A stretch of DNA of 64,000 nucleotides. It comes from Bacteroidia bacterium (GTDB lineage: Bacteria > Bacteroidota > Bacteroidia > SpSt-205). Positions 1 through 64,000 of this stretch are shown piece after piece. Location: assembly GCA_026414975.1 (NCBI GenBank), contig JAOAHZ010000004.1, forward strand, positions 124,001 to 188,000, given 5' to 3'. The position numbers and the translations under genes are program-made. Position 1 is the stretch's first letter. Each line of letters begins with the position of its first letter. The notes below the pieces were generated by a model. The model ran no database searches. It saw only the letters and a program-made list of their open reading frames with translations, and was not told the DNA's origin.

Positions 1-891
1 CTTGCTACAGCTCAAGCATGGTTAGCTGAGCGTGGGATGCAAGCCGTCGACGCTTGTATCAACTTCGGGGAAAATGATCGCTTCTGGGGCGTGCTTATAG
101 AGGGGTTTGATTCTCCTCCCTCTTACGGGATGCCGTACAACAAGCCTTACTACGCTGATTATCTCAGCCGGTATGGATTTGAGCTCTATTTTCGTCAGGA
201 ATCCCGTGAACTGGACCTGCGTCAAATCCCCGAGCGTATTATTCGCATCGCCCAACGAGCCGCCTATAAAGAAGGGGTTTCTTTCAGCTATCCAAACCTA
301 AGCAACTTGCACCACTATGCTTTAGACTTTATGACCATCTACAACGATGCATGGCGTTTCCATGAACATTTTGTGCCTCTTACAGAGGATCGGCTCCGGC
401 TTATCGTGGAAAACCTGAAACCTATCCTCATAGAGGAGATGATCTACTTTGCCTATGTGGAAAACGAACCCGCTGGCATCATTTTAGCCATACCAGACCT
501 AAATCAAATATTTCGGCCGTGGCGAGGTCGCCCTACTTTATGGCAGCTTTTGAGCTTCCTATGGCGCAAGCGGAATAAATACGCTTGGTATCGGCGTAAA
601 GGGATTCTAACCCGAGCTCGGGTGATGCTAATGGGCGTACGTCCTAAGTTCCAGCGTCGGGGCTTAGAATCGGCCTTAGCCTATTTACCTGTACCGCCTG
701 TCGTTCAAATGGGCATTACTCATGCTGAACTGAGTTGGGTAGGGGACTTCAATCCGGCTATGTTAGCTGTCTTAGAAGCGATCCAAGCTCGACGCAGTCG
801 GATCCATGCTACATTTCGGTATTACTTTTCTCCCGAGGTGCGTCAGCGTGTTCTCCGAGAAGCCCGGCCTATCATTAGCCGGGCGTCTTGA
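1..891 (+). CDS. GNAT-like N-acetyltransferase family protein, 5' truncated by the window edge
   Basis: The reading frame is open from base 1, and the first ATG (37) is probably internal. The residues before it (LATAQAWLAERG) fit the middle of the roughly 380-residue GNAT-like family common in Bacteroidota, so about 90 N-terminal residues are likely missing. The C-terminal half carries a GNAT acetyl-CoA-binding signature, LMGVRPKFQRRGLES near residues 200-215, in the form V-x-P-x-x-Q-x-R-G. Substrate is unknown. The gene ends inside a GC-rich hairpin and overlaps the convergent methyltransferase gene by 17 bp. The fold call is fairly secure; the function is not. Confidence 0.75.
   Translation, partial: LATAQAWLAERGMQAVDACINFGENDRFWGVLIEGFDSPPSYGMPYNKPYYADYLSRYGFELYFRQESRELDLRQIPERIIRIAQRAAYKEGVSFSYPNLSNLHHYALDFMTIYNDAWRFHEHFVPLTEDRLRLIVENLKPILIEEMIYFAYVENEPAGIILAIPDLNQIFRPWRGRPTLWQLLSFLWRKRNKYAWYRRKGILTRARVMLMGVRPKFQRRGLESALAYLPVPPVVQMGITHAELSWVGDFNPAMLAVLEAIQARRSRIHATFRYYFSPEVRQRVLREARPIISRAS
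862..884. terminator. Hairpin in the overlap of two convergent genes
   Basis: A 7-bp perfect GC stem (gcccggc / gccgggc) with a 9-nt loop spans the 3' ends of both convergent genes. It could stop transcription from both sides. It lacks a clear T-tract, so the assignment as terminator is inference. Confidence 0.4.
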
Positions 892-1564
892 GGGGCTTCT
901 GAGCGAGGATATAATAAGCGAAGCCTGTTAGGTCCCACCAAAGCACGCCTCTCTTTATGGTCCCTTTGAAGAGGAGATGAAAGATGAAGATAACCGGTAG
1001 GAACAGCAGTCTCCGGTAGTTACGAGCGATACGAATCCGATGGATGCGGGCTCCGAGGCGAAGAAGGTGATTCGCTAACTCAGTAGGCGTATATAATCGG
1101 ATATGGGTAGGGTCGTCAAAGAAGTTCAACGTCCCGGGCATAGATGGTAGGTATAAGCTTCGCTCACTGGGAGTCTCTATATATAGGTATCCACCTGGCT
1201 TGAGCTTTTGCCACAAATGAAAGAGGACCTCCTCTCCATTCGGAATGTGCTCAATCACGTGAATTAGGGTAATTAGGTCGTACTCCCCGTTCGGAAGTCT
1301 TTCCCATTCAGGATGATTTAGGTCCATGAGAATGAAGTGATCCATGCATGCTTTATCCTCAGGGGTGAGATTGTAGTCGGTCTCCCGATCTAATCCGATG
1401 TAGATGCAGTTGGGGAAGTATCGCTTGAAAAGACTTGGGGAACGATTTCCGCATCCTACATCCAGAACGAAGAGATGGTCCATACGAGCTACATACCGCC
1501 TTATCACCTGAAACGATAGACGGGGAACGAATCGGTAATAAAAGTTTTCCAAAAGGTAGAGCAT
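875..1564 (-). CDS. Class I SAM-dependent methyltransferase
   Basis: A 229-residue protein of the Methyltransf_11/23 type. Motif I is visible as VLDVGCGNRSPS (residues about 33-44), followed by an acidic ribose-binding stretch (GLDRETDYN) and the post-motif LITLIHVIEHIPN. The C-terminus is hydrophobic (RLLFLPVIFIFHLLF), which suggests membrane association. Small methyltransferases of this kind often act on lipids, quinones or glycans, but the substrate cannot be told here. The ATG at 1564 is preceded by TAACTTCG, a degenerate -7 element 6 nt upstream, and by a purine-rich ggaggaa. It converges on and overlaps the partial acetyltransferase gene. Confidence 0.85.
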   Translation of the reverse strand: MLYLLENFYYRFVPRLSFQVIRRYVARMDHLFVLDVGCGNRSPSLFKRYFPNCIYIGLDRETDYNLTPEDKACMDHFILMDLNHPEWERLPNGEYDLITLIHVIEHIPNGEEVLFHLWQKLKPGGYLYIETPSERSLYLPSMPGTLNFFDDPTHIRLYTPTELANHLLRLGARIHRIRIARNYRRLLFLPVIFIFHLLFKGTIKRGVLWWDLTGFAYYILAQKPLKTPG

Positions 1565-1570
1565 TTCCTC

Positions 1571-1578
1571 CGAAGTTA
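1571..1578 (-). promoter_or_regulatory. Degenerate -7 element for the methyltransferase gene
   Basis: TAACTTCG on the minus strand lies 6 nt before the ATG at 1564. It differs from TAnnTTTG at one base. Confidence 0.4.
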
Positions 1579-1662
1579 GAGTCAGCCTCGGATATAACGA
1601 AGGAAAGTTGTTATGTGGAAACAGAGTTTTGGATTTGGAGTCCTTCGTTTGCAGCCTCTACC

Positions 1663-1670
1663 TATATTTG
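1663..1670 (+). promoter_or_regulatory. -7 promoter element TATATTTG for the nSTAND/WD40 gene
   Basis: This is an exact match to TAnnTTTG and ends 9 nt before the ATG at 1680. It favours that ATG over the in-frame upstream codon at 1608, which would lie before the promoter. Confidence 0.6.
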
Positions 1671-1679
1671 CCAAAGATT

Positions 1680-4600
1680 ATGCAGATCGCTCCTTCTGTA
1701 GCTACTCCGAAAGAGGAAACGAGAAGCCTATCTATATGGCTCGGGTGGACAGCGGAGGCGGATCGGACGCGTCGTGAAGTGTTGAGCATCATGCTCCGCA
1801 ATGCAGGATATACGGTAGAATTGGCAGCAGAGTACGATCCCCTCCTGCTAGCTCAAGTCAGCCAGCGATATGATGCCGCCTTTCTCATCGTGGGCACGAC
1901 TAAGGGTCCGCTCCTTCCTGATGGTTCGTTGCTATTGAGACGGCAATATGATGTCCTTTTCCAACAGTTGTCGTCTAAGTTTCGGCTGCTTATCTGGGCT
2001 CCCTTAGATGAAACGGCGCTTTACGAGTTAGAGGCCCAAGAGCTTCTTACTCATATAGAGAACTCCCTGACAGACCGAGTTATGCTTACCCGTACCCCCA
2101 GTTTACCTCTCTTAGTGGGGGAGGTTCGAGCTTTCCTCAGCGAAGCCGTAGAAGCCCGTCAAGCAGTCAAGCAGTATGAAATCGGTTTCATTCATAATGT
2201 TCGAGATGCAGATAGCTGCTTTTCGCTGGTAGAGAATCTATCCCAAAGCTATCGCCTAAAATCGCTTACCTTCAAGCCAGAGTCAGCGGAGGAGGATACC
2301 GCTGAAGCATTGCGTATGTACCAGCAAAGTCAGCTTTTGGTCATTTTCTTTCATCGGGCGGGAGATTGGGCGGTCTCGGTAGCTCAGCAAATATGGAAAC
2401 AGTCGGGCGGATTGAGCCGCTCCACACCTATGCTCTTGATTGGTCCGCCAGAACCCTCTCGCAATCGGCATCTTTCTATTCATGTGCCGAATATTCGCTT
2501 AGAGCTTGCCGAAGTAGATAAGATGGAAGGCATGGTAGGTGCTGCCTTGGCGCAAGCCAAACTAACTTCCATATGGCCTGAGTCCCCCCGATTATGCCCT
2601 TATATCGGCTTGCGACCCTTTGAAGAAGCAGAGGCGGTCTTTTTTCATGGGCGAGAACGCCATATCGGCAAGATTTTAGAGCAGCTTCGGGAAAAAAAGT
2701 TCATCATGGTAACGGGGGCCTCTGGGGATGGTAAATCTTCCTTGGTCTTTGCAGGGGTGCTCCCTGCTCTGCGAGCTAACCTGATGTCGGCCCCCTACCC
2801 CAGTTGGGCCATTGCTGCTTTCCGTCCAGAGAAGCAACCCCTCACGAACTTCGCTACGGCGGTTGCCAGCGCTCTCGGGTACAGCGACATTCCAAGTGTA
2901 GAAACTCGCCTCTCATATGGCTTTTCTGCTCTGGTAGAACTGTATAAGGAATCGGCTGTCTTCATAGACCCCACGGACCCTAACTTCCTCCAGCTCTCCG
3001 ATAAAGAGAAATCCGCTCGCCTGCGTGAAGGACAGAACTTGCTCATTCTTGTAGATCAGTTTGAGGAGTTTTTTACCAATGAGGAAAACTACTCCTCAGG
3101 GGTAGCCTCGCCCTTGGCTCAGATTACAGTCAATGTGCTTTCTGAAACCATACGCATTGCCCAGCGTGATAACCTCCCCATTTGGGTCATATTCACCATG
3201 CGTTCCGATTTTATCGGTCAATGCGTAGCCTTCCATGGATTTGCAGAGCTGATAGGCGAGAGCACTTACTTCGTGCCGCGTCTGACCCGAGAGGAGTTTC
3301 AGGCCGTTATAGAGAAGCCCGTAGAGCTGAATGGGGATCGCATTACTCCGAGGCTTACTCAGCGGCTCCTGAACGACTTAGGTGACGGAATAGACCAGCT
3401 CCCAGTTCTTCAGCATGCTCTTCATCGGATATGGCATGCCGCTGATAGCGGGAAAGAAGCCTTAGACCTTATTCACTACGCTATGGTTGGGGGGCTCGGA
3501 GCCAACAAGCTACCCGAGCAGGACCGCCCCCTGTTTGAACAGTATCTGAATAGCCTGCCTCTTGAGGAGAAGGCTCTCTATCAGAGCCCGCGATTGCGAA
3601 ATGTCTTAAACTTTCATGCTGAGTGGTTGTATGAGCACTTGGACAAACTTTACAAGGAAGCCCACGGAGAAGAGCTGCCTTTAGATTTGCTTCAACGAAT
3701 CGCCGCAACCCTCTTCGTTTCTCTCACTCGCATAGATGAAGGAAGGGCTGTGCGAACTCGCTTGACCCTTCAGCAAATAACGGATATCTTAGGGTTGGAG
3801 GGTATCTCAACTCGAGAAGTAGCCAAGGTTGCTGCTCTATTTCGTTTCTCTCAGGTGAGCTTCCTTCAACCTGGATTAGAGGAGGGAGCCTCGTTTGAGC
3901 TCAGTCCTACCGACACTCTCACTATTTCTCACGAGGCGCTTATTCGCAACTGGGACCGACTTATTCGCTGGGCGGAAGCCGAAGCCCAAAGCGTACGCAT
4001 TTTCCGTGAGCTGAAGTTTCAGGTTCAGCGTTGGTTAGAAGCTCAGCAGAACCCCAAACTGCTTCTCAGTGGGGGAGCCTACCAGTATTTTGCTGACTGG
4101 TACTACGAAAAGCGGCCTAATCCCCCGTGGATGCGTCGCTACATTCCCCCTGAGGAACTTGTACCTGATGTAGAGCCCCTCATTCAGGCCTTAGCTTTGC
4201 GTGATGCAATAGAGCTTTACTTAGCCCGCAGTAAAGCCCGGATTGAACGAAACCGTCGCCTTCTCTTACTGGCATTAGGGGTTATTACCTTGCTTCTGAT
4301 GCTCAGCCTTGTAGCCTTGTATTATGCTCAGGTGCAGCGGGTTTTAGCAGAGCGAAGTGCCGAAGAGGCGCGACGTCAAGCCCAAATCGCCCAAGAACAA
4401 CGAGCTTTAGCGGAGAAAAATGCCGCTGAGGCACGCTATCAACAACTCGTGGCTGAACGCGAACGTCTCATAGCCCTCCAGCAGAAACTTTTAGCAGAAA
4501 ATGCTCTCCGCATTGCTCAAGCCGAGCGGCTAAATGCCGAACGGCAGCGTCAAATCGCTGAAACCCAGCGCCGTATCGCTGAGTTAGAGCGTGAGAAGGC

Positions 4601-6194
4601 TCTCACTCAACAGCGCATTGCTGAGAACCAAACTCGTCTCGCTGAGGCTGCTCGTATCAATGCCGAGTATGACCGAGAGCAAGCCGAATACCAAACCCAA
4701 ATAGCCCTTCGCCAGCGGAATCGAGCCCTCATTTTACAATCTCTCTTCTTAGCGGCTCTTTCTCAAGAGCAGACCCGTCAAGGCAATCCCGAGGTGGCCG
4801 CTCGCCTGGCTCTGGAAGCGTTACCTCGGCGTATCGGCGATCCCAACGACCGCCCCTATGTTGAAGAAGCTGAGGCAGCTTTGTACTATGCCCTTCATGC
4901 CTTGCTCTATCCTAAGCCCCCCCGTCAGCTCGTAGGACACCGAAATAGGGTAGTGTATGCTATATTTAGTCCAGACGGTTCTAAACTTGCTACCTCCAGT
5001 TGGGATAAAACGATTCGTATCTGGGATGTCCAAAGCGGAACTTCCAGAGAGGTTCTCAAAGGTCATACCCATATTGTGGAGAAGGTGTATTTTTCCCGTG
5101 ACATTCGCTATCTCGTTTCTCTGGCTGAAGACTTCTCCGCTCGCATCTGGGACCTAAATAAGGGACAAAGTACGGCCCGACTTTGGGGGCATAAAGATGA
5201 TTTGACCCATGTGGCCATCTCGGCAGATGGTAGCGTGATACTCACCACTTCTCTGGACAAAACCGCCCGCTTGTGGAGTGGTCCATCCGGAAATCTCCTG
5301 CAAACCGTATCTTTAGATAGTGAGGGTTTATATGCGGCTATTACAGAAGACGGTAAGCGAGCCGCTATAACTACTCAGCTGGGTAGCTTATACGTGTGGT
5401 TTTCGGGAAGCCAAGCACCGCCTTTGCGCCTTCAAGCTCATGATGGCCCGATTATCGGTGTTCTTCTGTCGCCGGATGAGCGGTATATTCTAACTCTCAG
5501 TGAAGACGGCACCGCTGCTTTATGGAACTGGGAGCTCAAGCTAATCACCCGCCTAAAAGGGCATACGGGCGCTCTCAAGGCTGCTTCTTTCAGCCCTGAT
5601 GGTAAGAAACTCGTGACGGCGGCGGCTGATTCCACTTTGAGGATATGGGAGTTACCTTCAGGCAGGCTTCTCCGCGTGATGACGGAGCACAAGGGGATAC
5701 CTTATGCCGTACAGTGGAGTCCCACCGGATTACATATTCTTTCTATCGGTACGGACCAAACGGCCCGGCTATGGAGCGGACGGAGTTTTCTGTGTCTCAC
5801 TGAATATCCTTTCCCTCTGCATATCTACTTCAAGCCTGCTTTCAGCCCCGAGGGCAAATTTTTAGCTGTGCCTGGACCGAAGGGAACCGTATCACTCTAT
5901 CCCCTCCTGCCTGATCATCAATCGCTTATAGATTACGCTTATGAGAAAAAGCCTCGGGAGCTTACACCGACAGAACGACGGCGATTTTTCTTGGAGGACC
6001 TACGGATTCTTGCTGAACTTCCTTCCAAAAAGAAGCTACCCAAAGCCCGTATCCATGAGGTGCAAGCTGGAGAAACCCTGTCCTCTATTGCTGCTCGATA
6101 TGGTATTTCGGTGGAACAGCTTCGCATGCTCAACCGTCTAAGCTCAGATGCGATTCGGGCAGGCGACAGTTTGATAATCACATACGAAGAGTGA
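1680..6194 (+). CDS. nSTAND1 NTPase with tandem N-terminal alpha/beta domains, TM segment, coiled coil, WD40 propeller and C-terminal LysM
   Basis: A 1,504-residue multidomain protein. Residues about 10-290 form two alpha/beta segments resembling TIR-like or other effector-associated domains (inference). The NTPase starts with CPYIGLRPFEEAEAVFFHGR, a typical nSTAND1 entry, followed by Walker A GASGDGKSS (about 346-354) and Walker B LLILVDQFEEFF (Asp near 459). One strong transmembrane helix lies at about 860-882. A long Ala/Glu/Arg/Gln coiled coil follows (about 885-1015), then seven or eight WD40 repeats with GH and WD signatures (about 1079-1405). The protein ends in a LysM domain (VQAGETLSSIAARYGIS). 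The topology predicts a cytoplasmic NTPase and a periplasmic propeller plus peptidoglycan-binding LysM. STAND proteins usually oligomerise after sensing a ligand. The start at 1680 is chosen because a TATATTTG element lies just upstream. Ligand and output are unknown. Confidence 0.85.
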   Translation: MQIAPSVATPKEETRSLSIWLGWTAEADRTRREVLSIMLRNAGYTVELAAEYDPLLLAQVSQRYDAAFLIVGTTKGPLLPDGSLLLRRQYDVLFQQLSSKFRLLIWAPLDETALYELEAQELLTHIENSLTDRVMLTRTPSLPLLVGEVRAFLSEAVEARQAVKQYEIGFIHNVRDADSCFSLVENLSQSYRLKSLTFKPESAEEDTAEALRMYQQSQLLVIFFHRAGDWAVSVAQQIWKQSGGLSRSTPMLLIGPPEPSRNRHLSIHVPNIRLELAEVDKMEGMVGAALAQAKLTSIWPESPRLCPYIGLRPFEEAEAVFFHGRERHIGKILEQLREKKFIMVTGASGDGKSSLVFAGVLPALRANLMSAPYPSWAIAAFRPEKQPLTNFATAVASALGYSDIPSVETRLSYGFSALVELYKESAVFIDPTDPNFLQLSDKEKSARLREGQNLLILVDQFEEFFTNEENYSSGVASPLAQITVNVLSETIRIAQRDNLPIWVIFTMRSDFIGQCVAFHGFAELIGESTYFVPRLTREEFQAVIEKPVELNGDRITPRLTQRLLNDLGDGIDQLPVLQHALHRIWHAADSGKEALDLIHYAMVGGLGANKLPEQDRPLFEQYLNSLPLEEKALYQSPRLRNVLNFHAEWLYEHLDKLYKEAHGEELPLDLLQRIAATLFVSLTRIDEGRAVRTRLTLQQITDILGLEGISTREVAKVAALFRFSQVSFLQPGLEEGASFELSPTDTLTISHEALIRNWDRLIRWAEAEAQSVRIFRELKFQVQRWLEAQQNPKLLLSGGAYQYFADWYYEKRPNPPWMRRYIPPEELVPDVEPLIQALALRDAIELYLARSKARIERNRRLLLLALGVITLLLMLSLVALYYAQVQRVLAERSAEEARRQAQIAQEQRALAEKNAAEARYQQLVAERERLIALQQKLLAENALRIAQAERLNAERQRQIAETQRRIAELEREKALTQQRIAENQTRLAEAARINAEYDREQAEYQTQIALRQRNRALILQSLFLAALSQEQTRQGNPEVAARLALEALPRRIGDPNDRPYVEEAEAALYYALHALLYPKPPRQLVGHRNRVVYAIFSPDGSKLATSSWDKTIRIWDVQSGTSREVLKGHTHIVEKVYFSRDIRYLVSLAEDFSARIWDLNKGQSTARLWGHKDDLTHVAISADGSVILTTSLDKTARLWSGPSGNLLQTVSLDSEGLYAAITEDGKRAAITTQLGSLYVWFSGSQAPPLRLQAHDGPIIGVLLSPDERYILTLSEDGTAALWNWELKLITRLKGHTGALKAASFSPDGKKLVTAAADSTLRIWELPSGRLLRVMTEHKGIPYAVQWSPTGLHILSIGTDQTARLWSGRSFLCLTEYPFPLHIYFKPAFSPEGKFLAVPGPKGTVSLYPLLPDHQSLIDYAYEKKPRELTPTERRRFFLEDLRILAELPSKKKLPKARIHEVQAGETLSSIAARYGISVEQLRMLNRLSSDAIRAGDSLIITYEE

Positions 6195-6205
6195 ATGAAC
6201 TTAGA

Positions 6206-7570
6206 TCAGCGCTCAATCGCTTTCTCCCACTCGGATAACGCCTCTTGACAACGCAAGGTTCGTACTTCTACGGGTACATTCTTGCGGGCCCGCCCGATCC
6301 ACCGTTCTACAGCTTCCTGCTTTTTGAGTTGAAGGACAGCCTGAGCAAACCTCTCGTAATCCAGCTCTAAGGAGGCCCGATGAGGTGCATACTTACGCTG
6401 GAGCCAGACGATCCTCACACCCTTGCGTCCATCCCGGGTAGTGAAAGCACTCGGCTGAGAAATCTCTCCCACTTTGAGTTCATCCACAAGAAAGTAAAGC
6501 TCAGGGTCCAGCCGATCTAAAGGAATCCGATAGCTGCCATTCTCCTCGTCTACAAGCCGTCCGCTGGACTGCTTCGTGGGGAGGTCTTCCGAAAATTCCG
6601 TTGCCGCCCGGGAAAATGGAATAGAGTCCCGTAGAATTTGATCTCGTAGGACAGCCAGGCGTCGCTTGGCTACTTCTACATCCTCCTCTGTGATGGTTGG
6701 CTGCAGGAGAATATGTCTGGCTTTGACTTTATTGCCCAACCGCTTCTCTACAAGGAGAATATGAAACCCAAAGGGTGTTTCGAAAACGGGGGATACCTCG
6801 CCAATTGGTACAGAGAAGGCTACACGCTCAAACTCTGGAACCATGCGTCCCTTGCTAAACTCCCCTAAATCTCCTCCCTGGCGTGCAGAACCCAGGTCTT
6901 GAGAAAAAGCCCGAGCGGCCGAAGCAAACTCCATCTGACCTGTGATAATAGCCCGCCGGATCTCTTCCAGTCGTTCTCTTGTCCGTTCCCGCTCTTCAGG
7001 CGATGGCTTAGCCCAAAAGACGATTTGACTTAGTTCCACTTCCGCTGGGATGAAAGGTAGGCTATCTTTGGGAATAGATTCAAAAAAATCCCGTACTTCT
7101 TTCGGGGTTACTTTGATGTCAGCGGTGATTTTTTGGCGCATCTCCTCGGCCAAGATTTGATTGCGCACTTCAGTGCGCAGATCCTGCTTGAGGAGGGGTA
7201 TAGGTTTGCCGTATATTTCAACCACTGCTTCAGGAGACCCTAACTGCGCTATGAGAATCTGGAGGCGTCGATCCAGTTCTCGTTCCACTTGATCATCGGT
7301 TACCTTCAAGCTATCCAGCCGAGCTCGTACCAGTAAGAGCTTTTGGATGATAAACTGTTCCAGCACTTCACAGTAGAGGCCTCCATCATCTCGAACACCG
7401 GTTTGTTTGAGGTAGGCGTACTGCTGAAGTACCTGAGATTCCAAGATAACCTCATCGCCAACCAAAGCGGCGATACCTTCTAAGCGGGTCTGGGCCTCAG
7501 TAAAGCTCACCCACCCCAGAAGCCAGAGCCCGCTGATATAGGCTGTCTTCAAAAGCTTTGAGCCAAGCAT
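6206..7570 (-). CDS. surA: SurA-like periplasmic chaperone / peptidyl-prolyl isomerase
   Basis: A 454-residue protein with an N-terminal signal peptide (hydrophobic run ending SFTEAQ), a SurA N-terminal chaperone region beginning IAALVGDEVILESQVL, and two parvulin (PpiC) domains. The first is clear (QGGDLGEFSKGRMVPEFE, then FGFHILLVEKR); the second is more divergent. By family, SurA escorts unfolded outer-membrane proteins through the periplasm. It is the third gene of a minus-strand cluster with two other foldases, and its start overlaps the end of the preceding gene by 74 bp, which points to co-translation. Exact orthology with E. coli SurA is not proven. Confidence 0.88.
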   Translation of the reverse strand: MLGSKLLKTAYISGLWLLGWVSFTEAQTRLEGIAALVGDEVILESQVLQQYAYLKQTGVRDDGGLYCEVLEQFIIQKLLLVRARLDSLKVTDDQVERELDRRLQILIAQLGSPEAVVEIYGKPIPLLKQDLRTEVRNQILAEEMRQKITADIKVTPKEVRDFFESIPKDSLPFIPAEVELSQIVFWAKPSPEERERTRERLEEIRRAIITGQMEFASAARAFSQDLGSARQGGDLGEFSKGRMVPEFERVAFSVPIGEVSPVFETPFGFHILLVEKRLGNKVKARHILLQPTITEEDVEVAKRRLAVLRDQILRDSIPFSRAATEFSEDLPTKQSSGRLVDEENGSYRIPLDRLDPELYFLVDELKVGEISQPSAFTTRDGRKGVRIVWLQRKYAPHRASLELDYERFAQAVLQLKKQEAVERWIGRARKNVPVEVRTLRCQEALSEWEKAIER

Positions 7571-8324
7571 GGAGCCGCTGCTGTAAAAGTAGATTTTTCA
7601 CTTGGTCTCGTACAAGTTCAAATGGCAAAATTTGTCCTGGTACAATCAGACCTGTCAGTTGGAAGACTAAAAGGTAGGAGCGTCCGCTTTCTACTCGGAC
7701 GCTTTGAGCTACACCTTGCAAGGGCAAAAGGGAGAGGGTAGTGGGGAAGAAGGCTTGTAGGCTATCCAGAGCCGAGCGCGGCACCCACTGGGATACGATG
7801 CGACCAGGATAGTTTTTCTCCTTGAGCCACCGCTGCCAGGCGGAGTCAGGCATGCTTAGGTAACGCGCCAGCTCAACGCGGGCTAACCAAGTCGCTGGAA
7901 TCTGCACCCAGCGATACTGATAGTAGGGTTGCACCGTCCGAAAGACCTCAGGCTGACTCTCGTAGGTTTTGATGAGCGTGGAATCGGAGATTTCCCACTG
8001 GCTCATTACTTCCTCGCTGAGCATCCGAGAGAGGTAAGCTATGAGCAGCTTGGTACGATAATCCTGTACCTGCTCTTCAATCTGAGAGCGCAGTTTGGGC
8101 AAGAGCTGATAAGCAGTATCGGCTAAAGCCTGTTGGCGCAACCATTCGGCCGCATAAGCACGCAGGAGAAGGGCTGTATCACTGCCGGCAGGGATAGAAA
8201 GGCGATTAAGCGCTTCACTGCGCAGGAGGTACCGATCCCTGTACCGAGCTAAAGCTGGCTCTGAAGGCTCACGCCGACATACGGTCAGAAGGCTACCGAA
8301 AAAGACGGCTAAAAACTTTCTCAT
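7497..8324 (-). CDS. Putative lipoprotein of the periplasmic foldase cluster
   Basis: A 275-residue protein with a short signal peptide and a possible lipobox (SLLTVC, Cys at about 16), which would anchor it to a membrane from the periplasmic side. The body is helical and charged, resembling the N-terminal chaperone arms of SurA/PpiD proteins, but no parvulin signature is visible. It overlaps the upstream isomerase gene by 32 bp and the downstream surA-like gene by 74 bp, so the three genes form one tight operon. Likely an accessory to outer-membrane protein folding (inference). Confidence 0.7.
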   Translation of the reverse strand: MRKFLAVFFGSLLTVCRREPSEPALARYRDRYLLRSEALNRLSIPAGSDTALLLRAYAAEWLRQQALADTAYQLLPKLRSQIEEQVQDYRTKLLIAYLSRMLSEEVMSQWEISDSTLIKTYESQPEVFRTVQPYYQYRWVQIPATWLARVELARYLSMPDSAWQRWLKEKNYPGRIVSQWVPRSALDSLQAFFPTTLSLLPLQGVAQSVRVESGRSYLLVFQLTGLIVPGQILPFELVRDQVKNLLLQQRLHAWLKAFEDSLYQRALASGVGELY

Positions 8325-10239
8325 TTATCCGAGCCGGATAGGCTTCACGCAAGTTTTCTAACCATCGCTTTTCTAACTCATCTTGGTACTTCTGAATGAG
8401 TTCTACCCGCACTTCTTCGAAGGTTTTGTATCCAGCCGGCAGCCGCCGCAGAATCAGGGCCCTCTTCCATTCCCGTCCGCCTCCTTTGAGGGGAGACCAG
8501 GTAGGTAGATTGTCATCAGCGAAATAAGGGGTGTAATTTACATCAGCTTTGCTTCGCTCCACGAACTGAGGCAAGATGCGCCAGCCATGACGAGCCACTC
8601 GGTTGAGAGAGTCTAACTGAGCCAGACTGGCTTGGGGTAGACGCTGGGGTAGATCCGCTAACGAAGCCGAGTCGCTGGCTACAATCTCCATGAGTTCCAA
8701 CCGTTCGCCAGCGGGAAAGTTAGGGCGCTGCTGTTCGTAGAAGGTTCGAAGACCCGCTGTATCCTCCACCGCTTTGCGCCATACCATTTGCTCGCTGATA
8801 TTGAAGAAAAGCACCCCGTAATAGTATTCCCGCCGCAAAAGCTCAAACTCCGGATAGCGTTTTGGAAGCTGCTCAAGCTCTAAATCTAAAACTTTTTCAT
8901 GGGCAAAAGTGCGTACTGCCTCATTTAGTACCTCATCCGATAGCGTTCGGGCAAGTTGGAGTCCTCTATTATTCGCCCAGTAGGTTAGAAAGGCTTTTAC
9001 AGAATGCTTTTGCTTATTCAGCGTGAAAAGGTGGCTGTTCAGGATAGCGGGAGGCAAAACATCTAAGGCTTTGTCTAAATCGGGGTAGAGGGTATCTAAA
9101 GCTTGGCGCAGGGTCTGATACAAGGGCTTATTCAGCTCGTATTTGTAGGTATGGAGGCGCCGATCGAAGAAGGCTCTCTCGGCTGCTTTGTATCGTTCAT
9201 CCCGCTGAAGGCGACTTTTGAGCTCGCTGCGCATCTCCTCATACGAAGCGATGGGCTTGACTTCTAAAACTTTGAGAATGTGCCAGCCGAAGCGCGTACG
9301 AAATGGATCGCTGTAGCCACCAGCTGGGAGTTGACGCTTCACAGCTTCCATAGCCGGCAGGAGGCGCATCCAACCCAACTCTCCCCCTCGGTTCGCCGTC
9401 ATCGGATCATCCGAATAATCCCGAGCTAAGTCTTCCCATTTCTCGCCCTTCTGGAGGCGTGCATACACTTCTCGGATGCGTCGCTCCGCTTCTAAGCTGT
9501 CTTTAGCGGCGTAAGTGGGCCCCCACCGAACTAAGATATGAGCGGCTTTCCGCTGTCCTGCGTGAGGCTGACGCTCCTGCACGTACAGGATATGATAGCC
9601 AAATCGGGTGCGAACGGGAGCAGACAGGCTTCCTACGGGTGTGGCATAGGCAGCATCCTCAAACGGCGCTACCATGTCAAATGCGCTGAAATACCCCAAG
9701 TCTCCGGCATTTTGAGCCGCAGAGGGGTCCTCAGAATAAAGGCGAGCCGCTTCTGCAAAGCTAATCAGCCCTTTTGCAATGGAATCACGCAGGGATAAAG
9801 CTCGCTGATAAGCTGAGGCTGTGTCCCCCTCTTTGACGCTAATCAGGATGTGAGAAGCCCGGATTTCTTCTCGCATACGCGCATACACTTGCCGCAAAAG
9901 CGTATCTAAAACTTCCTTTTCTAAGAGATAAGGCTTAGCCAGTTGGCGAAGGTAATTCTCATACTCCTCCCGAAAGCTGCGCGCTGTGTCCATACGACGC
10001 GCTTGGGCATCGGCTACCTTTCTACGGAAGTTAAGGTAGGCTTCCAAATATGTTCGGTATTGATCGGGAGTGTGGGTCTTAGCCTGATTCCATCCCCCGT
10101 GGGCCTTAGCGTAAGCGTATTCAAACTCTGCCTGAGTAACTTTTACAGACTTACCGAGGCGAGCAAGCTCTGCTTGGCGTTTGGTCCAGTCTTGGCACCA
10201 CACTACAGCCATTAGCGAGGTGGCCAGTAGAAATCGCAT
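8293..10239 (-). CDS. Periplasmic peptidyl-prolyl isomerase with two parvulin domains (PpiC/PpiD-like)
   Basis: A 648-residue protein starting with a signal peptide (MRFLLATSLMAVVWCQ). Two tandem parvulin domains are clear: IRASHILISV ... NAGDLGYFSAFDMVAPFE ... FGYHILYVQERQ, then KAAHILVRW ... NRGGELGWM ... FGWHILKVLE. The C-terminal 300 residues are helical and charged. The chosen ATG at 10239 begins the signal peptide and lies 5 nt after an exact minus-strand TAACTTTG element; the longer in-frame start at 10269 would precede the promoter. First gene of the foldase operon. Confidence 0.87.
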   Translation of the reverse strand: MRFLLATSLMAVVWCQDWTKRQAELARLGKSVKVTQAEFEYAYAKAHGGWNQAKTHTPDQYRTYLEAYLNFRRKVADAQARRMDTARSFREEYENYLRQLAKPYLLEKEVLDTLLRQVYARMREEIRASHILISVKEGDTASAYQRALSLRDSIAKGLISFAEAARLYSEDPSAAQNAGDLGYFSAFDMVAPFEDAAYATPVGSLSAPVRTRFGYHILYVQERQPHAGQRKAAHILVRWGPTYAAKDSLEAERRIREVYARLQKGEKWEDLARDYSDDPMTANRGGELGWMRLLPAMEAVKRQLPAGGYSDPFRTRFGWHILKVLEVKPIASYEEMRSELKSRLQRDERYKAAERAFFDRRLHTYKYELNKPLYQTLRQALDTLYPDLDKALDVLPPAILNSHLFTLNKQKHSVKAFLTYWANNRGLQLARTLSDEVLNEAVRTFAHEKVLDLELEQLPKRYPEFELLRREYYYGVLFFNISEQMVWRKAVEDTAGLRTFYEQQRPNFPAGERLELMEIVASDSASLADLPQRLPQASLAQLDSLNRVARHGWRILPQFVERSKADVNYTPYFADDNLPTWSPLKGGGREWKRALILRRLPAGYKTFEEVRVELIQKYQDELEKRWLENLREAYPARINEKVFSRLFR

Positions 10240-10244
10240 GCTTG

Positions 10245-10252
10245 CAAAGTTA
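10245..10252 (-). promoter_or_regulatory. -7 element TAACTTTG for the foldase operon
   Basis: Exact TAnnTTTG on the minus strand, 5 nt before the ATG at 10239. Confidence 0.6.
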
Positions 10253-10377
10253 GGCAAGGGGACGGGCAAAGGACCTCCCTTTCGGAAAAGCCTTCAAAGC
10301 CGATAGCGTCTGCCCTACGGGCATGAAGAATGACGGAATAGGCTTTGAAATCTGCGGCAAAAACCGAAGCAGTTTTG

Positions 10378-10385
10378 TTTATTTG
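10378..10385 (+). promoter_or_regulatory. Candidate -7 element TTTATTTG for ispG
   Basis: One mismatch to TAnnTTTG. It ends exactly 4 nt before an in-frame GTG at 10390, the same spacing seen at many other genes in the window. Confidence 0.4.
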
Positions 10386-10389
10386 TGGA

Positions 10390-12333
10390 GTGGCAGTTGC
10401 GCCTCTATCTGAAAAGCGAGCTTATTATACCTCGCTGGTAGCACCGAAGCGGTTGCCAACCTTAGAGGTACCGATTGGGGACGTCCCAGTTGGAGGGAAG
10501 AATCCCATTCGTATCCAAACTATGACCACCACGGACACTTTGGATATAGAGGGGACGGTAGCTCAGGTTATCCGCTTAGTAGAGGCGGGAGCAGAGTATG
10601 TGCGCATCACGGCACCGAGTCAGAAAGAAGCAGAAGCCCTGGGCGAGATAAAGAAGAAGCTCCGCCAAAAAGGCTATAGCGTACCGCTCGTAGCCGATAT
10701 TCATTTCACACCCCGAGCCGCTGAAATCGCTGCTCGCCTCGTGGAAAAAGTCCGCATCAATCCCGGGAACTATGCTGATAAAAAGCGATTCGAGAAGCGC
10801 ACCTACACAGACACCGAGTATGAAGCAGAGCTTGAACGAATATACGAGCGGTTCGCCCCTTTAGTTCGGGTTTGCAAGACATATGGCACCGCCATGCGAA
10901 TCGGTGTCAATCACGGTTCGCTCTCTGACCGCATTCTCAACCGCTATGGCGACACTCCTGAAGGGATGGTAGAGTCAGCGATGGAGTTCGTCCGCATCTG
11001 CGAAGCGGAGGGCTTTTACAGCATCGTCATTTCCATGAAAGCCTCCAATCCGGCGGTAATGGTCGCCGCCTACCGACACTTAGTGGCCCGATTGCGAGAG
11101 CATGGTCGGCTCTATCCGATCCACTTAGGGGTTACAGAGGCGGGAGATGGCAGCGATGGCCGAATAAAGTCCGCTCTCGGCATAGAATGCCTTCTGTTGG
11201 ATGGGATCGGCGATACGGTACGAGTATCGCTCACTGAACCCCCCGAGAACGAGATGCCTACATGCAAAGCTCTGGTTTCATTTGCAGAATGCCATCGGGA
11301 TGCCGCTCTGTCGCTACCTGAACCTACATGGGAGAGCGGTGGGTTATCTTTTGAACGATACAGCCGCTGGTCCGTAGAGACCATCGGTCCTCCCCACCCA
11401 GCCGTGGTGATTGCAGACCATTCCCATCAGCTCAGAGGTATAGACTTGTACGGAGGGGATCAAACACCAGACTTTATCTATGTCGGCCGTCAGGTGCCTG
11501 ACTGTCAACCCCCAGTTCCTCTTATCTACGATGCCTTGGTATGGGAGAAAGTAGCTCGTCCGCAAGACATACCTTACTTTCCTTCGATGGCGGCGTGGCA
11601 GGCCGCTCCATTGCGACATCCTAAACTGAACTTCGTCCGCCTTCAACCCCAAGACCTCTTAGAAGGGAGGATAGCAGAACTGGAAAGTCCCAATACGGTA
11701 TGGGTAATAGAAGCTGAAGGAAAAACTGCAGGACGGCTTGTTCGATGGATGCGTCTCTACGCCACTCAGCTTGGTCTGCCCATTCCTATGATAGCCCGCC
11801 TCAACCTTCACCCCCCTCAGAACAGCCCAGAACCGCGCCCTGCCCATGCCCTCGCCGTGGAGGCCGCTTGTCAGGTTAGCCCCTTCCTGGTGGATAACTT
11901 TGTTGATGGGCTATGGCTGTATATTCACGACCGACCGCCTGCCGCTGGAGTACGCATCGCTTTTGACCTACTTCAAGCGGCCCGCTTGAGGATCGTTCGT
12001 ACAGATTATATCGCTTGTCCTTCATGCGGCCGTACGCTATTCAACTTGGAGGAGGTAACAGCCCGTATTCGCGCTCGTACAAGCCATCTCAAGGGGCTCA
12101 AAATCGCCATTATGGGCTGTATCGTAAATGGCCCAGGCGAAATGGCCGATGCTGATTACGGATATGTAGGGGCAGGACCCCACACCATTCACCTCTATCG
12201 TGGCAAAGAGATCGTGCGTAAGAATGTCCATGAGTCCGAAGCTCTAGAGGCGCTCATAGAGCTTATTCGTTCAGATGGGCGATGGATAGACCCGCCGGAT
12301 ACACCTGTCCCAAGCGCTGAGCTGCTTCCCTAA
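10390..12333 (+). CDS. ispG: 4-hydroxy-3-methylbut-2-enyl diphosphate synthase, long form
   Basis: IspG (GcpE) performs the penultimate step of the MEP isoprenoid pathway, reducing methylerythritol cyclodiphosphate at a [4Fe-4S] cluster. The N-terminal TIM barrel is clear (VGGKNPIRIQTMTTTDT, ADIHFTPRAAE, VRINPGNYADKK). The C-terminal cluster domain has CPSCGRTLF and MGCIVNGPGEMADADYGY. The roughly 260-residue insert between them marks the long form found in Bacteroidota, Chlorobi and Chlamydiae. The frame is open from a TTG at 10345, but GTG 10390 is preferred: it has a promoter-like element 4 nt upstream, and the residues that follow align with known family N-termini. The 3' end overlaps the convergent aminotransferase gene by 71 bp. 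Confidence 0.93.
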   Translation: MAVAPLSEKRAYYTSLVAPKRLPTLEVPIGDVPVGGKNPIRIQTMTTTDTLDIEGTVAQVIRLVEAGAEYVRITAPSQKEAEALGEIKKKLRQKGYSVPLVADIHFTPRAAEIAARLVEKVRINPGNYADKKRFEKRTYTDTEYEAELERIYERFAPLVRVCKTYGTAMRIGVNHGSLSDRILNRYGDTPEGMVESAMEFVRICEAEGFYSIVISMKASNPAVMVAAYRHLVARLREHGRLYPIHLGVTEAGDGSDGRIKSALGIECLLLDGIGDTVRVSLTEPPENEMPTCKALVSFAECHRDAALSLPEPTWESGGLSFERYSRWSVETIGPPHPAVVIADHSHQLRGIDLYGGDQTPDFIYVGRQVPDCQPPVPLIYDALVWEKVARPQDIPYFPSMAAWQAAPLRHPKLNFVRLQPQDLLEGRIAELESPNTVWVIEAEGKTAGRLVRWMRLYATQLGLPIPMIARLNLHPPQNSPEPRPAHALAVEAACQVSPFLVDNFVDGLWLYIHDRPPAAGVRIAFDLLQAARLRIVRTDYIACPSCGRTLFNLEEVTARIRARTSHLKGLKIAIMGCIVNGPGEMADADYGYVGAGPHTIHLYRGKEIVRKNVHESEALEALIELIRSDGRWIDPPDTPVPSAELLP

Positions 12334-13462
12334 GCATGTCCATAGGGCGAGCAAAGCACAAGCGCAACCATCCTGAATCGGTACCATCCTTGTAAAAAGG
12401 ACTCAAGGGGATAGCCGCCACCTTAGCCGTTCGGGTCAAGTGCTCCGCTAAAAGGCGATCGGGAAGGTCTTGGTTATTGGAACGAACTAAAACAAAGTAT
12501 CCCCCTTCTGGCGGTAGCACCTCTAAGCTGGTGTGAGAGCGCAGCAGACTCACAAAAGCCTTTCTCCGCTCTAAAAGAGCTGCATGAAAGTAAAACACCC
12601 GATGGGGGTCCGCACTAAGATAACGGGCTACGGCTACCTGTAAAGGTGTAGAGGCGCAAAAGGTAATAAATTGGTGCACAGCTCGGATTCGGGTAGTTAG
12701 CGGAGCAGGTGCAGCTACATACCCTAAACGCCACCCCGTAGCTCCGACCACCTTGCCTAAGGACCCCACGATCACCGTTTTCTCCCGAAGGAGAGGAGAT
12801 TGACGTAAGCTGCGAGGTGGAAGGGCTTCCTCACGCTCAGGGTCCGGATGCCAGTACATGTATTCATACGCCTCATCCACCACTATGACTAACTCAGGAA
12901 ATCGCTGAGCGATTTCCTCTAATACCTTTACATCGCTGGGGCGAAGCACCCGACCTGTGGGATTATGGGGAAAGTTGAGAAGTAGAAGACGCGTGCGGGG
13001 ACTTAGATAGCGTTCTACCTTTTCCCAATGAAGGAAAACGCCCGACGGGCGAATATCCAGAGATACCGCATAAGCCTTGAGGGTACCAATCTGAAGAGCA
13101 GGTAGGTAGCTATCATAGGCTGGCTCTATGAAGATCGCTTCATCGCCGGGCTTCGTAAGAGCCTGGACAACGCTGAAAAGAGCCTGTGTAGCTCCAACTG
13201 TGATAGAAATCTCTGAGACAGGGTCGTAGGATACGCCAAAAAAGCGCTCAGACAGATGAGCCAGCGTTTCCCGAAGTGGATAAAAACCCGCAGGGTGGGT
13301 ATATTGATGAAGGGAGGGGTCAGACATAGCACGTATCCCTTCTTCTAAAAGAACTGGACTGGTCTGTAGCCACATCAGCCCCTGAGCTAAGTTGAGAGCT
13401 TCATACTGAGACGCTAAGGCCGTCATGTGGGCGAAAATGCTCTCCCCCTCTGATATACGCAT
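12263..13462 (-). CDS. PLP-dependent class I/II aminotransferase (YbdL / methionine or kynurenine aminotransferase-like)
   Basis: A 399-residue fold-type I aminotransferase. Visible motifs are LNLAQGLMWLQ near the N-terminus, the cofactor region GATQALFSVVQAL, NFPHNPTGRVL, VVDEAYEYMYW, and SLGKVVGATGWRLGY, which holds the Schiff-base lysine. This layout is typical of methionine/glutamine-phenylpyruvate aminotransferases. The ATG at 13462 lies 4 nt after TAGCTTGG, a weakened -7 element. It is downstream of thiD and a small secreted protein on the same strand. The exact amino-acid substrate is not evident. Confidence 0.88.
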   Translation of the reverse strand: MRISEGESIFAHMTALASQYEALNLAQGLMWLQTSPVLLEEGIRAMSDPSLHQYTHPAGFYPLRETLAHLSERFFGVSYDPVSEISITVGATQALFSVVQALTKPGDEAIFIEPAYDSYLPALQIGTLKAYAVSLDIRPSGVFLHWEKVERYLSPRTRLLLLNFPHNPTGRVLRPSDVKVLEEIAQRFPELVIVVDEAYEYMYWHPDPEREEALPPRSLRQSPLLREKTVIVGSLGKVVGATGWRLGYVAAPAPLTTRIRAVHQFITFCASTPLQVAVARYLSADPHRVFYFHAALLERRKAFVSLLRSHTSLEVLPPEGGYFVLVRSNNQDLPDRLLAEHLTRTAKVAAIPLSPFYKDGTDSGWLRLCFARPMDMLREAAQRLGQVYPAGLSIAHLNE

Positions 13463-13483
13463 AGCCCCAAGCTAAAAAAATCT

Positions 13484-14059
13484 CTACGGACCTAAGGCAT
13501 CATCCATGTATTCAGGTATGCCCGCTCGTTGAATAGCCTGGCTGCTCAAATACTGTATGGTTTCTAAGATGGCAACTGGCCCGGCTTTATCCTGATCTAA
13601 CCGAAGGAGAAAACTCCATTCATGATAAGGCAGCATCACAATCTCTCCTACTGAGCGTATGGCAATTTGTTGCTGTAGCTTGGGTAAGATTTCCTTTTTG
13701 ATGGAGAGAAAACGAGGGTTGTCGCGATGAAGCAAAGTAAGAACGGTGTCTAATAAGGCCATTAGTCCCTGGGTAAATCCACCCTGTAGAGAGTAAGTGG
13801 GCGGTACCCGCACCTCGTAGGTTATGTGATGACGGATGCATGCCCGCTGTTCTATCCGAACGCGCAAATTGGTGGAGAGCCAGAGGGTTTCAGTCTTGCG
13901 GACTGGGTCCCATTCGTAGCGATACAAATATGGAAAAAAAGCAGGGGTAATGGGTCGCAGCGAATCCGCGGAGAGACGGCAATCGCCTGAGATAGGATTC
14001 TGGCTGAGGCGGATTTGTCCCCAGAGACAAGCGAGGGCTCCCAACGCTATTAGTGGCAT
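13484..14059 (-). CDS. Hypothetical secreted protein
   Basis: A 191-residue protein I do not recognise. It starts with a short hydrophobic signal-like segment (MPLIALGALACLWGQ), suggesting export. The rest is mixed alpha/beta with no catalytic motif that I can see. It overlaps the 3' end of thiD by 10 bp and lies 21 bp upstream of the aminotransferase gene, so it is probably in the same transcript. The gene is accepted because of the overlap, the signal peptide and protein-like composition. Confidence 0.65.
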   Translation of the reverse strand: MPLIALGALACLWGQIRLSQNPISGDCRLSADSLRPITPAFFPYLYRYEWDPVRKTETLWLSTNLRVRIEQRACIRHHITYEVRVPPTYSLQGGFTQGLMALLDTVLTLLHRDNPRFLSIKKEILPKLQQQIAIRSVGEIVMLPYHEWSFLLRLDQDKAGPVAILETIQYLSSQAIQRAGIPEYMDDALGP

Positions 14060-14859
14060 GAACTCAGGTTAGGTATGACAGCGGCTCCACCTAAACTTAG
14101 GTCAGCTCGTCCTAACGCCTGATGAATAAAATCCAATCCTTGCTGAACTGCTTCTACGACCGAAGCTCCTCGGGCGATGTATGCAGCGATCGCAGACGCT
14201 AAAGTACACCCCGTCCCATGAGAGGGGCGAGGCAGTTGGAAACGCCGCTGAACGAATCGCTGTATAAGGCGCCCATTCTGAAAGAGAAGCGAGGTTACTA
14301 CATGCTTCTCCCAGGGAGCATGACCACCTTTGAGGAGCCAGTAAGGATGAGGATAGCGCTTAGACAGAGTCTCCCCTAAATAGAAAAAGGCTTTCTCACT
14401 CTGAGGAGGTTCCATTTCCGCTAAGATGGCAGCTTCGGGCAGGTTGGGTGTAACCACCCAGGCTTGAGCGGCGAACTCTCGCAGAGCCGACTCGGCTCCC
14501 TCGCTAAGAAGCCGACTTCCCGATGTAGCTATTAAAACAGGGTCCACTATCAGAGGAATGCCTTGAGCGTTTCGCTCCAAAAAGGCCCGAACGGATTGAA
14601 TGATCTCAAATCCAGCTAACATGCCGGTCTTGATGGCTTTTGGAGGCATATCAGAAAAGACTGCCTCCAACTGGGCTTCCACAAACTCTACCGGTACCGC
14701 ATGAATCGCCTTGACCCCATAGGTATTTTGAGCCGTGAGAGCGGTGAGAACGCTCATGCCATGCGTACCCACTGCTGTAAAGGCTTTCAGATCAGCCTGG
14801 ATGCCAGCTCCTCCACTGCTATCAGAGCCAGCGATGGTTAGCACAGGGGCTAAGGCCAT
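14050..14859 (-). CDS. thiD: Hydroxymethylpyrimidine / phosphomethylpyrimidine kinase
   Basis: A 269-residue ribokinase-fold kinase that phosphorylates HMP and HMP-P in thiamine synthesis. The N-terminal VLTIAGSDSSGGAGIQADLKAF is the ThiD signature, followed by GTHGMSVLTALTAQNT, then VVTPNLPEAAIL and the C-terminal anion hole/catalytic motif SHGTGCTLASAIAAYIA. Length is normal. No promoter element is visible in the 36-bp gap to sucC, so it is likely read through from there. A second thiamine gene, thiG, lies at 60 kb. Confidence 0.94.
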   Translation of the reverse strand: MALAPVLTIAGSDSSGGAGIQADLKAFTAVGTHGMSVLTALTAQNTYGVKAIHAVPVEFVEAQLEAVFSDMPPKAIKTGMLAGFEIIQSVRAFLERNAQGIPLIVDPVLIATSGSRLLSEGAESALREFAAQAWVVTPNLPEAAILAEMEPPQSEKAFFYLGETLSKRYPHPYWLLKGGHAPWEKHVVTSLLFQNGRLIQRFVQRRFQLPRPSHGTGCTLASAIAAYIARGASVVEAVQQGLDFIHQALGRADLSLGGAAVIPNLSSCH

Positions 14860-14895
14860 GGAAAGAAGGCAATTCAGCCAGGAAGCAGTTTATTT

Positions 14896-16098
14896 TCAAC
14901 GGACTGCCTCAGACAGCGCAGCCTGCACTTTCTGGGCTGCTTCCCATAGCTCCACCGCTGGAATGATTGATAAGCCTGATTCTCGCAGGATTTGAGCAGC
15001 TATGTCAGCGTTGGTCCCTTGCAATCGTACGACCATCGGCACAGGAATATTCCCAATCTGCTGATACGCCTGAAGAATGCCATTAGCTACTCGGTCGCAC
15101 TGAACGATGCCGCCGAAAATATTCACCAAGATAACCCTTACATTCGGGTCTTTCAGAAGGATTTGGAAGGCTTTAGCGATGCGCTCTACATTCGCCCCCC
15201 CCCCTACATCTAAGAAATTGGCGGGCCAGCCCCCCGCTAACTTGACGATATCCATCGTCGCCATCGCTAACCCCGCTCCGTTTACCATGCAGCCTACATT
15301 CCCATCCAACTTTACGTAGCTGAGTCCCGCCTCTCGAGCCTCGGTCTCCAACGGCTCTTCCTCCCGAATATCTCGCAGAGACTCCAGCGCTTTATGCCGA
15401 ACCCCTAGGGCATTATCCTCTATCTCCAGTTTGGCATCCAGAGCGATGATTTGGTCGTCGGATGTTTTGAGCATAGGATTGATTTCCAAGAGGCTGGCAT
15501 CTAAGGCATCATAGGCTTTGTAGATTTTGACGAGGAAATCCACCGCATTTTTGAACGCTTCACCCGAGAGCCCAAGCTTATAGGCGATTTGACGGGCTTG
15601 ATAGGGCATGAGTCCCGTAAGGGGATTGATATGAAGTTTGTGAATGGCTTCAGGGCGAGTGGCTGCGACCTCTTCTATATCTACACCTCCTTCTGAGCTG
15701 GCGATGAGGACGTCTCGACCTACAGCTCGGTCCAAGGTCAAGCTGACATAGAATTCCCGAATGGGAGAGGGGCCGGGGTAGAATGCATCGCCAGTAATGT
15801 AAAGGGTATGCACGATTTTACCTTGGGCGCCGGTTTGAGGGGTAATGAGTCTCATGCCTATCATTTGAGCGGCGAGTGTGCGCACCTCATCCAAAGATTT
15901 GGCGAGCTTGACTCCACCAGCTTTGCCTCGCCCGCCGGCGTGCACTTGAGCCTTCAGAACCCAAGGACCTTTGCCAGACGGGTCTATGCGCTGGGCGGCT
16001 TCTACCGCCTGCTCGGGGGTTTCGGCAGTGTAGCCACCTGCTACGGGAATGCCATATTGACTCAAAAGGTCCTTAGCTTGATACTCATGTAGCTTCAT
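14896..16098 (-). CDS. sucC: Succinyl-CoA synthetase (ADP-forming) beta subunit
   Basis: The beta subunit binds nucleotide and succinate in the TCA-cycle enzyme. It opens with MKLHEYQAKDLLSQYGIPV, followed by an ATP-grasp domain (VLKAQVHAGGRGKAGGVKLA) and the ligase domain (GAGLAMATMDIVKLAGG, NFLDVGGGANVERIAKAF, VNIFGGIVQCD). The ATG at 16098 is preferred over the in-frame TTG at 16107, because the family starts at MKLHEYQ and a TAAACTTG element lies 6 nt upstream. The alpha subunit gene is not in this window. Length is close to the usual 390 residues. Confidence 0.95.
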   Translation of the reverse strand: MKLHEYQAKDLLSQYGIPVAGGYTAETPEQAVEAAQRIDPSGKGPWVLKAQVHAGGRGKAGGVKLAKSLDEVRTLAAQMIGMRLITPQTGAQGKIVHTLYITGDAFYPGPSPIREFYVSLTLDRAVGRDVLIASSEGGVDIEEVAATRPEAIHKLHINPLTGLMPYQARQIAYKLGLSGEAFKNAVDFLVKIYKAYDALDASLLEINPMLKTSDDQIIALDAKLEIEDNALGVRHKALESLRDIREEEPLETEAREAGLSYVKLDGNVGCMVNGAGLAMATMDIVKLAGGWPANFLDVGGGANVERIAKAFQILLKDPNVRVILVNIFGGIVQCDRVANGILQAYQQIGNIPVPMVVRLQGTNADIAAQILRESGLSIIPAVELWEAAQKVQAALSEAVR

Positions 16099-16104
16099 AT
16101 GACG

Positions 16105-16112
16105 CAAGTTTA
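16105..16112 (-). promoter_or_regulatory. Near-consensus -7 element TAAACTTG for sucC
   Basis: One mismatch to TAnnTTTG on the minus strand, 6 nt before the ATG at 16098. Confidence 0.4.
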
Positions 16113-16138
16113 GGAAAAAGGCGATGATACACTTAGGC

Positions 16139-17386
16139 CTAGCGCCGCAGTAGGCGTAGAAGACCTCGAAAACGCTGGATCAGGGCCCCTCGAATGCGTC
16201 GCCATGGAGAGAGTCGTCTCGTGAGAGGTAGCTTTATTCGAATGGTGGTGCCTCGTCCGAGAGCGCTTTGAGCTACGAAAATCTCACCTCCATGATATTC
16301 TTCTACCACACGACGAGCTAAAGCCAATCCGATACCCCAACCATGGCCTTTAGTCGTAAAGCCAGGACGAAATATCTCTTCCCACTGCGTCGGTAGGATG
16401 CCCTTTCCTGTATCTTCCACGTCTATCCAGGCCTCCCCCTTCCGCAACTGGACCCGCAGTACAATCATTCCTCCTTCGGGGGGGAGGGCATCTAAACTAT
16501 TGCGTAGGAGGTTTTCTATAGCCCAGCGGATTAGAGTGCTATTGAGAGGAAGCAGAATGGCCTGGGAAGGAGCAACAAACCGAAGCTGAACTTGACGAGG
16601 CACCCGCCGTTCAAAATAGCGCACCACCTCCTCCAAGATAGGTACAAGGTCTTGGGTGCGCAGACGAGGCTCAGTCCCAATCTTTGAAAATCGGTCCGCA
16701 ATTTCACTGAGACGCTGAAGATCATCTTCCATTCGAGGTAAAAGCTTATGCAGTAACTCAGGAAAATCTCGCAGTAGCTCTATGCTCCCTACTAATCCAG
16801 ACAAAGGTGTCCCCAGTTGATGAGCTGTCTCTCGAGCTAATCCAACCCACAGCTTATCCTGTCTATAGCGATGGGCAGTATAAATGAATCCTATCCAAAT
16901 GAGACCCGCTACTACGATAAGTCCTGAGCTGATGACGGGCATCCAGCGTATCTGACGCAGAATGAGCGGTTCTCCATAGTAAATCTTGAGAGTACGATTA
17001 GCTGCGAAGGTTATCGTGATAGGCACAAACTCTGTGGTATCACCTCCGAGGTAAGGAAGGAAATCCTGAATGTGTTGGCCTTTTGGGGACAGGCGAAGGT
17101 CCTGGAGATTGTGGCTCAGGACTTTACCCCTATCATTTGTCAAAACAAGGGGTACGATGAGAATACGAGAGCCTCCTTGGCCAGTGGGATAGACATATTC
17201 CCAGAAAAAGTCCATGAGACATTCGTCCGGCGCTTGAGCCGCATAACGCAGAGCTGAGGCATAGAAACGGACTATATTGAGCTGCTGTTCTAATAGGCGC
17301 TTAGAAAGCTGGCGAGCATAAAGAGAGACCCCTATTAGAAATGCTACTAATAGGGAGGAGATGAGGAGGACCCAGCGCAACCGCAT
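16139..17386 (-). CDS. Membrane sensor histidine kinase
   Basis: A 415-residue kinase with a transmembrane helix at about 5-25, a periplasmic sensor region of about 125 residues and a second helix at about 150-172. The H-box is ARETAHQLGTPLSGL, a variant common in Bacteroidota kinases. The ATPase domain shows N-box IENLLRNSLDAL, G1 DVEDTGKGI and G2 GWGIGLALARRVVEEYHGG. No response regulator is next to it, so the partner is unknown. Its start lies 3 bp after the DUF4249 gene on the same strand, suggesting one transcript. Confidence 0.9.
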   Translation of the reverse strand: MRLRWVLLISSLLVAFLIGVSLYARQLSKRLLEQQLNIVRFYASALRYAAQAPDECLMDFFWEYVYPTGQGGSRILIVPLVLTNDRGKVLSHNLQDLRLSPKGQHIQDFLPYLGGDTTEFVPITITFAANRTLKIYYGEPLILRQIRWMPVISSGLIVVAGLIWIGFIYTAHRYRQDKLWVGLARETAHQLGTPLSGLVGSIELLRDFPELLHKLLPRMEDDLQRLSEIADRFSKIGTEPRLRTQDLVPILEEVVRYFERRVPRQVQLRFVAPSQAILLPLNSTLIRWAIENLLRNSLDALPPEGGMIVLRVQLRKGEAWIDVEDTGKGILPTQWEEIFRPGFTTKGHGWGIGLALARRVVEEYHGGEIFVAQSALGRGTTIRIKLPLTRRLSPWRRIRGALIQRFRGLLRLLRR

Positions 17387-17389
17387 GCA

Positions 17390-18397
17390 TCACTCTAAGC
17401 TACACGGCGTCGCAGGTCGGGGAGCGTTATTGAGCCGCAGCAAGTATTCCGAGCAGCTATCTATCCGAAAGAAGCGTCGCGCCGTGGCGACTGATCCAAA
17501 AACACCTAATCCATTCTCTACATTGGTGTATTCAGGCTTGACAGTCGTAAAGTCTGTGTTAGCTGGGTCATTCACCCGGAGATAGGTATAAAGCGCTGTA
17601 TCTAAAGCTGTGATTTGGAGGCTCCATGCCTGACTCAACCGACCGTTGTCATATACATACGGGAAAGAAAACGGGAACAGATTAGAGTAGGCGGTGGTCA
17701 GTAGCTCCCTATCCTGAAGCGTATAAGTTTGAGTGCTGCTCCCTGTCGCTTCAATTCGTCGCGGACCGATGCTTAGTAGGCGCGGAAGGGTATCATTCCC
17801 TCTTACCTCACCATATCTAAAGGAGAAACTCAGCTCGTATCCAGCAGCCAGAGATGAAAGCTGCAAGTTAGACTGAGGGAAGAACTGGATGGTATAGCGC
17901 TTTGTAAGGTCTACGGATGGATAAGAGGGTAAAGCTGTGATGAAGACAATGCTTTCCGGGCGAGCTATGTAAGGAGCGGAAGGTACAGTCGTGTGAGCGC
18001 GAACATTGAGGCTGGGATTGTCAGGCACTTCCACCAATAAGGTATAGCGGGTGCGAGGTACAGGTCTCATGAAAAATTTATACACAACCTGAACGGGGAA
18101 GAAGGGCTTATCGGGCGTTTTGAGAACCGTCTCGGGCAAGGCGATCCATGTCTGCTGACCATCCGTGAGTTTAACTTGGGCTGCCACGCTTAGGTTAGTT
18201 TGAGCCGCATAGCTGGCCGCATCCTCTCGCGTGACAAACAATCGACCAATCCGAATATACTGAGTGTCTGCTTCGGCTTGAAGGATGCCATATACCACCA
18301 GACGCTCTCGAGCCTCGGGCGCTACGAGGTCCACGTCAGTTCTACAGCTTACGAGTACCAAAAGAGTCAGTATCTTCGTGTAGATTTGCCTAAGCAC
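17390..18397 (-). CDS. DUF4249-like lipoprotein
   Basis: A 335-residue protein with a lipoprotein signal (LTLLVLVSC, Cys near 18), followed by the typical DUF4249 opening (VVYGILQAEADTQYIRIGR). The remainder is beta-rich. DUF4249 proteins of Bacteroidota are usually encoded beside TonB-dependent receptors and lie at the outer membrane; no receptor is adjacent here. The start is GTG at 18397, exactly 4 nt after an exact TACATTTG element. Seven bases separate it from the divergent GbsR/MarR regulator, which may control it. Confidence 0.82.
   Translation of the reverse strand: MLRQIYTKILTLLVLVSCRTDVDLVAPEARERLVVYGILQAEADTQYIRIGRLFVTREDAASYAAQTNLSVAAQVKLTDGQQTWIALPETVLKTPDKPFFPVQVVYKFFMRPVPRTRYTLLVEVPDNPSLNVRAHTTVPSAPYIARPESIVFITALPSYPSVDLTKRYTIQFFPQSNLQLSSLAAGYELSFSFRYGEVRGNDTLPRLLSIGPRRIEATGSSTQTYTLQDRELLTTAYSNLFPFSFPYVYDNGRLSQAWSLQITALDTALYTYLRVNDPANTDFTTVKPEYTNVENGLGVFGSVATARRFFRIDSCSEYLLRLNNAPRPATPCSLE
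18381..18388 (+). promoter_or_regulatory. -7 element TAGATTTG for the GbsR/MarR regulator
   Basis: Exact TAnnTTTG, 16 nt upstream of the ATG at 18405. It lies inside the first codons of the divergent DUF4249 gene. Confidence 0.45.
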
Positions 18398-18401
18398 AGG
18401 A

Positions 18402-18409
18402 CAAATGTA
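18402..18409 (-). promoter_or_regulatory. -7 element TACATTTG for the DUF4249 gene
   Basis: Exact TAnnTTTG on the minus strand, 4 nt before GTG 18397. The start codon of the divergent regulator (18405-18407) lies inside this element, so transcription in the two directions should interfere. Confidence 0.6.
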
Positions 18410-19016
18410 TCCTGAAAAGAGTATATCTCTGACTGACTCTCAGCGGCAACTTATCGAAGTGTGGGGCAAGTTGGCTCACTCTTGGGGTGTGGGACCTACC
18501 ATGGCTCAAATATTTGCTCTCCTTTATGTTTTTCCTGAGCCTTTGGATACAGATACTATGATAGAGGTTTTGGGCATTAGCCGAGGGAACGTCAGCATTA
18601 ATCTACGGAAGCTCATGGAGTGGGGACTCATTCATAAAATAGACATACCAAGCAGTCGCCGCTCTCTTTATACCGCTGAACGGGACATTTGGCTCATTGC
18701 GGCCAGTATCATTCGCAAGCGGTTTGAACGGGAAATAGCCCCCATGAATGACCTCCTCCGAGACTTACTTGAACGTAAAGATGTCCGTTCTGATCCTCAT
18801 ACGATGAATGCTCTTCAGCAAATCCAAGAAGTCTTATCTGCTGTGAATCTCGTCACTCAGCTCGCTTTGCCAGTAATGGTAACAGCAGAGCGAGAACATA
18901 TGCTTAGAATGTTAGAGTACTGGCGGAGGCGTCTAAGCTCAATCGATGGAAGTCATTTATCGCGACGAGTTTCTGGCGATACTGAACAAGCCGGCGGGAA
19001 CACCTTCTCTGCCTGA
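18405..19016 (+). CDS. GbsR/MarR family transcriptional regulator
   Basis: A 203-residue winged-helix protein. The opening SLTDSQRQLIEVWGKLAHSW and the following GVGPTMAQIFALLYVFPEPL match the GbsR-like branch of the MarR superfamily. The recognition helix region is MIEVLGISRGNVSINLRKLMEWGLI. Related proteins respond to osmolyte precursors or other small ligands; the effector here is unknown. It diverges from the DUF4249-histidine kinase-sucC run and overlaps the downstream pseudouridine synthase gene by 71 bp, an unusually long same-strand overlap. Confidence 0.87.
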   Translation: MYPEKSISLTDSQRQLIEVWGKLAHSWGVGPTMAQIFALLYVFPEPLDTDTMIEVLGISRGNVSINLRKLMEWGLIHKIDIPSSRRSLYTAERDIWLIAASIIRKRFEREIAPMNDLLRDLLERKDVRSDPHTMNALQQIQEVLSAVNLVTQLALPVMVTAEREHMLRMLEYWRRRLSSIDGSHLSRRVSGDTEQAGGNTFSA

Positions 19017-19671
19017 GCGGTCTGGTCCGGCTGGACGCGACGTTTTAGATTGGGCTCGCCGGCACCTTCATCCGGAAGCTGTATTGGTACATCGCTTAGA
19101 CCGCCCTACATCGGGTGCTCTAACCGTAAGCTGGCATAAAGACACATTTCGAGCTCTATACGCTCAGTTTGCAGAGCATCAAGTAGAGAAAAAGTACTGG
19201 GCTCTCGTCCAGGGGGAGCCTGATTTTGAGGCGGCGGAGCTTACAGCGCCTATTGCGTCTGACCCTCCTCGAATAGACCCCTACCGAGGAAAGCCTGCCC
19301 TTACTATCGCTCACACTATAGAACGCTACCGAGGCTATGCCTTAGTTGTCTGTATCCCCGCTACAGGACGCATGCACCAGGTGCGGCTGCATCTCTCCTA
19401 TTATGGGTTCCCAGTGGTCGGGGATGAGGCATATGGAGGACGCCCTCTTTTCTTATCTACCTTTCGTCGCGGCTACAAACCTTCTCGTCGCCATCCAGAG
19501 CGGCCTCTTCACAGCGCGGAGGTTATTTTCCTGCATGCTGGTTATTTGAGCTTCATGCACCCTGTGGAAAAACGACAGCTCTCCGTTGAGGTAGCTTTGC
19601 CATCCCACTTTGAGATTGCCTTACGGCAGTTGCGCAAGTGGGCCCTACGGCTCGGCTCGGGAAGCCAATAG
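18946..19671 (+). CDS. RluA-family pseudouridine synthase (TruC-like)
   Basis: A 241-residue enzyme that isomerises uridine in RNA. The catalytic motif HRLDRPTSGALTV contains the essential Asp, and ATGRMHQVRLHLSYYGFPVVGDEAYGG is the conserved C-terminal RluA element (shown as consecutive motifs RMHQVRLHL and GDEAYGG). The short size with no S4 domain points to TruC-type tRNA position 65 or a similar target, but this cannot be decided from sequence. It starts inside the 3' end of the regulator gene. Confidence 0.88.
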   Translation: MEVIYRDEFLAILNKPAGTPSLPERSGPAGRDVLDWARRHLHPEAVLVHRLDRPTSGALTVSWHKDTFRALYAQFAEHQVEKKYWALVQGEPDFEAAELTAPIASDPPRIDPYRGKPALTIAHTIERYRGYALVVCIPATGRMHQVRLHLSYYGFPVVGDEAYGGRPLFLSTFRRGYKPSRRHPERPLHSAEVIFLHAGYLSFMHPVEKRQLSVEVALPSHFEIALRQLRKWALRLGSGSQ

Positions 19672-19758
19672 TCCTTTCTTCCCCCTTGCACCTGGTTTTT
19701 CTTTCTCTCGGCGATGCTCGGCTGTGAATGCAGTTCGGTAGAGTAGGAGGGAGTACCC

Positions 19759-21054
19759 TTAGTATTTCCCGTGCATGCGCAAGGCACGAACCACCCGTTC
19801 TACAGCAAGTAAATAAGCCGCCTCACGAAGTGAAACTTTGTGGGCAGCAGCGCGAGTGAATACGTCATCAAACGCTTGTTTGATGGTGTTATCAGCTCGT
19901 TCCTGAACTTCACTCTCTGTATAGTAGTGGCCTCGCCGATTCTGTACCCATTCGTAGTAAGAAACGATAACACCTCCCGCATTAGCCAGAATGTCGGGGA
20001 TAACCGTAATCCCTCTCTCGTTTAGGATTGGGTCAGCTTCAGCTGTTGTCGGGCCATTAGCCCCCTCAGCTATAAGCCAGGCTTTTATCTGAGAAGCATT
20101 CCGAGCCGTTATTTGGTCTTCAAGAGCAGCTGGCACCAGGATATCCACATCCAGTGTCAGAAGCTGTTCATTGGTGATACGCTCTCCTCCTTTAAAACCT
20201 TCCAGTGTCCCTCCGTGATTATCTCGATATTGGATAGCTTGGTGGATAAGAATGCCGCTTTCATTATAAACCCCCCCTGTCTTGTCTGAGATAGCTACAA
20301 CCCTGATGCCGTTTTGAGAGAGAAACTTGGCTGTGATAGAACCTACGTTGCCAAAGCCTTGTACAGCGGCTGTAAGTCCATCGGGGCGTCGTCCCATGCG
20401 CTGGAGAGCTTGGAGAATAACCGTCGTAACGCCTCGGCCTGTGGCCTCTACACGACCTTTAGAGCCACCCAGCTCCAGAGGTTTTCCTGTAACCACAGCT
20501 GGAATATAGTTGCCCCGATGCAAGCGAGAGTATTCATCGACTATCCATGCCATCTCTCGGGCACTCGTTCCCATATCGGGGGCAGGTATATCCTTATCTG
20601 GCCCAAATACCTCGGACATAGCCCGAGTATAGGCTCGGGTCAAGCGCTCTAACTCCCCTACAGACATTTTTTTGGGTTCGCAGGTGATGCCGCCCTTGGC
20701 TCCGCCGTAAGGAATGTTCACAACAGCACATTTCCAGGTCATCCAAGCAGCTAAAGCCATCACTTCTCGCATATTAACTTCAGGCGCATATCGAATACCC
20801 CCTTTACCTGGACCTAAAGCCCGAGAATGGATGACTCGATACGACTCAAAAACTCGGACACTCCCGTCGTCCATTGCCACAGGCAAATAGGCAATGTGTA
20901 TCTCGGATGGGCGACTGAGTATCTCCCGCTCATCCGGGGACAGTCCCACTCTTTCCGCCGCTACATAAAAGCGGCTGAGCATAGAAGAATAAGGATCCAT
21001 GTGGGCGTTAGCCTTGGGCTCAATAACAGCAGTATCATCTTTCTTTCGGCTCAT
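19759..21054 (-). CDS. gdhA: Glu/Leu/Phe/Val dehydrogenase family protein, probably glutamate dehydrogenase
   Basis: A 431-residue hexameric-type dehydrogenase that interconverts glutamate and 2-oxoglutarate with NAD(P). Substrate-site motifs are GPGKGGIRYAPEV and VNIPYGGAKGGI, which carries the catalytic lysine, with PAPDMGT downstream. The Rossmann motif is VQGFGNVGSITAKFL. The ATG at 21054 lies 4 nt after an exact TACCTTTG on the minus strand. It diverges from the UPF0173 gene with 53 bp between starts. Glutamate is the likeliest substrate given the size. Confidence 0.92.
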   Translation of the reverse strand: MSRKKDDTAVIEPKANAHMDPYSSMLSRFYVAAERVGLSPDEREILSRPSEIHIAYLPVAMDDGSVRVFESYRVIHSRALGPGKGGIRYAPEVNMREVMALAAWMTWKCAVVNIPYGGAKGGITCEPKKMSVGELERLTRAYTRAMSEVFGPDKDIPAPDMGTSAREMAWIVDEYSRLHRGNYIPAVVTGKPLELGGSKGRVEATGRGVTTVILQALQRMGRRPDGLTAAVQGFGNVGSITAKFLSQNGIRVVAISDKTGGVYNESGILIHQAIQYRDNHGGTLEGFKGGERITNEQLLTLDVDILVPAALEDQITARNASQIKAWLIAEGANGPTTAEADPILNERGITVIPDILANAGGVIVSYYEWVQNRRGHYYTESEVQERADNTIKQAFDDVFTRAAAHKVSLREAAYLLAVERVVRALRMHGKY

Positions 21055-21058
21055 GCAG

Positions 21059-21066
21059 CAAAGGTA
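21059..21066 (-). promoter_or_regulatory. -7 element TACCTTTG for gdhA
   Basis: Exact TAnnTTTG, 4 nt before ATG 21054 on the minus strand. Confidence 0.65.
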
Positions 21067-21095
21067 AAAACTACCTGTGTAAGCTTCGCTTTCTG

Positions 21096-21103
21096 TACCT
21101 TTG
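21096..21103 (+). promoter_or_regulatory. -7 element TACCTTTG for the UPF0173 gene
   Basis: Exact TAnnTTTG, 4 nt before ATG 21108. It faces away from the gdhA element, which is 29 bp away. Confidence 0.65.
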
Positions 21104-21107
21104 TAAC

Positions 21108-21836
21108 ATGCACATCCAATACCTCGGACACTCAGCCTTTCTCATAACGACTGGCACCGGCGAGAAACTATTGTTTGACCCCTTTATCACCCCGAATGAG
21201 CTGGCTCAAAGTAAGGTTTCCATCAAAGAGCTGCAGCCGGATTTCATTTTTCTCTCGCATGCTCATTTTGACCACATAGCCGATGCTGAGGCTATATCCA
21301 AAGCTGCTCAAACTCCTATCGTGGGGGTGTGGGAAATCCATACTTATTTCTCCGAAAAGGGATGTCTGACCCATCCTATGAATGTAGGAGGCACGTGGCG
21401 CTCGCCTAAGCATGATGGGAAAGTTTCGGTGAAGTTTGTACCCGCTATTCATACTAGCAGCTTTCCGGATGGACGATACGGGGGCGTACCGGTCGGATTC
21501 ATCGTTTCAGATGGGACGCATACCTTGTACTACGCCGGAGACACAGCACTCTCCCTGGAAATGGAACTTATCTCTGAACGCTACACCTTAGACATAGCTT
21601 TATTGCCAATCGGAGGTACTTTCACGATGGATGTAGAGGATGCGGTGGAGGCTGCTCTTCTATTAGATGTAGAACACGTGATCGGCATGCATTATGACAC
21701 CTTTCCCCCCATCAAGATAGACCATCTGCAAGCTCAGCAAGCATTCAAAGACAACGATTGCACTTTGCACTTGCTGGAGATTGGAGGTAGCTTGGAGATA
21801 TCCAAGGTTGTCGCAGAGACCTCTCGGAGACTTTAG
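21108..21836 (+). CDS. UPF0173 metal-dependent hydrolase (metallo-beta-lactamase fold)
   Basis: A 242-residue protein of the MBL-fold superfamily. The metal ligands are visible in FLSHAHFDHIADA (HxHxDH) and later in HYAGDTALS-like text (LYYAGDTALSLEM) and GMHYDTFPPI near the C-terminus. Opening IQYLGHSAFLI is characteristic of UPF0173. The physiological substrate of this family is not established. It lies 3 bp upstream of gltX and very likely shares its transcript. Confidence 0.9.
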   Translation: MHIQYLGHSAFLITTGTGEKLLFDPFITPNELAQSKVSIKELQPDFIFLSHAHFDHIADAEAISKAAQTPIVGVWEIHTYFSEKGCLTHPMNVGGTWRSPKHDGKVSVKFVPAIHTSSFPDGRYGGVPVGFIVSDGTHTLYYAGDTALSLEMELISERYTLDIALLPIGGTFTMDVEDAVEAALLLDVEHVIGMHYDTFPPIKIDHLQAQQAFKDNDCTLHLLEIGGSLEISKVVAETSRRL

Positions 21837-21839
21837 CGA

Positions 21840-23363
21840 ATGGTCGTACGATTTGCTCCAAGCCCGACGGGCCCGCTTCATATCGGCGGGGTGCGCACCG
21901 CTCTGTATAACTACCTCTTAGCTCGCAAGCATGGCGGCCGGTTCATTCTAAGGATTGAAGACACGGATCAAACCCGATTTGTACCAGGAGCAGAGGAGTA
22001 CATTATAGAAGCCCTCACGTGGTGTGGGATAGAGTTTGACGAGGGGCCTCACATAGGAGGACCTCACGCCCCTTATCGCCAGAGTGAGCGCAAAGCCTTG
22101 TACGCTCAATACGCTCATCTCCTTGTGGAACGAGGTTGGGCTTATTATGCCTTTGATACGGAATCGGAACTGGAAGAGATGAGGCAAAGGTTTGAGGCAG
22201 CGGGCATGGTAGCCCCCCAGTACAATGCTGTAACCCGCCCTTATATGAAGAATAGCTTGACCCTTCCCCCCGAAGAGGTTCAAGAGCGCCTTCGCACCCA
22301 GCCGTACGTCGTACGATTCCTTGTGCCCCGCGGACGCGAAGTGCGTTTCTACGACGAAATACGCGGGTGGGTCAGCGTCCATACTAAAGAAATGGACGAT
22401 AAAGTCCTACTCAAGAGCGATGGCATGCCTACCTATCATTTAGCGAATGTGGTAGATGATCACCTCATGAGGGTTACTCATGTGATTCGGGGAGAAGAGT
22501 GGCTTCCATCTACACCACTTCATGTGTTGTTGTACGAGGCCTTTGGATGGGAGAGACCAAAGTTTGCCCACCTTCCCCTCTTGCTGCGTCCAGATGGAGG
22601 GGGTAAGCTCAGCAAACGCGATGGGGACCAGCTGGGCTTTCCCGTATTTCCTCTCCAGTGGCGAGACCCTCAAACAGGTGAAACATCCGAAGGCTACAGA
22701 GAGCGAGGATTCCTCCCCGAGGGCGTAGTGAATTATCTGGCTTTGTTGGGTTGGCATCCCGCTGAAGAGCGCGAGATATTCACCATAGACGAGCTTATAG
22801 AAGCGTTCTCCTTAGAACGAGTCAGCAAAGCCGGGGCCCGATTTGATTTTGAGAAAGCCCGATGGGTGAATCAACAACATTTGAGGGCTCTTCCGCTGAG
22901 GCGCTTAGCCGAGCTTATAAGGCCCCTTTGGGAATCAAGGCGCTTACCTCCTGTACCTGAAAATAGCCTAATGGCCTTGATAGAACTGGCTCGGGAACGC
23001 GCCACTCTCCTACCTGAGATTATAGAAGCCGTTCGGTTTTATTACGAGCCTCCCACCTTTCCCCTTCCTGACCAACAAGGCGCTAAACTCAACTTAGCCC
23101 TCGTAGAAGAGCTACCTGAATGGATAGGTGAGCTCGTAGAATTAGAGCCTTGGACTGCTGAAGATGTGGAGCGCTTCATCAGACGCAAGGCTGAAGCTCG
23201 AGGTCTCCCTATAGGCAAAGTTTTGCCTACGCTTCGGCTTGCCCTCACGGGAGATGTTTCGGGCCCTTCGCTATATAAGATTATGGAAGTCCTGGGGCGG
23301 GGAGAGACGATTACGCGCTTAGAGCGATTTCTCGCTGCGTATGGGGTGCAGCGCCAAGTGTAA
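21840..23363 (+). CDS. gltX: Glutamyl-tRNA synthetase
   Basis: A 507-residue class I synthetase that charges tRNA-Glu. The HIGH motif is FAPSPTGPLHIGG (about residues 4-16) and the KMSKS equivalent is KLSKRDGD (about 255-262). The catalytic core is followed by a helical anticodon-binding domain ending in GDVSGPSLYKIMEVLG. Length is typical. It starts 3 bp after the UPF0173 gene, and its end overlaps the RicT-like gene by 23 bp. Start ATG gives the expected N-terminus VVRFAPSPTGPL. Confidence 0.97.
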   Translation: MVVRFAPSPTGPLHIGGVRTALYNYLLARKHGGRFILRIEDTDQTRFVPGAEEYIIEALTWCGIEFDEGPHIGGPHAPYRQSERKALYAQYAHLLVERGWAYYAFDTESELEEMRQRFEAAGMVAPQYNAVTRPYMKNSLTLPPEEVQERLRTQPYVVRFLVPRGREVRFYDEIRGWVSVHTKEMDDKVLLKSDGMPTYHLANVVDDHLMRVTHVIRGEEWLPSTPLHVLLYEAFGWERPKFAHLPLLLRPDGGGKLSKRDGDQLGFPVFPLQWRDPQTGETSEGYRERGFLPEGVVNYLALLGWHPAEEREIFTIDELIEAFSLERVSKAGARFDFEKARWVNQQHLRALPLRRLAELIRPLWESRRLPPVPENSLMALIELARERATLLPEIIEAVRFYYEPPTFPLPDQQGAKLNLALVEELPEWIGELVELEPWTAEDVERFIRRKAEARGLPIGKVLPTLRLALTGDVSGPSLYKIMEVLGRGETITRLERFLAAYGVQRQV

Positions 23364-24366
23364 GGGCTGCTCTACCGCCATTTTCGTTGGAGACTGGCTG
23401 GCTGGCATAAAACCTCCCTCGGATGCTCCACCCCTGGTGGAGGTGCGATTCAAAAGTAATCGCCGTGAGCTTTTTTGGACTGATTTAGACCCTCCCTTGG
23501 CCAGCGGTGAATGGGTGGTCGTCTCAGAGGTAATTCGGCGCAGCGCCGAAAGTCCAGCTCAGATAGGGCGTGGATACGATATCGGTTTGGTCCATCTAAC
23601 CGGCCACCTCGCTGAATCTCGACGACGCAGCTTGCGTCAGACTGTCCCTTCCGCTCAAAAGACCCTACGCCGTCCCACCCCAGAGGAACTTTCCCATCTA
23701 ATGGAGCTTCGGCTGCGCGAACCTCAAATCTTGATAGAGATTCGTCAAATGGTGGAGGAGCTCGGTCTGGGCCCCACTCATCAGATGAAGGTTACCGATG
23801 TGGAATTTTATGGGGATGGGCGTAGCTTAATCTGCTATTTCACCGCCGAAGGTCGGGTAGATTTCCGGGAGCTGGTTCGGCTCATAGCTGACCGATATAA
23901 AGTCCGTCCCGATCTGCGACAGATTGCGCCTCGTGAGGAAAGCGCCCGAGTCGGTGGAATCGGCGCCTGCGGACGGGAGCTATGCTGTGCTACTTGGATC
24001 CAAACCCCTCTTACCATAAACACAGAAATGGCTCGCTATCAGGGACTCGCCATCAATAGCGCCAAAATCTTAGGCTTATGCGGTAAGCTCAAATGCTGCA
24101 TAAGCTATGAGTTGGATGTATATAAAGAGATCATTCAACGCATCCCAAAAGTCAAGTCTATCTATACCGAAGAGGGCGAGTGGCGATTTTTGCGGACGGA
24201 GCTTCTGCTGGAACGAATGTGGTTTGAGAAGGTCGGGGAAGGGGGGCAGGTTTGCCTTTTAGCCAGTGCCGTACAAGAGATCTTAGAGAAAAATGCTCGG
24301 GGGGAAAAACCCCCAACCATAGAGCCCTATACAGTGAAATTCCCCGATTTGCCTACTCGGATTTGA
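23341..24366 (+). CDS. PSP1-domain protein, RicT-like
   Basis: A 341-residue protein with an N-terminal cysteine cluster (CSAKCKGCS) and the PSP1 domain signature GACGRELCC ... LCGKLKCCISYELDVY. In Bacillus, RicT (YaaT) belongs to a Y-complex that influences RNase Y and mRNA maturation and binds Fe-S clusters with its partners. Bacteroidota homologues have been linked to gliding or secretion neighbourhoods, but no such gene is adjacent here. Its start lies inside the last codons of gltX, and its end overlaps the convergent AAA ATPase gene by 14 bp. Confidence 0.85.
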   Translation: MGCSAKCKGCSTAIFVGDWLAGIKPPSDAPPLVEVRFKSNRRELFWTDLDPPLASGEWVVVSEVIRRSAESPAQIGRGYDIGLVHLTGHLAESRRRSLRQTVPSAQKTLRRPTPEELSHLMELRLREPQILIEIRQMVEELGLGPTHQMKVTDVEFYGDGRSLICYFTAEGRVDFRELVRLIADRYKVRPDLRQIAPREESARVGGIGACGRELCCATWIQTPLTINTEMARYQGLAINSAKILGLCGKLKCCISYELDVYKEIIQRIPKVKSIYTEEGEWRFLRTELLLERMWFEKVGEGGQVCLLASAVQEILEKNARGEKPPTIEPYTVKFPDLPTRI

Positions 24367-25372
24367 GCGCTCGATAGAGATCGGCTTCAGTGATGACCTG
24401 AGCTTTTCCCTCTTGATAGTGCCGAAGAAAAGCATAATACCCAGCTCGACGCAAGAGATGAACTAAGTCAGCTCGGGTACAGTTAGCGGTAAGTTCCGCC
24501 CATTTCTCCCAAGCGATGTCTTTGGATACAGGTAGGTTCTTCGCTAGACGGGTCAGGATGGTGTAGCGCTCTTGTTGATCCGGAGGCAAGACGTATATTC
24601 GTCTATCAAACCGCTCACTGCGCAGCAGGGCTGGATCTAGTCGATGGGCTCGGTTGGTAATACCAATGATGCCTAATCCCCCCTTTTCCTTTACTTCATC
24701 CACCAAAAGGAGAAACTGAAGGGTGACGCCATTGAGCCACTCCAAGTTGCGCTCTCTCTCAGGAAAGAGCGCCTCTATCTCTTCAAAAAGAAGGAGGGCA
24801 GGGGTATAGCGCAGGGCTTTGTGAACCAGACTGCGTAGGCGTCTTTCTGTTTCACCGTACCATTTAGAAGCTAAAGCAGGGGTATGAATGATGCGGTAAT
24901 GAAATCCCGATGCTTGGGCGAAGCGACGTGCCAAGTAGCTTTTACCGTTGCCTGGAGCTCCCTCTATAAGCACTGTAGGGGACAGGGACACGCCATAATA
25001 CGACGCCTGCTTAGACAAAGCTAAGGGTAAATAGACCCCTTCTATCAACGCTTCCTTTTCGGCTTCCATGCCATATACCTCGGGGAAAAGCTGTTCCATA
25101 AGTATAGGCAGAGGAGGAAGATTAGGCGAGGAGGGTACATGAACTTCACTGCGACTGCGACGGCTGTAGCGATCTAATAGGGCTTGGACGGAAGGCAGCC
25201 TCCCCAAGCGGTCAGCGTACCGACGCAAAAGACGGCGTAGATTGGCTGCATCGTAATGATTGAGAGGATAGGTCGGGCGAACCAGGCCCGCCTCTCGCCC
25301 CTCGCGGGCGATCTGCAGTAGCTCTCGTCGCCCTAACCTTTCTATCAGCTCCTCCACGGTGAGGATAGCCAT
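24353..25372 (-). CDS. AAA-family ATPase (FtsH/proteasomal-type AAA core)
   Basis: A 339-residue ATPase from the preferred start. The N-terminal 120 residues are helical and unrecognised. The AAA module has Walker A GAPGNGKSYLARR, Walker B LLLFEEIEALFP, sensor-1 region GIIGITNRAHRLDPALLRS and the arginine finger in ERFDRRIYVL. No protease domain is present, so it may act as a remodelling ATPase. The longer frame reaches 25450, but ATG 25372 is favoured because a degenerate -7 element, TACCCTCG, ends 4 nt upstream. Target unknown. Confidence 0.82.
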   Translation of the reverse strand: MAILTVEELIERLGRRELLQIAREGREAGLVRPTYPLNHYDAANLRRLLRRYADRLGRLPSVQALLDRYSRRSRSEVHVPSSPNLPPLPILMEQLFPEVYGMEAEKEALIEGVYLPLALSKQASYYGVSLSPTVLIEGAPGNGKSYLARRFAQASGFHYRIIHTPALASKWYGETERRLRSLVHKALRYTPALLLFEEIEALFPERERNLEWLNGVTLQFLLLVDEVKEKGGLGIIGITNRAHRLDPALLRSERFDRRIYVLPPDQQERYTILTRLAKNLPVSKDIAWEKWAELTANCTRADLVHLLRRAGYYAFLRHYQEGKAQVITEADLYRALKSE

Positions 25373-25502
25373 GTGGCGAGGGTAGGAGTCGCACCTACCT
25401 AAGCCGCCTTCGCTCGCCTCCATAAAGGTATGAAGTTCTCTCCAAGCCAAACAGAGTCAAACCTCAGCCGTCGCTCTTTTGAAGCAAGCCCCGAGAGCTC
25501 AT

Positions 25503-26987
25503 TTATGAGAGAGGGTTATCAGAGGCTTTTGCAGGCAGGGAAGAAGGAGAGGTCAACTCAGCCTGCTCTTCAGCGATAAGGGCCGCCTCTACGAGAGCTT
25601 CAGGGAATGCCTTATGAACTGGTACGCCATGATCCTGGATCCTTTTGGCCAAGGCGATCACATTCTCCTTACCTGAGATGAGGTATCTATGAGCAGACTC
25701 ATAGGTTTGTTTAGCTTTATCTAAGCCCTTGCCAACCTTTTCCATCTCCTCCACAAATCGAGAGAGCTTGTCCAGCATCTTCTGAGCAAGTAGGGCTATC
25801 TCTTCAGCATAGCGGCTTCGCTTCTCATACTGCCAGAGCTGTCCAATCAGATGGATAAACCCTGTGAGAATAAAAGGACCTGTCAAGATGACCCGGGATT
25901 CCCGAGCGTCGTTTAGAAGGGTTAGATCACTTTGCAAAGCTGCTTGAAGAGCCCCTTCCACCGGACAAAATAAAATAGTCCAGCCAATGTGGGGTATTTT
26001 CACTTTTTGGTACTTATGTAGCTCTTTGATGTGCTTGCGAACTGAAACGACCAGTTCTTGGAGGGCCTTTTTCTGTTCTTCTTCGGTCGTTGCGGCGAAG
26101 TAGCTGTCGTATGCCGTGATGGTGACCTTAGCATCTATGAGTATATACCGATTGTCGGGAAGTTTGAAAACTACATCTGGGCGCAGTGACTGTCCATCTT
26201 CGCTCTGAAGCACAAGTTGAGTACGATACTGCTCGCCTTCCTTGAATCCGGCCAAGTCCAAAAGCTCTTTAAGGCGACTCTCCCCCCAGCGCCCTTGCAC
26301 CCGAATATCACCTCGCAAGGCTCGGGTCAAGGTTTCGGTTTGCTGAGTGAGCTTGACGCTGTCCTGGAGAAACCGATCTATAAAAGCTTGGAGGCGCCCC
26401 ATGTTCTCTTGTTGCTTACCATTGTAATCGCGCATTTCCCGCTGCAAACTCTCTAACTGATCCCTGAAAGGCTGAAGGAGGGCACTTAGGCTCTCTTGAC
26501 TCCAATCGTGAAGAGATTGCGTACCCGTTCGAATGAGCCTGTGCATAAGGTTTTCAAAAAGCGTCTCCAACTGCTTTGTCTGAGCGTCTCGCCACTCTAG
26601 GTTCGCCTCAGCGGTCTGAAGCTGAGTTTGGAGCTGTGAAATCTCTTGTAGGGCAGCTTCATAAGCCTTCTGAAGGTTCTCCAGTTTCTGTTCTACCTCA
26701 CTTATGTAGGATTTTCGATCTTCCCAGTGCTGATGAAAGGTGCGCAGTTCGCCCTCCAATCGGGCCTTGTCCTCTGAGAGCTGTAGTATCTGGGTCTGAA
26801 CCTGTGCATGTACCTCCCGAAGTCGCTGATTCTCTGATTGAAGCTGACTTTTATCAGCCCTAAGCTGGTCGATTGTATGCTGGTGCTGATGGAGCTCAGT
26901 GATCAGACGGATTTGCCGTATCCATAGCCCTAAGGCTACAGCGAAGAGGAGGAGAACTAAGCTTCCAGTAATCCATAGGGCCATCAT
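25503..26987 (-). CDS. rmuC: RmuC-family DNA recombination protein
   Basis: A 494-residue protein with an N-terminal transmembrane helix (ITGSLVLLLFAVALGLWI), a long coiled coil (about 30-180) and the RmuC nuclease-like domain (GRWGESRLKELLDLAGF, LRPDVVFKLPDNRYILIDAKVTI-type core). RmuC limits inversions at short inverted repeats in E. coli. The ATG ATG pair at 26987 lies 4 nt after an exact TATCTTTG on the minus strand. The C-terminal tail is acidic and probably disordered. Confidence 0.92.
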   Translation of the reverse strand: MMALWITGSLVLLLFAVALGLWIRQIRLITELHQHQHTIDQLRADKSQLQSENQRLREVHAQVQTQILQLSEDKARLEGELRTFHQHWEDRKSYISEVEQKLENLQKAYEAALQEISQLQTQLQTAEANLEWRDAQTKQLETLFENLMHRLIRTGTQSLHDWSQESLSALLQPFRDQLESLQREMRDYNGKQQENMGRLQAFIDRFLQDSVKLTQQTETLTRALRGDIRVQGRWGESRLKELLDLAGFKEGEQYRTQLVLQSEDGQSLRPDVVFKLPDNRYILIDAKVTITAYDSYFAATTEEEQKKALQELVVSVRKHIKELHKYQKVKIPHIGWTILFCPVEGALQAALQSDLTLLNDARESRVILTGPFILTGFIHLIGQLWQYEKRSRYAEEIALLAQKMLDKLSRFVEEMEKVGKGLDKAKQTYESAHRYLISGKENVIALAKRIQDHGVPVHKAFPEALVEAALIAEEQAELTSPSSLPAKASDNPLS

Positions 26988-26991
26988 TCAA

Positions 26992-26999
26992 CAAAGATA
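26992..26999 (-). promoter_or_regulatory. -7 element TATCTTTG for rmuC
   Basis: Exact TAnnTTTG, 4 nt before ATG 26987 on the minus strand. Confidence 0.65.
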
Positions 27000-27110
27000 C
27001 TCTAAGCTTGCGTTAGACAGAGAGTCAAGTCTTGAGCAGCGCATGATATTCAGCTGCTTGGATAAAATCTAACATAATGTACCTTATAGCTCAGAAGTAA
27101 GCCCTTTACA

Positions 27111-28532
27111 TTATTCCAACTCCAGCTTGGCTAATACAAACTGCCCGGTTCGTCCCCGAGTATATGCAATAAGGCCTTCCGTGTTGGTGAGCTGTCGAGT
27201 TAGCTTGCGGTAAAAAACATCCGTGCTACGAAACCCTGGTATGAACGGATGAGGTGCAGCCAACTCACCCCGCTCATTTAGCGTTACTACGAAGACTTGA
27301 GAGCCCACGCCCCGAGTATACCCCCTGTAGAAAAAATAGACTCGTTCCCCACCTACCAGCAGGCCGTACGAAAGCTCGGCATCACTGGTCCCCATTTGAG
27401 ATTTAGAGATGACCCGAAACCACTCTAAGTTACCCAGAGAGTCTACGGAGAAAATTACAATATCGTCATAATGATAGGTTTCTTGGGTGTACCAGAAGCC
27501 GTAAAAGTCGCGAAAAGTGGTCGTGGTAATGTAAAACTGCTCGCCGATGAGGAGAGCCCCGCCATTAGACCGAGGTATCAAATGATCTAAGTATAGGTCG
27601 GGAATACCTCGCCCCCGAGCGATTTGCCGCTCTGATAAAAAACGCTGGAGCACCTCAGGAGGAAGAGGGGTCTTCTGCACATTCGAGAGAAAGAATCCAC
27701 TGCTTTCCACCCGAGCAAAAACTAGTCCTTGAACCTGAGCGCTGCCTCGACGCAGCGAGTAAAAAGCTGCAATCCGAGCGCCCCCTCCTTTCTCTATGCG
27801 AAACATCGGCTCTATCAGGTATACTCCCTCCACTTCAAGGGGCACGCTCAAGGTAACCCCCGCATCCGGGATATACCGAAGCAAGTAATATTGAGGATAG
27901 GGGGATTCTCCACTCCGAACCGCCCCCAAAGCGAACAAATGGCCTTCATGACTGGGCTGAATAGCTCGGCGAACTTCTATCTCCCTCTCTTTGAAAGGAA
28001 GTACCCAATCTCCCGCTAAGGCAGTGTCCGGACCTATCAGAAAAAAGCGTATTCGATCCGAACTGTCGGCCGGCACACGCAGAGCTAAACTAAGACAGGC
28101 ATACTTCCGATTGGGAGCATAGGTAAGTTCTACTCGGACCGAACGAGCTATGGACTCCGCCGTCAGCAAAAGCTTCTGCCGGAGGAGAAACCGCCCTTGC
28201 AGGTCCAGCTTATACCCATAAATATATCGCTTTTGACCTTCCGTGAGCTGGGTAAAAGCCCATATCTGATGTTCTACTACGGCGAGGTGAAGTAGCTCTT
28301 CACCTGAAGTTTGATCAAAAAGGTCTTGACTCCATTCATGGCGAAGGTCCACATCATACTTGTGTAATGTGAAAGTGCGAATAGAGGTTGGCGACTTGTA
28401 AGAAAGGGTAAGGAGTCCGCCATCGGCTTGCACATATTCAGCCCGCAGAGGGCGTGGTTGCCGTTTATCTAATGTTAGCTCCGCTACTATCGTCTGACTC
28501 CACAGGACCCCCCCCCAGAGCAGCACCAGCAT
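27111..28532 (-). CDS. Hypothetical secreted protein, beta-rich
   Basis: A 473-residue protein starting with a signal peptide (MLVLLWGGVLWSQ). The body has repeated beta-strand patterns of aromatic and hydrophobic residues, consistent with a beta-propeller, but I recognise no family. The in-frame start at 28586 is rejected: ATG 28532 begins the signal peptide and lies 4 nt after an exact TACCTTTG. Using 28586 would also overlap the divergent prfA start. Probably periplasmic or outer-membrane associated. Confidence 0.75.
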   Translation of the reverse strand: MLVLLWGGVLWSQTIVAELTLDKRQPRPLRAEYVQADGGLLTLSYKSPTSIRTFTLHKYDVDLRHEWSQDLFDQTSGEELLHLAVVEHQIWAFTQLTEGQKRYIYGYKLDLQGRFLLRQKLLLTAESIARSVRVELTYAPNRKYACLSLALRVPADSSDRIRFFLIGPDTALAGDWVLPFKEREIEVRRAIQPSHEGHLFALGAVRSGESPYPQYYLLRYIPDAGVTLSVPLEVEGVYLIEPMFRIEKGGGARIAAFYSLRRGSAQVQGLVFARVESSGFFLSNVQKTPLPPEVLQRFLSERQIARGRGIPDLYLDHLIPRSNGGALLIGEQFYITTTTFRDFYGFWYTQETYHYDDIVIFSVDSLGNLEWFRVISKSQMGTSDAELSYGLLVGGERVYFFYRGYTRGVGSQVFVVTLNERGELAAPHPFIPGFRSTDVFYRKLTRQLTNTEGLIAYTRGRTGQFVLAKLELE

Positions 28533-28536
28533 ATTC

Positions 28537-28544
28537 CAAAGGTA
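28537..28544 (-). promoter_or_regulatory. -7 element TACCTTTG for the secreted protein gene
   Basis: Exact TAnnTTTG, 4 nt before ATG 28532 on the minus strand. Confidence 0.65.
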
Positions 28545-28553
28545 AGGCCTCTC

Positions 28554-28561
28554 TATCTTTG
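28554..28561 (+). promoter_or_regulatory. -7 element TATCTTTG for prfA
   Basis: Exact TAnnTTTG, 4 nt before GTG 28566. Only 9 bp separate it from the opposite-facing element. Confidence 0.65.
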
Positions 28562-28565
28562 TAGA

Positions 28566-29639
28566 GTGTGGGAAAGGCTGGAGCAAATCAAGACCCGATT
28601 GTCTAAAGTGGAAGAGGAGCTTGCCAAAGGCATAGACGACCCTAAGCGTCTACAAGCATTGGGCCGTGAGCATAAATACCTTGCCCCTATTGTTGCTCTT
28701 CATGAGAAATGGCTCCGCGTTTCTAAGGCCTTAGAACAAGCTCGTTCCGAGCTAGAACACACTAAAGACCCCGAATGGCGCGCCTTAGCTGCCGAAGAAG
28801 TAGAACGACTCACCCAAGTCAAAGGCGCCTTGGAACGAGACCTTAAGCTAGCGCTACTGCCCCCTGATCCAGACGATGACAAAAGTGTCATTTTAGAAAT
28901 ACGCGCAGGCACCGGGGGTGATGAAGCTGCCCTCTTTGCTGGAGACTTAGCTCGTATGTACCAGCGCTACTTTGACCGAAGGGGCTGGAAGTGGGAGATT
29001 AGTGACTTTACCGAAGGAAACGTAGGAGGATACAAAGAAGTCATCATGCTCGTTCGGGGGGAAGGGGCATATGGCTGGCTCAAATATGAAGGCGGAGTGC
29101 ACCGAGTTCAACGCGTACCTCAAACCGAAAGCCAAGGTCGTATTCACACTTCCGCCGCCTCCGTGGCTGTCCTACCTGAACCCGAAGAAATAGATATTCA
29201 AATCAAAGAAAGTGATATTCGCAAAGACACATACTGTTCCTCTGGGCACGGCGGGCAGTCCGTCAACACGACCTACTCGGCCGTGCGGCTTGTGCATATC
29301 CCTACAGGTATCACAGTGGCTATCCAAAACGAACGCTCTCAAATCAAGAACTACGAGACAGCTTTGAGGATATTACGAGCTCGCTTATACGAGCTGGAGC
29401 TTCAAAAGCGCCTAGCAGAGGAGGAGGCATTACGGCGTTCATACATCTCTACAGGGGATCGTAGCGTCAAGATTCGCACTTACAACTTTCCTCAAAATCG
29501 GGTCACTGACCACCGAATCGGTATGACATGGTACAACTTAGACCAAATCATAGAAGGAGCATTAGATGAAGTGCTGGAGGCGCTGCGCTTGGCTGACCAA
29601 ACGCAGCGCCTCTCCCAGTTAGAAGCTCAGGCTGGCTGA
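28566..29639 (+). CDS. prfA: Peptide chain release factor 1
   Basis: A 357-residue class I release factor for UAA/UAG codons. The GGQ motif (residues 229-231, in SSGHGGQSVNTTYSA) triggers peptidyl-tRNA hydrolysis. The stop-codon reading loop is VPQTESQGRIHTS, with the PxT form of RF1 rather than the SPF of RF2. GTGGDEAALFAGDL is the conserved domain 2 opening. The start is GTG at 28566 with a TATCTTTG element 4 nt upstream. The end overlaps the convergent DUF3137 gene by 13 bp. Confidence 0.96.
   Translation: MWERLEQIKTRLSKVEEELAKGIDDPKRLQALGREHKYLAPIVALHEKWLRVSKALEQARSELEHTKDPEWRALAAEEVERLTQVKGALERDLKLALLPPDPDDDKSVILEIRAGTGGDEAALFAGDLARMYQRYFDRRGWKWEISDFTEGNVGGYKEVIMLVRGEGAYGWLKYEGGVHRVQRVPQTESQGRIHTSAASVAVLPEPEEIDIQIKESDIRKDTYCSSGHGGQSVNTTYSAVRLVHIPTGITVAIQNERSQIKNYETALRILRARLYELELQKRLAEEEALRRSYISTGDRSVKIRTYNFPQNRVTDHRIGMTWYNLDQIIEGALDEVLEALRLADQTQRLSQLEAQAG
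29579..29610. terminator. Hairpin at the 3' end of prfA
   Basis: A 9-bp perfect stem (ggcgctgcg / cgcagcgcc) with a 14-nt loop lies in the last codons of prfA, just before the convergent DUF3137 stop. It could aid termination or mRNA stability; no U-tract follows. Confidence 0.3.
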
Positions 29640-30595
29640 GCTTCAGCTGTAACTGGCGAACCGGACAGATCAACCGCAGCATTTATGAGACGCATCAGGA
29701 CATTCAAGTCCATGAAGAATTCCTCCAACCCCTTCACATCCATCAGAGACTGCCAGACGTCAGGCTCAAAAAAATGAGCCTTGCAAGAAATACCTAAGTA
29801 TAGCTCTCGTCCATGACTAGCTAAAAGCAGCGCCCTATCTGGATACTCCCGATGAAAGTCAACAATCGCTCGGACCAGTTGAGGGGTGAGATATCGCCGC
29901 ACCGCTGCGCCAGAGGAGGAATAAACCGTGAAATGTTGATCAAATTCTGGCACATCAGCCGTGTACGAGGTGAGGCGTCCAGGCTGATATAAGTCGGCGT
30001 CGGTCATACCCTTGGGTAAAATGTACATATCACCCACCCGAGGCTCAGCACATTTAACATGAGCGAAGAGCCCATCAAATAGGGACGCGACCCGCTTCTT
30101 TCCATCCTCTCTCTCCGTAGTTTTGGCATGAACTTCGGAAAATTCCAAGAAGATGCCATTATCCAGCTGCATGAAACAGTAGTCATCCCCTTCGTACGCG
30201 TGAATAGGCTTGCCAAATAAGCGGCTCTTTACTAATACAGTAGGAGCCAGATGCCGGTGAGGAATATAGTGGAGCCTGTCATCAACAAACCGAATAATCC
30301 CATCTATGACTCGCCCTTTGAACAGATTGTAAAAGTGCCGACTGGTCAGCACTTCTCTCCAAAACATGTAACCGATAAAGCCAAATACGAGCGCATTCAA
30401 AATAGCTACAGCTATTAAATGCTCCATTCCCATCCAGCTGGACACGCCCCATGTTACCATGATGCCCAGGGGTACGGCAATGACCCAAACCATAATGGCT
30501 TTCAGAATGGTGCCCTTACGAGCACTCTCAGCCGCAGCAAGCTCTTTCGCCAGATGCTGCGAGAAAAACTGTTGAAAGTCTTCTTTAGTCTTCAT
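29627..30595 (-). CDS. DUF3137 membrane protein
   Basis: A 322-residue protein with two adjacent transmembrane helices (AIMVWVIAVPLGIMVTWGV and IAVAILNALVFGFIGYMFW, about 30-85), followed by a soluble domain of about 230 residues. The pattern of a short helical N-terminus, paired helices and FDGLFAHVKC in the soluble part fits DUF3137, whose function is unknown. Its ATG overlaps the stop of a 26-codon upstream frame in an ATGA arrangement, suggesting translational coupling. Confidence 0.83.
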   Translation of the reverse strand: MKTKEDFQQFFSQHLAKELAAAESARKGTILKAIMVWVIAVPLGIMVTWGVSSWMGMEHLIAVAILNALVFGFIGYMFWREVLTSRHFYNLFKGRVIDGIIRFVDDRLHYIPHRHLAPTVLVKSRLFGKPIHAYEGDDYCFMQLDNGIFLEFSEVHAKTTEREDGKKRVASLFDGLFAHVKCAEPRVGDMYILPKGMTDADLYQPGRLTSYTADVPEFDQHFTVYSSSGAAVRRYLTPQLVRAIVDFHREYPDRALLLASHGRELYLGISCKAHFFEPDVWQSLMDVKGLEEFFMDLNVLMRLINAAVDLSGSPVTAEAQPA

Positions 30596-30672
30596 ATGTC
30601 TTTAGGTTTCTGAGTTTCGCATGCAACCATCATGCCATTTTTGATAGAAACCAAAGCCTTATGACTCGTCAT
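30592..30672 (-). CDS. Putative 26-codon leader ORF upstream of the DUF3137 gene
   Basis: Starting at ATG 30672, the frame encodes MTSHKALVSIKNGMMVACET and six more residues. Its TGA overlaps the DUF3137 ATG as ATGA. An exact TAACTTTG lies 7 nt upstream of the ATG, with TTG a further 19 bp upstream, the spacing expected of a Bacteroidota promoter. This suggests that the DUF3137 mRNA begins just before this small frame. The peptide itself has no recognisable feature. It may be a coupling leader, or a chance frame in a short 5' UTR. Confidence 0.4.
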   Translation of the reverse strand: MTSHKALVSIKNGMMVACETQKPKDI

Positions 30673-30679
30673 GCTTAGG

Positions 30680-30687
30680 CAAAGTTA
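30680..30687 (-). promoter_or_regulatory. Promoter (TTG-N19-TAACTTTG) for the leader ORF and DUF3137 gene
   Basis: Exact -7 element on the minus strand, with a TTG -33 element (plus-strand caa at 30707-30709) 19 bp upstream. This is the most complete promoter I see in the window. Confidence 0.6.
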
Positions 30688-31037
30688 CGCAGTTCCTTAC
30701 ACAATACAAGAGTACGATCCCATTTCGTAAGCGTTGTGTCCGAAGGCTTCAAAGGGCAGAATGGCTTTTTCCACAATCTATCTTCATACCAAAGCAAGAC
30801 CCCTCACCCCTCTAAGGCCGACAGAAGCGTAGCTAAGCTAACCAACATAAACTCTCTCGGGTTACGCCATGGAGCTTCTCAACTATATCTTTTGCGCTGA
30901 ATGCCTTAGTTAGCTGATTTCGTTTATTAGTAGTACCGACATAGCAGAAAAGGTAAGTAACTCCTGTTGGGTAAAATGAACACTTTGTATCGCTTCTTTG
31001 ACCAGATTTTTCTCAGGTCCGATTGGTACGGAGCAAA
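30688..31037. other. Intergenic region between divergent genes
   Basis: About 350 bp between the promoter of the DUF3137 gene and that of the outer-membrane protein gene. It holds one copy of a 16-nt direct repeat (30889-30904); the other copy surrounds the start of the downstream gene. I see no RNA gene, riboswitch or convincing ORF. Confidence 0.5.
30889..30904 (+). repeat. First copy of a 16-nt direct repeat
   Basis: The sequence cttttgcgctgaatgc recurs at 31040-31055, where it covers the end of the -7 element and the ATG of the outer-membrane protein gene. Here it yields only ATG-CCT-TAG. It may be a decayed duplicate of the start region. Confidence 0.6.
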
Positions 31038-31045
31038 TACTTTTG
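31038..31045 (+). promoter_or_regulatory. -7 element TACTTTTG
   Basis: Exact TAnnTTTG, 6 nt before ATG 31052 of the outer-membrane protein gene. Confidence 0.5.
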
Positions 31046-31051
31046 CGCTGA

Positions 31052-32605
31052 ATGCGATTGAAGTTGTGGGTACTGCCTTGGAGTGTTTTGTGGGCGCAAG
31101 GTTGGGAAAACATCCGGGATTCCCTCCTCATAGAGAATGAGAGGATAGAAGTATTAGACCTTGACCAGCGACCCTTCCCGGATGTACCCAAGCTTGAGCG
31201 CCCGGTCTGGCAGATAGAAAGCCCGACTTGGGAAGGGATTCCTTTCCATCCCGGCCACCATCCCGCCCCCTTACAACCCACCAAGCCAACCTGGACAAAG
31301 CGTTCTCCTCTCCATGTGACTTATGGACTGGGACGATTTTGGACTCATTCATTGGGAGCAAACTGGGGACGAACCCGAGACCTAAGGGCCGATGAAGGGG
31401 TTAGTCTAACCCACTACTCCACTTCTAAGGGTCATGTGCCCCAAGCTCGCTGGGGATACACCCACCTTTCGGGCTGGATAGGACGCTACAGCGACAAGAA
31501 TGGATGGGAAGCTTCTTATAGAGGTGGTTACGAGAGATTTATTTTCTACGCTCCCTTTGCTGAAGGGTGGGATGGATTTAAGTCAGATAGCCCTATCCCT
31601 GATTCTCTTCGGGGGCATTATTTTAGGCAAGAGCTCAGGCTAAGGCTATTTGACCGCAATAAGGGGGAAGTGAGATTGGAAACACGACGACTGGATTTCC
31701 GTCAAGGTGGGCCTGAGTGGCAGGGGATTCTTGCCGTGGAGTCCCGTCCTCTCCAAGTGGCTCGGTGGAGAAGTCGTCTACTCACGGAGTTGTTCGTAGA
31801 AGGTAGGCGGTTCTTGGCAGGAGGTCGGGTTGTAGCTGACCGAGTTTGGGGCAGCTGGCAAGTAAGGCTGGGTCTCTATATAGCTGGCGGGCGCGATAGT
31901 CTCTTCCGATTGGTCGCTGTTCCCGTGGGGCGTTTGCTCTACGATGGGATTAGTCCGGCTCTACGCCCCTATTTAGAGCTACAGGGAAATCTCCAGCCTC
32001 TTACCTACTACGCCGCCTCCGAGATAAACCCTTATCTTCGGCGAGAATCATCTATTTTACCTCTCATCAGGGAATGGATCAATGCTCAAGGTGGTATGAG
32101 AGGACAGGGGGCCGGCTGGGAATACCGCTTAGCACTGGAATATCGGCTCATTCAAGGAGCCCCTCTCTTCCAACCGAAGTGGGCTACCTTTTCTTTACGT
32201 GGCATACCTAATTTCCAATCTATCGGCGCCGTTTTACAAGGAATTTATGCTCCTAACCCGGAAGGGCTCTATTTTGAATGGCGGGCGACTTATCGTCAAT
32301 GGAGAACTTCGGAGACCTACTTCGGCTTGTCGCCCTGGGAAGGATGGACCCGAATCGGATATCAGAAGCCAGAGCGCTTTACTGCCATCCTGAGCCTCTA
32401 CAGTTTAGGGCGACGGTCCTTAGCGCCGGCCCTAGAAGGAGCCCCATTTGTGGATATCTCGTGGGAAGTCCATGTCCAGTTCTTGCCTTATCTCAGTATT
32501 TTTGCTGAGATGAACAACCTTCTCAATCAGCGTTTTTATAGATGGCACGGGTACATAGAGCGTCCGATAGACTTTCGCCTAGGCTTATGGATAAAACTGG
32601 GGTGA
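31052..32605 (+). CDS. Putative outer-membrane beta-barrel protein
   Basis: A 517-residue protein with a short signal peptide (MRLKLWVLPWSVLWAQ). The rest is rich in Tyr, Trp, Arg and Gly in alternating beta-strand patterns. The C-terminus (MNNLLNQRFYRWHGYIERP followed by FRLGLWIKLG) resembles the last strands of TonB-dependent receptor barrels. At this size, with no visible plug or CarboxypepD domain, it may be a small or degenerate barrel. It is followed 4 bp later by the HU-like/SPOR gene. Substrate unknown. Confidence 0.7.
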   Translation: MRLKLWVLPWSVLWAQGWENIRDSLLIENERIEVLDLDQRPFPDVPKLERPVWQIESPTWEGIPFHPGHHPAPLQPTKPTWTKRSPLHVTYGLGRFWTHSLGANWGRTRDLRADEGVSLTHYSTSKGHVPQARWGYTHLSGWIGRYSDKNGWEASYRGGYERFIFYAPFAEGWDGFKSDSPIPDSLRGHYFRQELRLRLFDRNKGEVRLETRRLDFRQGGPEWQGILAVESRPLQVARWRSRLLTELFVEGRRFLAGGRVVADRVWGSWQVRLGLYIAGGRDSLFRLVAVPVGRLLYDGISPALRPYLELQGNLQPLTYYAASEINPYLRRESSILPLIREWINAQGGMRGQGAGWEYRLALEYRLIQGAPLFQPKWATFSLRGIPNFQSIGAVLQGIYAPNPEGLYFEWRATYRQWRTSETYFGLSPWEGWTRIGYQKPERFTAILSLYSLGRRSLAPALEGAPFVDISWEVHVQFLPYLSIFAEMNNLLNQRFYRWHGYIERPIDFRLGLWIKLG

Positions 32606-32609
32606 GAAT

Positions 32610-33728
32610 ATGGCACAGATAGACTTCCAATCATATATAGCTTTATTGGCTGCAGAGCTACCACGATTTTCAGTACCGGGGGTAGGAAGTTTTGTTTGGC
32701 ATGTAGAGAAGGCCCATGTGGACCCCAGAGCAGGAGTCGTAGCTCCCCCTCGACCTGCGCTCAAGTATGAGCCGGGACACCGCTTTCAGGCAGAGACTAT
32801 AACTTTCCTGCGGGAATACTTTGGCTTACCTGCTGAAGAAGCCGAAGCTCTACTGAGGGAAATAGGGCGATTAGCTTCTACCTACCTACGGGCTACGAAC
32901 GAGATGGATTTATGGAAGCTGGGTAAGATCAAGAAAGTGGGGGCCGTCTACAAGGTAGAACTAGCCGAAGAGGCGCTCATTCCATTTTCGGCGGAGCTTT
33001 ATGAAGTATCTCTTCGATCTAGTTCACCTGCCGCACCTGTCGCTGCAACCCCAGCCAAAGCCAAAGTGTCAGGAAAGTCTCAAGACCTATCTAAAGCGTC
33101 GGATTTCCCCCGAGCCCGAGTCGTAGAGCAAAGCACTGAAACGGAGGTCTTTACCCCTCAACCTACTCAGACTTCTGGGAAGCGATGGAGTGTCCTTCTG
33201 ATTAGCATTGGTCTGATAGTCGCAATCATTACGATTGGGGTTTTTTGGATACTGCGCAAGCGAAAGCCAGCCCAGCCTGTTGAGATTGTATTATCTAAAC
33301 CTAAGCCAGAAGTTTCCTCAAAGCCTGAGCTCCCCCCTACCCCTCCACAACCGACCTCCAGCTCCTCTCCTGAGAAACGCTTTCAAACTTCACCCCCAGA
33401 GAAAAAGCCGCCTACCGACCAAGTGGCCGCTTCTCCGCCTTCTCCTAAGAACAAGTCTGCAATCCCAGAGCAACCCAAGCCCCAGGCTCCACCTTCGCCT
33501 TCTCCTGGCCCGCGGTACTACATTATAGTAGGTTCTTATCCATCACGAACAGAAGCTGAGGCCAAAGCTCGGGAACTCGCCGAGTTTCAAGTAGAGTATC
33601 TACCCGGAAAAGAGCCGGGATGGGTTCGCTTAAGCGTTTTTAGCTCATCCAACAAGGCCGATGTGCAGCGCAAGCTCCGTGAAGTGAAGGCAAAAATCCC
33701 TGACGCATGGGTATTCACAGCTCAGTGA
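32610..33728 (+). CDS. HU-like (CCDC81-type) and SPOR domain membrane protein
   Basis: A 372-residue protein. Residues 1 to about 125 resemble the prokaryotic HU-like/CCDC81 domain (LLAAELPRFSVPGVGSFVW, then PRPALKYEPGH). A single transmembrane helix lies at about 194-213 (VLLISIGLIVAIITIGVFW). A Pro/Lys/Ser-rich linker follows, and a SPOR domain occupies about 302-372 (RYYIIVGSYPSRTEAEAKAR). SPOR domains bind denuded glycan strands at division septa, so the protein may link a cytoplasmic HU-like module to peptidoglycan. The architecture recurs in Bacteroidota, but its role is not established. The end overlaps the convergent RibH-like gene by 14 bp. Confidence 0.85.
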   Translation: MAQIDFQSYIALLAAELPRFSVPGVGSFVWHVEKAHVDPRAGVVAPPRPALKYEPGHRFQAETITFLREYFGLPAEEAEALLREIGRLASTYLRATNEMDLWKLGKIKKVGAVYKVELAEEALIPFSAELYEVSLRSSSPAAPVAATPAKAKVSGKSQDLSKASDFPRARVVEQSTETEVFTPQPTQTSGKRWSVLLISIGLIVAIITIGVFWILRKRKPAQPVEIVLSKPKPEVSSKPELPPTPPQPTSSSSPEKRFQTSPPEKKPPTDQVAASPPSPKNKSAIPEQPKPQAPPSPSPGPRYYIIVGSYPSRTEAEAKARELAEFQVEYLPGKEPGWVRLSVFSSSNKADVQRKLREVKAKIPDAWVFTAQ

Positions 33729-34392
33729 GTACATTGCCCTGATCTATTTCAGCTAACCTCAAGCGGCTCTCCCACAAGAGGAAGCCAGCTTTAACCCAAT
33801 CTTGAGCCTGAGAAACCCGCTCCCAAGCCTGCTCCACCGTATCAGGAGTCAATACGCCCAATATAACAGGAACGCCTGAGGTAGAGTTGAGGTGAGCTAA
33901 ATGCTGAATCACGGCATACGCTAAGTAGCGGTGGTGCTCAGTCTCGCCTCTGAGGATACAAGCCAGAGTGATTATAATCGGCAGTTCGTCGGAAGATGTA
34001 GGGCTATAAGGCTGAAAGTAAGCTATCGGGCCCGGTGATTCCAATAAAAACTCACTGCGGAGCTGACTTTCAAAGCTTCCCTGGAAGAAGGGCGGTAAAC
34101 GCAGGTTGCTTTGGATATGGGTTGGCCCTCGCACAGCAACCACCTGAGAGAACCCCTGTTTCCATACATATCGGCGCACGATGGCTGCGCTGAGGTGAAT
34201 CACTTCAAAAGCACCGGCTACCTTCAGCGTATGAATCTTTGTCTCTGGAAATCGGAATAAAGCGAGCTGCTGACGAGCTTCTTGCTCTAAGGCTTCGATA
34301 AGCTCCGCATGCCAGAGAGTTTGGACGAAAAAGATCCGAGCTCGGTCAATCAGCGTCGCCGGAGGAATATAAGAGAGGTTCGCTGTCTTCAT
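33715..34392 (-). CDS. ribH: 6,7-dimethyl-8-ribityllumazine synthase-like protein with a large internal insertion
   Basis: RibH makes the lumazine precursor of riboflavin. The conserved parts are AGAFEVIHLSAAI (about 59-71), ILRGETEHHRYLAYAVIQHL (about 146-165, catalytic His at about 153) and VPVILGVLTPDTVEQAWERV (about 174-193). The family is usually about 155-165 residues; this protein has 225, with an insertion of about 55 residues (about 81-136) before the IRGET-type motif. The first residues are also extended. It overlaps the upstream TPR gene (ATGA) and the convergent HU-like/SPOR gene. Activity is plausible because the active-site His is kept, but the insertion may alter assembly. Confidence 0.78.
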   Translation of the reverse strand: MKTANLSYIPPATLIDRARIFFVQTLWHAELIEALEQEARQQLALFRFPETKIHTLKVAGAFEVIHLSAAIVRRYVWKQGFSQVVAVRGPTHIQSNLRLPPFFQGSFESQLRSEFLLESPGPIAYFQPYSPTSSDELPIIITLACILRGETEHHRYLAYAVIQHLAHLNSTSGVPVILGVLTPDTVEQAWERVSQAQDWVKAGFLLWESRLRLAEIDQGNVLTEL

Positions 34393-35075
34393 TGAAGGAG
34401 ACGAACCCGCTCCAGATGCTTCTGGGCGGTATTAGCCTCGTTAGAGAGAGGATATTCGGTCAAAATGCGCTCGTAGAGCTTCATGGCCTTGTTATTTTCT
34501 TTTGCTAGCTCATACGAGAGAGCGGCTTGAATAAGGTAAGTAGGACTGGTTTGAGCATTATTGTGGAGCTCCGCTGCCTTTTCGTAATAGCGAGCCGCTC
34601 GAGTGAATTCTTTGAGCTCGGCATAAGCGCCAGCTAAGGCTGCATAGACAGTACCTCCCAAGTACGAATCCGGTACATCATAATCTGAGAGAACCTCCGC
34701 AGCCGCTTGAGGGTTATTTAGCTTGAGATAACACAGGCCAAGGTAGAGACGACAGAGCTGGCCTGCTTTTGTCCACCCATACTCCTCCACCAACTGCTCA
34801 AATCCGGGTGCTCCCAGCGTTCCTTTGATAGCTTTCTCAAAAGAGTCTTGACGGAAATAAGTCTCTGCAAATCGCATCTGTTCCACACACTCGGCATTTT
34901 TTGAGTTTCGATATTCTCGGAACGCTATCCATCCCACCCCAATCACTACCATAGCTACAGCAATAACATTGGCCACACGACGCTGCTGGAGAAATCTCCA
35001 GAGTTTGATTAGGGGTCCTTCGGGTCGTGGACTTGCCTCCTCTACTTCCATTTTAGGGGTCTGTTCATCCGCCAT
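34389..35075 (-). CDS. TPR-repeat membrane protein
   Basis: A 228-residue protein with a transmembrane helix near 30-50 (VANVIAVAMVVIGVGWIAF), followed by tetratricopeptide-like repeats: LGLCYLKLNNPQAAAEVLSD, AALAGAYAELKEFTRAARYY, and a C-terminal unit with AMKLYERILTEYP. It resembles YfgM-type or other TPR scaffolds of the envelope. The in-frame start at 35198 is rejected, because ATG 35075 lies 7 nt after TACCTTTG and the longer frame would run into the divergent gene. Coupled by ATGA to ribH. Confidence 0.82.
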   Translation of the reverse strand: MADEQTPKMEVEEASPRPEGPLIKLWRFLQQRRVANVIAVAMVVIGVGWIAFREYRNSKNAECVEQMRFAETYFRQDSFEKAIKGTLGAPGFEQLVEEYGWTKAGQLCRLYLGLCYLKLNNPQAAAEVLSDYDVPDSYLGGTVYAALAGAYAELKEFTRAARYYEKAAELHNNAQTSPTYLIQAALSYELAKENNKAMKLYERILTEYPLSNEANTAQKHLERVRLLQ

Positions 35076-35082
35076 TAGGGCG

Positions 35083-35090
35083 CAAAGGTA
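35083..35090 (-). promoter_or_regulatory. -7 element TACCTTTG for the TPR-ribH pair
   Basis: Exact TAnnTTTG, 7 nt before ATG 35075 on the minus strand. Confidence 0.55.
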
Positions 35091-35129
35091 CGAACTCTCT
35101 CCCCTACTCTGTGAGTTACAAACAAACCA

Positions 35130-35137
35130 TACATTTG
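35130..35137 (+). promoter_or_regulatory. -7 element TACATTTG for the secreted cargo gene
   Basis: Exact TAnnTTTG, 7 nt before ATG 35145. Confidence 0.55.
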
Positions 35138-35144
35138 CTGGGGT

Positions 35145-36518
35145 ATGCGTAAGGTTGCAGTCAGTATTGTAGGACTTATAAGCCTTCTCAGCGCTCAACG
35201 CATTAAGGGTGTATTTGGGCTGCTTGAAGGTAATGGAAGCAGTTATCCCAATACTGGGCTTTACTACCGCTGGGAAGATGAGAATAACGCCTCTATCATG
35301 GCCTATGCGGGCGACCTGCCTGGTGTAGAGCCATTCGGAAACGATTTGGTCTATGACCCCCGCTCTAAGCTACTCTTTGTTGTAGGGGGCGGGCCGCCTC
35401 TATTCACTTGGAATGGCTCCGTTCATGCGTTGGATGTGTGGCATAGTCTGGTTCCTCTACCTACGGCTCTGACGAATATAGGAGCTCGACGCCTTGGAGT
35501 CCGGGACACGCTGCTGCTTGTTACTCGAGATAGAGCCCCTTACTTTACGGCTTATCGCATAAACTACGATCCCCAGAGTGGCAGCTTGACTTTGGACTCG
35601 CTATGGTCTCCTACGCACCCCCTCCTAAGAAACTTACCAGACGCTCTCTTGATATGGGGAGACACAGCCTTCATAGCTATCACATACAATCCAACCAACT
35701 TTTCAGCCGACAGCTTGGTTCTGGCTATCAATCTGCAAACGCGTCAAGTAGTGGGCTCTTGGGTAGTGTATCCTAATCCCTCAGAGCTTGTACGAATAAA
35801 AAATAATCTATACGCCGCCTGTTATGGCGACTTCTCAAGTGAGCTACGCATTGCTCGGATAACGCCCTCTGTACCAACTCCTCAGATACAGAGTGCTGGC
35901 TATGTAAGCTACGGCGGCTTTACTACGGACACCAGCGGAGCGAAGGATACCATTCTTTTCTGGGCTGCCGTCGACGGGAGCTTGAGAGCGTTTGATGTGA
36001 ATACGGGTCTGACAACAAGCAGTCCCTATTTAGGGTTAGCAAGCAGTGGAGCTCCTTTCAATCCTTATGCTGTCCTGTGGGTGGGCAATCAGATTCATAT
36101 GAGCTTTACTAATTACATAGACACCAGCTTGATTGTCCTTCGGGACCCGACCTATGAACCAGCCCCTCCTCACTTAGATACCCTTTTCGTAGCTGGCGGT
36201 TTTGGGGGGCTCGGCTACCCTTCTCTCCGACGGTTTATTTATGTAGAGGATGACACCACTCGGGGTTTGAGCACTTACCTACCAGCGAAACCTGATTTCG
36301 GAGGAATCCAATACGATATTCGCAGTGGGCTGCTGCACTGGAATCCTCAGGTAGAGATAGCTTCAGCTTGGGTATGGGATGCCACGGGCAGGCTTCTACG
36401 TCGGGAGAGTAGACCCCAATCGGCCATTCCTTTAGAAGACCTACCCGCAGGGGTTTATGTATTCACGGCTGTAACCCTGGACGGGCAGACCCTAAGTCAT
36501 AGATTCTTGAAGCCTTAG
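35145..36518 (+). CDS. Secreted protein with a type IX secretion-style C-terminal sorting domain
   Basis: A 457-residue protein with a Sec signal (MRKVAVSIVGLISLLSAQ). The body is beta-rich with repeated pattern elements suggesting a propeller. The final 80 residues look like a T9SS type A sorting domain: VWDATGRLLRRES, then LEDLPAGVYVFTAV and a terminal LSHRFLKP. By family knowledge these tails direct proteins through the type IX system to the surface. The catalytic or binding function of the body is not recognisable. It is followed after 5 bp by the sirtuin gene. Confidence 0.8.
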   Translation: MRKVAVSIVGLISLLSAQRIKGVFGLLEGNGSSYPNTGLYYRWEDENNASIMAYAGDLPGVEPFGNDLVYDPRSKLLFVVGGGPPLFTWNGSVHALDVWHSLVPLPTALTNIGARRLGVRDTLLLVTRDRAPYFTAYRINYDPQSGSLTLDSLWSPTHPLLRNLPDALLIWGDTAFIAITYNPTNFSADSLVLAINLQTRQVVGSWVVYPNPSELVRIKNNLYAACYGDFSSELRIARITPSVPTPQIQSAGYVSYGGFTTDTSGAKDTILFWAAVDGSLRAFDVNTGLTTSSPYLGLASSGAPFNPYAVLWVGNQIHMSFTNYIDTSLIVLRDPTYEPAPPHLDTLFVAGGFGGLGYPSLRRFIYVEDDTTRGLSTYLPAKPDFGGIQYDIRSGLLHWNPQVEIASAWVWDATGRLLRRESRPQSAIPLEDLPAGVYVFTAVTLDGQTLSHRFLKP

Positions 36519-36523
36519 TCAAA

Positions 36524-37261
36524 GTGCGGCGCGTCCCCCTATGGCCTGCTTGGCTTCAGGCTCCCCCCACATACGAGCCAGGTAGGCTTCTTGTGGTTTT
36601 GACTGGAGCTGGCATCTCAGCGGAGAGTGGTCTTTCCACCTTTCGAGACAGTGGGGGGCTGTGGGAAAAGTATTCCATCTACGAAGTAGCTACCCCTGAG
36701 GCTTGGCAACGCGATCCCCAACTCGTTTTAGACTTCTACAACGAGCGCCGAAGTCAGCTTAGAGAAGTCAAACCCAATCCCGCTCATACGCTCCTGAGAG
36801 AGCTGGAAAAGTCCTTCACGGTCATCATTCTCACCCAGAATGTAGACGATCTTCATGAACGCGCTGGATCAACCTACATTTTACACCTGCATGGAGAACT
36901 CACGAAAGCCCGCAGTACCGTAGACGACTCTCTGGTATATGAGATAGGCTATCAACCTATTCGGCTGGGGGACAAGTGTGAGAAAGGGTCTCAGCTACGA
37001 CCACATGTCGTCTGGTTTGGCGAAGAAGTACCAGCATACCCGATAGCTCAGCGGTGGGCGGAGCAAGCCGATATATTCGTGGTAATCGGAAGTTCGCTGC
37101 AGGTGTATCCGGCGGCTGGACTCGTAGAGGATGCCTATCGGGCGAAACGAAAGTTGCTCATAGACCCCCGCCCTACAGCGACACACGGGATAGAAGTCAT
37201 ACAGGCCCCCGCTAGTCAAGGCGTAGCGGAATTGATAGACCGTCTCACGGCAGGAACCTGA
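36524..37261 (+). CDS. Sir2-family NAD-dependent protein deacylase, without the usual zinc cysteines
   Basis: A 245-residue sirtuin. NAD-binding motifs are LTGAGISAESGLSTFRD and LTQNVDDLHERAG, and the catalytic His is in HLHGEL (about 123). PHVVWFGEEVP is typical of the CobB-like class. The segment that normally carries two CxxC zinc pairs has only one cysteine (about 152), so a structural zinc is unlikely. Similar short forms occur in other Bacteroidota as far as I recall. The start is GTG at 36524, just after the cargo gene stop. Expected to remove acyl groups from lysines. Confidence 0.88.
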   Translation: MRRVPLWPAWLQAPPTYEPGRLLVVLTGAGISAESGLSTFRDSGGLWEKYSIYEVATPEAWQRDPQLVLDFYNERRSQLREVKPNPAHTLLRELEKSFTVIILTQNVDDLHERAGSTYILHLHGELTKARSTVDDSLVYEIGYQPIRLGDKCEKGSQLRPHVVWFGEEVPAYPIAQRWAEQADIFVVIGSSLQVYPAAGLVEDAYRAKRKLLIDPRPTATHGIEVIQAPASQGVAELIDRLTAGT

Positions 37262-37332
37262 GGCTTGTCCTTAGCTCAAGGACTAAAAGTCAGCAGTGAC
37301 TGTCTCTGAGGTGGTGCCTACTTGATTGGCCA

Positions 37333-37536
37333 TCATCCCGCCAAGCGAATCAGTCGCCACATGATATAGCCTACCCCTCCTATGCCTCCAATCAGTAAGC
37401 CATAGGGTGCTGTGCCAAGGTACCGATCGGACAAGTACCCAGCACCTAACCAAATCGCCAGTGTGCCAAGAATCTCCGCTCCTAAGCCCAAGCCCACTCT
37501 CCAGTTATCGATTGACCGGAGCCTCGGCCTCCGCAT
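37333..37536 (-). CDS. AtpZ/AtpI-like small membrane protein
   Basis: A 67-residue protein with two transmembrane helices: LGAEILGTLAIWLGAGYLSD and APYGLLIGGIGGVGYIMW. The pattern GxGYLSDRYLGT...GLLIGG is that of AtpZ/AtpI family proteins associated with F-type ATP synthase assembly or Mg/Ca transport. No ATP synthase gene is present here, so it is orphaned from the usual atp operon. Its first 32 bases overlap the end of the acyl-CoA synthetase gene, implying a shared transcript. Confidence 0.75.
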   Translation of the reverse strand: MRRPRLRSIDNWRVGLGLGAEILGTLAIWLGAGYLSDRYLGTAPYGLLIGGIGGVGYIMWRLIRLAG

Positions 37537-39307
37537 AAAGAGCTTCTATGGCGTCTTTGTATTGAGAGAGAATCACCCGCCGCTTCAGCTTCAGAGTAGG
37601 GGTGAGCTCACCGCCCTCTATCGTCCATTCTTTTGTCAGGAGAATAAACTTTTTCACCTGCTCAAACTGAGAAAACTGGGCATTGATGCGATTTACCTCT
37701 TGTTGAATAAGCTCAACCACGCGAGGATGATGAACAAGCTCCTCCCGACTTGCAAACCGAATCCCATTTTCCTGAGCCCACTTCTCCAAGGCAGGAAAGG
37801 CAGGAACTAGCAAAACAGCGGGAAATTTCTTATATTCCCCGACTACCATAGCCTGCTCTATGTAGAGAGAGCTTTTGAGCGCCGACTCTATGGGTTGTGG
37901 AGCGATGTATTTACCGCCAGCTGTCTTGAAGAGTTCTTTTTTACGGTCTGTGATGTAGAGGAAGCCATCCTCATCTAACTTCCCGACATCTCCCGTGTGA
38001 AACCACCCTTCCTTGAGGACCTCAGCGGTGGACTCTGGATTCTTGTAATACCCTACCATGACGTTTGGGCCGCGCACCACGATTTCTCCCTCACCTGGAT
38101 TATACCCTTCCAAAGGTTCTATACGCACTTCTACCCCCGGTATAGGTTTTCCAACCGAGCCCAAACGGCGCGCATCAAATGTGTTGACAGAAATCACAGG
38201 GGAAGTTTCGGTAAGTCCATAGCCTTCCATGACCGATATACCTGCCCCCCAAAAGGTATGAGCTAAGTGCTTGGGTAAAGCTGCAGCGCCTGTTACAATC
38301 AGCTCTATATTCCCACCCAGTGCCTCTTTCCATTTCTTGAAGACTAAAGCACGAGCCAAAGCTAGTTCTATGCTATAACCTAACGGATAGCTTTTCTCAG
38401 GATCGTAATCTTTCACGAGATTGAGCGCCCAGAAGAAGAGCCTCTTCTTGAATCCTGTAAGCGATTGACCTGTCGTTAGGATTCTTTCGTACATTTTCTC
38501 CAAGAGGCGAGGGACTGAGGTGAACACATGCGGCTTGACCTCCTGCAGATTATCTCGGATGGTATCTAGGCTTTCAGCATAATATACCCCGATACCCATC
38601 GCCAGATAAGTGTAAAAGACCATGCGTTCAAAGCTGTGGTTGAGTGGGAGAAAGCTCAGAGCTCTGATCGGCTCTGAGCGACGAGGGATAAGGTTGAGGG
38701 AGCTGACGGCAAGGACATTAGAGACGATGTTCTGGTGGGTCAAAATGACTCCTTTCGGCGTACCTGTCGTGCCGGAGGTGTACAGGAAAGTCGCCCAGTC
38801 CTCTGGCTGTATAGCTTCTTTATAGGGAGCGAGGTCAGTGGTGTCTCCTTCACTGAGCTTCAGGAAGGCTTCCCAGCTCTCCACTCCCGGTTCAGGGTCA
38901 AACACATAAACCCGTTCTAAGGTCTGGCATGCCGGCAGGATAGAGGCTATTTTCTGCCAAATATCACCTCCCGAGCAGAAAAGCAGTCGGCTTTCCGAAT
39001 GCTGAATGATGTATTCGTAATCCTTGGCGATTGAGTTAGCGTACATGGGGACGACAACAGCACCTATCTGAATAGCACCCAAATCCAAGAAGTTCCACTC
39101 AGGACGATTCGGTGAGACGAGAGCGATTCGATCGCCCTTGCGTATGCCTAACTTCAGTAGGGAGCGGCTGACTTTGTCGGCTAACTGAGCTACTTCTTGA
39201 GTGCTATAGGTGCGCCACTGGCCGTTCTTTTTGCCCGCAATTGCATCAGGGCGCCCTCCTTTTCGGAGCTGTTCTGCTAGGATGTCATGTAACCGCCTAA
39301 TTTCCAT
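37505..39307 (-). CDS. Long-chain acyl-CoA synthetase (AMP-binding enzyme)
   Basis: A 600-residue ANL-superfamily ligase that activates fatty acids to acyl-CoA through acyl-AMP. Motifs are the P-loop-like FLYTSGTTGTPKGVILTHQN, the mid motif VMEGYGLTETSPVIS and the hinge GWFHTGDVGKLDEDGFLYI, followed by the catalytic Lys region near RKKELFKTAGGKYIAP. This matches the FadD15/FAA-type group of about 600 residues. The ATG at 39307 has an exact TACCTTTG 4 nt upstream on the minus strand. AtpZ follows in overlap. Confidence 0.93.
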   Translation of the reverse strand: MEIRRLHDILAEQLRKGGRPDAIAGKKNGQWRTYSTQEVAQLADKVSRSLLKLGIRKGDRIALVSPNRPEWNFLDLGAIQIGAVVVPMYANSIAKDYEYIIQHSESRLLFCSGGDIWQKIASILPACQTLERVYVFDPEPGVESWEAFLKLSEGDTTDLAPYKEAIQPEDWATFLYTSGTTGTPKGVILTHQNIVSNVLAVSSLNLIPRRSEPIRALSFLPLNHSFERMVFYTYLAMGIGVYYAESLDTIRDNLQEVKPHVFTSVPRLLEKMYERILTTGQSLTGFKKRLFFWALNLVKDYDPEKSYPLGYSIELALARALVFKKWKEALGGNIELIVTGAAALPKHLAHTFWGAGISVMEGYGLTETSPVISVNTFDARRLGSVGKPIPGVEVRIEPLEGYNPGEGEIVVRGPNVMVGYYKNPESTAEVLKEGWFHTGDVGKLDEDGFLYITDRKKELFKTAGGKYIAPQPIESALKSSLYIEQAMVVGEYKKFPAVLLVPAFPALEKWAQENGIRFASREELVHHPRVVELIQQEVNRINAQFSQFEQVKKFILLTKEWTIEGGELTPTLKLKRRVILSQYKDAIEALYAEAEAPVNR

Positions 39308-39311
39308 GCAG

Positions 39312-39319
39312 CAAAGGTA
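39312..39319 (-). promoter_or_regulatory. -7 element TACCTTTG for the acyl-CoA synthetase gene
   Basis: Exact TAnnTTTG, 4 nt before ATG 39307. It lies only 2 bp beyond the stop of pheT. Confidence 0.65.
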
Positions 39320-39320
39320 G

Positions 39321-41723
39321 CTATTTCAGACGGGCTTGAAAGGTTTCTGCCTTTCTGACAGAGGCTCCTAAAGTCTCTACAAGGGCTATTGCCTCTCTCA
39401 AGAACGCATGTATTTCTTCCTCGGAAAGTGTGTGATCGCTCTGAAGATAGAACCGCAGCCCATAACTTAGCTTGCCCTCTTTATCTTGGTATCGGTCAAA
39501 GGGTTCTATGCGCTGCAAATAGGGATGACCCCATGACCACAGGGCTTTGACAATCTGAGCATAGGTGAGTCCTGGGGGTATGTAGAGGCTGAGGTCCTTC
39601 ACCACAATGGGATGATACGATAAACCGGGGAAGCTCGGCAGGCCTCGGCTTAGCTCCACCAAAACCTCAAAGTCAAGTTCGGCTGCGGCGATGAGCTCGC
39701 CCTTGAGGTGGAAAGACTTGAGAAAGCTCTCCGAGAGATGTCCGACTTGACCGATGAATTTCTCACCCGCATAGAGAGCTATACCCTCGCGCCATGGAGG
39801 CTCCGAAGGAATAACTCTCTCTTCACTGGTGATGCCTATACGAGCCAGTAGAGCTCGTACGACCGCTGAGAGATATTCCAAAGGTGAGACCTTCTGGATT
39901 ATAGGCTGGCACGGGAAGCGTCCCCATCCCCAGAATCCTAATCGTTCCTTTTCTCCCTCTTGATGGTACACTCGGCCCCATTCAAATGCCCAGAGGCCCA
40001 ATGCCCCATGATTGCGATTGTGTAAAATCACTTCTACCCCACTTCCGAGTAGCGAGGTACGCAGGTAGGCCAGCTCTTCATATAGGGGGTTGGCTAAACG
40101 AATGGGTTTCCCCGAGCTGTTCAACAAAATATGAGCCTTGCCCACAAGGGAGTTAGTGCGGATTTCCCACAAGCCCATCCCTGTGAGCATCTCTGAAATA
40201 AGGTGTCGCAACTCATAGCGAGAGTCCGCTTCTGAAAACTGAGGATAAGGCGCAGGCGGTTGCTCCTTCTCTTCTAAGGATTCCCAACCTTCTATGCGGA
40301 GAATCTCCTCTGCAATATCAACTGGCCGCTGCACATCTAACCGATATAAGGGAACGCTCACTTCCCAGACATCCTCAGAGATAGGTCGGGTCTGAATCTC
40401 TAAGCGGTGAAGAGTGTGTCGGATGGCTTCATCGGATAAAGCCAGTCCCGTCATGCGACGCACTTGGGAGGGATACAAAGCGAAGCGGCGAGGAGCTGTT
40501 CGAGCTGAATCATGAACCTCAGTGTACTGAGAAGCGGTAGCCGTCGGATAAATCCGCTGAATGAGGGCGGCGGCAGCTTCGGCCGCCCAGGGCACATAAG
40601 CGGGGTCCGTACCCCGCATGAAACGATAACCGCTTTCGGTTTGAAGTTTCAGACGGCGTCCCGTCCGTCGAATCCACTTCGGCGAGAAGTAGGCGGATTC
40701 TATGAAGACTCTCTGCGTTTGAGGAGAAATGGCGGTTCGCTCTCCCCCTAAGAGCCCTGCCAAACAGGCAGGACCCGCTTCGTCGGCGATTACAAGGTCT
40801 CCCTCCTCCAACGCCAAACTCTGTCCGCCCAAGCCTCTCATCTCCATGGGATGTTGTAGGGGGCCTACCCGAAGCCGCCGTCCTTGGAGCTTATCAGCAT
40901 CGAAAGCGTGCAAAGGCTGCCCATATCCTATCAGGATGTAGTTGGTTATATCCACCACTGGATGAATGCTGCGGACCCCCAGAGCCTCTAAGCGGTATCG
41001 GAGCCAGCTCGGAGAAGGGACACCAGGCTGAATGCCCTCTATGTAAATCCCTCCGTAACGAGGACAGCCTTCCAAATCTGGTACATCTATTTGAAAGGGA
41101 CAAGGCTCTCTTTCCCCCGTAACGGTCCATTCGGGTAAAGTAAGAGACACACCTGTAAGGGCGGCGTATTCCCGAGCAAGACCAAGATGACTCAAGGCAT
41201 CACCGCGATTAGGGGTGACGCTTACTTCCAACAAGAGATCCTCGTAGTCATCCAGCACAGAGGAAATGGGCGTTCCCAGGATTGCCTCTAGGGGAAGCTG
41301 CAAAATGCCGTCTGCGTCCGAACCTAAAGAGAGTTCCGCCTCAGAGCAGAGCATTCCTTCTGATAAAACACCTCGGAAGCTGCGCGTCTCTATTGAGGTC
41401 CACCTTCCTTCCTTGTAGACCTGGGCGCCGGGTAGGGCTACGGGTACTTTATCAGCGATGTTGATATTCCGAGCTCCCGTTACAATGGTAAGAGCAGGAC
41501 CTGTACCCACTATCACTTTAGTAATCAGCAGTTTTTGTGCGTTGGGATGGGGCTGAATGTCTATGATTTGTCCGACCACGATTTTGTCTGAGATGGGGGG
41601 AAGGCGCTTGTAAGGGAAGAGGCTCTCCACCTCTATCCCTGCGCGAGTGAGCTTCTCAGCAAAGGATTCCGGGCTGTCTAAGAGAGGTATCAGCTCTTGC
41701 AGCCACTGCCATGAAATGCGCAT
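39321..41723 (-). CDS. pheT: Phenylalanyl-tRNA synthetase beta subunit
   Basis: An 800-residue subunit of the (alpha-beta)2 enzyme. The N-terminal tRNA-binding domain has VGQIIDIQPHPNAQKLLITKV, the B3/B4 editing region follows (SVTPNRGDALSHLGLARE), then the B5 domain, the catalytic-like core and a C-terminal ferredoxin-fold anticodon domain (PIVVKDLSLYIPPGLTYAQI). Length matches the family. The ATG at 41723 lies 4 nt after an exact TACATTTG. The alpha subunit gene (pheS) is not adjacent, so the two subunits are encoded apart, as is common in Bacteroidota. Confidence 0.96.
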   Translation of the reverse strand: MRISWQWLQELIPLLDSPESFAEKLTRAGIEVESLFPYKRLPPISDKIVVGQIIDIQPHPNAQKLLITKVIVGTGPALTIVTGARNINIADKVPVALPGAQVYKEGRWTSIETRSFRGVLSEGMLCSEAELSLGSDADGILQLPLEAILGTPISSVLDDYEDLLLEVSVTPNRGDALSHLGLAREYAALTGVSLTLPEWTVTGEREPCPFQIDVPDLEGCPRYGGIYIEGIQPGVPSPSWLRYRLEALGVRSIHPVVDITNYILIGYGQPLHAFDADKLQGRRLRVGPLQHPMEMRGLGGQSLALEEGDLVIADEAGPACLAGLLGGERTAISPQTQRVFIESAYFSPKWIRRTGRRLKLQTESGYRFMRGTDPAYVPWAAEAAAALIQRIYPTATASQYTEVHDSARTAPRRFALYPSQVRRMTGLALSDEAIRHTLHRLEIQTRPISEDVWEVSVPLYRLDVQRPVDIAEEILRIEGWESLEEKEQPPAPYPQFSEADSRYELRHLISEMLTGMGLWEIRTNSLVGKAHILLNSSGKPIRLANPLYEELAYLRTSLLGSGVEVILHNRNHGALGLWAFEWGRVYHQEGEKERLGFWGWGRFPCQPIIQKVSPLEYLSAVVRALLARIGITSEERVIPSEPPWREGIALYAGEKFIGQVGHLSESFLKSFHLKGELIAAAELDFEVLVELSRGLPSFPGLSYHPIVVKDLSLYIPPGLTYAQIVKALWSWGHPYLQRIEPFDRYQDKEGKLSYGLRFYLQSDHTLSEEEIHAFLREAIALVETLGASVRKAETFQARLK

Positions 41724-41727
41724 ATCG

Positions 41728-41735
41728 CAAATGTA
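41728..41735 (-). promoter_or_regulatory. -7 element TACATTTG for pheT
   Basis: Exact TAnnTTTG, 4 nt before ATG 41723 on the minus strand. Confidence 0.65.
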
Positions 41736-41814
41736 GAGTGCTCTTTTTGGATGGGGTAAGGAGGCCGAGACCTGCAGGTATCAGCCAGGACCTCTAACTC
41801 TACTTTGTGTAGCT

Positions 41815-42501
41815 TCAAAGTAACCTTAGGCTGCTTATCCCCCCATCCACATGAAGCACTTGGCCCGTTATCCAACTGGCAGCTGGGGAAAGCAAAAACG
41901 CTATCGCCTGGGCTACATCTTCTGCTGATCCAATCCGACGCAGGGGGTGCCTCTGAGCAGACTGTTGGACTTTTTCCGGAGTATTAGTCAGTTTTTCAGC
42001 TAAGGGTGTCTGAGTAAGAGAGGGAGCGACGGCATTGACGCGAATCGTGGGAGCCCATTCAGCCGCTAAGCTTCGCACTAATCCTTCTAAAGCTCCCTTA
42101 GCTGCTGCAATGCTTGCATGAAAGGGCATGCCCGTTTGCACCGCCACGGTACTGACCAGGACGACGCTAGCCTGCTGAGCTTTCTTTAGGAGAGGGTAGG
42201 CGTGCTGGAGCGCCTTGACCGCTCCGTGGAAGTTGATTTGCCAATCGGCGTAGAAATCCGCTTCTTTGAGTTGGGTGAAAGGCTTCAGGGTGATGCTACC
42301 CGGTAGATACACCACCCCATGAAGGGGTTCTGATAAAGGCGGAAGGTTATCCTTCAAAATGTCTCCCGGATGGTAAGTAACCGTCGCAGGTAGGTGGCCT
42401 GAGGTTCGGGCGAATACTTCTACGGTGTGCCCTTGCTGCAATAGTAGGTCTATCAATGTGCGTCCCATACCGTGGCTACCGCCGATTAGCCAATAATGCA
42501 T
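41815..42501 (-). CDS. SDR-family oxidoreductase with an altered active site
   Basis: A 228-residue Rossmann protein. The nucleotide-binding motif is LIGGSHGMGRTLI (about 5-17). The region that should hold the catalytic YxxxK reads SIAAAKGALEG, so Lys (about 135) is kept but Ile replaces Tyr. The preceding Ser (about 117, in VLVSTVAV) is present. Late motifs RVNAVAPSLTQTPLA and ITGQVLHVDGG are typical of SDRs. It may bind a cofactor without classic dehydrogenase chemistry, or belong to a subfamily with a different proton donor. Substrate unknown. Confidence 0.87.
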   Translation of the reverse strand: MHYWLIGGSHGMGRTLIDLLLQQGHTVEVFARTSGHLPATVTYHPGDILKDNLPPLSEPLHGVVYLPGSITLKPFTQLKEADFYADWQINFHGAVKALQHAYPLLKKAQQASVVLVSTVAVQTGMPFHASIAAAKGALEGLVRSLAAEWAPTIRVNAVAPSLTQTPLAEKLTNTPEKVQQSAQRHPLRRIGSAEDVAQAIAFLLSPAASWITGQVLHVDGGISSLRLL

Positions 42502-42539
42502 GCTTGGTTAAACAAATCAGTGGGGCCCGAGATTAAGGC

Positions 42540-42547
42540 TACCTTTG
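42540..42547 (+). promoter_or_regulatory. -7 element TACCTTTG for the DedA-ldh-HAD operon
   Basis: Exact TAnnTTTG, 4 nt before GTG 42552. Confidence 0.65.
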
Positions 42548-42551
42548 CTCG

Positions 42552-44742
<2,191 letters not shown>

Positions 44743-44892
44743 ACGCCTCCCATAGGCCTAAAACCTACCTTAGAGCAAGAAGTTCATCCGAACGGCTTCA
44801 ACATGGCGTCTAACCCCATCGTCTCAGAACGCCAACCACATCTCCCCTTTCCCATTCAAGAATGCTGACCCCTCTCGTATCGGCGCCTGCAG

Positions 44893-44900
44893 TATCTTTG
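44893..44900 (+). promoter_or_regulatory. -7 element TATCTTTG for dnaB
   Basis: Exact TAnnTTTG. It ends 1 nt before ATG 44902 and 4 nt before ATG 44905; the second fits the spacing seen elsewhere. Confidence 0.6.
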
Positions 44901-44904
44901 AATG

Positions 44905-46371
44905 ATGGCGACCCGCAAATCTAAAGCGGAGACCCTTCTACCTACCGACCCAGCAGGGCGAGTGATCCCTCAAGCGTTAGATATTGAGCGGGCTTTACTT
45001 GGTGCCCTCTTGATAGAAAAAGACGCCATAGCCAAAGTTATAGACCTCCTTACCCCAGAGGCCTTTTACGATAAGCGGCATCAACGGATTTTCGCCGCTA
45101 TTCGTTCTCTTTTTGATCAAGGTCTGCCCGTTGATCTGATTGGCGCTCAAGAAGCTCTGCGCCGCAGCGGAGAGATAAAGGATATTGGCCCTTACTACCT
45201 CGCCGAACTAACGCTGGGTGTGGCTTCCAGCGCTAATGCCGAGACATACGCGCGCATCATCGTGGAAAAATACCTCCTGCGCCAGATCATAGCTTTAGCA
45301 GGGGAACTAACTGAAAAAGCCTTCCAAGACGAGGTAGATGCCTTTGAGCTGTTAGATGCAGCGGAGAACCGGCTGTATGAACTATCCCAGCACCACCTAC
45401 GCCGTAGTGTCCAACCAGGCCAGCGCGTACTCCAAGAAGCTTTGGCCCTATTAGAAAAACTGCGCCACAAGAATCAGCCTCTGACCGGCGTACCATCTGG
45501 TTTTGCTGAACTGGATCGCTTAACGGCTGGTTGGCAAAAATCTGATCTCATTATTCTGGCTGCCCGCCCCAGCATGGGTAAAACAGCGTTTGCCCTCAAC
45601 CTTGCTCGGCATGCCGCCATGAGCGGTTATCCTGTGGCGATTTTCTCGCTGGAGATGTCAGCCCTTCAACTAATGTACCGCTTCATTAGCATGGAGATAG
45701 AGATTAGCTCAGAGCTCTTGCGTACAGGCAAAATACCACCTGATTTATGGCTCGTTCTACCTCAAAAGTTGGAGAAACTGATGCAAGCCCCAATTTTCAT
45801 CGATGACACACCTTCGATCACGATTTATGATCTCCGAGCGAAGTGCCGTCGCCTCAAAGCCGAGAAAGACATCCAGCTCGTCATTATAGATTACCTTCAG
45901 CTTATGGGCACGACCCAACGCACCGCTAACCGAGAACAAGAGATTGCCTCCATCTCTCGCTCTCTGAAGGCTTTGGCGCGGGAGTTAGAGGTGCCTATTC
46001 TGGCGCTGTCTCAGCTAAGCCGAGCCGTTGAAACCCGCGGAGGCGACCGCCGCCCTCAACTCTCCGACCTGCGTGAGAGTGGTAGCTTAGAACAGGATGC
46101 GGATGTGGTTCTGTTTCTCTACCGCCCTGAATATTACGGTATCCTCCAAGATGAAGAAGGCCATCCTACCCAAGGTATCACTGAAGTCCTCCTGAGCAAG
46201 CAGCGTAACGGCCCCATCGGTAAAGTGCGTTTGCGATTTATTAGCGACTATATGCGGTTTCTCTCGGTGGAACCCACCCTGATAGCCGGGGATAATGGAG
46301 GCTACACTTTCTCATCCCGAGCGAATGAGCTCCCCCCTCCAGATGAGGAGGACCCTTTTCCCCCCTTCTGA
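44905..46371 (+). CDS. dnaB: Replicative DNA helicase
   Basis: A 488-residue hexameric helicase that unwinds DNA at the replication fork. The N-terminal domain opens IPQALDIERALLGALLIEKD. The RecA core has Walker A LAARPSMGKTAFALNLA (about 218-235), Walker B LVIIDYLQLM, and the late motifs SRSLKALARELEVPILALSQ and LRESGSLEQDADVVLFLYRP. No intein is present. Two tandem ATG codons are possible; 44905 is preferred from promoter spacing, and 44902 would add one Met. Confidence 0.96.
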   Translation: MATRKSKAETLLPTDPAGRVIPQALDIERALLGALLIEKDAIAKVIDLLTPEAFYDKRHQRIFAAIRSLFDQGLPVDLIGAQEALRRSGEIKDIGPYYLAELTLGVASSANAETYARIIVEKYLLRQIIALAGELTEKAFQDEVDAFELLDAAENRLYELSQHHLRRSVQPGQRVLQEALALLEKLRHKNQPLTGVPSGFAELDRLTAGWQKSDLIILAARPSMGKTAFALNLARHAAMSGYPVAIFSLEMSALQLMYRFISMEIEISSELLRTGKIPPDLWLVLPQKLEKLMQAPIFIDDTPSITIYDLRAKCRRLKAEKDIQLVIIDYLQLMGTTQRTANREQEIASISRSLKALARELEVPILALSQLSRAVETRGGDRRPQLSDLRESGSLEQDADVVLFLYRPEYYGILQDEEGHPTQGITEVLLSKQRNGPIGKVRLRFISDYMRFLSVEPTLIAGDNGGYTFSSRANELPPPDEEDPFPPF

Positions 46372-46449
46372 ACGAAACCGCTCAAATGGCACGATTAATG
46401 TTCAAGCTCAACTGACACTCAGGTGGATGGATAAAAGCCTTTTAGGACT

Positions 46450-48294
46450 ATGAGCCGAGGTAAATCGCAACTCTTCTTGGGAACTTGTCTGCTCATGCAG
46501 GCGAGCTACTCCCAACCCTATAAGGATTTAGAGGTCCAGAGTGGGGCGACTTATGCCTTAGCCTTCACCTCAGACTCTCGCTATCTCCTGTCGGCTGGGA
46601 GTGACAGACTGGTGCGTCTGTGGCATATGCCACATGGGACGCTTTTGGCGCGATTCGGGGGAGCCTCTGCAAGCGTTAATGCTTTGGCTCTTTTACCAGA
46701 CAGCGTTGGAACTTTCTGGGGCGCTTCCAGCGATGGAAAGGTCTACCAGTGGAGACTGACCGATTATCGCAAGGCAGGCGGATCGGTTCTCAAGCCCCAA
46801 CGAGCCGAAGCTCTGGCAAGACGAGTGACCAAGTCAGGTCCCCTGCAACCTTGGGAAGCTATAGCTGTTCATCCCACGCGTCCTATCGTGTATGTCGTTG
46901 GTAGAGAAGGCCTCTTGGTCGGATGGGATTCGGAAGAAGGATGGCTACAAACGCTTCAAGACTCGGCTCGAGTAGCTTATTCTCTGCTATTTGCCTCTCA
47001 CGGCAAAGCCTTGTATATGGGAAGTGGCTCTGGAGCCCTCTTAGTCATAGATCCCTCTACCCTATCCGTACAGAGAACCCTCCGAGGGCATACTAAGGGC
47101 ATCCGAGGCTTAGCCATCAGCCCTGATCAACGCTACTTGGCTACCGCTGGCTTAGATGGTAAAGTCATGCTATGGAACTTAGCGGAAGGCCTACGCACTA
47201 AGACTTTGGAAAAACATTCAGATGGGGTGAGAGCAGTGGCTTTCAGCCCGGACGGACGCTATCTCGCCAGCGCAGGCAAAGACGGGCTATTATGCATTTG
47301 GGCCCTTCCTACTGGGCGATTGGAGAAGGCTATTTCCCTTGAATCACCTCTCTGGACGATAGCTTTCAGCCCTAATGGTCAGTACCTGGTAGCGGGGGGA
47401 GAGGGGGGATTGCTCCGTTTATGGCGCATAGACCAACTGGGCATCAGGCCTATCCAAATCATCGCCGAGACCGACTCTCTTTACGCTCCACCCACAGACC
47501 TACAAGACAACATCCCTCAGTGCCGTTCTACCCAACCCCAGCGGTACGCTTACATCGTCGGCAATGAAGATTACCGTAGCTATCAACCCACTTTTACCCC
47601 AGCGATGAATGTACCGTATGCGATCCGGGACGCCTACACCTTTCGGGTATATGCGGAACAGGTTCTCGGCATTCCCCCCTTGAATATCGTCTTTCTCCAA
47701 AATGCTACCGCCGCTCAAATGCAGCGTGAGTTAGAGAAGCTTCTTTTGCTCATTGCAGCGGCTCGCGGAAAAGCTGAAATCTTCTTCTACTACGCTGGAC
47801 ACGGCGTACCTCATCCCCAGACTCAGGAGAGTTACCTTTTACCTGTGGATGCTGCTCCGACGGCTCCAGAGAGGGGGGGACTTCGTCTAACCGATGTCGT
47901 GCAGAAATTAGGAAACAGTGGTGCAGGAAAGGTGTGGATCATCTTAGACGCCTGCTTCAGTGGAGGAGCTCGGGAGGAGAGTCCACTCGCCGCTCGCGGA
48001 ATCCGCCTCCGCCCTAAGCCGGTCGTGCTCACGGGGCCTGTGATACTGATTTCGGCTACGTCGGCCGATGAGGAGGCCTTGCCTTATCACCAAGCTCGCC
48101 ATGGACTTTTCACTTACTTTCTCCTGAGAGCCCTCAAACTCAAAGGATGTCAAGAGGTGTCCGTGGAAACTCTCTTAGAAGAAGCAGCCGCCGAAACTAC
48201 CCGTTATAGCCTTCTTCTCCATCAAAAACTTCAGCGTCCCACCTGGATCGTAAGTCCAGCGCTGACCGACAAAGTCCTAAGTAGCCCATGGTGA
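46450..48294 (+). CDS. Secreted WD40-repeat caspase-like protease (peptidase C14)
   Basis: A 614-residue protein with a probable Sec signal (MSRGKSQLFLGTCLLMQASYS), about seven WD40 repeats (about 30-330; clearest are SPDQRYLATAGLDGKVMLWN and SPDGRYLASAGKDGLLCIWA), then a caspase-fold domain (about 364-610). The catalytic dyad is His in FFYYAGHGVP (about 451) and Cys in ILDACFSGGA (about 502). Such metacaspase-like enzymes normally cleave after Arg or Lys. The propeller could be a sensing or substrate-binding lid. No clear promoter precedes it. Extracytoplasmic location is inferred from the signal peptide. Confidence 0.88.
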   Translation: MSRGKSQLFLGTCLLMQASYSQPYKDLEVQSGATYALAFTSDSRYLLSAGSDRLVRLWHMPHGTLLARFGGASASVNALALLPDSVGTFWGASSDGKVYQWRLTDYRKAGGSVLKPQRAEALARRVTKSGPLQPWEAIAVHPTRPIVYVVGREGLLVGWDSEEGWLQTLQDSARVAYSLLFASHGKALYMGSGSGALLVIDPSTLSVQRTLRGHTKGIRGLAISPDQRYLATAGLDGKVMLWNLAEGLRTKTLEKHSDGVRAVAFSPDGRYLASAGKDGLLCIWALPTGRLEKAISLESPLWTIAFSPNGQYLVAGGEGGLLRLWRIDQLGIRPIQIIAETDSLYAPPTDLQDNIPQCRSTQPQRYAYIVGNEDYRSYQPTFTPAMNVPYAIRDAYTFRVYAEQVLGIPPLNIVFLQNATAAQMQRELEKLLLLIAAARGKAEIFFYYAGHGVPHPQTQESYLLPVDAAPTAPERGGLRLTDVVQKLGNSGAGKVWIILDACFSGGAREESPLAARGIRLRPKPVVLTGPVILISATSADEEALPYHQARHGLFTYFLLRALKLKGCQEVSVETLLEEAAAETTRYSLLLHQKLQRPTWIVSPALTDKVLSSPW

Positions 48295-48404
48295 GATGAG
48301 GCATATATTGAGACCCAGCTCAAGCGTCCCGTAACGACGACTCTTCCGCCTAAACCATGATATCTAAACCGAAACCCCCTCTGACCCGGACGGGACTACC
48401 CAAC

Positions 48405-49376
48405 TTATTGAAAAACCTCTCTGTAACTCTCCCTAAACTCCAACTTCGGTAGCTTATACCCACAGGGAAAGCTGCCTATGGGACATTTAACTTTACCGTG
48501 GAGACCACAGGGGCGGCAAGCTAAAGGCTCTTTCACCTCCACTATCTCGCTGTGGGGGGCTAAGGGGCCAAAACCGAAAGCAGGAATCGTAGAGCAAAAC
48601 ACCGTCGTCGTAGGCACACCCAAGGCCGAAGCTATATGGGTCATAGCGCTGTCTACCGTATAAACCCGGTGGGCGCCCGCAACCAGCGCTACCAACTCGG
48701 GCAACGAAAGCTGCCCAGCAACATTCGCTGCGCGAGGATGATAACGACAGAGAGGCTCCACTCGGTCTCGGTCCCCTTTCAAGCCTGTTACATAGACATG
48801 GAGAGAGGGGGGTAGACTTCTCAAAAAATCCGCCCAATACGACCAAGGGGCCTCCTTGGTTGGCCACCGAGAGGTAGGCGAAAGTACGATATAAGGCTTC
48901 TGAACCTCCAAGCGAAGCGTCGGACAAAGCCAAGGGAGCGGCGGTGGTTCTGGCGATACACCAAGAGGGGATCCGAGGGCTAACACCCGCCCAACTTCAT
49001 GAAGTCCTGCCCGAAACTCATGGCGCACCCGATGAGTGTATGCGAAGCTAAGAGGATTTTTGTCGTAAGTGATACGGTGCTTTGCAGGCAGAGACAATCC
49101 TAAAAGCCCCATTCTAAAAAATCGCTGTACAACAAGGATGGCTTCCCATCGGTCCTGCCTCAACTCCCTGTAAAGGCGAAGCCAACCTCCCCAGCTTTTA
49201 TCCCAGGTCCATATCCTGATCTCCCACGGATGATGAGCGAATAGCTCTTGGAAGTCGCTGCGTACTATCCAGTGTAGCTCAGCGGAAGGGAAAGCCGCCC
49301 TCAGTCGTCCTAAGAGAGGTAAAGTCAAAACCGCATCACCTAAAAAGGCTGTCTGGATCACAAGGAAGCGCGCCAT
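48405..49376 (-). CDS. Glycosyltransferase family 9 (heptosyltransferase-like)
   Basis: A 323-residue GT-B enzyme like those that add heptose to the LPS core. Motifs are RFLVIQTAFLGDAVLTLPLL at the N-terminus, PYIVLSPTSRWPTKEAPWSY in the middle and the donor-binding YTVDSAMTHIASALGVPTTTVF. A C-terminal Cys-rich segment (CRPCGLHGKVKCPIGSFPCG) is common in this group. ATG 49376 is preferred to GTG 49385. Its start overlaps the LptF/G gene by 19 bp, linking it to envelope assembly. Confidence 0.9.
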   Translation of the reverse strand: MARFLVIQTAFLGDAVLTLPLLGRLRAAFPSAELHWIVRSDFQELFAHHPWEIRIWTWDKSWGGWLRLYRELRQDRWEAILVVQRFFRMGLLGLSLPAKHRITYDKNPLSFAYTHRVRHEFRAGLHEVGRVLALGSPLGVSPEPPPLPWLCPTLRLEVQKPYIVLSPTSRWPTKEAPWSYWADFLRSLPPSLHVYVTGLKGDRDRVEPLCRYHPRAANVAGQLSLPELVALVAGAHRVYTVDSAMTHIASALGVPTTTVFCSTIPAFGFGPLAPHSEIVEVKEPLACRPCGLHGKVKCPIGSFPCGYKLPKLEFRESYREVFQ

Positions 49377-50710
49377 AGTCGCCACTTCTTACGCCAAAAC
49401 TCCAAGTATAGCCAGCGAGCTTCTGTGGTCACTAACAGCAGAAGGTATAAGACAAGGGGAGCTATAACCAATAAAGGTAAAAAGGCGCCTACCCAAGGAA
49501 CCATCACGCCTTCGCGAGCCAATTTTTTACCCTGAGCATTGAGGATATAGAAAAGGATGAATAGAGCTGTGGATACCACCAGCGGCATGCCCAAACCACC
49601 CTTCCGAATGACCCCTCCTAATGTCGCTCCTAAGAGTAGGAAGACTACAGTCGCCAGCGGATAAGCAAACTTATACCACCATTCTAACTCGTAACGCCAA
49701 TAAGTCTCATGAACTTGACTAAGTCGCTGAGCGTAATATTCGGTCAGACTTCGGTCGCGCCGCAGTAGGTTTTCTACTTCATAAACGCTGGCTTGACCTA
49801 CGGAGAGGAGGATTGAGTCTCCCTGCAAAGGGACAGGAAAACTCTGCCGAAGGTAAGTATAAATCTCCTGTTCCGTACTCTCGCACAAGCCTTTCAAGCT
49901 ATCTACGGCATGACGCAACGCTCCTATTTCTAACATGTACTGATGCCCAGCGAAGAGTTTTTCATCCGAGCGTCGCAGCCCCAACCCAGATATGTCCAAC
50001 CTTAGATGCAGGGTATCAAAACAGCTCCGAGTCCATGTGGGAGCTTGCTGAGGCTTCAAGTTCATTTCATATTGACATCCGCCATAGAGCACAAAGCGCA
50101 GGAAAAGCCACTCTTTATCCACGAAAAATTCACCTAAGTCTGATACAACCGTGCGCTCTATACTGCCATCCGGTGCGTACTCGTAGATGAGGACATCTCT
50201 AACGAAGCGCTCTCCGCGAACTTCACCGACTCGCACCGCATATCCATCTATCCAGCGATTGAAAAGTCCTGGCTTCAGGGCTAAGGCGGGTTTAGCGTGT
50301 TCCATGTCATACAGAAGGGTGTATAGCTTGAGATTAGCCTGAGGGATCAGATACCATGATAACCAACCAGAGAGAAGAAGAGCCCCTAACCCACTGAGGA
50401 AAAGAGGAGCCAGCACACGAGTGAAAGGAATGCCAGCGCTCAGTAGTGCAGTCAGTTCTAAACGCTCTCCGAAGTTGCCCATGGTCATGAGCCCTGCCAT
50501 TAGAAGCCCCATAGGTAGAGCCAATAAGACAAGTGAAGCCGAAGCGTAACCGAAGAGCTCCGCAAGAACCGCCGCTGGAAAGCCCTTACCCAAGATATCC
50601 TCCTGATAGCGCGAGAGAAACTGGATAACCAGGATAACCAGCGTGGTACTGAAACTGGCTGCAAAAGGTCCCAGAAAACTCAAGAGCACATACCTATCCA
50701 GCCGTTTCAT
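49358..50710 (-). CDS. LptF/LptG-family permease (YjgP/YjgQ)
   Basis: A 450-residue inner-membrane protein with transmembrane helices near the N-terminus (YVLLSFLGPFAASFSTTLVI) and C-terminus (YPLATVVFLLLGATLGGVI, ALFILFYILNAQGKKLAREG) and a periplasmic beta domain between. In the Lpt machine these proteins extract LPS from the inner membrane with LptB. The ATG at 50710 overlaps the stop of the upstream aldolase gene (ATGA), replacing the longer frame from 50716. Whether this is LptF or LptG is not decided. Confidence 0.92.
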   Translation of the reverse strand: MKRLDRYVLLSFLGPFAASFSTTLVILVIQFLSRYQEDILGKGFPAAVLAELFGYASASLVLLALPMGLLMAGLMTMGNFGERLELTALLSAGIPFTRVLAPLFLSGLGALLLSGWLSWYLIPQANLKLYTLLYDMEHAKPALALKPGLFNRWIDGYAVRVGEVRGERFVRDVLIYEYAPDGSIERTVVSDLGEFFVDKEWLFLRFVLYGGCQYEMNLKPQQAPTWTRSCFDTLHLRLDISGLGLRRSDEKLFAGHQYMLEIGALRHAVDSLKGLCESTEQEIYTYLRQSFPVPLQGDSILLSVGQASVYEVENLLRRDRSLTEYYAQRLSQVHETYWRYELEWWYKFAYPLATVVFLLLGATLGGVIRKGGLGMPLVVSTALFILFYILNAQGKKLAREGVMVPWVGAFLPLLVIAPLVLYLLLLVTTEARWLYLEFWRKKWRLWRASL

Positions 50711-51900
50711 ACCCAAACCTCGGGGTGGGCGGCGTAGGTGAGAGCCTTTTCTACAACGGAATCACCCCTGATAATGTAGAGAAGAGGGAATCGCTGGGTT
50801 AGTTCCCCTGCTTTGGCGTGACGAAAGTAAAGAGGGGCTCCAATATCCAAAAAAGCAGGGGGATTTGCGATGCGGACGGGGGTTTGAATCTCTCCGGCAC
50901 CTTCATGAGGAAGAAACTCAGCTTGAGGAGGTAACCAGGGTCGCGGAAGCTTTTCCTTTCCAACAGCTCCAGAAGCAATGTAGCCTCCCCCATGGCAGGT
51001 AAAAATTTCCTTATGCGGTCGCCGTACAATCTCTAAACTAAATCCAGCTGCCGGTATGAAACTCACCCGCTCGTAATGGTCAAAAAGGGCAGGAGCAAAA
51101 AAAGCTGAGCCCGCCGTAACTTCTGTTACAGTGGGGTCCTCTTTAGTCTCCGTCAGACTTCCAGTTCCACCGCCGTTTACCAGGGAGAGGCTAAATCCCT
51201 CTGCCTGCAGGGCTTCTACTACCTCTCGACGGCGCTTCTTGATTTCTGTAAGTGAACGTCTCTTCAAGAGGCGAAGCATAGGGCCTTTCCAACCCACGCC
51301 CTTATCTCCTACACCTGCAATCTGAGCCTCGTAGGCTAAAATCCCGACTAAATGAAGGTGGGAAAGACCTCTCAGAAAGCGCGCCAGTTGCACTGCCGAT
51401 TCAGGGGTACGGATAGGAGAGCGTCTAACCCCGAAGTAGAGCCATCCCCAATCGGACGAGACATCTACATCTATGCATACTTCAGCTTTGAGTGATGTAC
51501 CTTGCAGGACTTGTTCTAAGGCTTGTGCTTGAAGAGGGCTGTCTATCAAGGCTATCGCTCGTTTTTTCATCTCCAAGAGGGAGCGGAAGGCCTCTGTCTC
51601 CGCCGCTTGATAAAAAGGATATCCAACGAAAAAGTCATCCAAGCCTGCTTGAGCGAGGTACAGGGCTTCACGCGCACTCATGCATAACATCCCCTGAAAA
51701 CGCTCGCTATAGGAAAAAAGCCTTTGTAGCACGGCAACGCATCGAATAGACTTAGTGGCTATGCGGACAGGCAGAGACCCTGCATAAGCCAGCACTCGCT
51801 GAGCATTCTCATAAAGCACTTCCTCATCTAACAAAGCCAAAGGGCGTGCAATACCCTGCAGGGCTTGGGTATATCGCTCATAACTTTCCCGCCAATCCAC
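50707..51900 (-). CDS. PLP-dependent amino acid deaminase/aldolase (D-threonine aldolase-like)
   Basis: A 397-residue alanine-racemase-fold protein. The PLP lysine is in PVRIATKSIRCVAVL, and YEAQIAGVGDKG and SLVNGGGTGSLTE are typical of the Dsd1/D-threonine aldolase group. The C-terminal metal-binding strand (HGGGYIASG, then GDSVVEKALTY) is less certain. It may cleave or deaminate D-3-hydroxy amino acids. The start is GTG 51900, 5 nt after an exact TAACTTTG. It is coupled to lptF/G, an unexpected pairing. Confidence 0.85.
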   Translation of the reverse strand: MDWRESYERYTQALQGIARPLALLDEEVLYENAQRVLAYAGSLPVRIATKSIRCVAVLQRLFSYSERFQGMLCMSAREALYLAQAGLDDFFVGYPFYQAAETEAFRSLLEMKKRAIALIDSPLQAQALEQVLQGTSLKAEVCIDVDVSSDWGWLYFGVRRSPIRTPESAVQLARFLRGLSHLHLVGILAYEAQIAGVGDKGVGWKGPMLRLLKRRSLTEIKKRRREVVEALQAEGFSLSLVNGGGTGSLTETKEDPTVTEVTAGSAFFAPALFDHYERVSFIPAAGFSLEIVRRPHKEIFTCHGGGYIASGAVGKEKLPRPWLPPQAEFLPHEGAGEIQTPVRIANPPAFLDIGAPLYFRHAKAGELTQRFPLLYIIRGDSVVEKALTYAAHPEVWV

Positions 51901-51905
51901 CCTTT

Positions 51906-51913
51906 CAAAGTTA
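51906..51913 (-). promoter_or_regulatory. -7 element TAACTTTG for the aldolase-lptF/G-GT9 operon
   Basis: Exact TAnnTTTG, 5 nt before GTG 51900. It overlaps the stop codon of the upstream GT4 gene. Confidence 0.6.
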
Positions 51914-53044
51914 GGATGCCACCTCTATAAGACTATTCCAAACCACTCTCAGGGTCTCTTGCCACGAAAACCGCTCCACATGCATCCGTCCTATCTGAGC
52001 CCTGAGAGCTCTCTCTTCAGGAGATTGCGTAAGAGCTTGATAGATAGCTTCGGCGATAGATTCTGGATCATAGGGGTTTGCATAAAAAGCCGCTTCTCCA
52101 CCTACTTCAGGTAGCGAGCTGATGCGACTAGTCACCACAGGCACACCACAACCTAAGGCTTCAGCTACGGGAATACCAAACCCTTCATAAAGCGAAGGAT
52201 AAACTACTACTGCTGCGGCATTATAGAGCTTGAGTAGCTCCCAATCAGATACGGGAGGATGGAAAATAACCTCACTCGCATAACGCATCTCCCTGAGAGA
52301 GTCGCTCAGTTGACCTTTGTCAAACATAAAACGGCCCACTAAAAGTAACCGCAACGGCTCTTTATACCGCTCTCGCAGTCGGTCGTACGCTTGTAGAAGT
52401 CGTTTCGGATTTTTCCTCGGATGAATGCTACCTATGTAGAATAAATAAGGGCAGCCTTCGGAATATTGATTTAGCACCTCGCTCTTGTTCAGCTCGGGCA
52501 AAGGGCGAAAAAAACTCATATCGCATCCTTGGTAAGCGATCCGAATCCGAGCTTCCTCCGCACCAAAGAGTTCTAAGATATCTTGACGAACTGAATGGCT
52601 ATTGACAATCAGGATTTTACTGTAGCGTATAGTGCTTTTCATGGCTCTCATGTAGTAAGCTTGCCATCCCTTAGGTAAAAACTCGGGATGCCGAGCAAAG
52701 GCTACATCATGAATAAAGGCCACTACTGGTATTTTTCGTCCTACCTCTCGAGTGAGAAGCCCATATGTGGAGAATAAAATATCAGGCTTACGCCACCGCA
52801 AGTAGATCGGCACCGATAGGCGCCACCATACCTCATATAAGGTCCAGTGACGGGTCGGCGGGGGGAGTATCACCGTGTGCTGAGCCGGCCCAAAGTGATA
52901 CCGAGGTAAAGGTTTCCTATCAAATAAAAGGTCCCATTCCACCTCAGGATGTTCTCGCACAAGACGAGAGGCTACCTCCTTAGTAAAGCGCCCAAACCCT
53001 TCTAAGTGAGGCAGCAGGAATCGGCTATCCACGGCGATTCGCAT
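51911..53044 (-). CDS. Glycosyltransferase family 4
   Basis: A 377-residue GT-B enzyme. The N-terminal acceptor domain begins MRIAVDSRFLLPHLEGFGRF. The donor domain has FYIGSIHPRKNPKRLLQAY and the nucleotide-sugar signature PSLYEGFGIPVAEALGCGVPVVTS (shown in two parts: LYEGFGIPVAEALG and GVPVVTS). Likely transfers a sugar in surface polysaccharide assembly. It overlaps the flippase gene by 20 bp and is the last gene of the coaD-GT2-flippase-GT4 run. Confidence 0.92.
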   Translation of the reverse strand: MRIAVDSRFLLPHLEGFGRFTKEVASRLVREHPEVEWDLLFDRKPLPRYHFGPAQHTVILPPPTRHWTLYEVWWRLSVPIYLRWRKPDILFSTYGLLTREVGRKIPVVAFIHDVAFARHPEFLPKGWQAYYMRAMKSTIRYSKILIVNSHSVRQDILELFGAEEARIRIAYQGCDMSFFRPLPELNKSEVLNQYSEGCPYLFYIGSIHPRKNPKRLLQAYDRLRERYKEPLRLLLVGRFMFDKGQLSDSLREMRYASEVIFHPPVSDWELLKLYNAAAVVVYPSLYEGFGIPVAEALGCGVPVVTSRISSLPEVGGEAAFYANPYDPESIAEAIYQALTQSPEERALRAQIGRMHVERFSWQETLRVVWNSLIEVAS

Positions 53045-54437
53045 ACCTCCAATCCCGAAATAAACCTACGAGCCAACCTGATCCGATAAAAAGTGGCACG
53101 GCGCTAATAAAGGCAAGCCAACTTTGACTTACTTGGCCTATTCCAAAAAGCCCTCCTACATACAGTACGGACAGCCCGCCCAATCTCATTAGCGTGGAAG
53201 AGGGAACAGGGACGGGGGCTTTTGCCTTAAATATCCATAGAAGCCCGGCGCTGTAAAACAAGTAGCTGAGTCCCAGAGCTATCACCGCTCCCAACCCCGA
53301 CAATAGTGGAAGCATCAAGGCACAAGAGACGAAATTGGTAAAGCTGGCACCCAGCATAACCCAAAAACATACCCATTCATACCCAACCGCTGTAAGGTAA
53401 GTTCCATAAATAGCCGTGAGGCCGTTGATGAGGAGAGGTATAGCGGATACTTGTAGCATCTTCGCCATTTCGCTTATCTCCTGAGACGAGCTGCTTGTAA
53501 ATAAGATGAGAAAGAACTGCGGCGTCCCCACAAATAACCCCGCCACCGCCACGATGGGCAGAGCACTCACTAACTGACCCCACACAAAGGTGCGCCACAG
53601 TTCAGTACCCCTTTGGCGGCCCAGCTTAGCAAAGCGGGCGAAAAACATCGGAAGCACTATCCACAGATACATCATGGCTGCAGCGAACCATCGGTAAGCT
53701 CCCCAGTAAAGTCCATTTGCATAAGGACCTACCCACCGTTCCAAAAGCACCTGATTCAGGCGCTCATTTAGAGTACTTGCGTAGCTTAGGAGCGCAAACG
53801 GTGTCATTTGACGAAAAATAGCCCAGAGACTTCGCCGCTCGGCTTGAAGGACAGGTAAGCCGTATTGATGCCATACTCCTACCCCAGTCCCTATAGCTGT
53901 CAGCATTCCAGCCGTTAGCAAAACCCCTACATAAGTGTCCCCGTCTAACATCCCCCATAACCCGGCTAGGAGAATCAGTACTACTGCTTTCTCTGCGGCA
54001 GAGAGTAGGGCATCTAAGCGAAATCGCTGAGCCCCTTGAAAAAAAGCTCGGAAATACTGGAGATAGCTCAACGATAGCTGATAGCCCAGCAGAGCTACAA
54101 GCCAAATGAAAGCCTTTCCTCTATAGCCTATAATCCATCCAAGACCCATAAAAACCGCAGCCGACAGAAGCGTGAGAATGAGCTTCAGCGTGAGGGTAAA
54201 ACCGCTAAGAGAACGGTAAGTACCCAGACTACGAGCCATCTCTCGGGTAACGAGGACATATAGTCCCCAATCCGCTAATGCAGCCGCCCACTGCCCCAAC
54301 CCTAAGAGAGCACCAATAATCCCGTAGGATTCATGACCAATGCGATTCTGAGCGAGGTTATCCACTATGAGCCATAGGGGCTTAGACAGAAGATTGGCTA
54401 AGACCACCAAGATAAAATCACGCTGAAGCGTTTTCAT
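53025..54437 (-). CDS. Polysaccharide flippase (Wzx/MATE-like)
   Basis: A 470-residue membrane protein with about 12-14 hydrophobic helices and the typical opening of oligosaccharide flippases (RDFILVVLANLLSKPLWLIV, then NRIGHESYGIIGALLGLGQW). Family members move lipid-linked glycans across the inner membrane. Its ATG overlaps the GT2 stop (ATGA) and its end overlaps the GT4 gene. The glycan is not identifiable; no Wzy polymerase is nearby. Confidence 0.88.
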   Translation of the reverse strand: MKTLQRDFILVVLANLLSKPLWLIVDNLAQNRIGHESYGIIGALLGLGQWAAALADWGLYVLVTREMARSLGTYRSLSGFTLTLKLILTLLSAAVFMGLGWIIGYRGKAFIWLVALLGYQLSLSYLQYFRAFFQGAQRFRLDALLSAAEKAVVLILLAGLWGMLDGDTYVGVLLTAGMLTAIGTGVGVWHQYGLPVLQAERRSLWAIFRQMTPFALLSYASTLNERLNQVLLERWVGPYANGLYWGAYRWFAAAMMYLWIVLPMFFARFAKLGRQRGTELWRTFVWGQLVSALPIVAVAGLFVGTPQFFLILFTSSSSQEISEMAKMLQVSAIPLLINGLTAIYGTYLTAVGYEWVCFWVMLGASFTNFVSCALMLPLLSGLGAVIALGLSYLFYSAGLLWIFKAKAPVPVPSSTLMRLGGLSVLYVGGLFGIGQVSQSWLAFISAVPLFIGSGWLVGLFRDWRYANRRG

Positions 54438-55192
54438 TCCACCCCTGGGTAGCCCCTATGCCACATATTAGCTATCATGGCCAAACCGCTTTCCAAGACC
54501 GCGCGAAATCCAAAATGTTGATATAAAATCTGCGTCCTCTCTTGAAGATACCGTCGCCGACGCCGAGCTGAAATACCTCCCTCTAAATAGCGAATGAGTA
54601 TCCGTCCGCTGTCGTAGGCACGAGGTTTCTGCAGAAAAATCCGAATAGCCCAATCTAAATCTGCCGCCAAAGGATAACGCAGATCATAAAATGGAGCCAA
54701 TGAGCGACGCACAAAAAGCGCTTGATGAGCGATTCCCATGCCTGTCCGAAAATGGCGAGTCTCCGCCTTCCCCATCGGATAGGGGCGAGGGCGTCGTCGG
54801 GGAATGATTTCACCCTTTTCATTCACATAGCGGTGATCCCCGTATAGCACATCCGCTTCAGGGGGAGCTGCTGTAAAAAGCCTCTCTAAGGTGCCCGCAT
54901 CCCAAAAAGCATCACCTGCATTTAGAAAGACCACATACTCACCTCGGGCCACCCTAAGTCCCTTATTCATGGCGTCGTAGATTCCCTTATCACGCTCGCT
55001 GAGCCAAAAAACCGCGGGTGCTTGGACTTCATAGGCCTGAATGAGCTCTAAGGTCCCGTCATAGGAACCCCCGTCAATAAAAATGTGCTCCCAATCTCGC
55101 CAAGTCTGCTCGGCTGTGCTGCGCAGCGTCAAAGGAAGGACCCGCGCAGCTTGGTAGGTTACAGTGATGATAGATAGACGAGGAGAACTCAT
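54434..55192 (-). CDS. Glycosyltransferase family 2
   Basis: A 252-residue GT-A enzyme. It opens with RLSIITVTYQAARVLPLTLR, followed by WEHIFIDGGSYDGTLELI and the metal-binding DxD-like YGDH region after GEYVVFLNAGDAFWDAGTL. The form is that of WaaE/colanic-acid-type side-chain transferases. It overlaps coaD by 4 bp (ATGA) and the flippase gene by 4 bp, so four genes are tightly coupled. Confidence 0.91.
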   Translation of the reverse strand: MSSPRLSIITVTYQAARVLPLTLRSTAEQTWRDWEHIFIDGGSYDGTLELIQAYEVQAPAVFWLSERDKGIYDAMNKGLRVARGEYVVFLNAGDAFWDAGTLERLFTAAPPEADVLYGDHRYVNEKGEIIPRRRPRPYPMGKAETRHFRTGMGIAHQALFVRRSLAPFYDLRYPLAADLDWAIRIFLQKPRAYDSGRILIRYLEGGISARRRRRYLQERTQILYQHFGFRAVLESGLAMIANMWHRGYPGVE

Positions 55193-55689
55193 CGTTGACC
55201 GACAGGCTTCCCTTCCGGATAAGTCAAGTAAATGTCCCGAATGATATGCGGCGGAAGCAAGCCTTCCAAATGTCCGTGAAATCGTATCACTTCCCGCACT
55301 AAAGTAGAGGAGACGAAGGAAGTTTCAGGGCTACTCAGCAAGTAAAAAGTCTCTATGCCATTGTCCAAGTATTTATTGAGAAGGTCTATATTGCGCTCGT
55401 ACTCGTAATCAGGCGCAGAACGAAGCCCACGCAAGATAAATTGAGCTTTGACTTCCCGAGCAAATCGAACGGTCAAGCCAGTGTATAAACGCACTTTCAC
55501 CCGAGGCTCTCCAGTGAAGGTCTCCTCTATCCACTTGAGGCGCTGTTGGGGAGGAAACATCGGCTGCTTATTAGTGTTGAGGCCAATCCCGATTACAATC
55601 TCATCAAAAAGGGCTAATCCCCGCTGAATGATCTCAATATGACCGTTTGTAATCGGGTCAAAGCTCCCCGGAAATAGAGCCCGTTTCAC
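55189..55689 (-). CDS. coaD: Phosphopantetheine adenylyltransferase
   Basis: A 166-residue enzyme making dephospho-CoA from 4'-phosphopantetheine and ATP. The nucleotidyltransferase signature is FPGSFDPITNGHIEIIQRG, and the C-terminal motif FVSSTLVREVIRFHG binds the adenylate. The start is GTG 55689, 4 nt after TACCTTCG. It heads an operon with three glycan genes and diverges from a GT9 gene with only 36 bp between starts. Confidence 0.95.
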   Translation of the reverse strand: MKRALFPGSFDPITNGHIEIIQRGLALFDEIVIGIGLNTNKQPMFPPQQRLKWIEETFTGEPRVKVRLYTGLTVRFAREVKAQFILRGLRSAPDYEYERNIDLLNKYLDNGIETFYLLSSPETSFVSSTLVREVIRFHGHLEGLLPPHIIRDIYLTYPEGKPVGQR

Positions 55690-55693
55690 ACAG

Positions 55694-55721
55694 CGAAGGT
55701 AGAGTAAATCTTCTACCTTCG
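55694..55721. promoter_or_regulatory. Perfect inverted repeat carrying divergent TACCTTCG elements
   Basis: Arms cgaaggtaga (55694-55703) and tctaccttcg (55712-55721) are perfectly complementary around an 8-nt spacer. Each arm contains TACCTTCG, one base from TAnnTTTG, ending exactly 4 nt before the GTG start of coaD (left) and of the GT9 gene (right). This looks like two face-away promoters locked into one palindrome, or a regulator site, or both. Confidence 0.6.
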
Positions 55722-55725
55722 CCGA

Positions 55726-56739
55726 GTGCGGCGGCGCTGGCTTCTGAGCCGTACAGACCGGCTGGGTGATCTACTCTTAACACTGCCTATGGGCAATTTT
55801 ATTCGCCAGCATGTACCCGACGCAGAAATTACCTTCTTAGTTAGTCAGTATGCAGCGCCTTTGGTAGCTCTTCATGTGCCACTGTTTCCTTACTTGATTT
55901 GGCAAAAGGGGGTAAACTTAGCGGGATTCGAGGCACTCATTCATGTCTATCCTCGCTGGACGATAGCTTGGGCTGGATGCCGAGCCGGTCTACCTCGCCG
56001 AATAGGAACCAGCCGTCGCTGGTACCATTGGCTTACTTGTACAGACCTTCCTCCTGTCAAACGCCGCCGCAGCAGTAAGCATGAAGCCGCCCTCAACTTG
56101 GAACTGCTTGCACCCCTACTCTCTCCCGAGCTGCAGAAAAAGATTTTTACTCTCAGATGGGAGGACCTCCTAGCATACAGAGCCCGACTTTCGGCAACTG
56201 AATCCTTACCAGACTCTATTCTACAGAAGCTGCAAGCTCATTCGCTTCGTATTATACTTCATACGGGTTCAGGTGGCGGCTCGCCCAAATGGCACCACTG
56301 GGAGCGACTGGCCCATCTATTCGCAAGCACTCTTCCCCAGGCTTTGCTTATCCTCACTGGAATCGCTTCAGAAAAACCTTACCTCCAGCATCTCCAATCG
56401 GCGGTACCTAAGGCTTCCTGGTTGGATACGGCCGGCACTCTATCCTTACGGGAACTTGTCTCTCTGATTGCGCAAACTCACTTAGTCGTAGCGGTTAGCA
56501 CAGGGCCTTTACACATCGCCGCAGCCTTGGACGTGCCGACGATTGGCTTGTATCCACCTGCGGCAGCTATGAGTCCAACGCGCTGGCGCCCTCTAAGCCG
56601 CTATTCTGTAATCTTGAGCCGAACATATTCCTGCACTCGCTGCAAGCCGGCGAGCTGTCCATGTCTCAACTCTATTTCTCCTGAGGAGGTCTTACAAGCA
56701 GCCCAAGAGCTTCTTAGTGTGGGTCAGAAGTTTAGTTGA
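55726..56739 (+). CDS. Glycosyltransferase family 9 (heptosyltransferase-like)
   Basis: A 337-residue GT-B enzyme. It starts RRWLLSRTDRLGDLLLTLPM, continues with LRIILHTGSGGGSPKWHHWE and the donor motif LVVAVSTGPLHIAAALDVPTIGLY, and ends with a Cys-containing segment (CTRCKPASCPC). It probably adds a sugar to the LPS core. It differs clearly from the GT9 at 48.4 kb and is no recent duplicate. The start is GTG 55726 with TACCTTCG 4 nt upstream. Confidence 0.9.
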   Translation: MRRRWLLSRTDRLGDLLLTLPMGNFIRQHVPDAEITFLVSQYAAPLVALHVPLFPYLIWQKGVNLAGFEALIHVYPRWTIAWAGCRAGLPRRIGTSRRWYHWLTCTDLPPVKRRRSSKHEAALNLELLAPLLSPELQKKIFTLRWEDLLAYRARLSATESLPDSILQKLQAHSLRIILHTGSGGGSPKWHHWERLAHLFASTLPQALLILTGIASEKPYLQHLQSAVPKASWLDTAGTLSLRELVSLIAQTHLVVAVSTGPLHIAAALDVPTIGLYPPAAAMSPTRWRPLSRYSVILSRTYSCTRCKPASCPCLNSISPEEVLQAAQELLSVGQKFS

Positions 56740-56816
56740 TAAAGAATACAGGGTGGCAGCTTCTTCGTCCTGCCGTTATGTGACGTATGGCTTCGAGTTT
56801 GGTTGATGTAGAGAGC

Positions 56817-56849
56817 GGGGCGGCAGCCCCCTGAGGGGGCTGCCGCCCC
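56817..56849. terminator. Strong GC hairpin between convergent genes
   Basis: A 15-bp perfect stem (ggggcggcagccccc and its complement) closes a 3-nt TGA loop. It is the first of two tandem hairpins between the GT9 and GH1 genes. A bidirectional terminator is likely, although no T-tract directly follows on either strand. Confidence 0.6.
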
Positions 56850-56852
56850 GCC

Positions 56853-56890
56853 GGGGTTGTGCCAGCACCGATGGGCGCTGGCACAACCCC
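56853..56890. terminator. Second GC hairpin in tandem
   Basis: A 14-bp perfect stem (ggggttgtgccagc and its complement) with a 10-nt loop starts 3 bp after the first hairpin. A run of six A follows on the plus strand (56895-56900). The pair may be a bidirectional terminator or a dispersed palindromic repeat. Confidence 0.55.
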
Positions 56891-56945
56891 AACGAAAAAA
56901 CTCCCCCAACTCTAAACCCTCACATCCCCATCAAAATACATTCAG

Positions 56946-58301
56946 TCAAAGTTCCGCCTCACCCCCTAAAAAATCCCTATACCACAAAGCAGACTGCTTA
57001 GGATGCCGACTAAGCGTGGCTCTATCCACATAGACAATTCCAAATTGCGGACGATACCCCTCAGCCCATTCAAAGTTGTCTAAGAAGGTCCATATAAAAT
57101 AGCCCTTGACCCGGATTCCCTCCTGCTGAGCCCGATACACCTGACGCAAGGCCGCTTTGAGGTAGGCAATTCGCCCAGGGTCTTCCGTTCTTTCCTTTTC
57201 TGCGGCAAAACCATTCTCCGTGACAACGAGAGGCAAGGTAGGATCATACTGAGAAAACTGGCGAAGAGCCAAGTACAAGCTCTCCGGAAATACCTCCCAC
57301 CCCATCGCTTGATAAGGTGCCCCTCTCCGTTTGGGAGGAATAGGGCGACCCCTTATCCAGGGAACTAAGGCATGGTGCTTTATGACTTCTCTAGAGTAGT
57401 TCTGAATGCCAATAAAGTCGGGGCGAGCTTCTAAGCGCTTCTCATCTCCGGGTTGAGCATACCGCTCAGAAATCTGGGACAACTCAGGAAAAGCATCCGT
57501 GGGATAGCCTCGCCCCAAAAGCGGCTCCACGAACAGGCGATTCAGGACTGCGTCGTATCGGCGCGCAGCCGCTTCATCTTTGGGATGACCCGCCCGATAA
57601 GAAAAAGTCGGGGATGTGGAGAAGGTGGTCCCAACTACAGCTTTAGGTGATAGAGACTTTAGAACACGCACCCCCTCCGCTTGAGCTAAGGCGGCGTGAT
57701 GTACAGCCGGGAAAAAGTTTTTTAGCCCTCGGCGCCCCGGCGCATGAACCCCTAAAAGATATCCTGCAGCCGTAAAAGCCAAAGGTTCATTCAAAATCAT
57801 CCAGTACTTGACTTTACCTCCGTACTCGCTTGCGCAAAAGCTCACATAAGCGATGAAGTCTTCTACTATTTTGCGATTCGTCCACCCCCCATACCCCTCC
57901 TCTAAAGCGAGAGGTAAATCCCAGTGGTACAAAGTTATCCAGGGTTCAATTCCTTCTGCAAGGCAGGCATCAATCACTTGATGATAAAAAGCTACACCAG
58001 CGGGATTAGTCCGACCCCGCCCCTCTGGAAAAATGCGAGGCCAAGAGATAGAAAAGCGAAAGGCAGGTATACGAAGCTCCCGTAAAAGCCGAATATCTTC
58101 TAAGTATCGGTTGTAGAAATCACAAGCCACGTCACCTGTTTCTCGTCGGTCTATTTTGCCGGGACGGCGAACGAAGGCATCCCAGATAGAAGGTCCTTTC
58201 CCATCGGCGTTCCATCCACCTTCAATTTGATAGGCCGATACGGCCACCCCCCAGCTAAAATCAGCCCCAAAATCCTTTCGCTTAATCGGCAGATATAGCA
58301 T
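56946..58301 (-). CDS. Glycoside hydrolase family 1 beta-glucosidase
   Basis: A 451-residue GH1 enzyme, cytoplasmic by the lack of a signal peptide. It opens with FSWGVAVSAYQIEGGWNADG. The acid/base Glu is in ILNEPLAF (about 172) and the nucleophile Glu in VVTENGFA (about 362). LYHWDLPLALEEGYGGW is also characteristic. Beta-glucosidase is the best guess, but GH1 includes galactosidases and fucosidases. The ATG at 58301 lies 5 nt after TTATTTTG, one mismatch from the -7 consensus. Confidence 0.94.
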   Translation of the reverse strand: MLYLPIKRKDFGADFSWGVAVSAYQIEGGWNADGKGPSIWDAFVRRPGKIDRRETGDVACDFYNRYLEDIRLLRELRIPAFRFSISWPRIFPEGRGRTNPAGVAFYHQVIDACLAEGIEPWITLYHWDLPLALEEGYGGWTNRKIVEDFIAYVSFCASEYGGKVKYWMILNEPLAFTAAGYLLGVHAPGRRGLKNFFPAVHHAALAQAEGVRVLKSLSPKAVVGTTFSTSPTFSYRAGHPKDEAAARRYDAVLNRLFVEPLLGRGYPTDAFPELSQISERYAQPGDEKRLEARPDFIGIQNYSREVIKHHALVPWIRGRPIPPKRRGAPYQAMGWEVFPESLYLALRQFSQYDPTLPLVVTENGFAAEKERTEDPGRIAYLKAALRQVYRAQQEGIRVKGYFIWTFLDNFEWAEGYRPQFGIVYVDRATLSRHPKQSALWYRDFLGGEAEL

Positions 58302-58567
58302 AGGTACAAAATAATGGGCCGTAGCTCAGAATCTCTCTATCTCTCAATCGCTGGTCGGCTTGAGCAGCAAGGTCCTGAAGTTAGTCTATCTCCGAATCTA
58401 AAAGCCCTTATAGTCTCACCGAGAGCCTGCCTTATCTAAGACTACAGAACTCTCACCTAATCTCTCAAAGCCAGAAACCAGATAAACTCAATCTGAAAAG
58501 CGGTCAGACTGGGGAAGACATAGCGTATGATATCTTCTTATGGGGGAAAGTTATATCTTGCTGCGCA

Positions 58568-59983
58568 ATGCTACAGCCCCTTCTCATCGCTGGAGAATGG
58601 ACCCCTTCTTCCATCCTCTCGCCAGTAGTAGCCCCCTACAGTCAGGAAACCTTGGCTGAAGTCATGTATGCCGAACCCAAACACATCCAAATAATCATAG
58701 ACCACCAGAGCCGAGCTCAAAAGATAGCAGGGGCTCTGCCGATATACAAGCGATATGAGATATTATCTCGGCTTTTTGAATGGCTGGAAAGAAATGCCGA
58801 AAACATCGCTCACTTGATTGCCGCCGAAGCCGCCAAACCCTTACGATACGCCCGAGCCGAGGTCAGACGCGGGCTAATAACCATCGGCATGGGACGAGAC
58901 TTAGTCCGTACCTTAGAAGGGGAAATTCTGCCTGGGGACCTGACGGAAACCACCCAAGAGCGATGGATTCTGGTGCGGCGGGTGCCAGCAGGGCCGCTTT
59001 TAGCTATCACTCCTTTCAACTTTCCTCTCAACCTCGTACTTCACAAAGTTATTCCGGCTATCGTAGCCGGATGCGCTATTACACTCAAACCGGCTCCTCA
59101 GGCTCCCCTCACCGCCTATCGCCTGGCTGAAGCTCTGTTAGAAGTAGGCTGGCCTGCCGAAGCTCTCACCGTCTTTTCAGCTGAACCGCCTCTGGCTGAA
59201 CAGCTTGTTCGCTCTACGGCTTTTCGTATATTTTCTTTCACAGGCAGCGCCACGGTAGGCTGGCATCTCCAAACCTTAGCCGCACGAAAAAAAGTGATAC
59301 TGGAGCTGGGGGGAAGCGCCGCTGTTATCGTCCATGATACCCCCAACCTTCAGCAGGCTGCTCAAGCTATCGCAGAGGGCGCCTACCTTTACGCTGGGCA
59401 AGTTTGTATTTCAGTCCAGCGCATTTTTGTCCATCAGTCGCTCTACGAAGATTTTCTTAGCGCTTACCAGGCTGCAACTCAGAGCCTCCATATCGGGGAC
59501 CCTCTGGAGGAGGAAACTCATCTCAGCAGCATCATAGATGAACGAAGCTACACCCGTATTCAAACATGGCTCCATGAAGCCCGGCTAAGCGGAGCAACCG
59601 AACTCATCGGTCCGACCCTCAATCCCGAAAAGCGACTCATCTCTCCCATGCTACTATCGGACCTTTCTCCCGCCTGTCATTTCGCTCAAGAGGAAGCTTT
59701 CGCTCCATTTGCTGAAATCCGTTCGTTTAAAAACATAGAGGAGGCGTTTGCTGCCGTCAATGAGTCTCCCTATGGACTTCAAGCTGGACTTTATACTCAA
59801 TCGGAGAGCTTACTCAAAAAAGCCTTCACGGTGTTAGAAGTAGGGGGAGTGGTACATAATGCCCCGCCTACCCTGAGGATTGACTCTATGCCTTATGGAG
59901 GCGTGAAAGGCTCCGGCTTAGGGCGTGAAGGTGTGAAATACGCTACCTTAGAATACACCGAGCCGAAAACCTTGTTATGGTAA
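58568..59983 (+). CDS. NAD(P)-dependent aldehyde dehydrogenase
   Basis: A 471-residue ALDH oxidising an aldehyde to the acid. Motifs are ITPFNFPLNLVLHKVIPAI, the cofactor-linked FSFTGSATVGWHL, the general-base Glu in VILELGGSAAV, and the nucleophilic Cys in YLYAGQVCISVQRIF (about 280). It resembles lactaldehyde or non-phosphorylating glyceraldehyde-3-phosphate types, but the substrate is not decided. Its last codons overlap the thiG start by 7 bp. About 265 bp upstream hold no gene or clear promoter. Confidence 0.92.
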   Translation: MLQPLLIAGEWTPSSILSPVVAPYSQETLAEVMYAEPKHIQIIIDHQSRAQKIAGALPIYKRYEILSRLFEWLERNAENIAHLIAAEAAKPLRYARAEVRRGLITIGMGRDLVRTLEGEILPGDLTETTQERWILVRRVPAGPLLAITPFNFPLNLVLHKVIPAIVAGCAITLKPAPQAPLTAYRLAEALLEVGWPAEALTVFSAEPPLAEQLVRSTAFRIFSFTGSATVGWHLQTLAARKKVILELGGSAAVIVHDTPNLQQAAQAIAEGAYLYAGQVCISVQRIFVHQSLYEDFLSAYQAATQSLHIGDPLEEETHLSSIIDERSYTRIQTWLHEARLSGATELIGPTLNPEKRLISPMLLSDLSPACHFAQEEAFAPFAEIRSFKNIEEAFAAVNESPYGLQAGLYTQSESLLKKAFTVLEVGGVVHNAPPTLRIDSMPYGGVKGSGLGREGVKYATLEYTEPKTLLW

Positions 59984-60753
59984 GCGACGATGAGCTCATT
60001 TTAGCAGGCCAACGGGTAGCTAGTCGTCTATGGGTTGGGACGGCACGTTACCCTTCTCCCCATCTCATGATCCAAGCCTTGGAAGCCGCTCAAGCAGGCC
60101 TTGTTACCGTTTCAGTACGTCGCCTCAACCTTCAAGCACCTCAGGATACCTTCTTAGACCTTCTGCTGGGTCGTTTTCCCATTCTTCCCAACACAGCGGG
60201 ATGCTACACCGCTGAAGAGGCGATTTTCCTTGCAGAGTTAGCTCGCGAGGCGCTGCAAACCAACTGGATAAAGTTGGAAGTTATTGGAGATGAACATACT
60301 TTGTGGCCCGATCCCGAACAGCTTCTTCTAGCAGCCCGCGAGCTGAAGCGGCGAGGGTTCGTGGTTTTAGCTTATGCACCAGACGATCCCATCGTTTGCC
60401 AGCGATTAGCGGATATAGGATGCACTGCCGTGATGCCCTTAGCGGCTCCGATCGGAAGCGGCCAAGGCATTCGCGACGCTGAACGGCTCTCGCTCATTCG
60501 TCATAAACTCGCAGGCGTGCCGCTTGTTATAGACGCAGGCATCGGCAGTCCAGCCGATGCCTGCATAGCCATGGAGCTGGGATACGACGCCGTCCTTGTG
60601 AATACGGCCATCGCCGAGGCTCAGCATCCCGTCCTTATGGCCGAAGCTATGCGCCTCGCCGTGGAAGCCGGGCGAAAAGCGTATAAAGCAGGCCGCATCC
60701 CCCGTATCTCTTACGCTCGTCCAAGTTCTCCCATGGAAGGTCTCCCTTGGTGA
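59977..60753 (+). CDS. thiG: Thiazole synthase
   Basis: A 258-residue TIM-barrel enzyme forming the thiazole phosphate moiety of thiamine from DXP, ThiS-thiocarboxylate and dehydroglycine. Visible are SRLWVGTARYPSPHLMIQAL, TVSVRRLNL, ILPNTAGCYTAEEAI, the Schiff-base Lys in NWIKLEVIGD (about 99) and GVPLVIDAGIGSPADACIAMELG-type phosphate site (IDAGIGSPADA). ThiS, ThiF, ThiH and ThiO are not adjacent; only thiD occurs elsewhere in the window. It overlaps the ALDH gene by 7 bp. Confidence 0.95.
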   Translation: MVSDDELILAGQRVASRLWVGTARYPSPHLMIQALEAAQAGLVTVSVRRLNLQAPQDTFLDLLLGRFPILPNTAGCYTAEEAIFLAELAREALQTNWIKLEVIGDEHTLWPDPEQLLLAARELKRRGFVVLAYAPDDPIVCQRLADIGCTAVMPLAAPIGSGQGIRDAERLSLIRHKLAGVPLVIDAGIGSPADACIAMELGYDAVLVNTAIAEAQHPVLMAEAMRLAVEAGRKAYKAGRIPRISYARPSSPMEGLPW

Positions 60754-60928
60754 TACCTCAAATACAGACCCAAGCGGATGCCCCCAAATCTTACACCCAG
60801 CTACACTCTCGCCTCAATATCTATTCCTCCTCATCTATTGACCGACAGAGTGAGTCTATTTTATCCGTGTCAACCTCTTGCCCATCCCTTCTGAAAGGCG
60901 ATATGCCTAAAAGAAAGGTTGTACTAAC

Positions 60929-61906
60929 TCACGAATACCTCTCAAGCCCTTCTATATGCACCCACAGCAGCTCACTGGGACAGCAAGGCTCATCGGGGTC
61001 TGTGATAAGAAAAAATCTATTCAAATGCGCAGGGTCTGGAGCGATTCCTTCCACTTTTATGGGTACAGGGTTACCCCTTTCATCGCTCAAGCTCGCAAAA
61101 TAAGGCTTACCATCCGGAGCAAACCAGCCTATAACCGAGCCCAAAATGAGACCATCCTCATACGCATCGCTCGTGTCTTCGGCTGCGGCGACGTAGAATA
61201 GACCTTTTTGCGGATGCCAAGTAGCGTCAGTGAAAGCTAAGGGCACGCCCCTGACCTGCCCTAAGTCATAAAACTGAACCGACTCAAATAAAATAGAGGC
61301 AGAGCGTTCAGGGTCGGTGAGGCAATACTCTACAGTTGGCCAGGATATAGTGCCTATCGCATTGGGGTAGTGGGCTGTACCCCGCTGAAACAAAAGAAGT
61401 TCATCTGTATCGGGCTTCCATACCACTCCTTCTATGTTCAGTTCGCCTTCGGGGGCCAGGGCATGAGCTAGCTTGTCATATAAATGGGGCACAGGAAATC
61501 GCCTCAGAGAAAGCATACCTTCCTCTGTGATAGAGAGGAGTCCTATCTCCATTCGCTGGGGACGACTGCCCGAACCCATAAACAGGAGCCGGCGCTCAGG
61601 AGGCTTAGGCGAAACCCATGTCGCAGCCTCCCAGTCCGGCTTGATGGCTTTAGAGAGTGGAACTGAGCCCCCATCAGGCTGTAATGGAAATAAGCTCACG
61701 CTCAAAGTATTCCAATCCAGTTTATGTAGCACAAGCCTGTCATCCGAGAAAATCCAGAGGTGTCTCTCATCAGCTATTAGAGTAGACGCTGCACTGATGC
61801 GGACAGGTTGATCGTCTATCGGACCTTGCAGACCATCCAATGGCAACCGCCTGAGAATGCGAACACCCATTTTATCTGACTTAACTGCCCGGATAAAAGG
61901 TCGCAT
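60929..61906 (-). CDS. Hypothetical beta-propeller-like protein (DUF6929-like)
   Basis: A 325-residue protein without a signal peptide. Repeated strand motifs such as ADERHLWIFSDDRLVLHKLD and KPDTDELLLFQRG suggest a propeller. The C-terminal FFLITDPDEPCCPSELLWV is characteristic of a Bacteroidota family I recall as DUF6929; I am not certain of the number. No catalytic motif is evident. It converges with thiG, 175 bp away. Confidence 0.7.
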   Translation of the reverse strand: MRPFIRAVKSDKMGVRILRRLPLDGLQGPIDDQPVRISAASTLIADERHLWIFSDDRLVLHKLDWNTLSVSLFPLQPDGGSVPLSKAIKPDWEAATWVSPKPPERRLLFMGSGSRPQRMEIGLLSITEEGMLSLRRFPVPHLYDKLAHALAPEGELNIEGVVWKPDTDELLLFQRGTAHYPNAIGTISWPTVEYCLTDPERSASILFESVQFYDLGQVRGVPLAFTDATWHPQKGLFYVAAAEDTSDAYEDGLILGSVIGWFAPDGKPYFASLSDERGNPVPIKVEGIAPDPAHLNRFFLITDPDEPCCPSELLWVHIEGLERYS

Positions 61907-62708
61907 AATGAAGCTCAGGCAAGATTACGAAGCAGCTTGCAAGGTTCTTTCTACAGCAAAGTCTTAGGCTAACGCTAAATGAAAGCGCTTTACTTCTCCA
62001 TCCAGATTGGCCTTAATTTTGAACGGTGCTGGCTGAACTTCTCTTATTGTGGAGTCAGTTTGTTGTCTCAGAGTTTCAAGAACTGCCCCCCTCAGTCGCT
62101 TTTATGTAGTTCCAAACGTCTCTACAAGACCCTCAATAACGCAGACCTGGTATTCTTCCAGGGACGATACTATCTAGCAATGCGGGTAGCGCCGACGCAT
62201 TTCCCCTCCTCTAAAGCTGATTGCGCATTTTGCATTCAGATGACTTGAGCACGTGGGCGTGCGATACGGCCCTAAATCTTGGACGCGATATACGGGAGCC
62301 ACGCTGGCTCGTATGGAAAGATGGTCTTTGTAGGAGCGCAAAGCAGCTGGAGATTTGATTCAGAGAGTATCATAGGTGTCGTAAAGCGAGGCTTCAATAA
62401 ATGGGACACATTCCATATAGGATGGATGCCTTAGCGAGCGCGTGCAGGGGATAGTGTAGCCTATATATTGAGGCAAGCAGCTCTGTAGCCAAATGTACCC
62501 GTGCTGGTACTTTCCCCCGCAAGCGGTGATACAGCATTCCCCGCTCTCTATCCGAACGCTAGAATAGACTTTGTCCTTATTGACTACACCAGCCCTTTGG
62601 CGGGAAAAGACCGCTAGTGGATACGAGGTTAGCTTGGACCGACGATTCTCTACCGACTGCGACTGACGCGGCAAAAGCAGTAGCCCTCAGACAAATGCTT
62701 GCGTGCTT
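61907..62708. other. Gene-poor interval
   Basis: About 800 bp, the longest stretch here without a convincing gene. Two frames of 89 and 104 codons exist, but both are rich in Cys, Ser and rare patterns and neither resembles a protein family. No tRNA cloverleaf, hairpin terminator or repeat array is visible. It could be a decayed gene or a regulatory region. Confidence 0.4.
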
Positions 62709-62716
62709 TACATTTG
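62709..62716 (+). promoter_or_regulatory. -7 element TACATTTG for the carboxylase gene
   Basis: Exact TAnnTTTG, 9 nt before ATG 62726. Confidence 0.5.
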
Positions 62717-62725
62717 TAGAGCGAC

Positions 62726-64000
62726 ATGCTACCTCTCGTCAAAAGCCGCTGGTTGCCAAGTCCTACCTCGGAAACTAATGCCTCAGCCATGCGATCGCTC
62801 TTAGATCAGCTTCAGACTCACTATCGAGCTGCCCTCTTTCAAGGTAAAGACAAACACATAGAAAAGGCACGACGAGAAGGAAAGTTTCTTGCTCGAGAAC
62901 GGATTGAATATCTCTTGGATGAAGGGTCGCCTTTCTTAGAGCTGCTGCCGCTGGCAGGACTGGGCGGCAAAACCTCTTCACCCGGCGGGACCTTGGTGGG
63001 AGGCATCGGCTTAGTAGCTAACCGATGGGTTCTCATCACATCCAATGTAGGCACAGAAAAGGGCGGAGCCATAGACCTGCCCACCCTACAGAAGAGCTTG
63101 CGCCTCAATGAGATAGCTTTGGAAAATGGACTTCCCGTGGTGAATTTTGTAGAGTCAGCGGGAGCCGACCTTCCAGAGCAGGCCAAGATATTCAACTACG
63201 GCGGGGCTATTTTCCGAGAGATTACACGTCGCTCCAAGGCAGGGATGGCTACCATCTCGGTGGTGATGGGCAATGCTACCGCTGGAGGAGCTTATGTGCC
63301 AGGGATGAGCGATTATACCATCTTTGTGAAGGGGCAAGCCAAAGTGTTTCTGGCAGGTCCCCCCTTGGTCAAGCTTGCCACAGGCGAGGTGGTGGATGAA
63401 GAGACCTTGGGTGGGGCCCACATGCATGCAACTCAGTCAGGCGTGGCAGATTTTCTCGCTGAGAATGAGCTGGATGCGATCCGCAAAGCCCGAGAGCTCG
63501 TAGCTCATCTGCGTCCCCCTCGTCCGTCCTTTCGTCCTACCTACCGGCCTCGCCCCCCGCGTTATGATCCGGAGGAACTTCTTCATATCATTCCCTCAGA
63601 CCCCAAGCAGCCTTTTGATATACGAGAGCTCATCGTTCGCATCGTGGATGACTCCCGCTTTTTAGAGTTCAAACCCTTGTGGGGGCCTACGCTCGTTACA
63701 GGGTGGGCAGAGATTCACGGCTATCCTGTGGGAATCATCGGCAATAATGGCGTCCTTTTCTCTGAAGCTGCCAACAAGGGAGCTCACTTCATTCAGCTCT
63801 GCAACCGCGAGCACAAGCCGATCATTTTTCTCCAGAACATTACGGGTTTCATCGTTGGCAGCCGCTACGAGCAAGAGGGCATCATCAAACACGGGGCCAA
63901 GATGATCAATGCTGTCTCCAACAGCGAGGTTCCTCACATCACTATCATGGTTGGGGCATCATACGGAGCTGGAAACTACGCTATGGCGGGGCGCGCCTAT
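62726..64000 (+). CDS. Acyl-CoA carboxylase beta subunit (carboxyltransferase), 3' truncated
   Basis: The frame is open to the end of the window (425 codons shown of about 530-545). It is the biotin-dependent carboxyltransferase subunit of a methylcrotonyl-, propionyl- or geranyl-CoA carboxylase. Conserved parts are GKFLARERIEYLLDEGSPFLE, GMATISVVMGNATAGGAYVPG, KVFLAGPPLVKLATGEVVDE, then GIIGNNGVLFSEAANKGAHF and HGAKMINAVSNSEVPHI. The AGPPLVKLATGE form favours methylcrotonyl-CoA carboxylase (MccB-like). ATG 62726 is chosen from the TACATTTG element; an internal ATG at 62789 is possible. Confidence 0.88.
   Translation, partial: MLPLVKSRWLPSPTSETNASAMRSLLDQLQTHYRAALFQGKDKHIEKARREGKFLARERIEYLLDEGSPFLELLPLAGLGGKTSSPGGTLVGGIGLVANRWVLITSNVGTEKGGAIDLPTLQKSLRLNEIALENGLPVVNFVESAGADLPEQAKIFNYGGAIFREITRRSKAGMATISVVMGNATAGGAYVPGMSDYTIFVKGQAKVFLAGPPLVKLATGEVVDEETLGGAHMHATQSGVADFLAENELDAIRKARELVAHLRPPRPSFRPTYRPRPPRYDPEELLHIIPSDPKQPFDIRELIVRIVDDSRFLEFKPLWGPTLVTGWAEIHGYPVGIIGNNGVLFSEAANKGAHFIQLCNREHKPIIFLQNITGFIVGSRYEQEGIIKHGAKMINAVSNSEVPHITIMVGASYGAGNYAMAGRAY

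Follow-up and report, generated by a model that had tools for sequence, protein, structure and literature searches.

A predicted exported WD40-caspase and its putative partner proteins A and B in a Bacteroidia genus

The 64,000-nucleotide stretch of Bacteroidia DNA analysed here (the window) encodes a protein in which a WD40 propeller precedes a caspase-fold domain. We lean towards reading it as a C14-family cysteine protease that is exported, probably to the periplasm, is predicted to cleave after Arg or Lys, and works together with two further predicted exported proteins, here called A and B. This reading builds on the computed architecture, catalytic dyad, fold and export-type N-terminus of the protein, on its genetic partnership with B and A, and on the absence of a TIGR04183 tail. 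Bacterial caspase homologues are usually taken as intracellular death or defence proteins. If the reading is true, an exported subfamily present in 44 of 395 genomes of the class, many of them with exported partners, would use caspase chemistry for envelope housekeeping or signalling, with B as a concrete candidate substrate or regulator. The conserved exported module, which is invisible in the window itself, points to an envelope protease team rather than a lone oddity.

Domain architecture and the export-type N-terminus

The open reading frame named in the original prediction (46450-48294) was found at that place, encodes 614 residues and begins with an ATG five codons past an upstream in-frame stop (Table 1). 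The protein starts with a predicted signal peptide; a WD40 propeller of seven blades follows, and the C-terminal part is a C14 caspase-fold domain that contains His451 and Cys502. In a Pfam scan, PF00656 (Peptidase_C14) matches residues 365-605 with 64.4 bits (gathering cut-off 21.4), and WD40 reaches 135.7 bits (cut-off 27). A full-length AlphaFold2 model built from 12 sequences has a mean pLDDT of 81.2 and a pTM of 0.54, and because of the latter value the mutual arrangement of the propeller and the C14 domain is not predicted. The order of strands in the model gives six four-stranded blades and a seventh that is apparently completed by residues 24-26, and for the whole model Foldseek ranks 7big, a designed propeller with seven blades, first (TM 0.91 by target). 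As modelled, then, the window protein contains a closed seven-bladed WD40 beta-propeller, and the seven-repeat propeller that had been claimed ahead of the protease is borne out by the Pfam score, the strand order and the 7big match alike. The best 50 PDB matches listed for the whole model are all propeller proteins or complexes, and the caspase domain was therefore folded separately.

Table 1. Features of the WD40-caspase gene and its upstream neighbour, in window coordinates
Feature	Position	Strand	Remarks
dnaB	44902..46371	+	78 bp upstream of the WD40-caspase gene; probably not the ancestral neighbour
WD40-caspase gene	46450..48294	+	614 aa + stop
Predicted signal peptide	46450..46512	+	residues 1-21, cleavage between SYS and QPYK; home-made rule and Q-rule
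Seven-bladed WD40 propeller	46519..47442	+	residues 24-331; ring probably closed by residues 24-26
Linker	47443..47538	+	residues 332-363; partly low model confidence (334-348 pLDDT <50)
Caspase-fold domain	47539..48291	+	residues 364-614; PF00656, domain model, Foldseek, VIA
Asp394, invariant	47629..47631	+	aligns with MALT1 S1-pocket Asp
His451, catalytic dyad	47800..47802	+	in YYAGHG
Asp500, invariant	47947..47949	+	two residues ahead of Cys502; aligns with MALT1 S1-pocket Asp
Cys502, catalytic dyad	47953..47955	+	in LDACFSGG
Arg-rich loop past the catalytic Cys	47959..48018	+	SGGAREESPLAARGIRLRPK; candidate autoprocessing site

Signal peptides were called with a home-made rule that considers a hydrophobic stretch and the residues at -3 and -1 and gives a bonus for Gln at +1. 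At the annotated start of the window protein the rule places the cut between MQASYS and QPYKDL with a score of 3.42, the lowest among the called genus orthologues. Ten of the 11 genus orthologues (the window's included) are called; the one that is missed, L020, has a Trp-rich segment that likewise ends in Ala before QPYK. As a control, none of 13 cytoplasmic-type window proteins was called, even when alternative starts were scanned as for the orthologues. Gln occupies the predicted +1 position in 11/11 orthologues and all of them share QPYK[DE]L as the mature start, a conservation that would follow from residues 24-26 completing the last blade right after the cleavage site. The Bacteroidetes Q-rule, as given in the part of its source available to us, places Gln at +1 of signal peptidase I substrates (PMC5837995), and the window protein fits a Sec/SPI-exported Bacteroidota protein of this type, its export being predicted from sequence. 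The signal peptide and export that had been proposed are in keeping with both our rule and the shared Gln; lack of a cleavable signal peptide, which would have spoken against the proposal, was looked for, and the home-made rule, the only one applied, predicts such a peptide.

TIGR04183, the C-terminal sorting domain of T9SS cargo, is absent from the WD40-caspase, and since the genome has 40 matches to it elsewhere, the periplasm is the likeliest location that we can infer for the protein. T9SS cargo, of the TIGR04183 type only, was rejected on the lack of this tail. A lipoprotein was likewise rejected, here by eye: Cys13 (FLGTC) stands without a proper lipobox and too early in the sequence. 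The 40 matches also indicate that the lineage probably has a working T9SS.

The caspase-fold domain and its predicted specificity

Modelled alone, the C14 domain reaches a pLDDT of 79.0 and a pTM of 0.83. Its top Foldseek match is human MALT1 (3v4o; E 1.0e-11), and VIA superimposes it on metacaspase-4 (6w8s; Z 21.0, rmsd 2.9, 210 aligned) and on MALT1 (7ak1; Z 18.9, rmsd 2.9, 194 aligned). With regard to a p10 domain, which sets metacaspases apart from orthocaspases, the model aligns along the length of two-subunit caspase structures, as judged by structural alignment only. By Pfam score, dyad and fold, the window protein belongs to peptidase family C14.

The intact dyad that had been claimed, a His near residue 451 and a Cys near residue 502, is present at exactly these residues, and a search for its loss in homologues found the His and Cys motifs kept in 11/11 genus orthologues. 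In alignment A1, which holds 12 sequences (five relatives at 35-36% identity and six other rows of close relatives at 67-79%), His451, Cys502, Asp394 and Asp500 are invariant, down to 35% identity. MALT1 is an Arg-specific protease whose S1-pocket acids we take to be D365, D462 and E500, with Asp394 and Asp500 as the counterparts of the first two. At the sequence level, two conserved Asp (D394, D500) make for an acidic S1 pocket, and their alignment with two of the MALT1 acids leads us to predict Arg/Lys specificity; the third, E500, has no clear counterpart in the alignment of the window protein with MALT1. Past the catalytic Cys, residues 504-518 have a pLDDT <50 in the AlphaFold2 model, and within the Arg-rich loop all 12 aligned sequences share R508, R516, G517, P522 and K523.

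In 5/5 pairs compared, dN is lower for the caspase domain (0.10-0.20) than for the propeller (0.15-0.30), the former thus evolving more slowly; dS is saturated, and hence the pairwise rates are given as dN only, with no dN/dS ratio. These rates, together with the invariance of the dyad and both S1 Asp over the 12 sequences, argue against a non-proteolytic scaffold in which the propeller does the work and the caspase fold is structural. That idea draws on the protease activity being a prediction, and on the N-terminal regions of six related subfamily caspases that were scanned, of which three carry CARDB, one of these PEGA as well, and the other three have unassigned regions; such variety suggests that modular binding matters. 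We nevertheless rate the scaffold as very improbable, and the least probable of the accounts considered here.

Proteins A and B as neighbours and genomic partners

That the surrounding genes give no explanation, as the original prediction had it, stands for the window itself and falls across the genus, where 8 of 11 congeners (G001-G003, G005-G009) place the caspase gene directly after those for A and B, with the B match at most 115 bp from the caspase match. Protein A (~220 aa) and protein B (~290 aa) both have export-type N-termini by eye, and B consists of an N-terminal part and a DUF4384-like domain. Both are found in 11/11 genus genomes, the A of G001 being cut by a contig end, and the frames of A, B and the caspase overlap or almost touch in the loci read. 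In the window's own genome (G000; an assembly of 2.2 Mb in 58 contigs, with the window on contig C34), B lies 52 kb from the caspase gene and outside the window (C34:117307-118164); B and A together occupy C34:117307-118796 on the minus strand, beside a gene that by eye is purE-like. In G004 and G010, B is on a different contig from the caspase gene. The gene order is purE-like (again by eye), A, B, caspase in G002, and purE-like, A, B without the caspase in G000.

The caspase gene sits behind dnaB in G000 and G004, an arrangement otherwise not seen among the congeners. A dnaB operon was rejected as an explanation, as the caspase does not follow dnaB in G003, G005, G006, G007, G009 and G010, the six congeners with flanks in this comparison (G002 gave no dnaB match, and the matches of G001 and G008 are contig-end or partial). 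The tree joins G000 with G004 (91/86), then G002 (99/96) and then G010 (100/99), its deep joins resting on long branches and being unsure. Read by parsimony, the ancestor of the genus had the caspase next to A-B, this adjacency has been lost about twice within the genus, and the absence of meaningful neighbours in the window is a local accident. Co-transcription of caspase and B is not obligatory, since the two are not neighbours in G000, G004, G010 and G551.

One might instead suppose that in G000 the caspase gene has drifted out of the module and now acts alone or with dnaB: it lies 78 bp downstream of dnaB, is also found behind dnaB in G004, and is 52 kb away from B. However, G000, G004 and G010 all retain open reading frames for A and B, the caspase frame and dyad are intact in the separated copies of these three genomes (for which dS is saturated), and nothing evident ties dnaB functionally to an exported protease. 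We hold such drift to be very unlikely.

Profile searches of Pfam, NCBIfam and PDB returned nothing credible for protein A, and a label as LPP20/FlgT-like, given by eye, was dropped when they lent it no support. The protein B profile matched no PDB chain. A basic linker in B was considered as a cleavage site and given no weight, being missing by eye from more distant B-like proteins.

The partnership extends beyond the genus. Across the 395 class genomes we searched with a C14-domain profile (A2; threshold E 1e-20), which finds the caspase subfamily in 44 of them, and with a B profile (A5; threshold E 1e-10). B is found in 27 genomes, every one among those 44, the other 17 having no B match, and in 23 of the 27 it lies within 3 kb of the caspase match (the exceptions are G000, G004, G010 and G551). 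Counted by genus, B is present in 13 genera, all falling within the 28 of 197 that have the caspase subfamily; the hypergeometric value of 5e-13 is indicative only, since related lineages are counted and the seeds of the B profile came from caspase neighbourhoods, which favours detection there, also in the genome-wide search. A, B and a WD40-caspase adjoin in the same-order genome G012 and in G383 and G497, two genomes of another family. A B-like neighbour is found at 13 of 19 caspase-subfamily loci versus 1 of 90 survey loci, a count that is largely circular in that 11 of the 13 are profile seeds and only L208 and L212 are independent, and the genome-wide A5 search is the better test. The fetched stretches of the other six subfamily loci (L201, L203, L205, L206, L213, L214) contain no B-like gene; that of L203 ends shortly before a DUF4384 match, and for L205 and L213 a B is present elsewhere in the genome. 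The A and B profiles gave no match in the Bacteroidales/Bacteroidia loci L008-L012.

The restriction of B to genomes with the caspase subfamily (27/27) suggests a dedicated partner and not bulk digestion, and so bears on a gingipain-like role, that of a digestive protease, secreted or on the cell surface, with substrates outside the cell. The export signal, the predicted Arg/Lys preference and the T9SS cargo set of the genome would all suit such a protease, but the WD40-caspase itself lacks the sorting tail, and we regard the role as distinctly unlikely.

Against DUF4384 (PF14326, cut-off 27), B of G000 scores 24.4 bits in hmmscan and 27.1 with neighbours in the genome search, and two other genus B proteins score 18.7 and 25.7 bits. 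The B-like neighbours of the related caspases L199 and L204 lie above the cut-off, with 48.2 and 38.1 bits. Only one DUF4384 match in G000 reaches the cut-off, narrowly, and that match is B. The domain is not specific to the A-B-caspase system, with 62 of the 395 genomes having one, often in longer proteins. DUF4384 also occurs in caspase homologues of Alphaproteobacteria (PMC6426788) and, with 23 entries, among the accessory domains of cyanobacterial ones (PMC8283722), according to the parts of these papers available to us; these are independent hints that DUF4384 and caspase act together. An exported caspase whose DUF4384 partner is a protein of its own was not found in the literature searched, which has most subscription journals outside its coverage, and the A-B-caspase module, likewise not found there, is the new element. 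One related locus (L204; G348:C44, 1-9062) packs into 9 kb three C14 genes together with two related cl2 genes and a partner of the DUF4384 type, a possible local expansion of the module.

Distribution, proposed role and comparison with known systems

The window's assembly has one C14 match, each of the 11 genus genomes has one subfamily match, and two-domain orthologues (66-80% identity) occur in 10/10 other genus genomes searched. The single same-family genome (66% complete) gave a weak match only (3.6e-4), and in the single same-order genome the copy runs off its contig; the closest relatives with a name that the search found are MAGs labelled 'Bacteroidia bacterium'. Four Bacteroidales loci have the full architecture, with 31% identity in the best segment and 35% over the alignment. 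In the phylum sample, C14 genes occur in at least 90 of 247 genomes, a lower bound since the tally shows 0 for the window's own genome, where another search found one. The phylum survey covered 90 loci, 30 ranked by score and 60 hand-picked from the listed matches, mostly for long frames, and is biased to fusions; within this set, 17 of 110 caspase ORFs have an N-terminal WD40 region. Fourteen of these 17 fusions carry an export signal by our rule (L127, L133 and L134 do not) and 13 have Gln at +1, and the dyad motifs are present in all 17, 15 by pattern and two by eye (L138 and L141, with GHG and DAC). Among the accessory domains of prokaryotic caspase homologues, WD40 ranks first as well (73/671; PMC3501461), and a table of 473 cyanobacterial homologues lists it with 83 entries (PMC8283722), in the portions of both surveys at hand. 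The exported WD40-caspase had been presented as an unusual combination; given its recurrence in the Bacteroidota survey and the place of WD40 in the published ones, it is less so, and WD40-C14 with an export signal is a known kind of architecture.

Two further observations concern WD40 proteins. A second Bacteroidia architecture (L035, L039, L041) runs from signal peptide through WD40 and a long middle region to the caspase, and the genomes G019 and G027, from which L035 and L041 come, have no A2 match at 1e-20. The window itself also encodes, at 1608-6194 on the plus strand, a 1528-aa nSTAND1 NTPase with WD40 repeats and an oddly C-terminal LysM, the first 330 residues of which match no Pfam family; frames of ~1500 aa with WD40 matches occur in several congeners as well.

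The claim that the protein fits no known defence operon agrees with our search of PADLOC-DB 2.0.0, in which seven flanking proteins, A and B gave no convincing match (best 18.9 bits, for dnaB), and a defence island is rejected for now on the flanking genes. The suggested link to immunity or programmed death, by comparison, has no positive support, in view of the lack of a convincing PADLOC match, the single subfamily match in every genus genome and the predicted extracytoplasmic location. A programmed-death, fratricide or anti-phage effector would be a triggered caspase that kills its own cell or a neighbour, as the family resemblance to caspases and a score of 48.9 bits for the WD40-caspase with the generic PADLOC 'caspase' model might suggest; for extracellular localisation, the available part of one survey discusses surface PCD or fratricide as possible (PMC3501461). 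Yet the gene is in 11/11 congeners, unlike patchy defence genes, none of its neighbours, A or B belongs convincingly to a PADLOC family, and an exported protease would not directly act on a cytoplasmic phage stage. We think an effector of this kind quite improbable.

On the reading that we prefer, that of an envelope protease working with B and A, the WD40-caspase would be made with a Sec signal peptide and cleaved by signal peptidase I, exposing Gln22, which would probably be cyclised. The new N-terminus would add the strand that completes the seven-bladed ring. The propeller may dock onto or sense a partner or ligand, the protease staying inactive until the propeller binds something, and the disordered Arg-rich loop after Cys502 may keep the C14 domain as a zymogen. 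Cleavage within this loop would activate the domain, which would then process a protein of the envelope; the first candidate substrate or regulator is B, and the protease would act on the envelope jointly with B and A. More speculatively, these steps could belong to an undescribed signalling cascade at the Bacteroidota envelope, a proteolytic relay that uses caspase chemistry beyond the cytoplasm and is unrelated to cell death, in which interchangeable exported N-terminal domains (WD40 here; CARDB, PEGA or unassigned regions in relatives) trigger a periplasmic caspase via Arg-rich-loop cleavage and the DUF4384 partner B is cut or released as the signal, an extension that we consider rather unlikely.

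Like the WD40 types among prokaryotic caspase homologues (orthocaspases/metacaspases; C14, PF00656), the window protein combines an HC dyad with WD40 repeats, and it differs from them in having an export signal that is predicted to be cleavable and a propeller on the N-terminal side. The accessory domains of cyanobacterial homologues mostly lie on the C-terminal side of C14, as far as the consulted part of the source extends (PMC8283722). The EACC1-associated caspases (NF047832) provide the sole NCBIfam model matched, at 68 bits and far under its cut-off of 140. Human MALT1 paracaspase is the best Foldseek match (3v4o), with the dyad and two S1 Asp aligning; MALT1, however, is intracellular, several of its solved constructs carry an Ig domain where the window protein has a propeller, and no evidence suggests a shared pathway. 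The DUF4384-carrying caspase homologues of Alphaproteobacteria and Cyanobacteria resemble the present system in that DUF4384 is tied to a C14-type p20 domain (PMC6426788, PMC8283722, both in part). There the association is within one protein, the alphaproteobacterial ones having a QC pseudo-dyad and a trypsin-like domain (PMC6426788, in the same part), whereas here the DUF4384-like B is a separate, predicted exported protein beside a caspase with an intact dyad.
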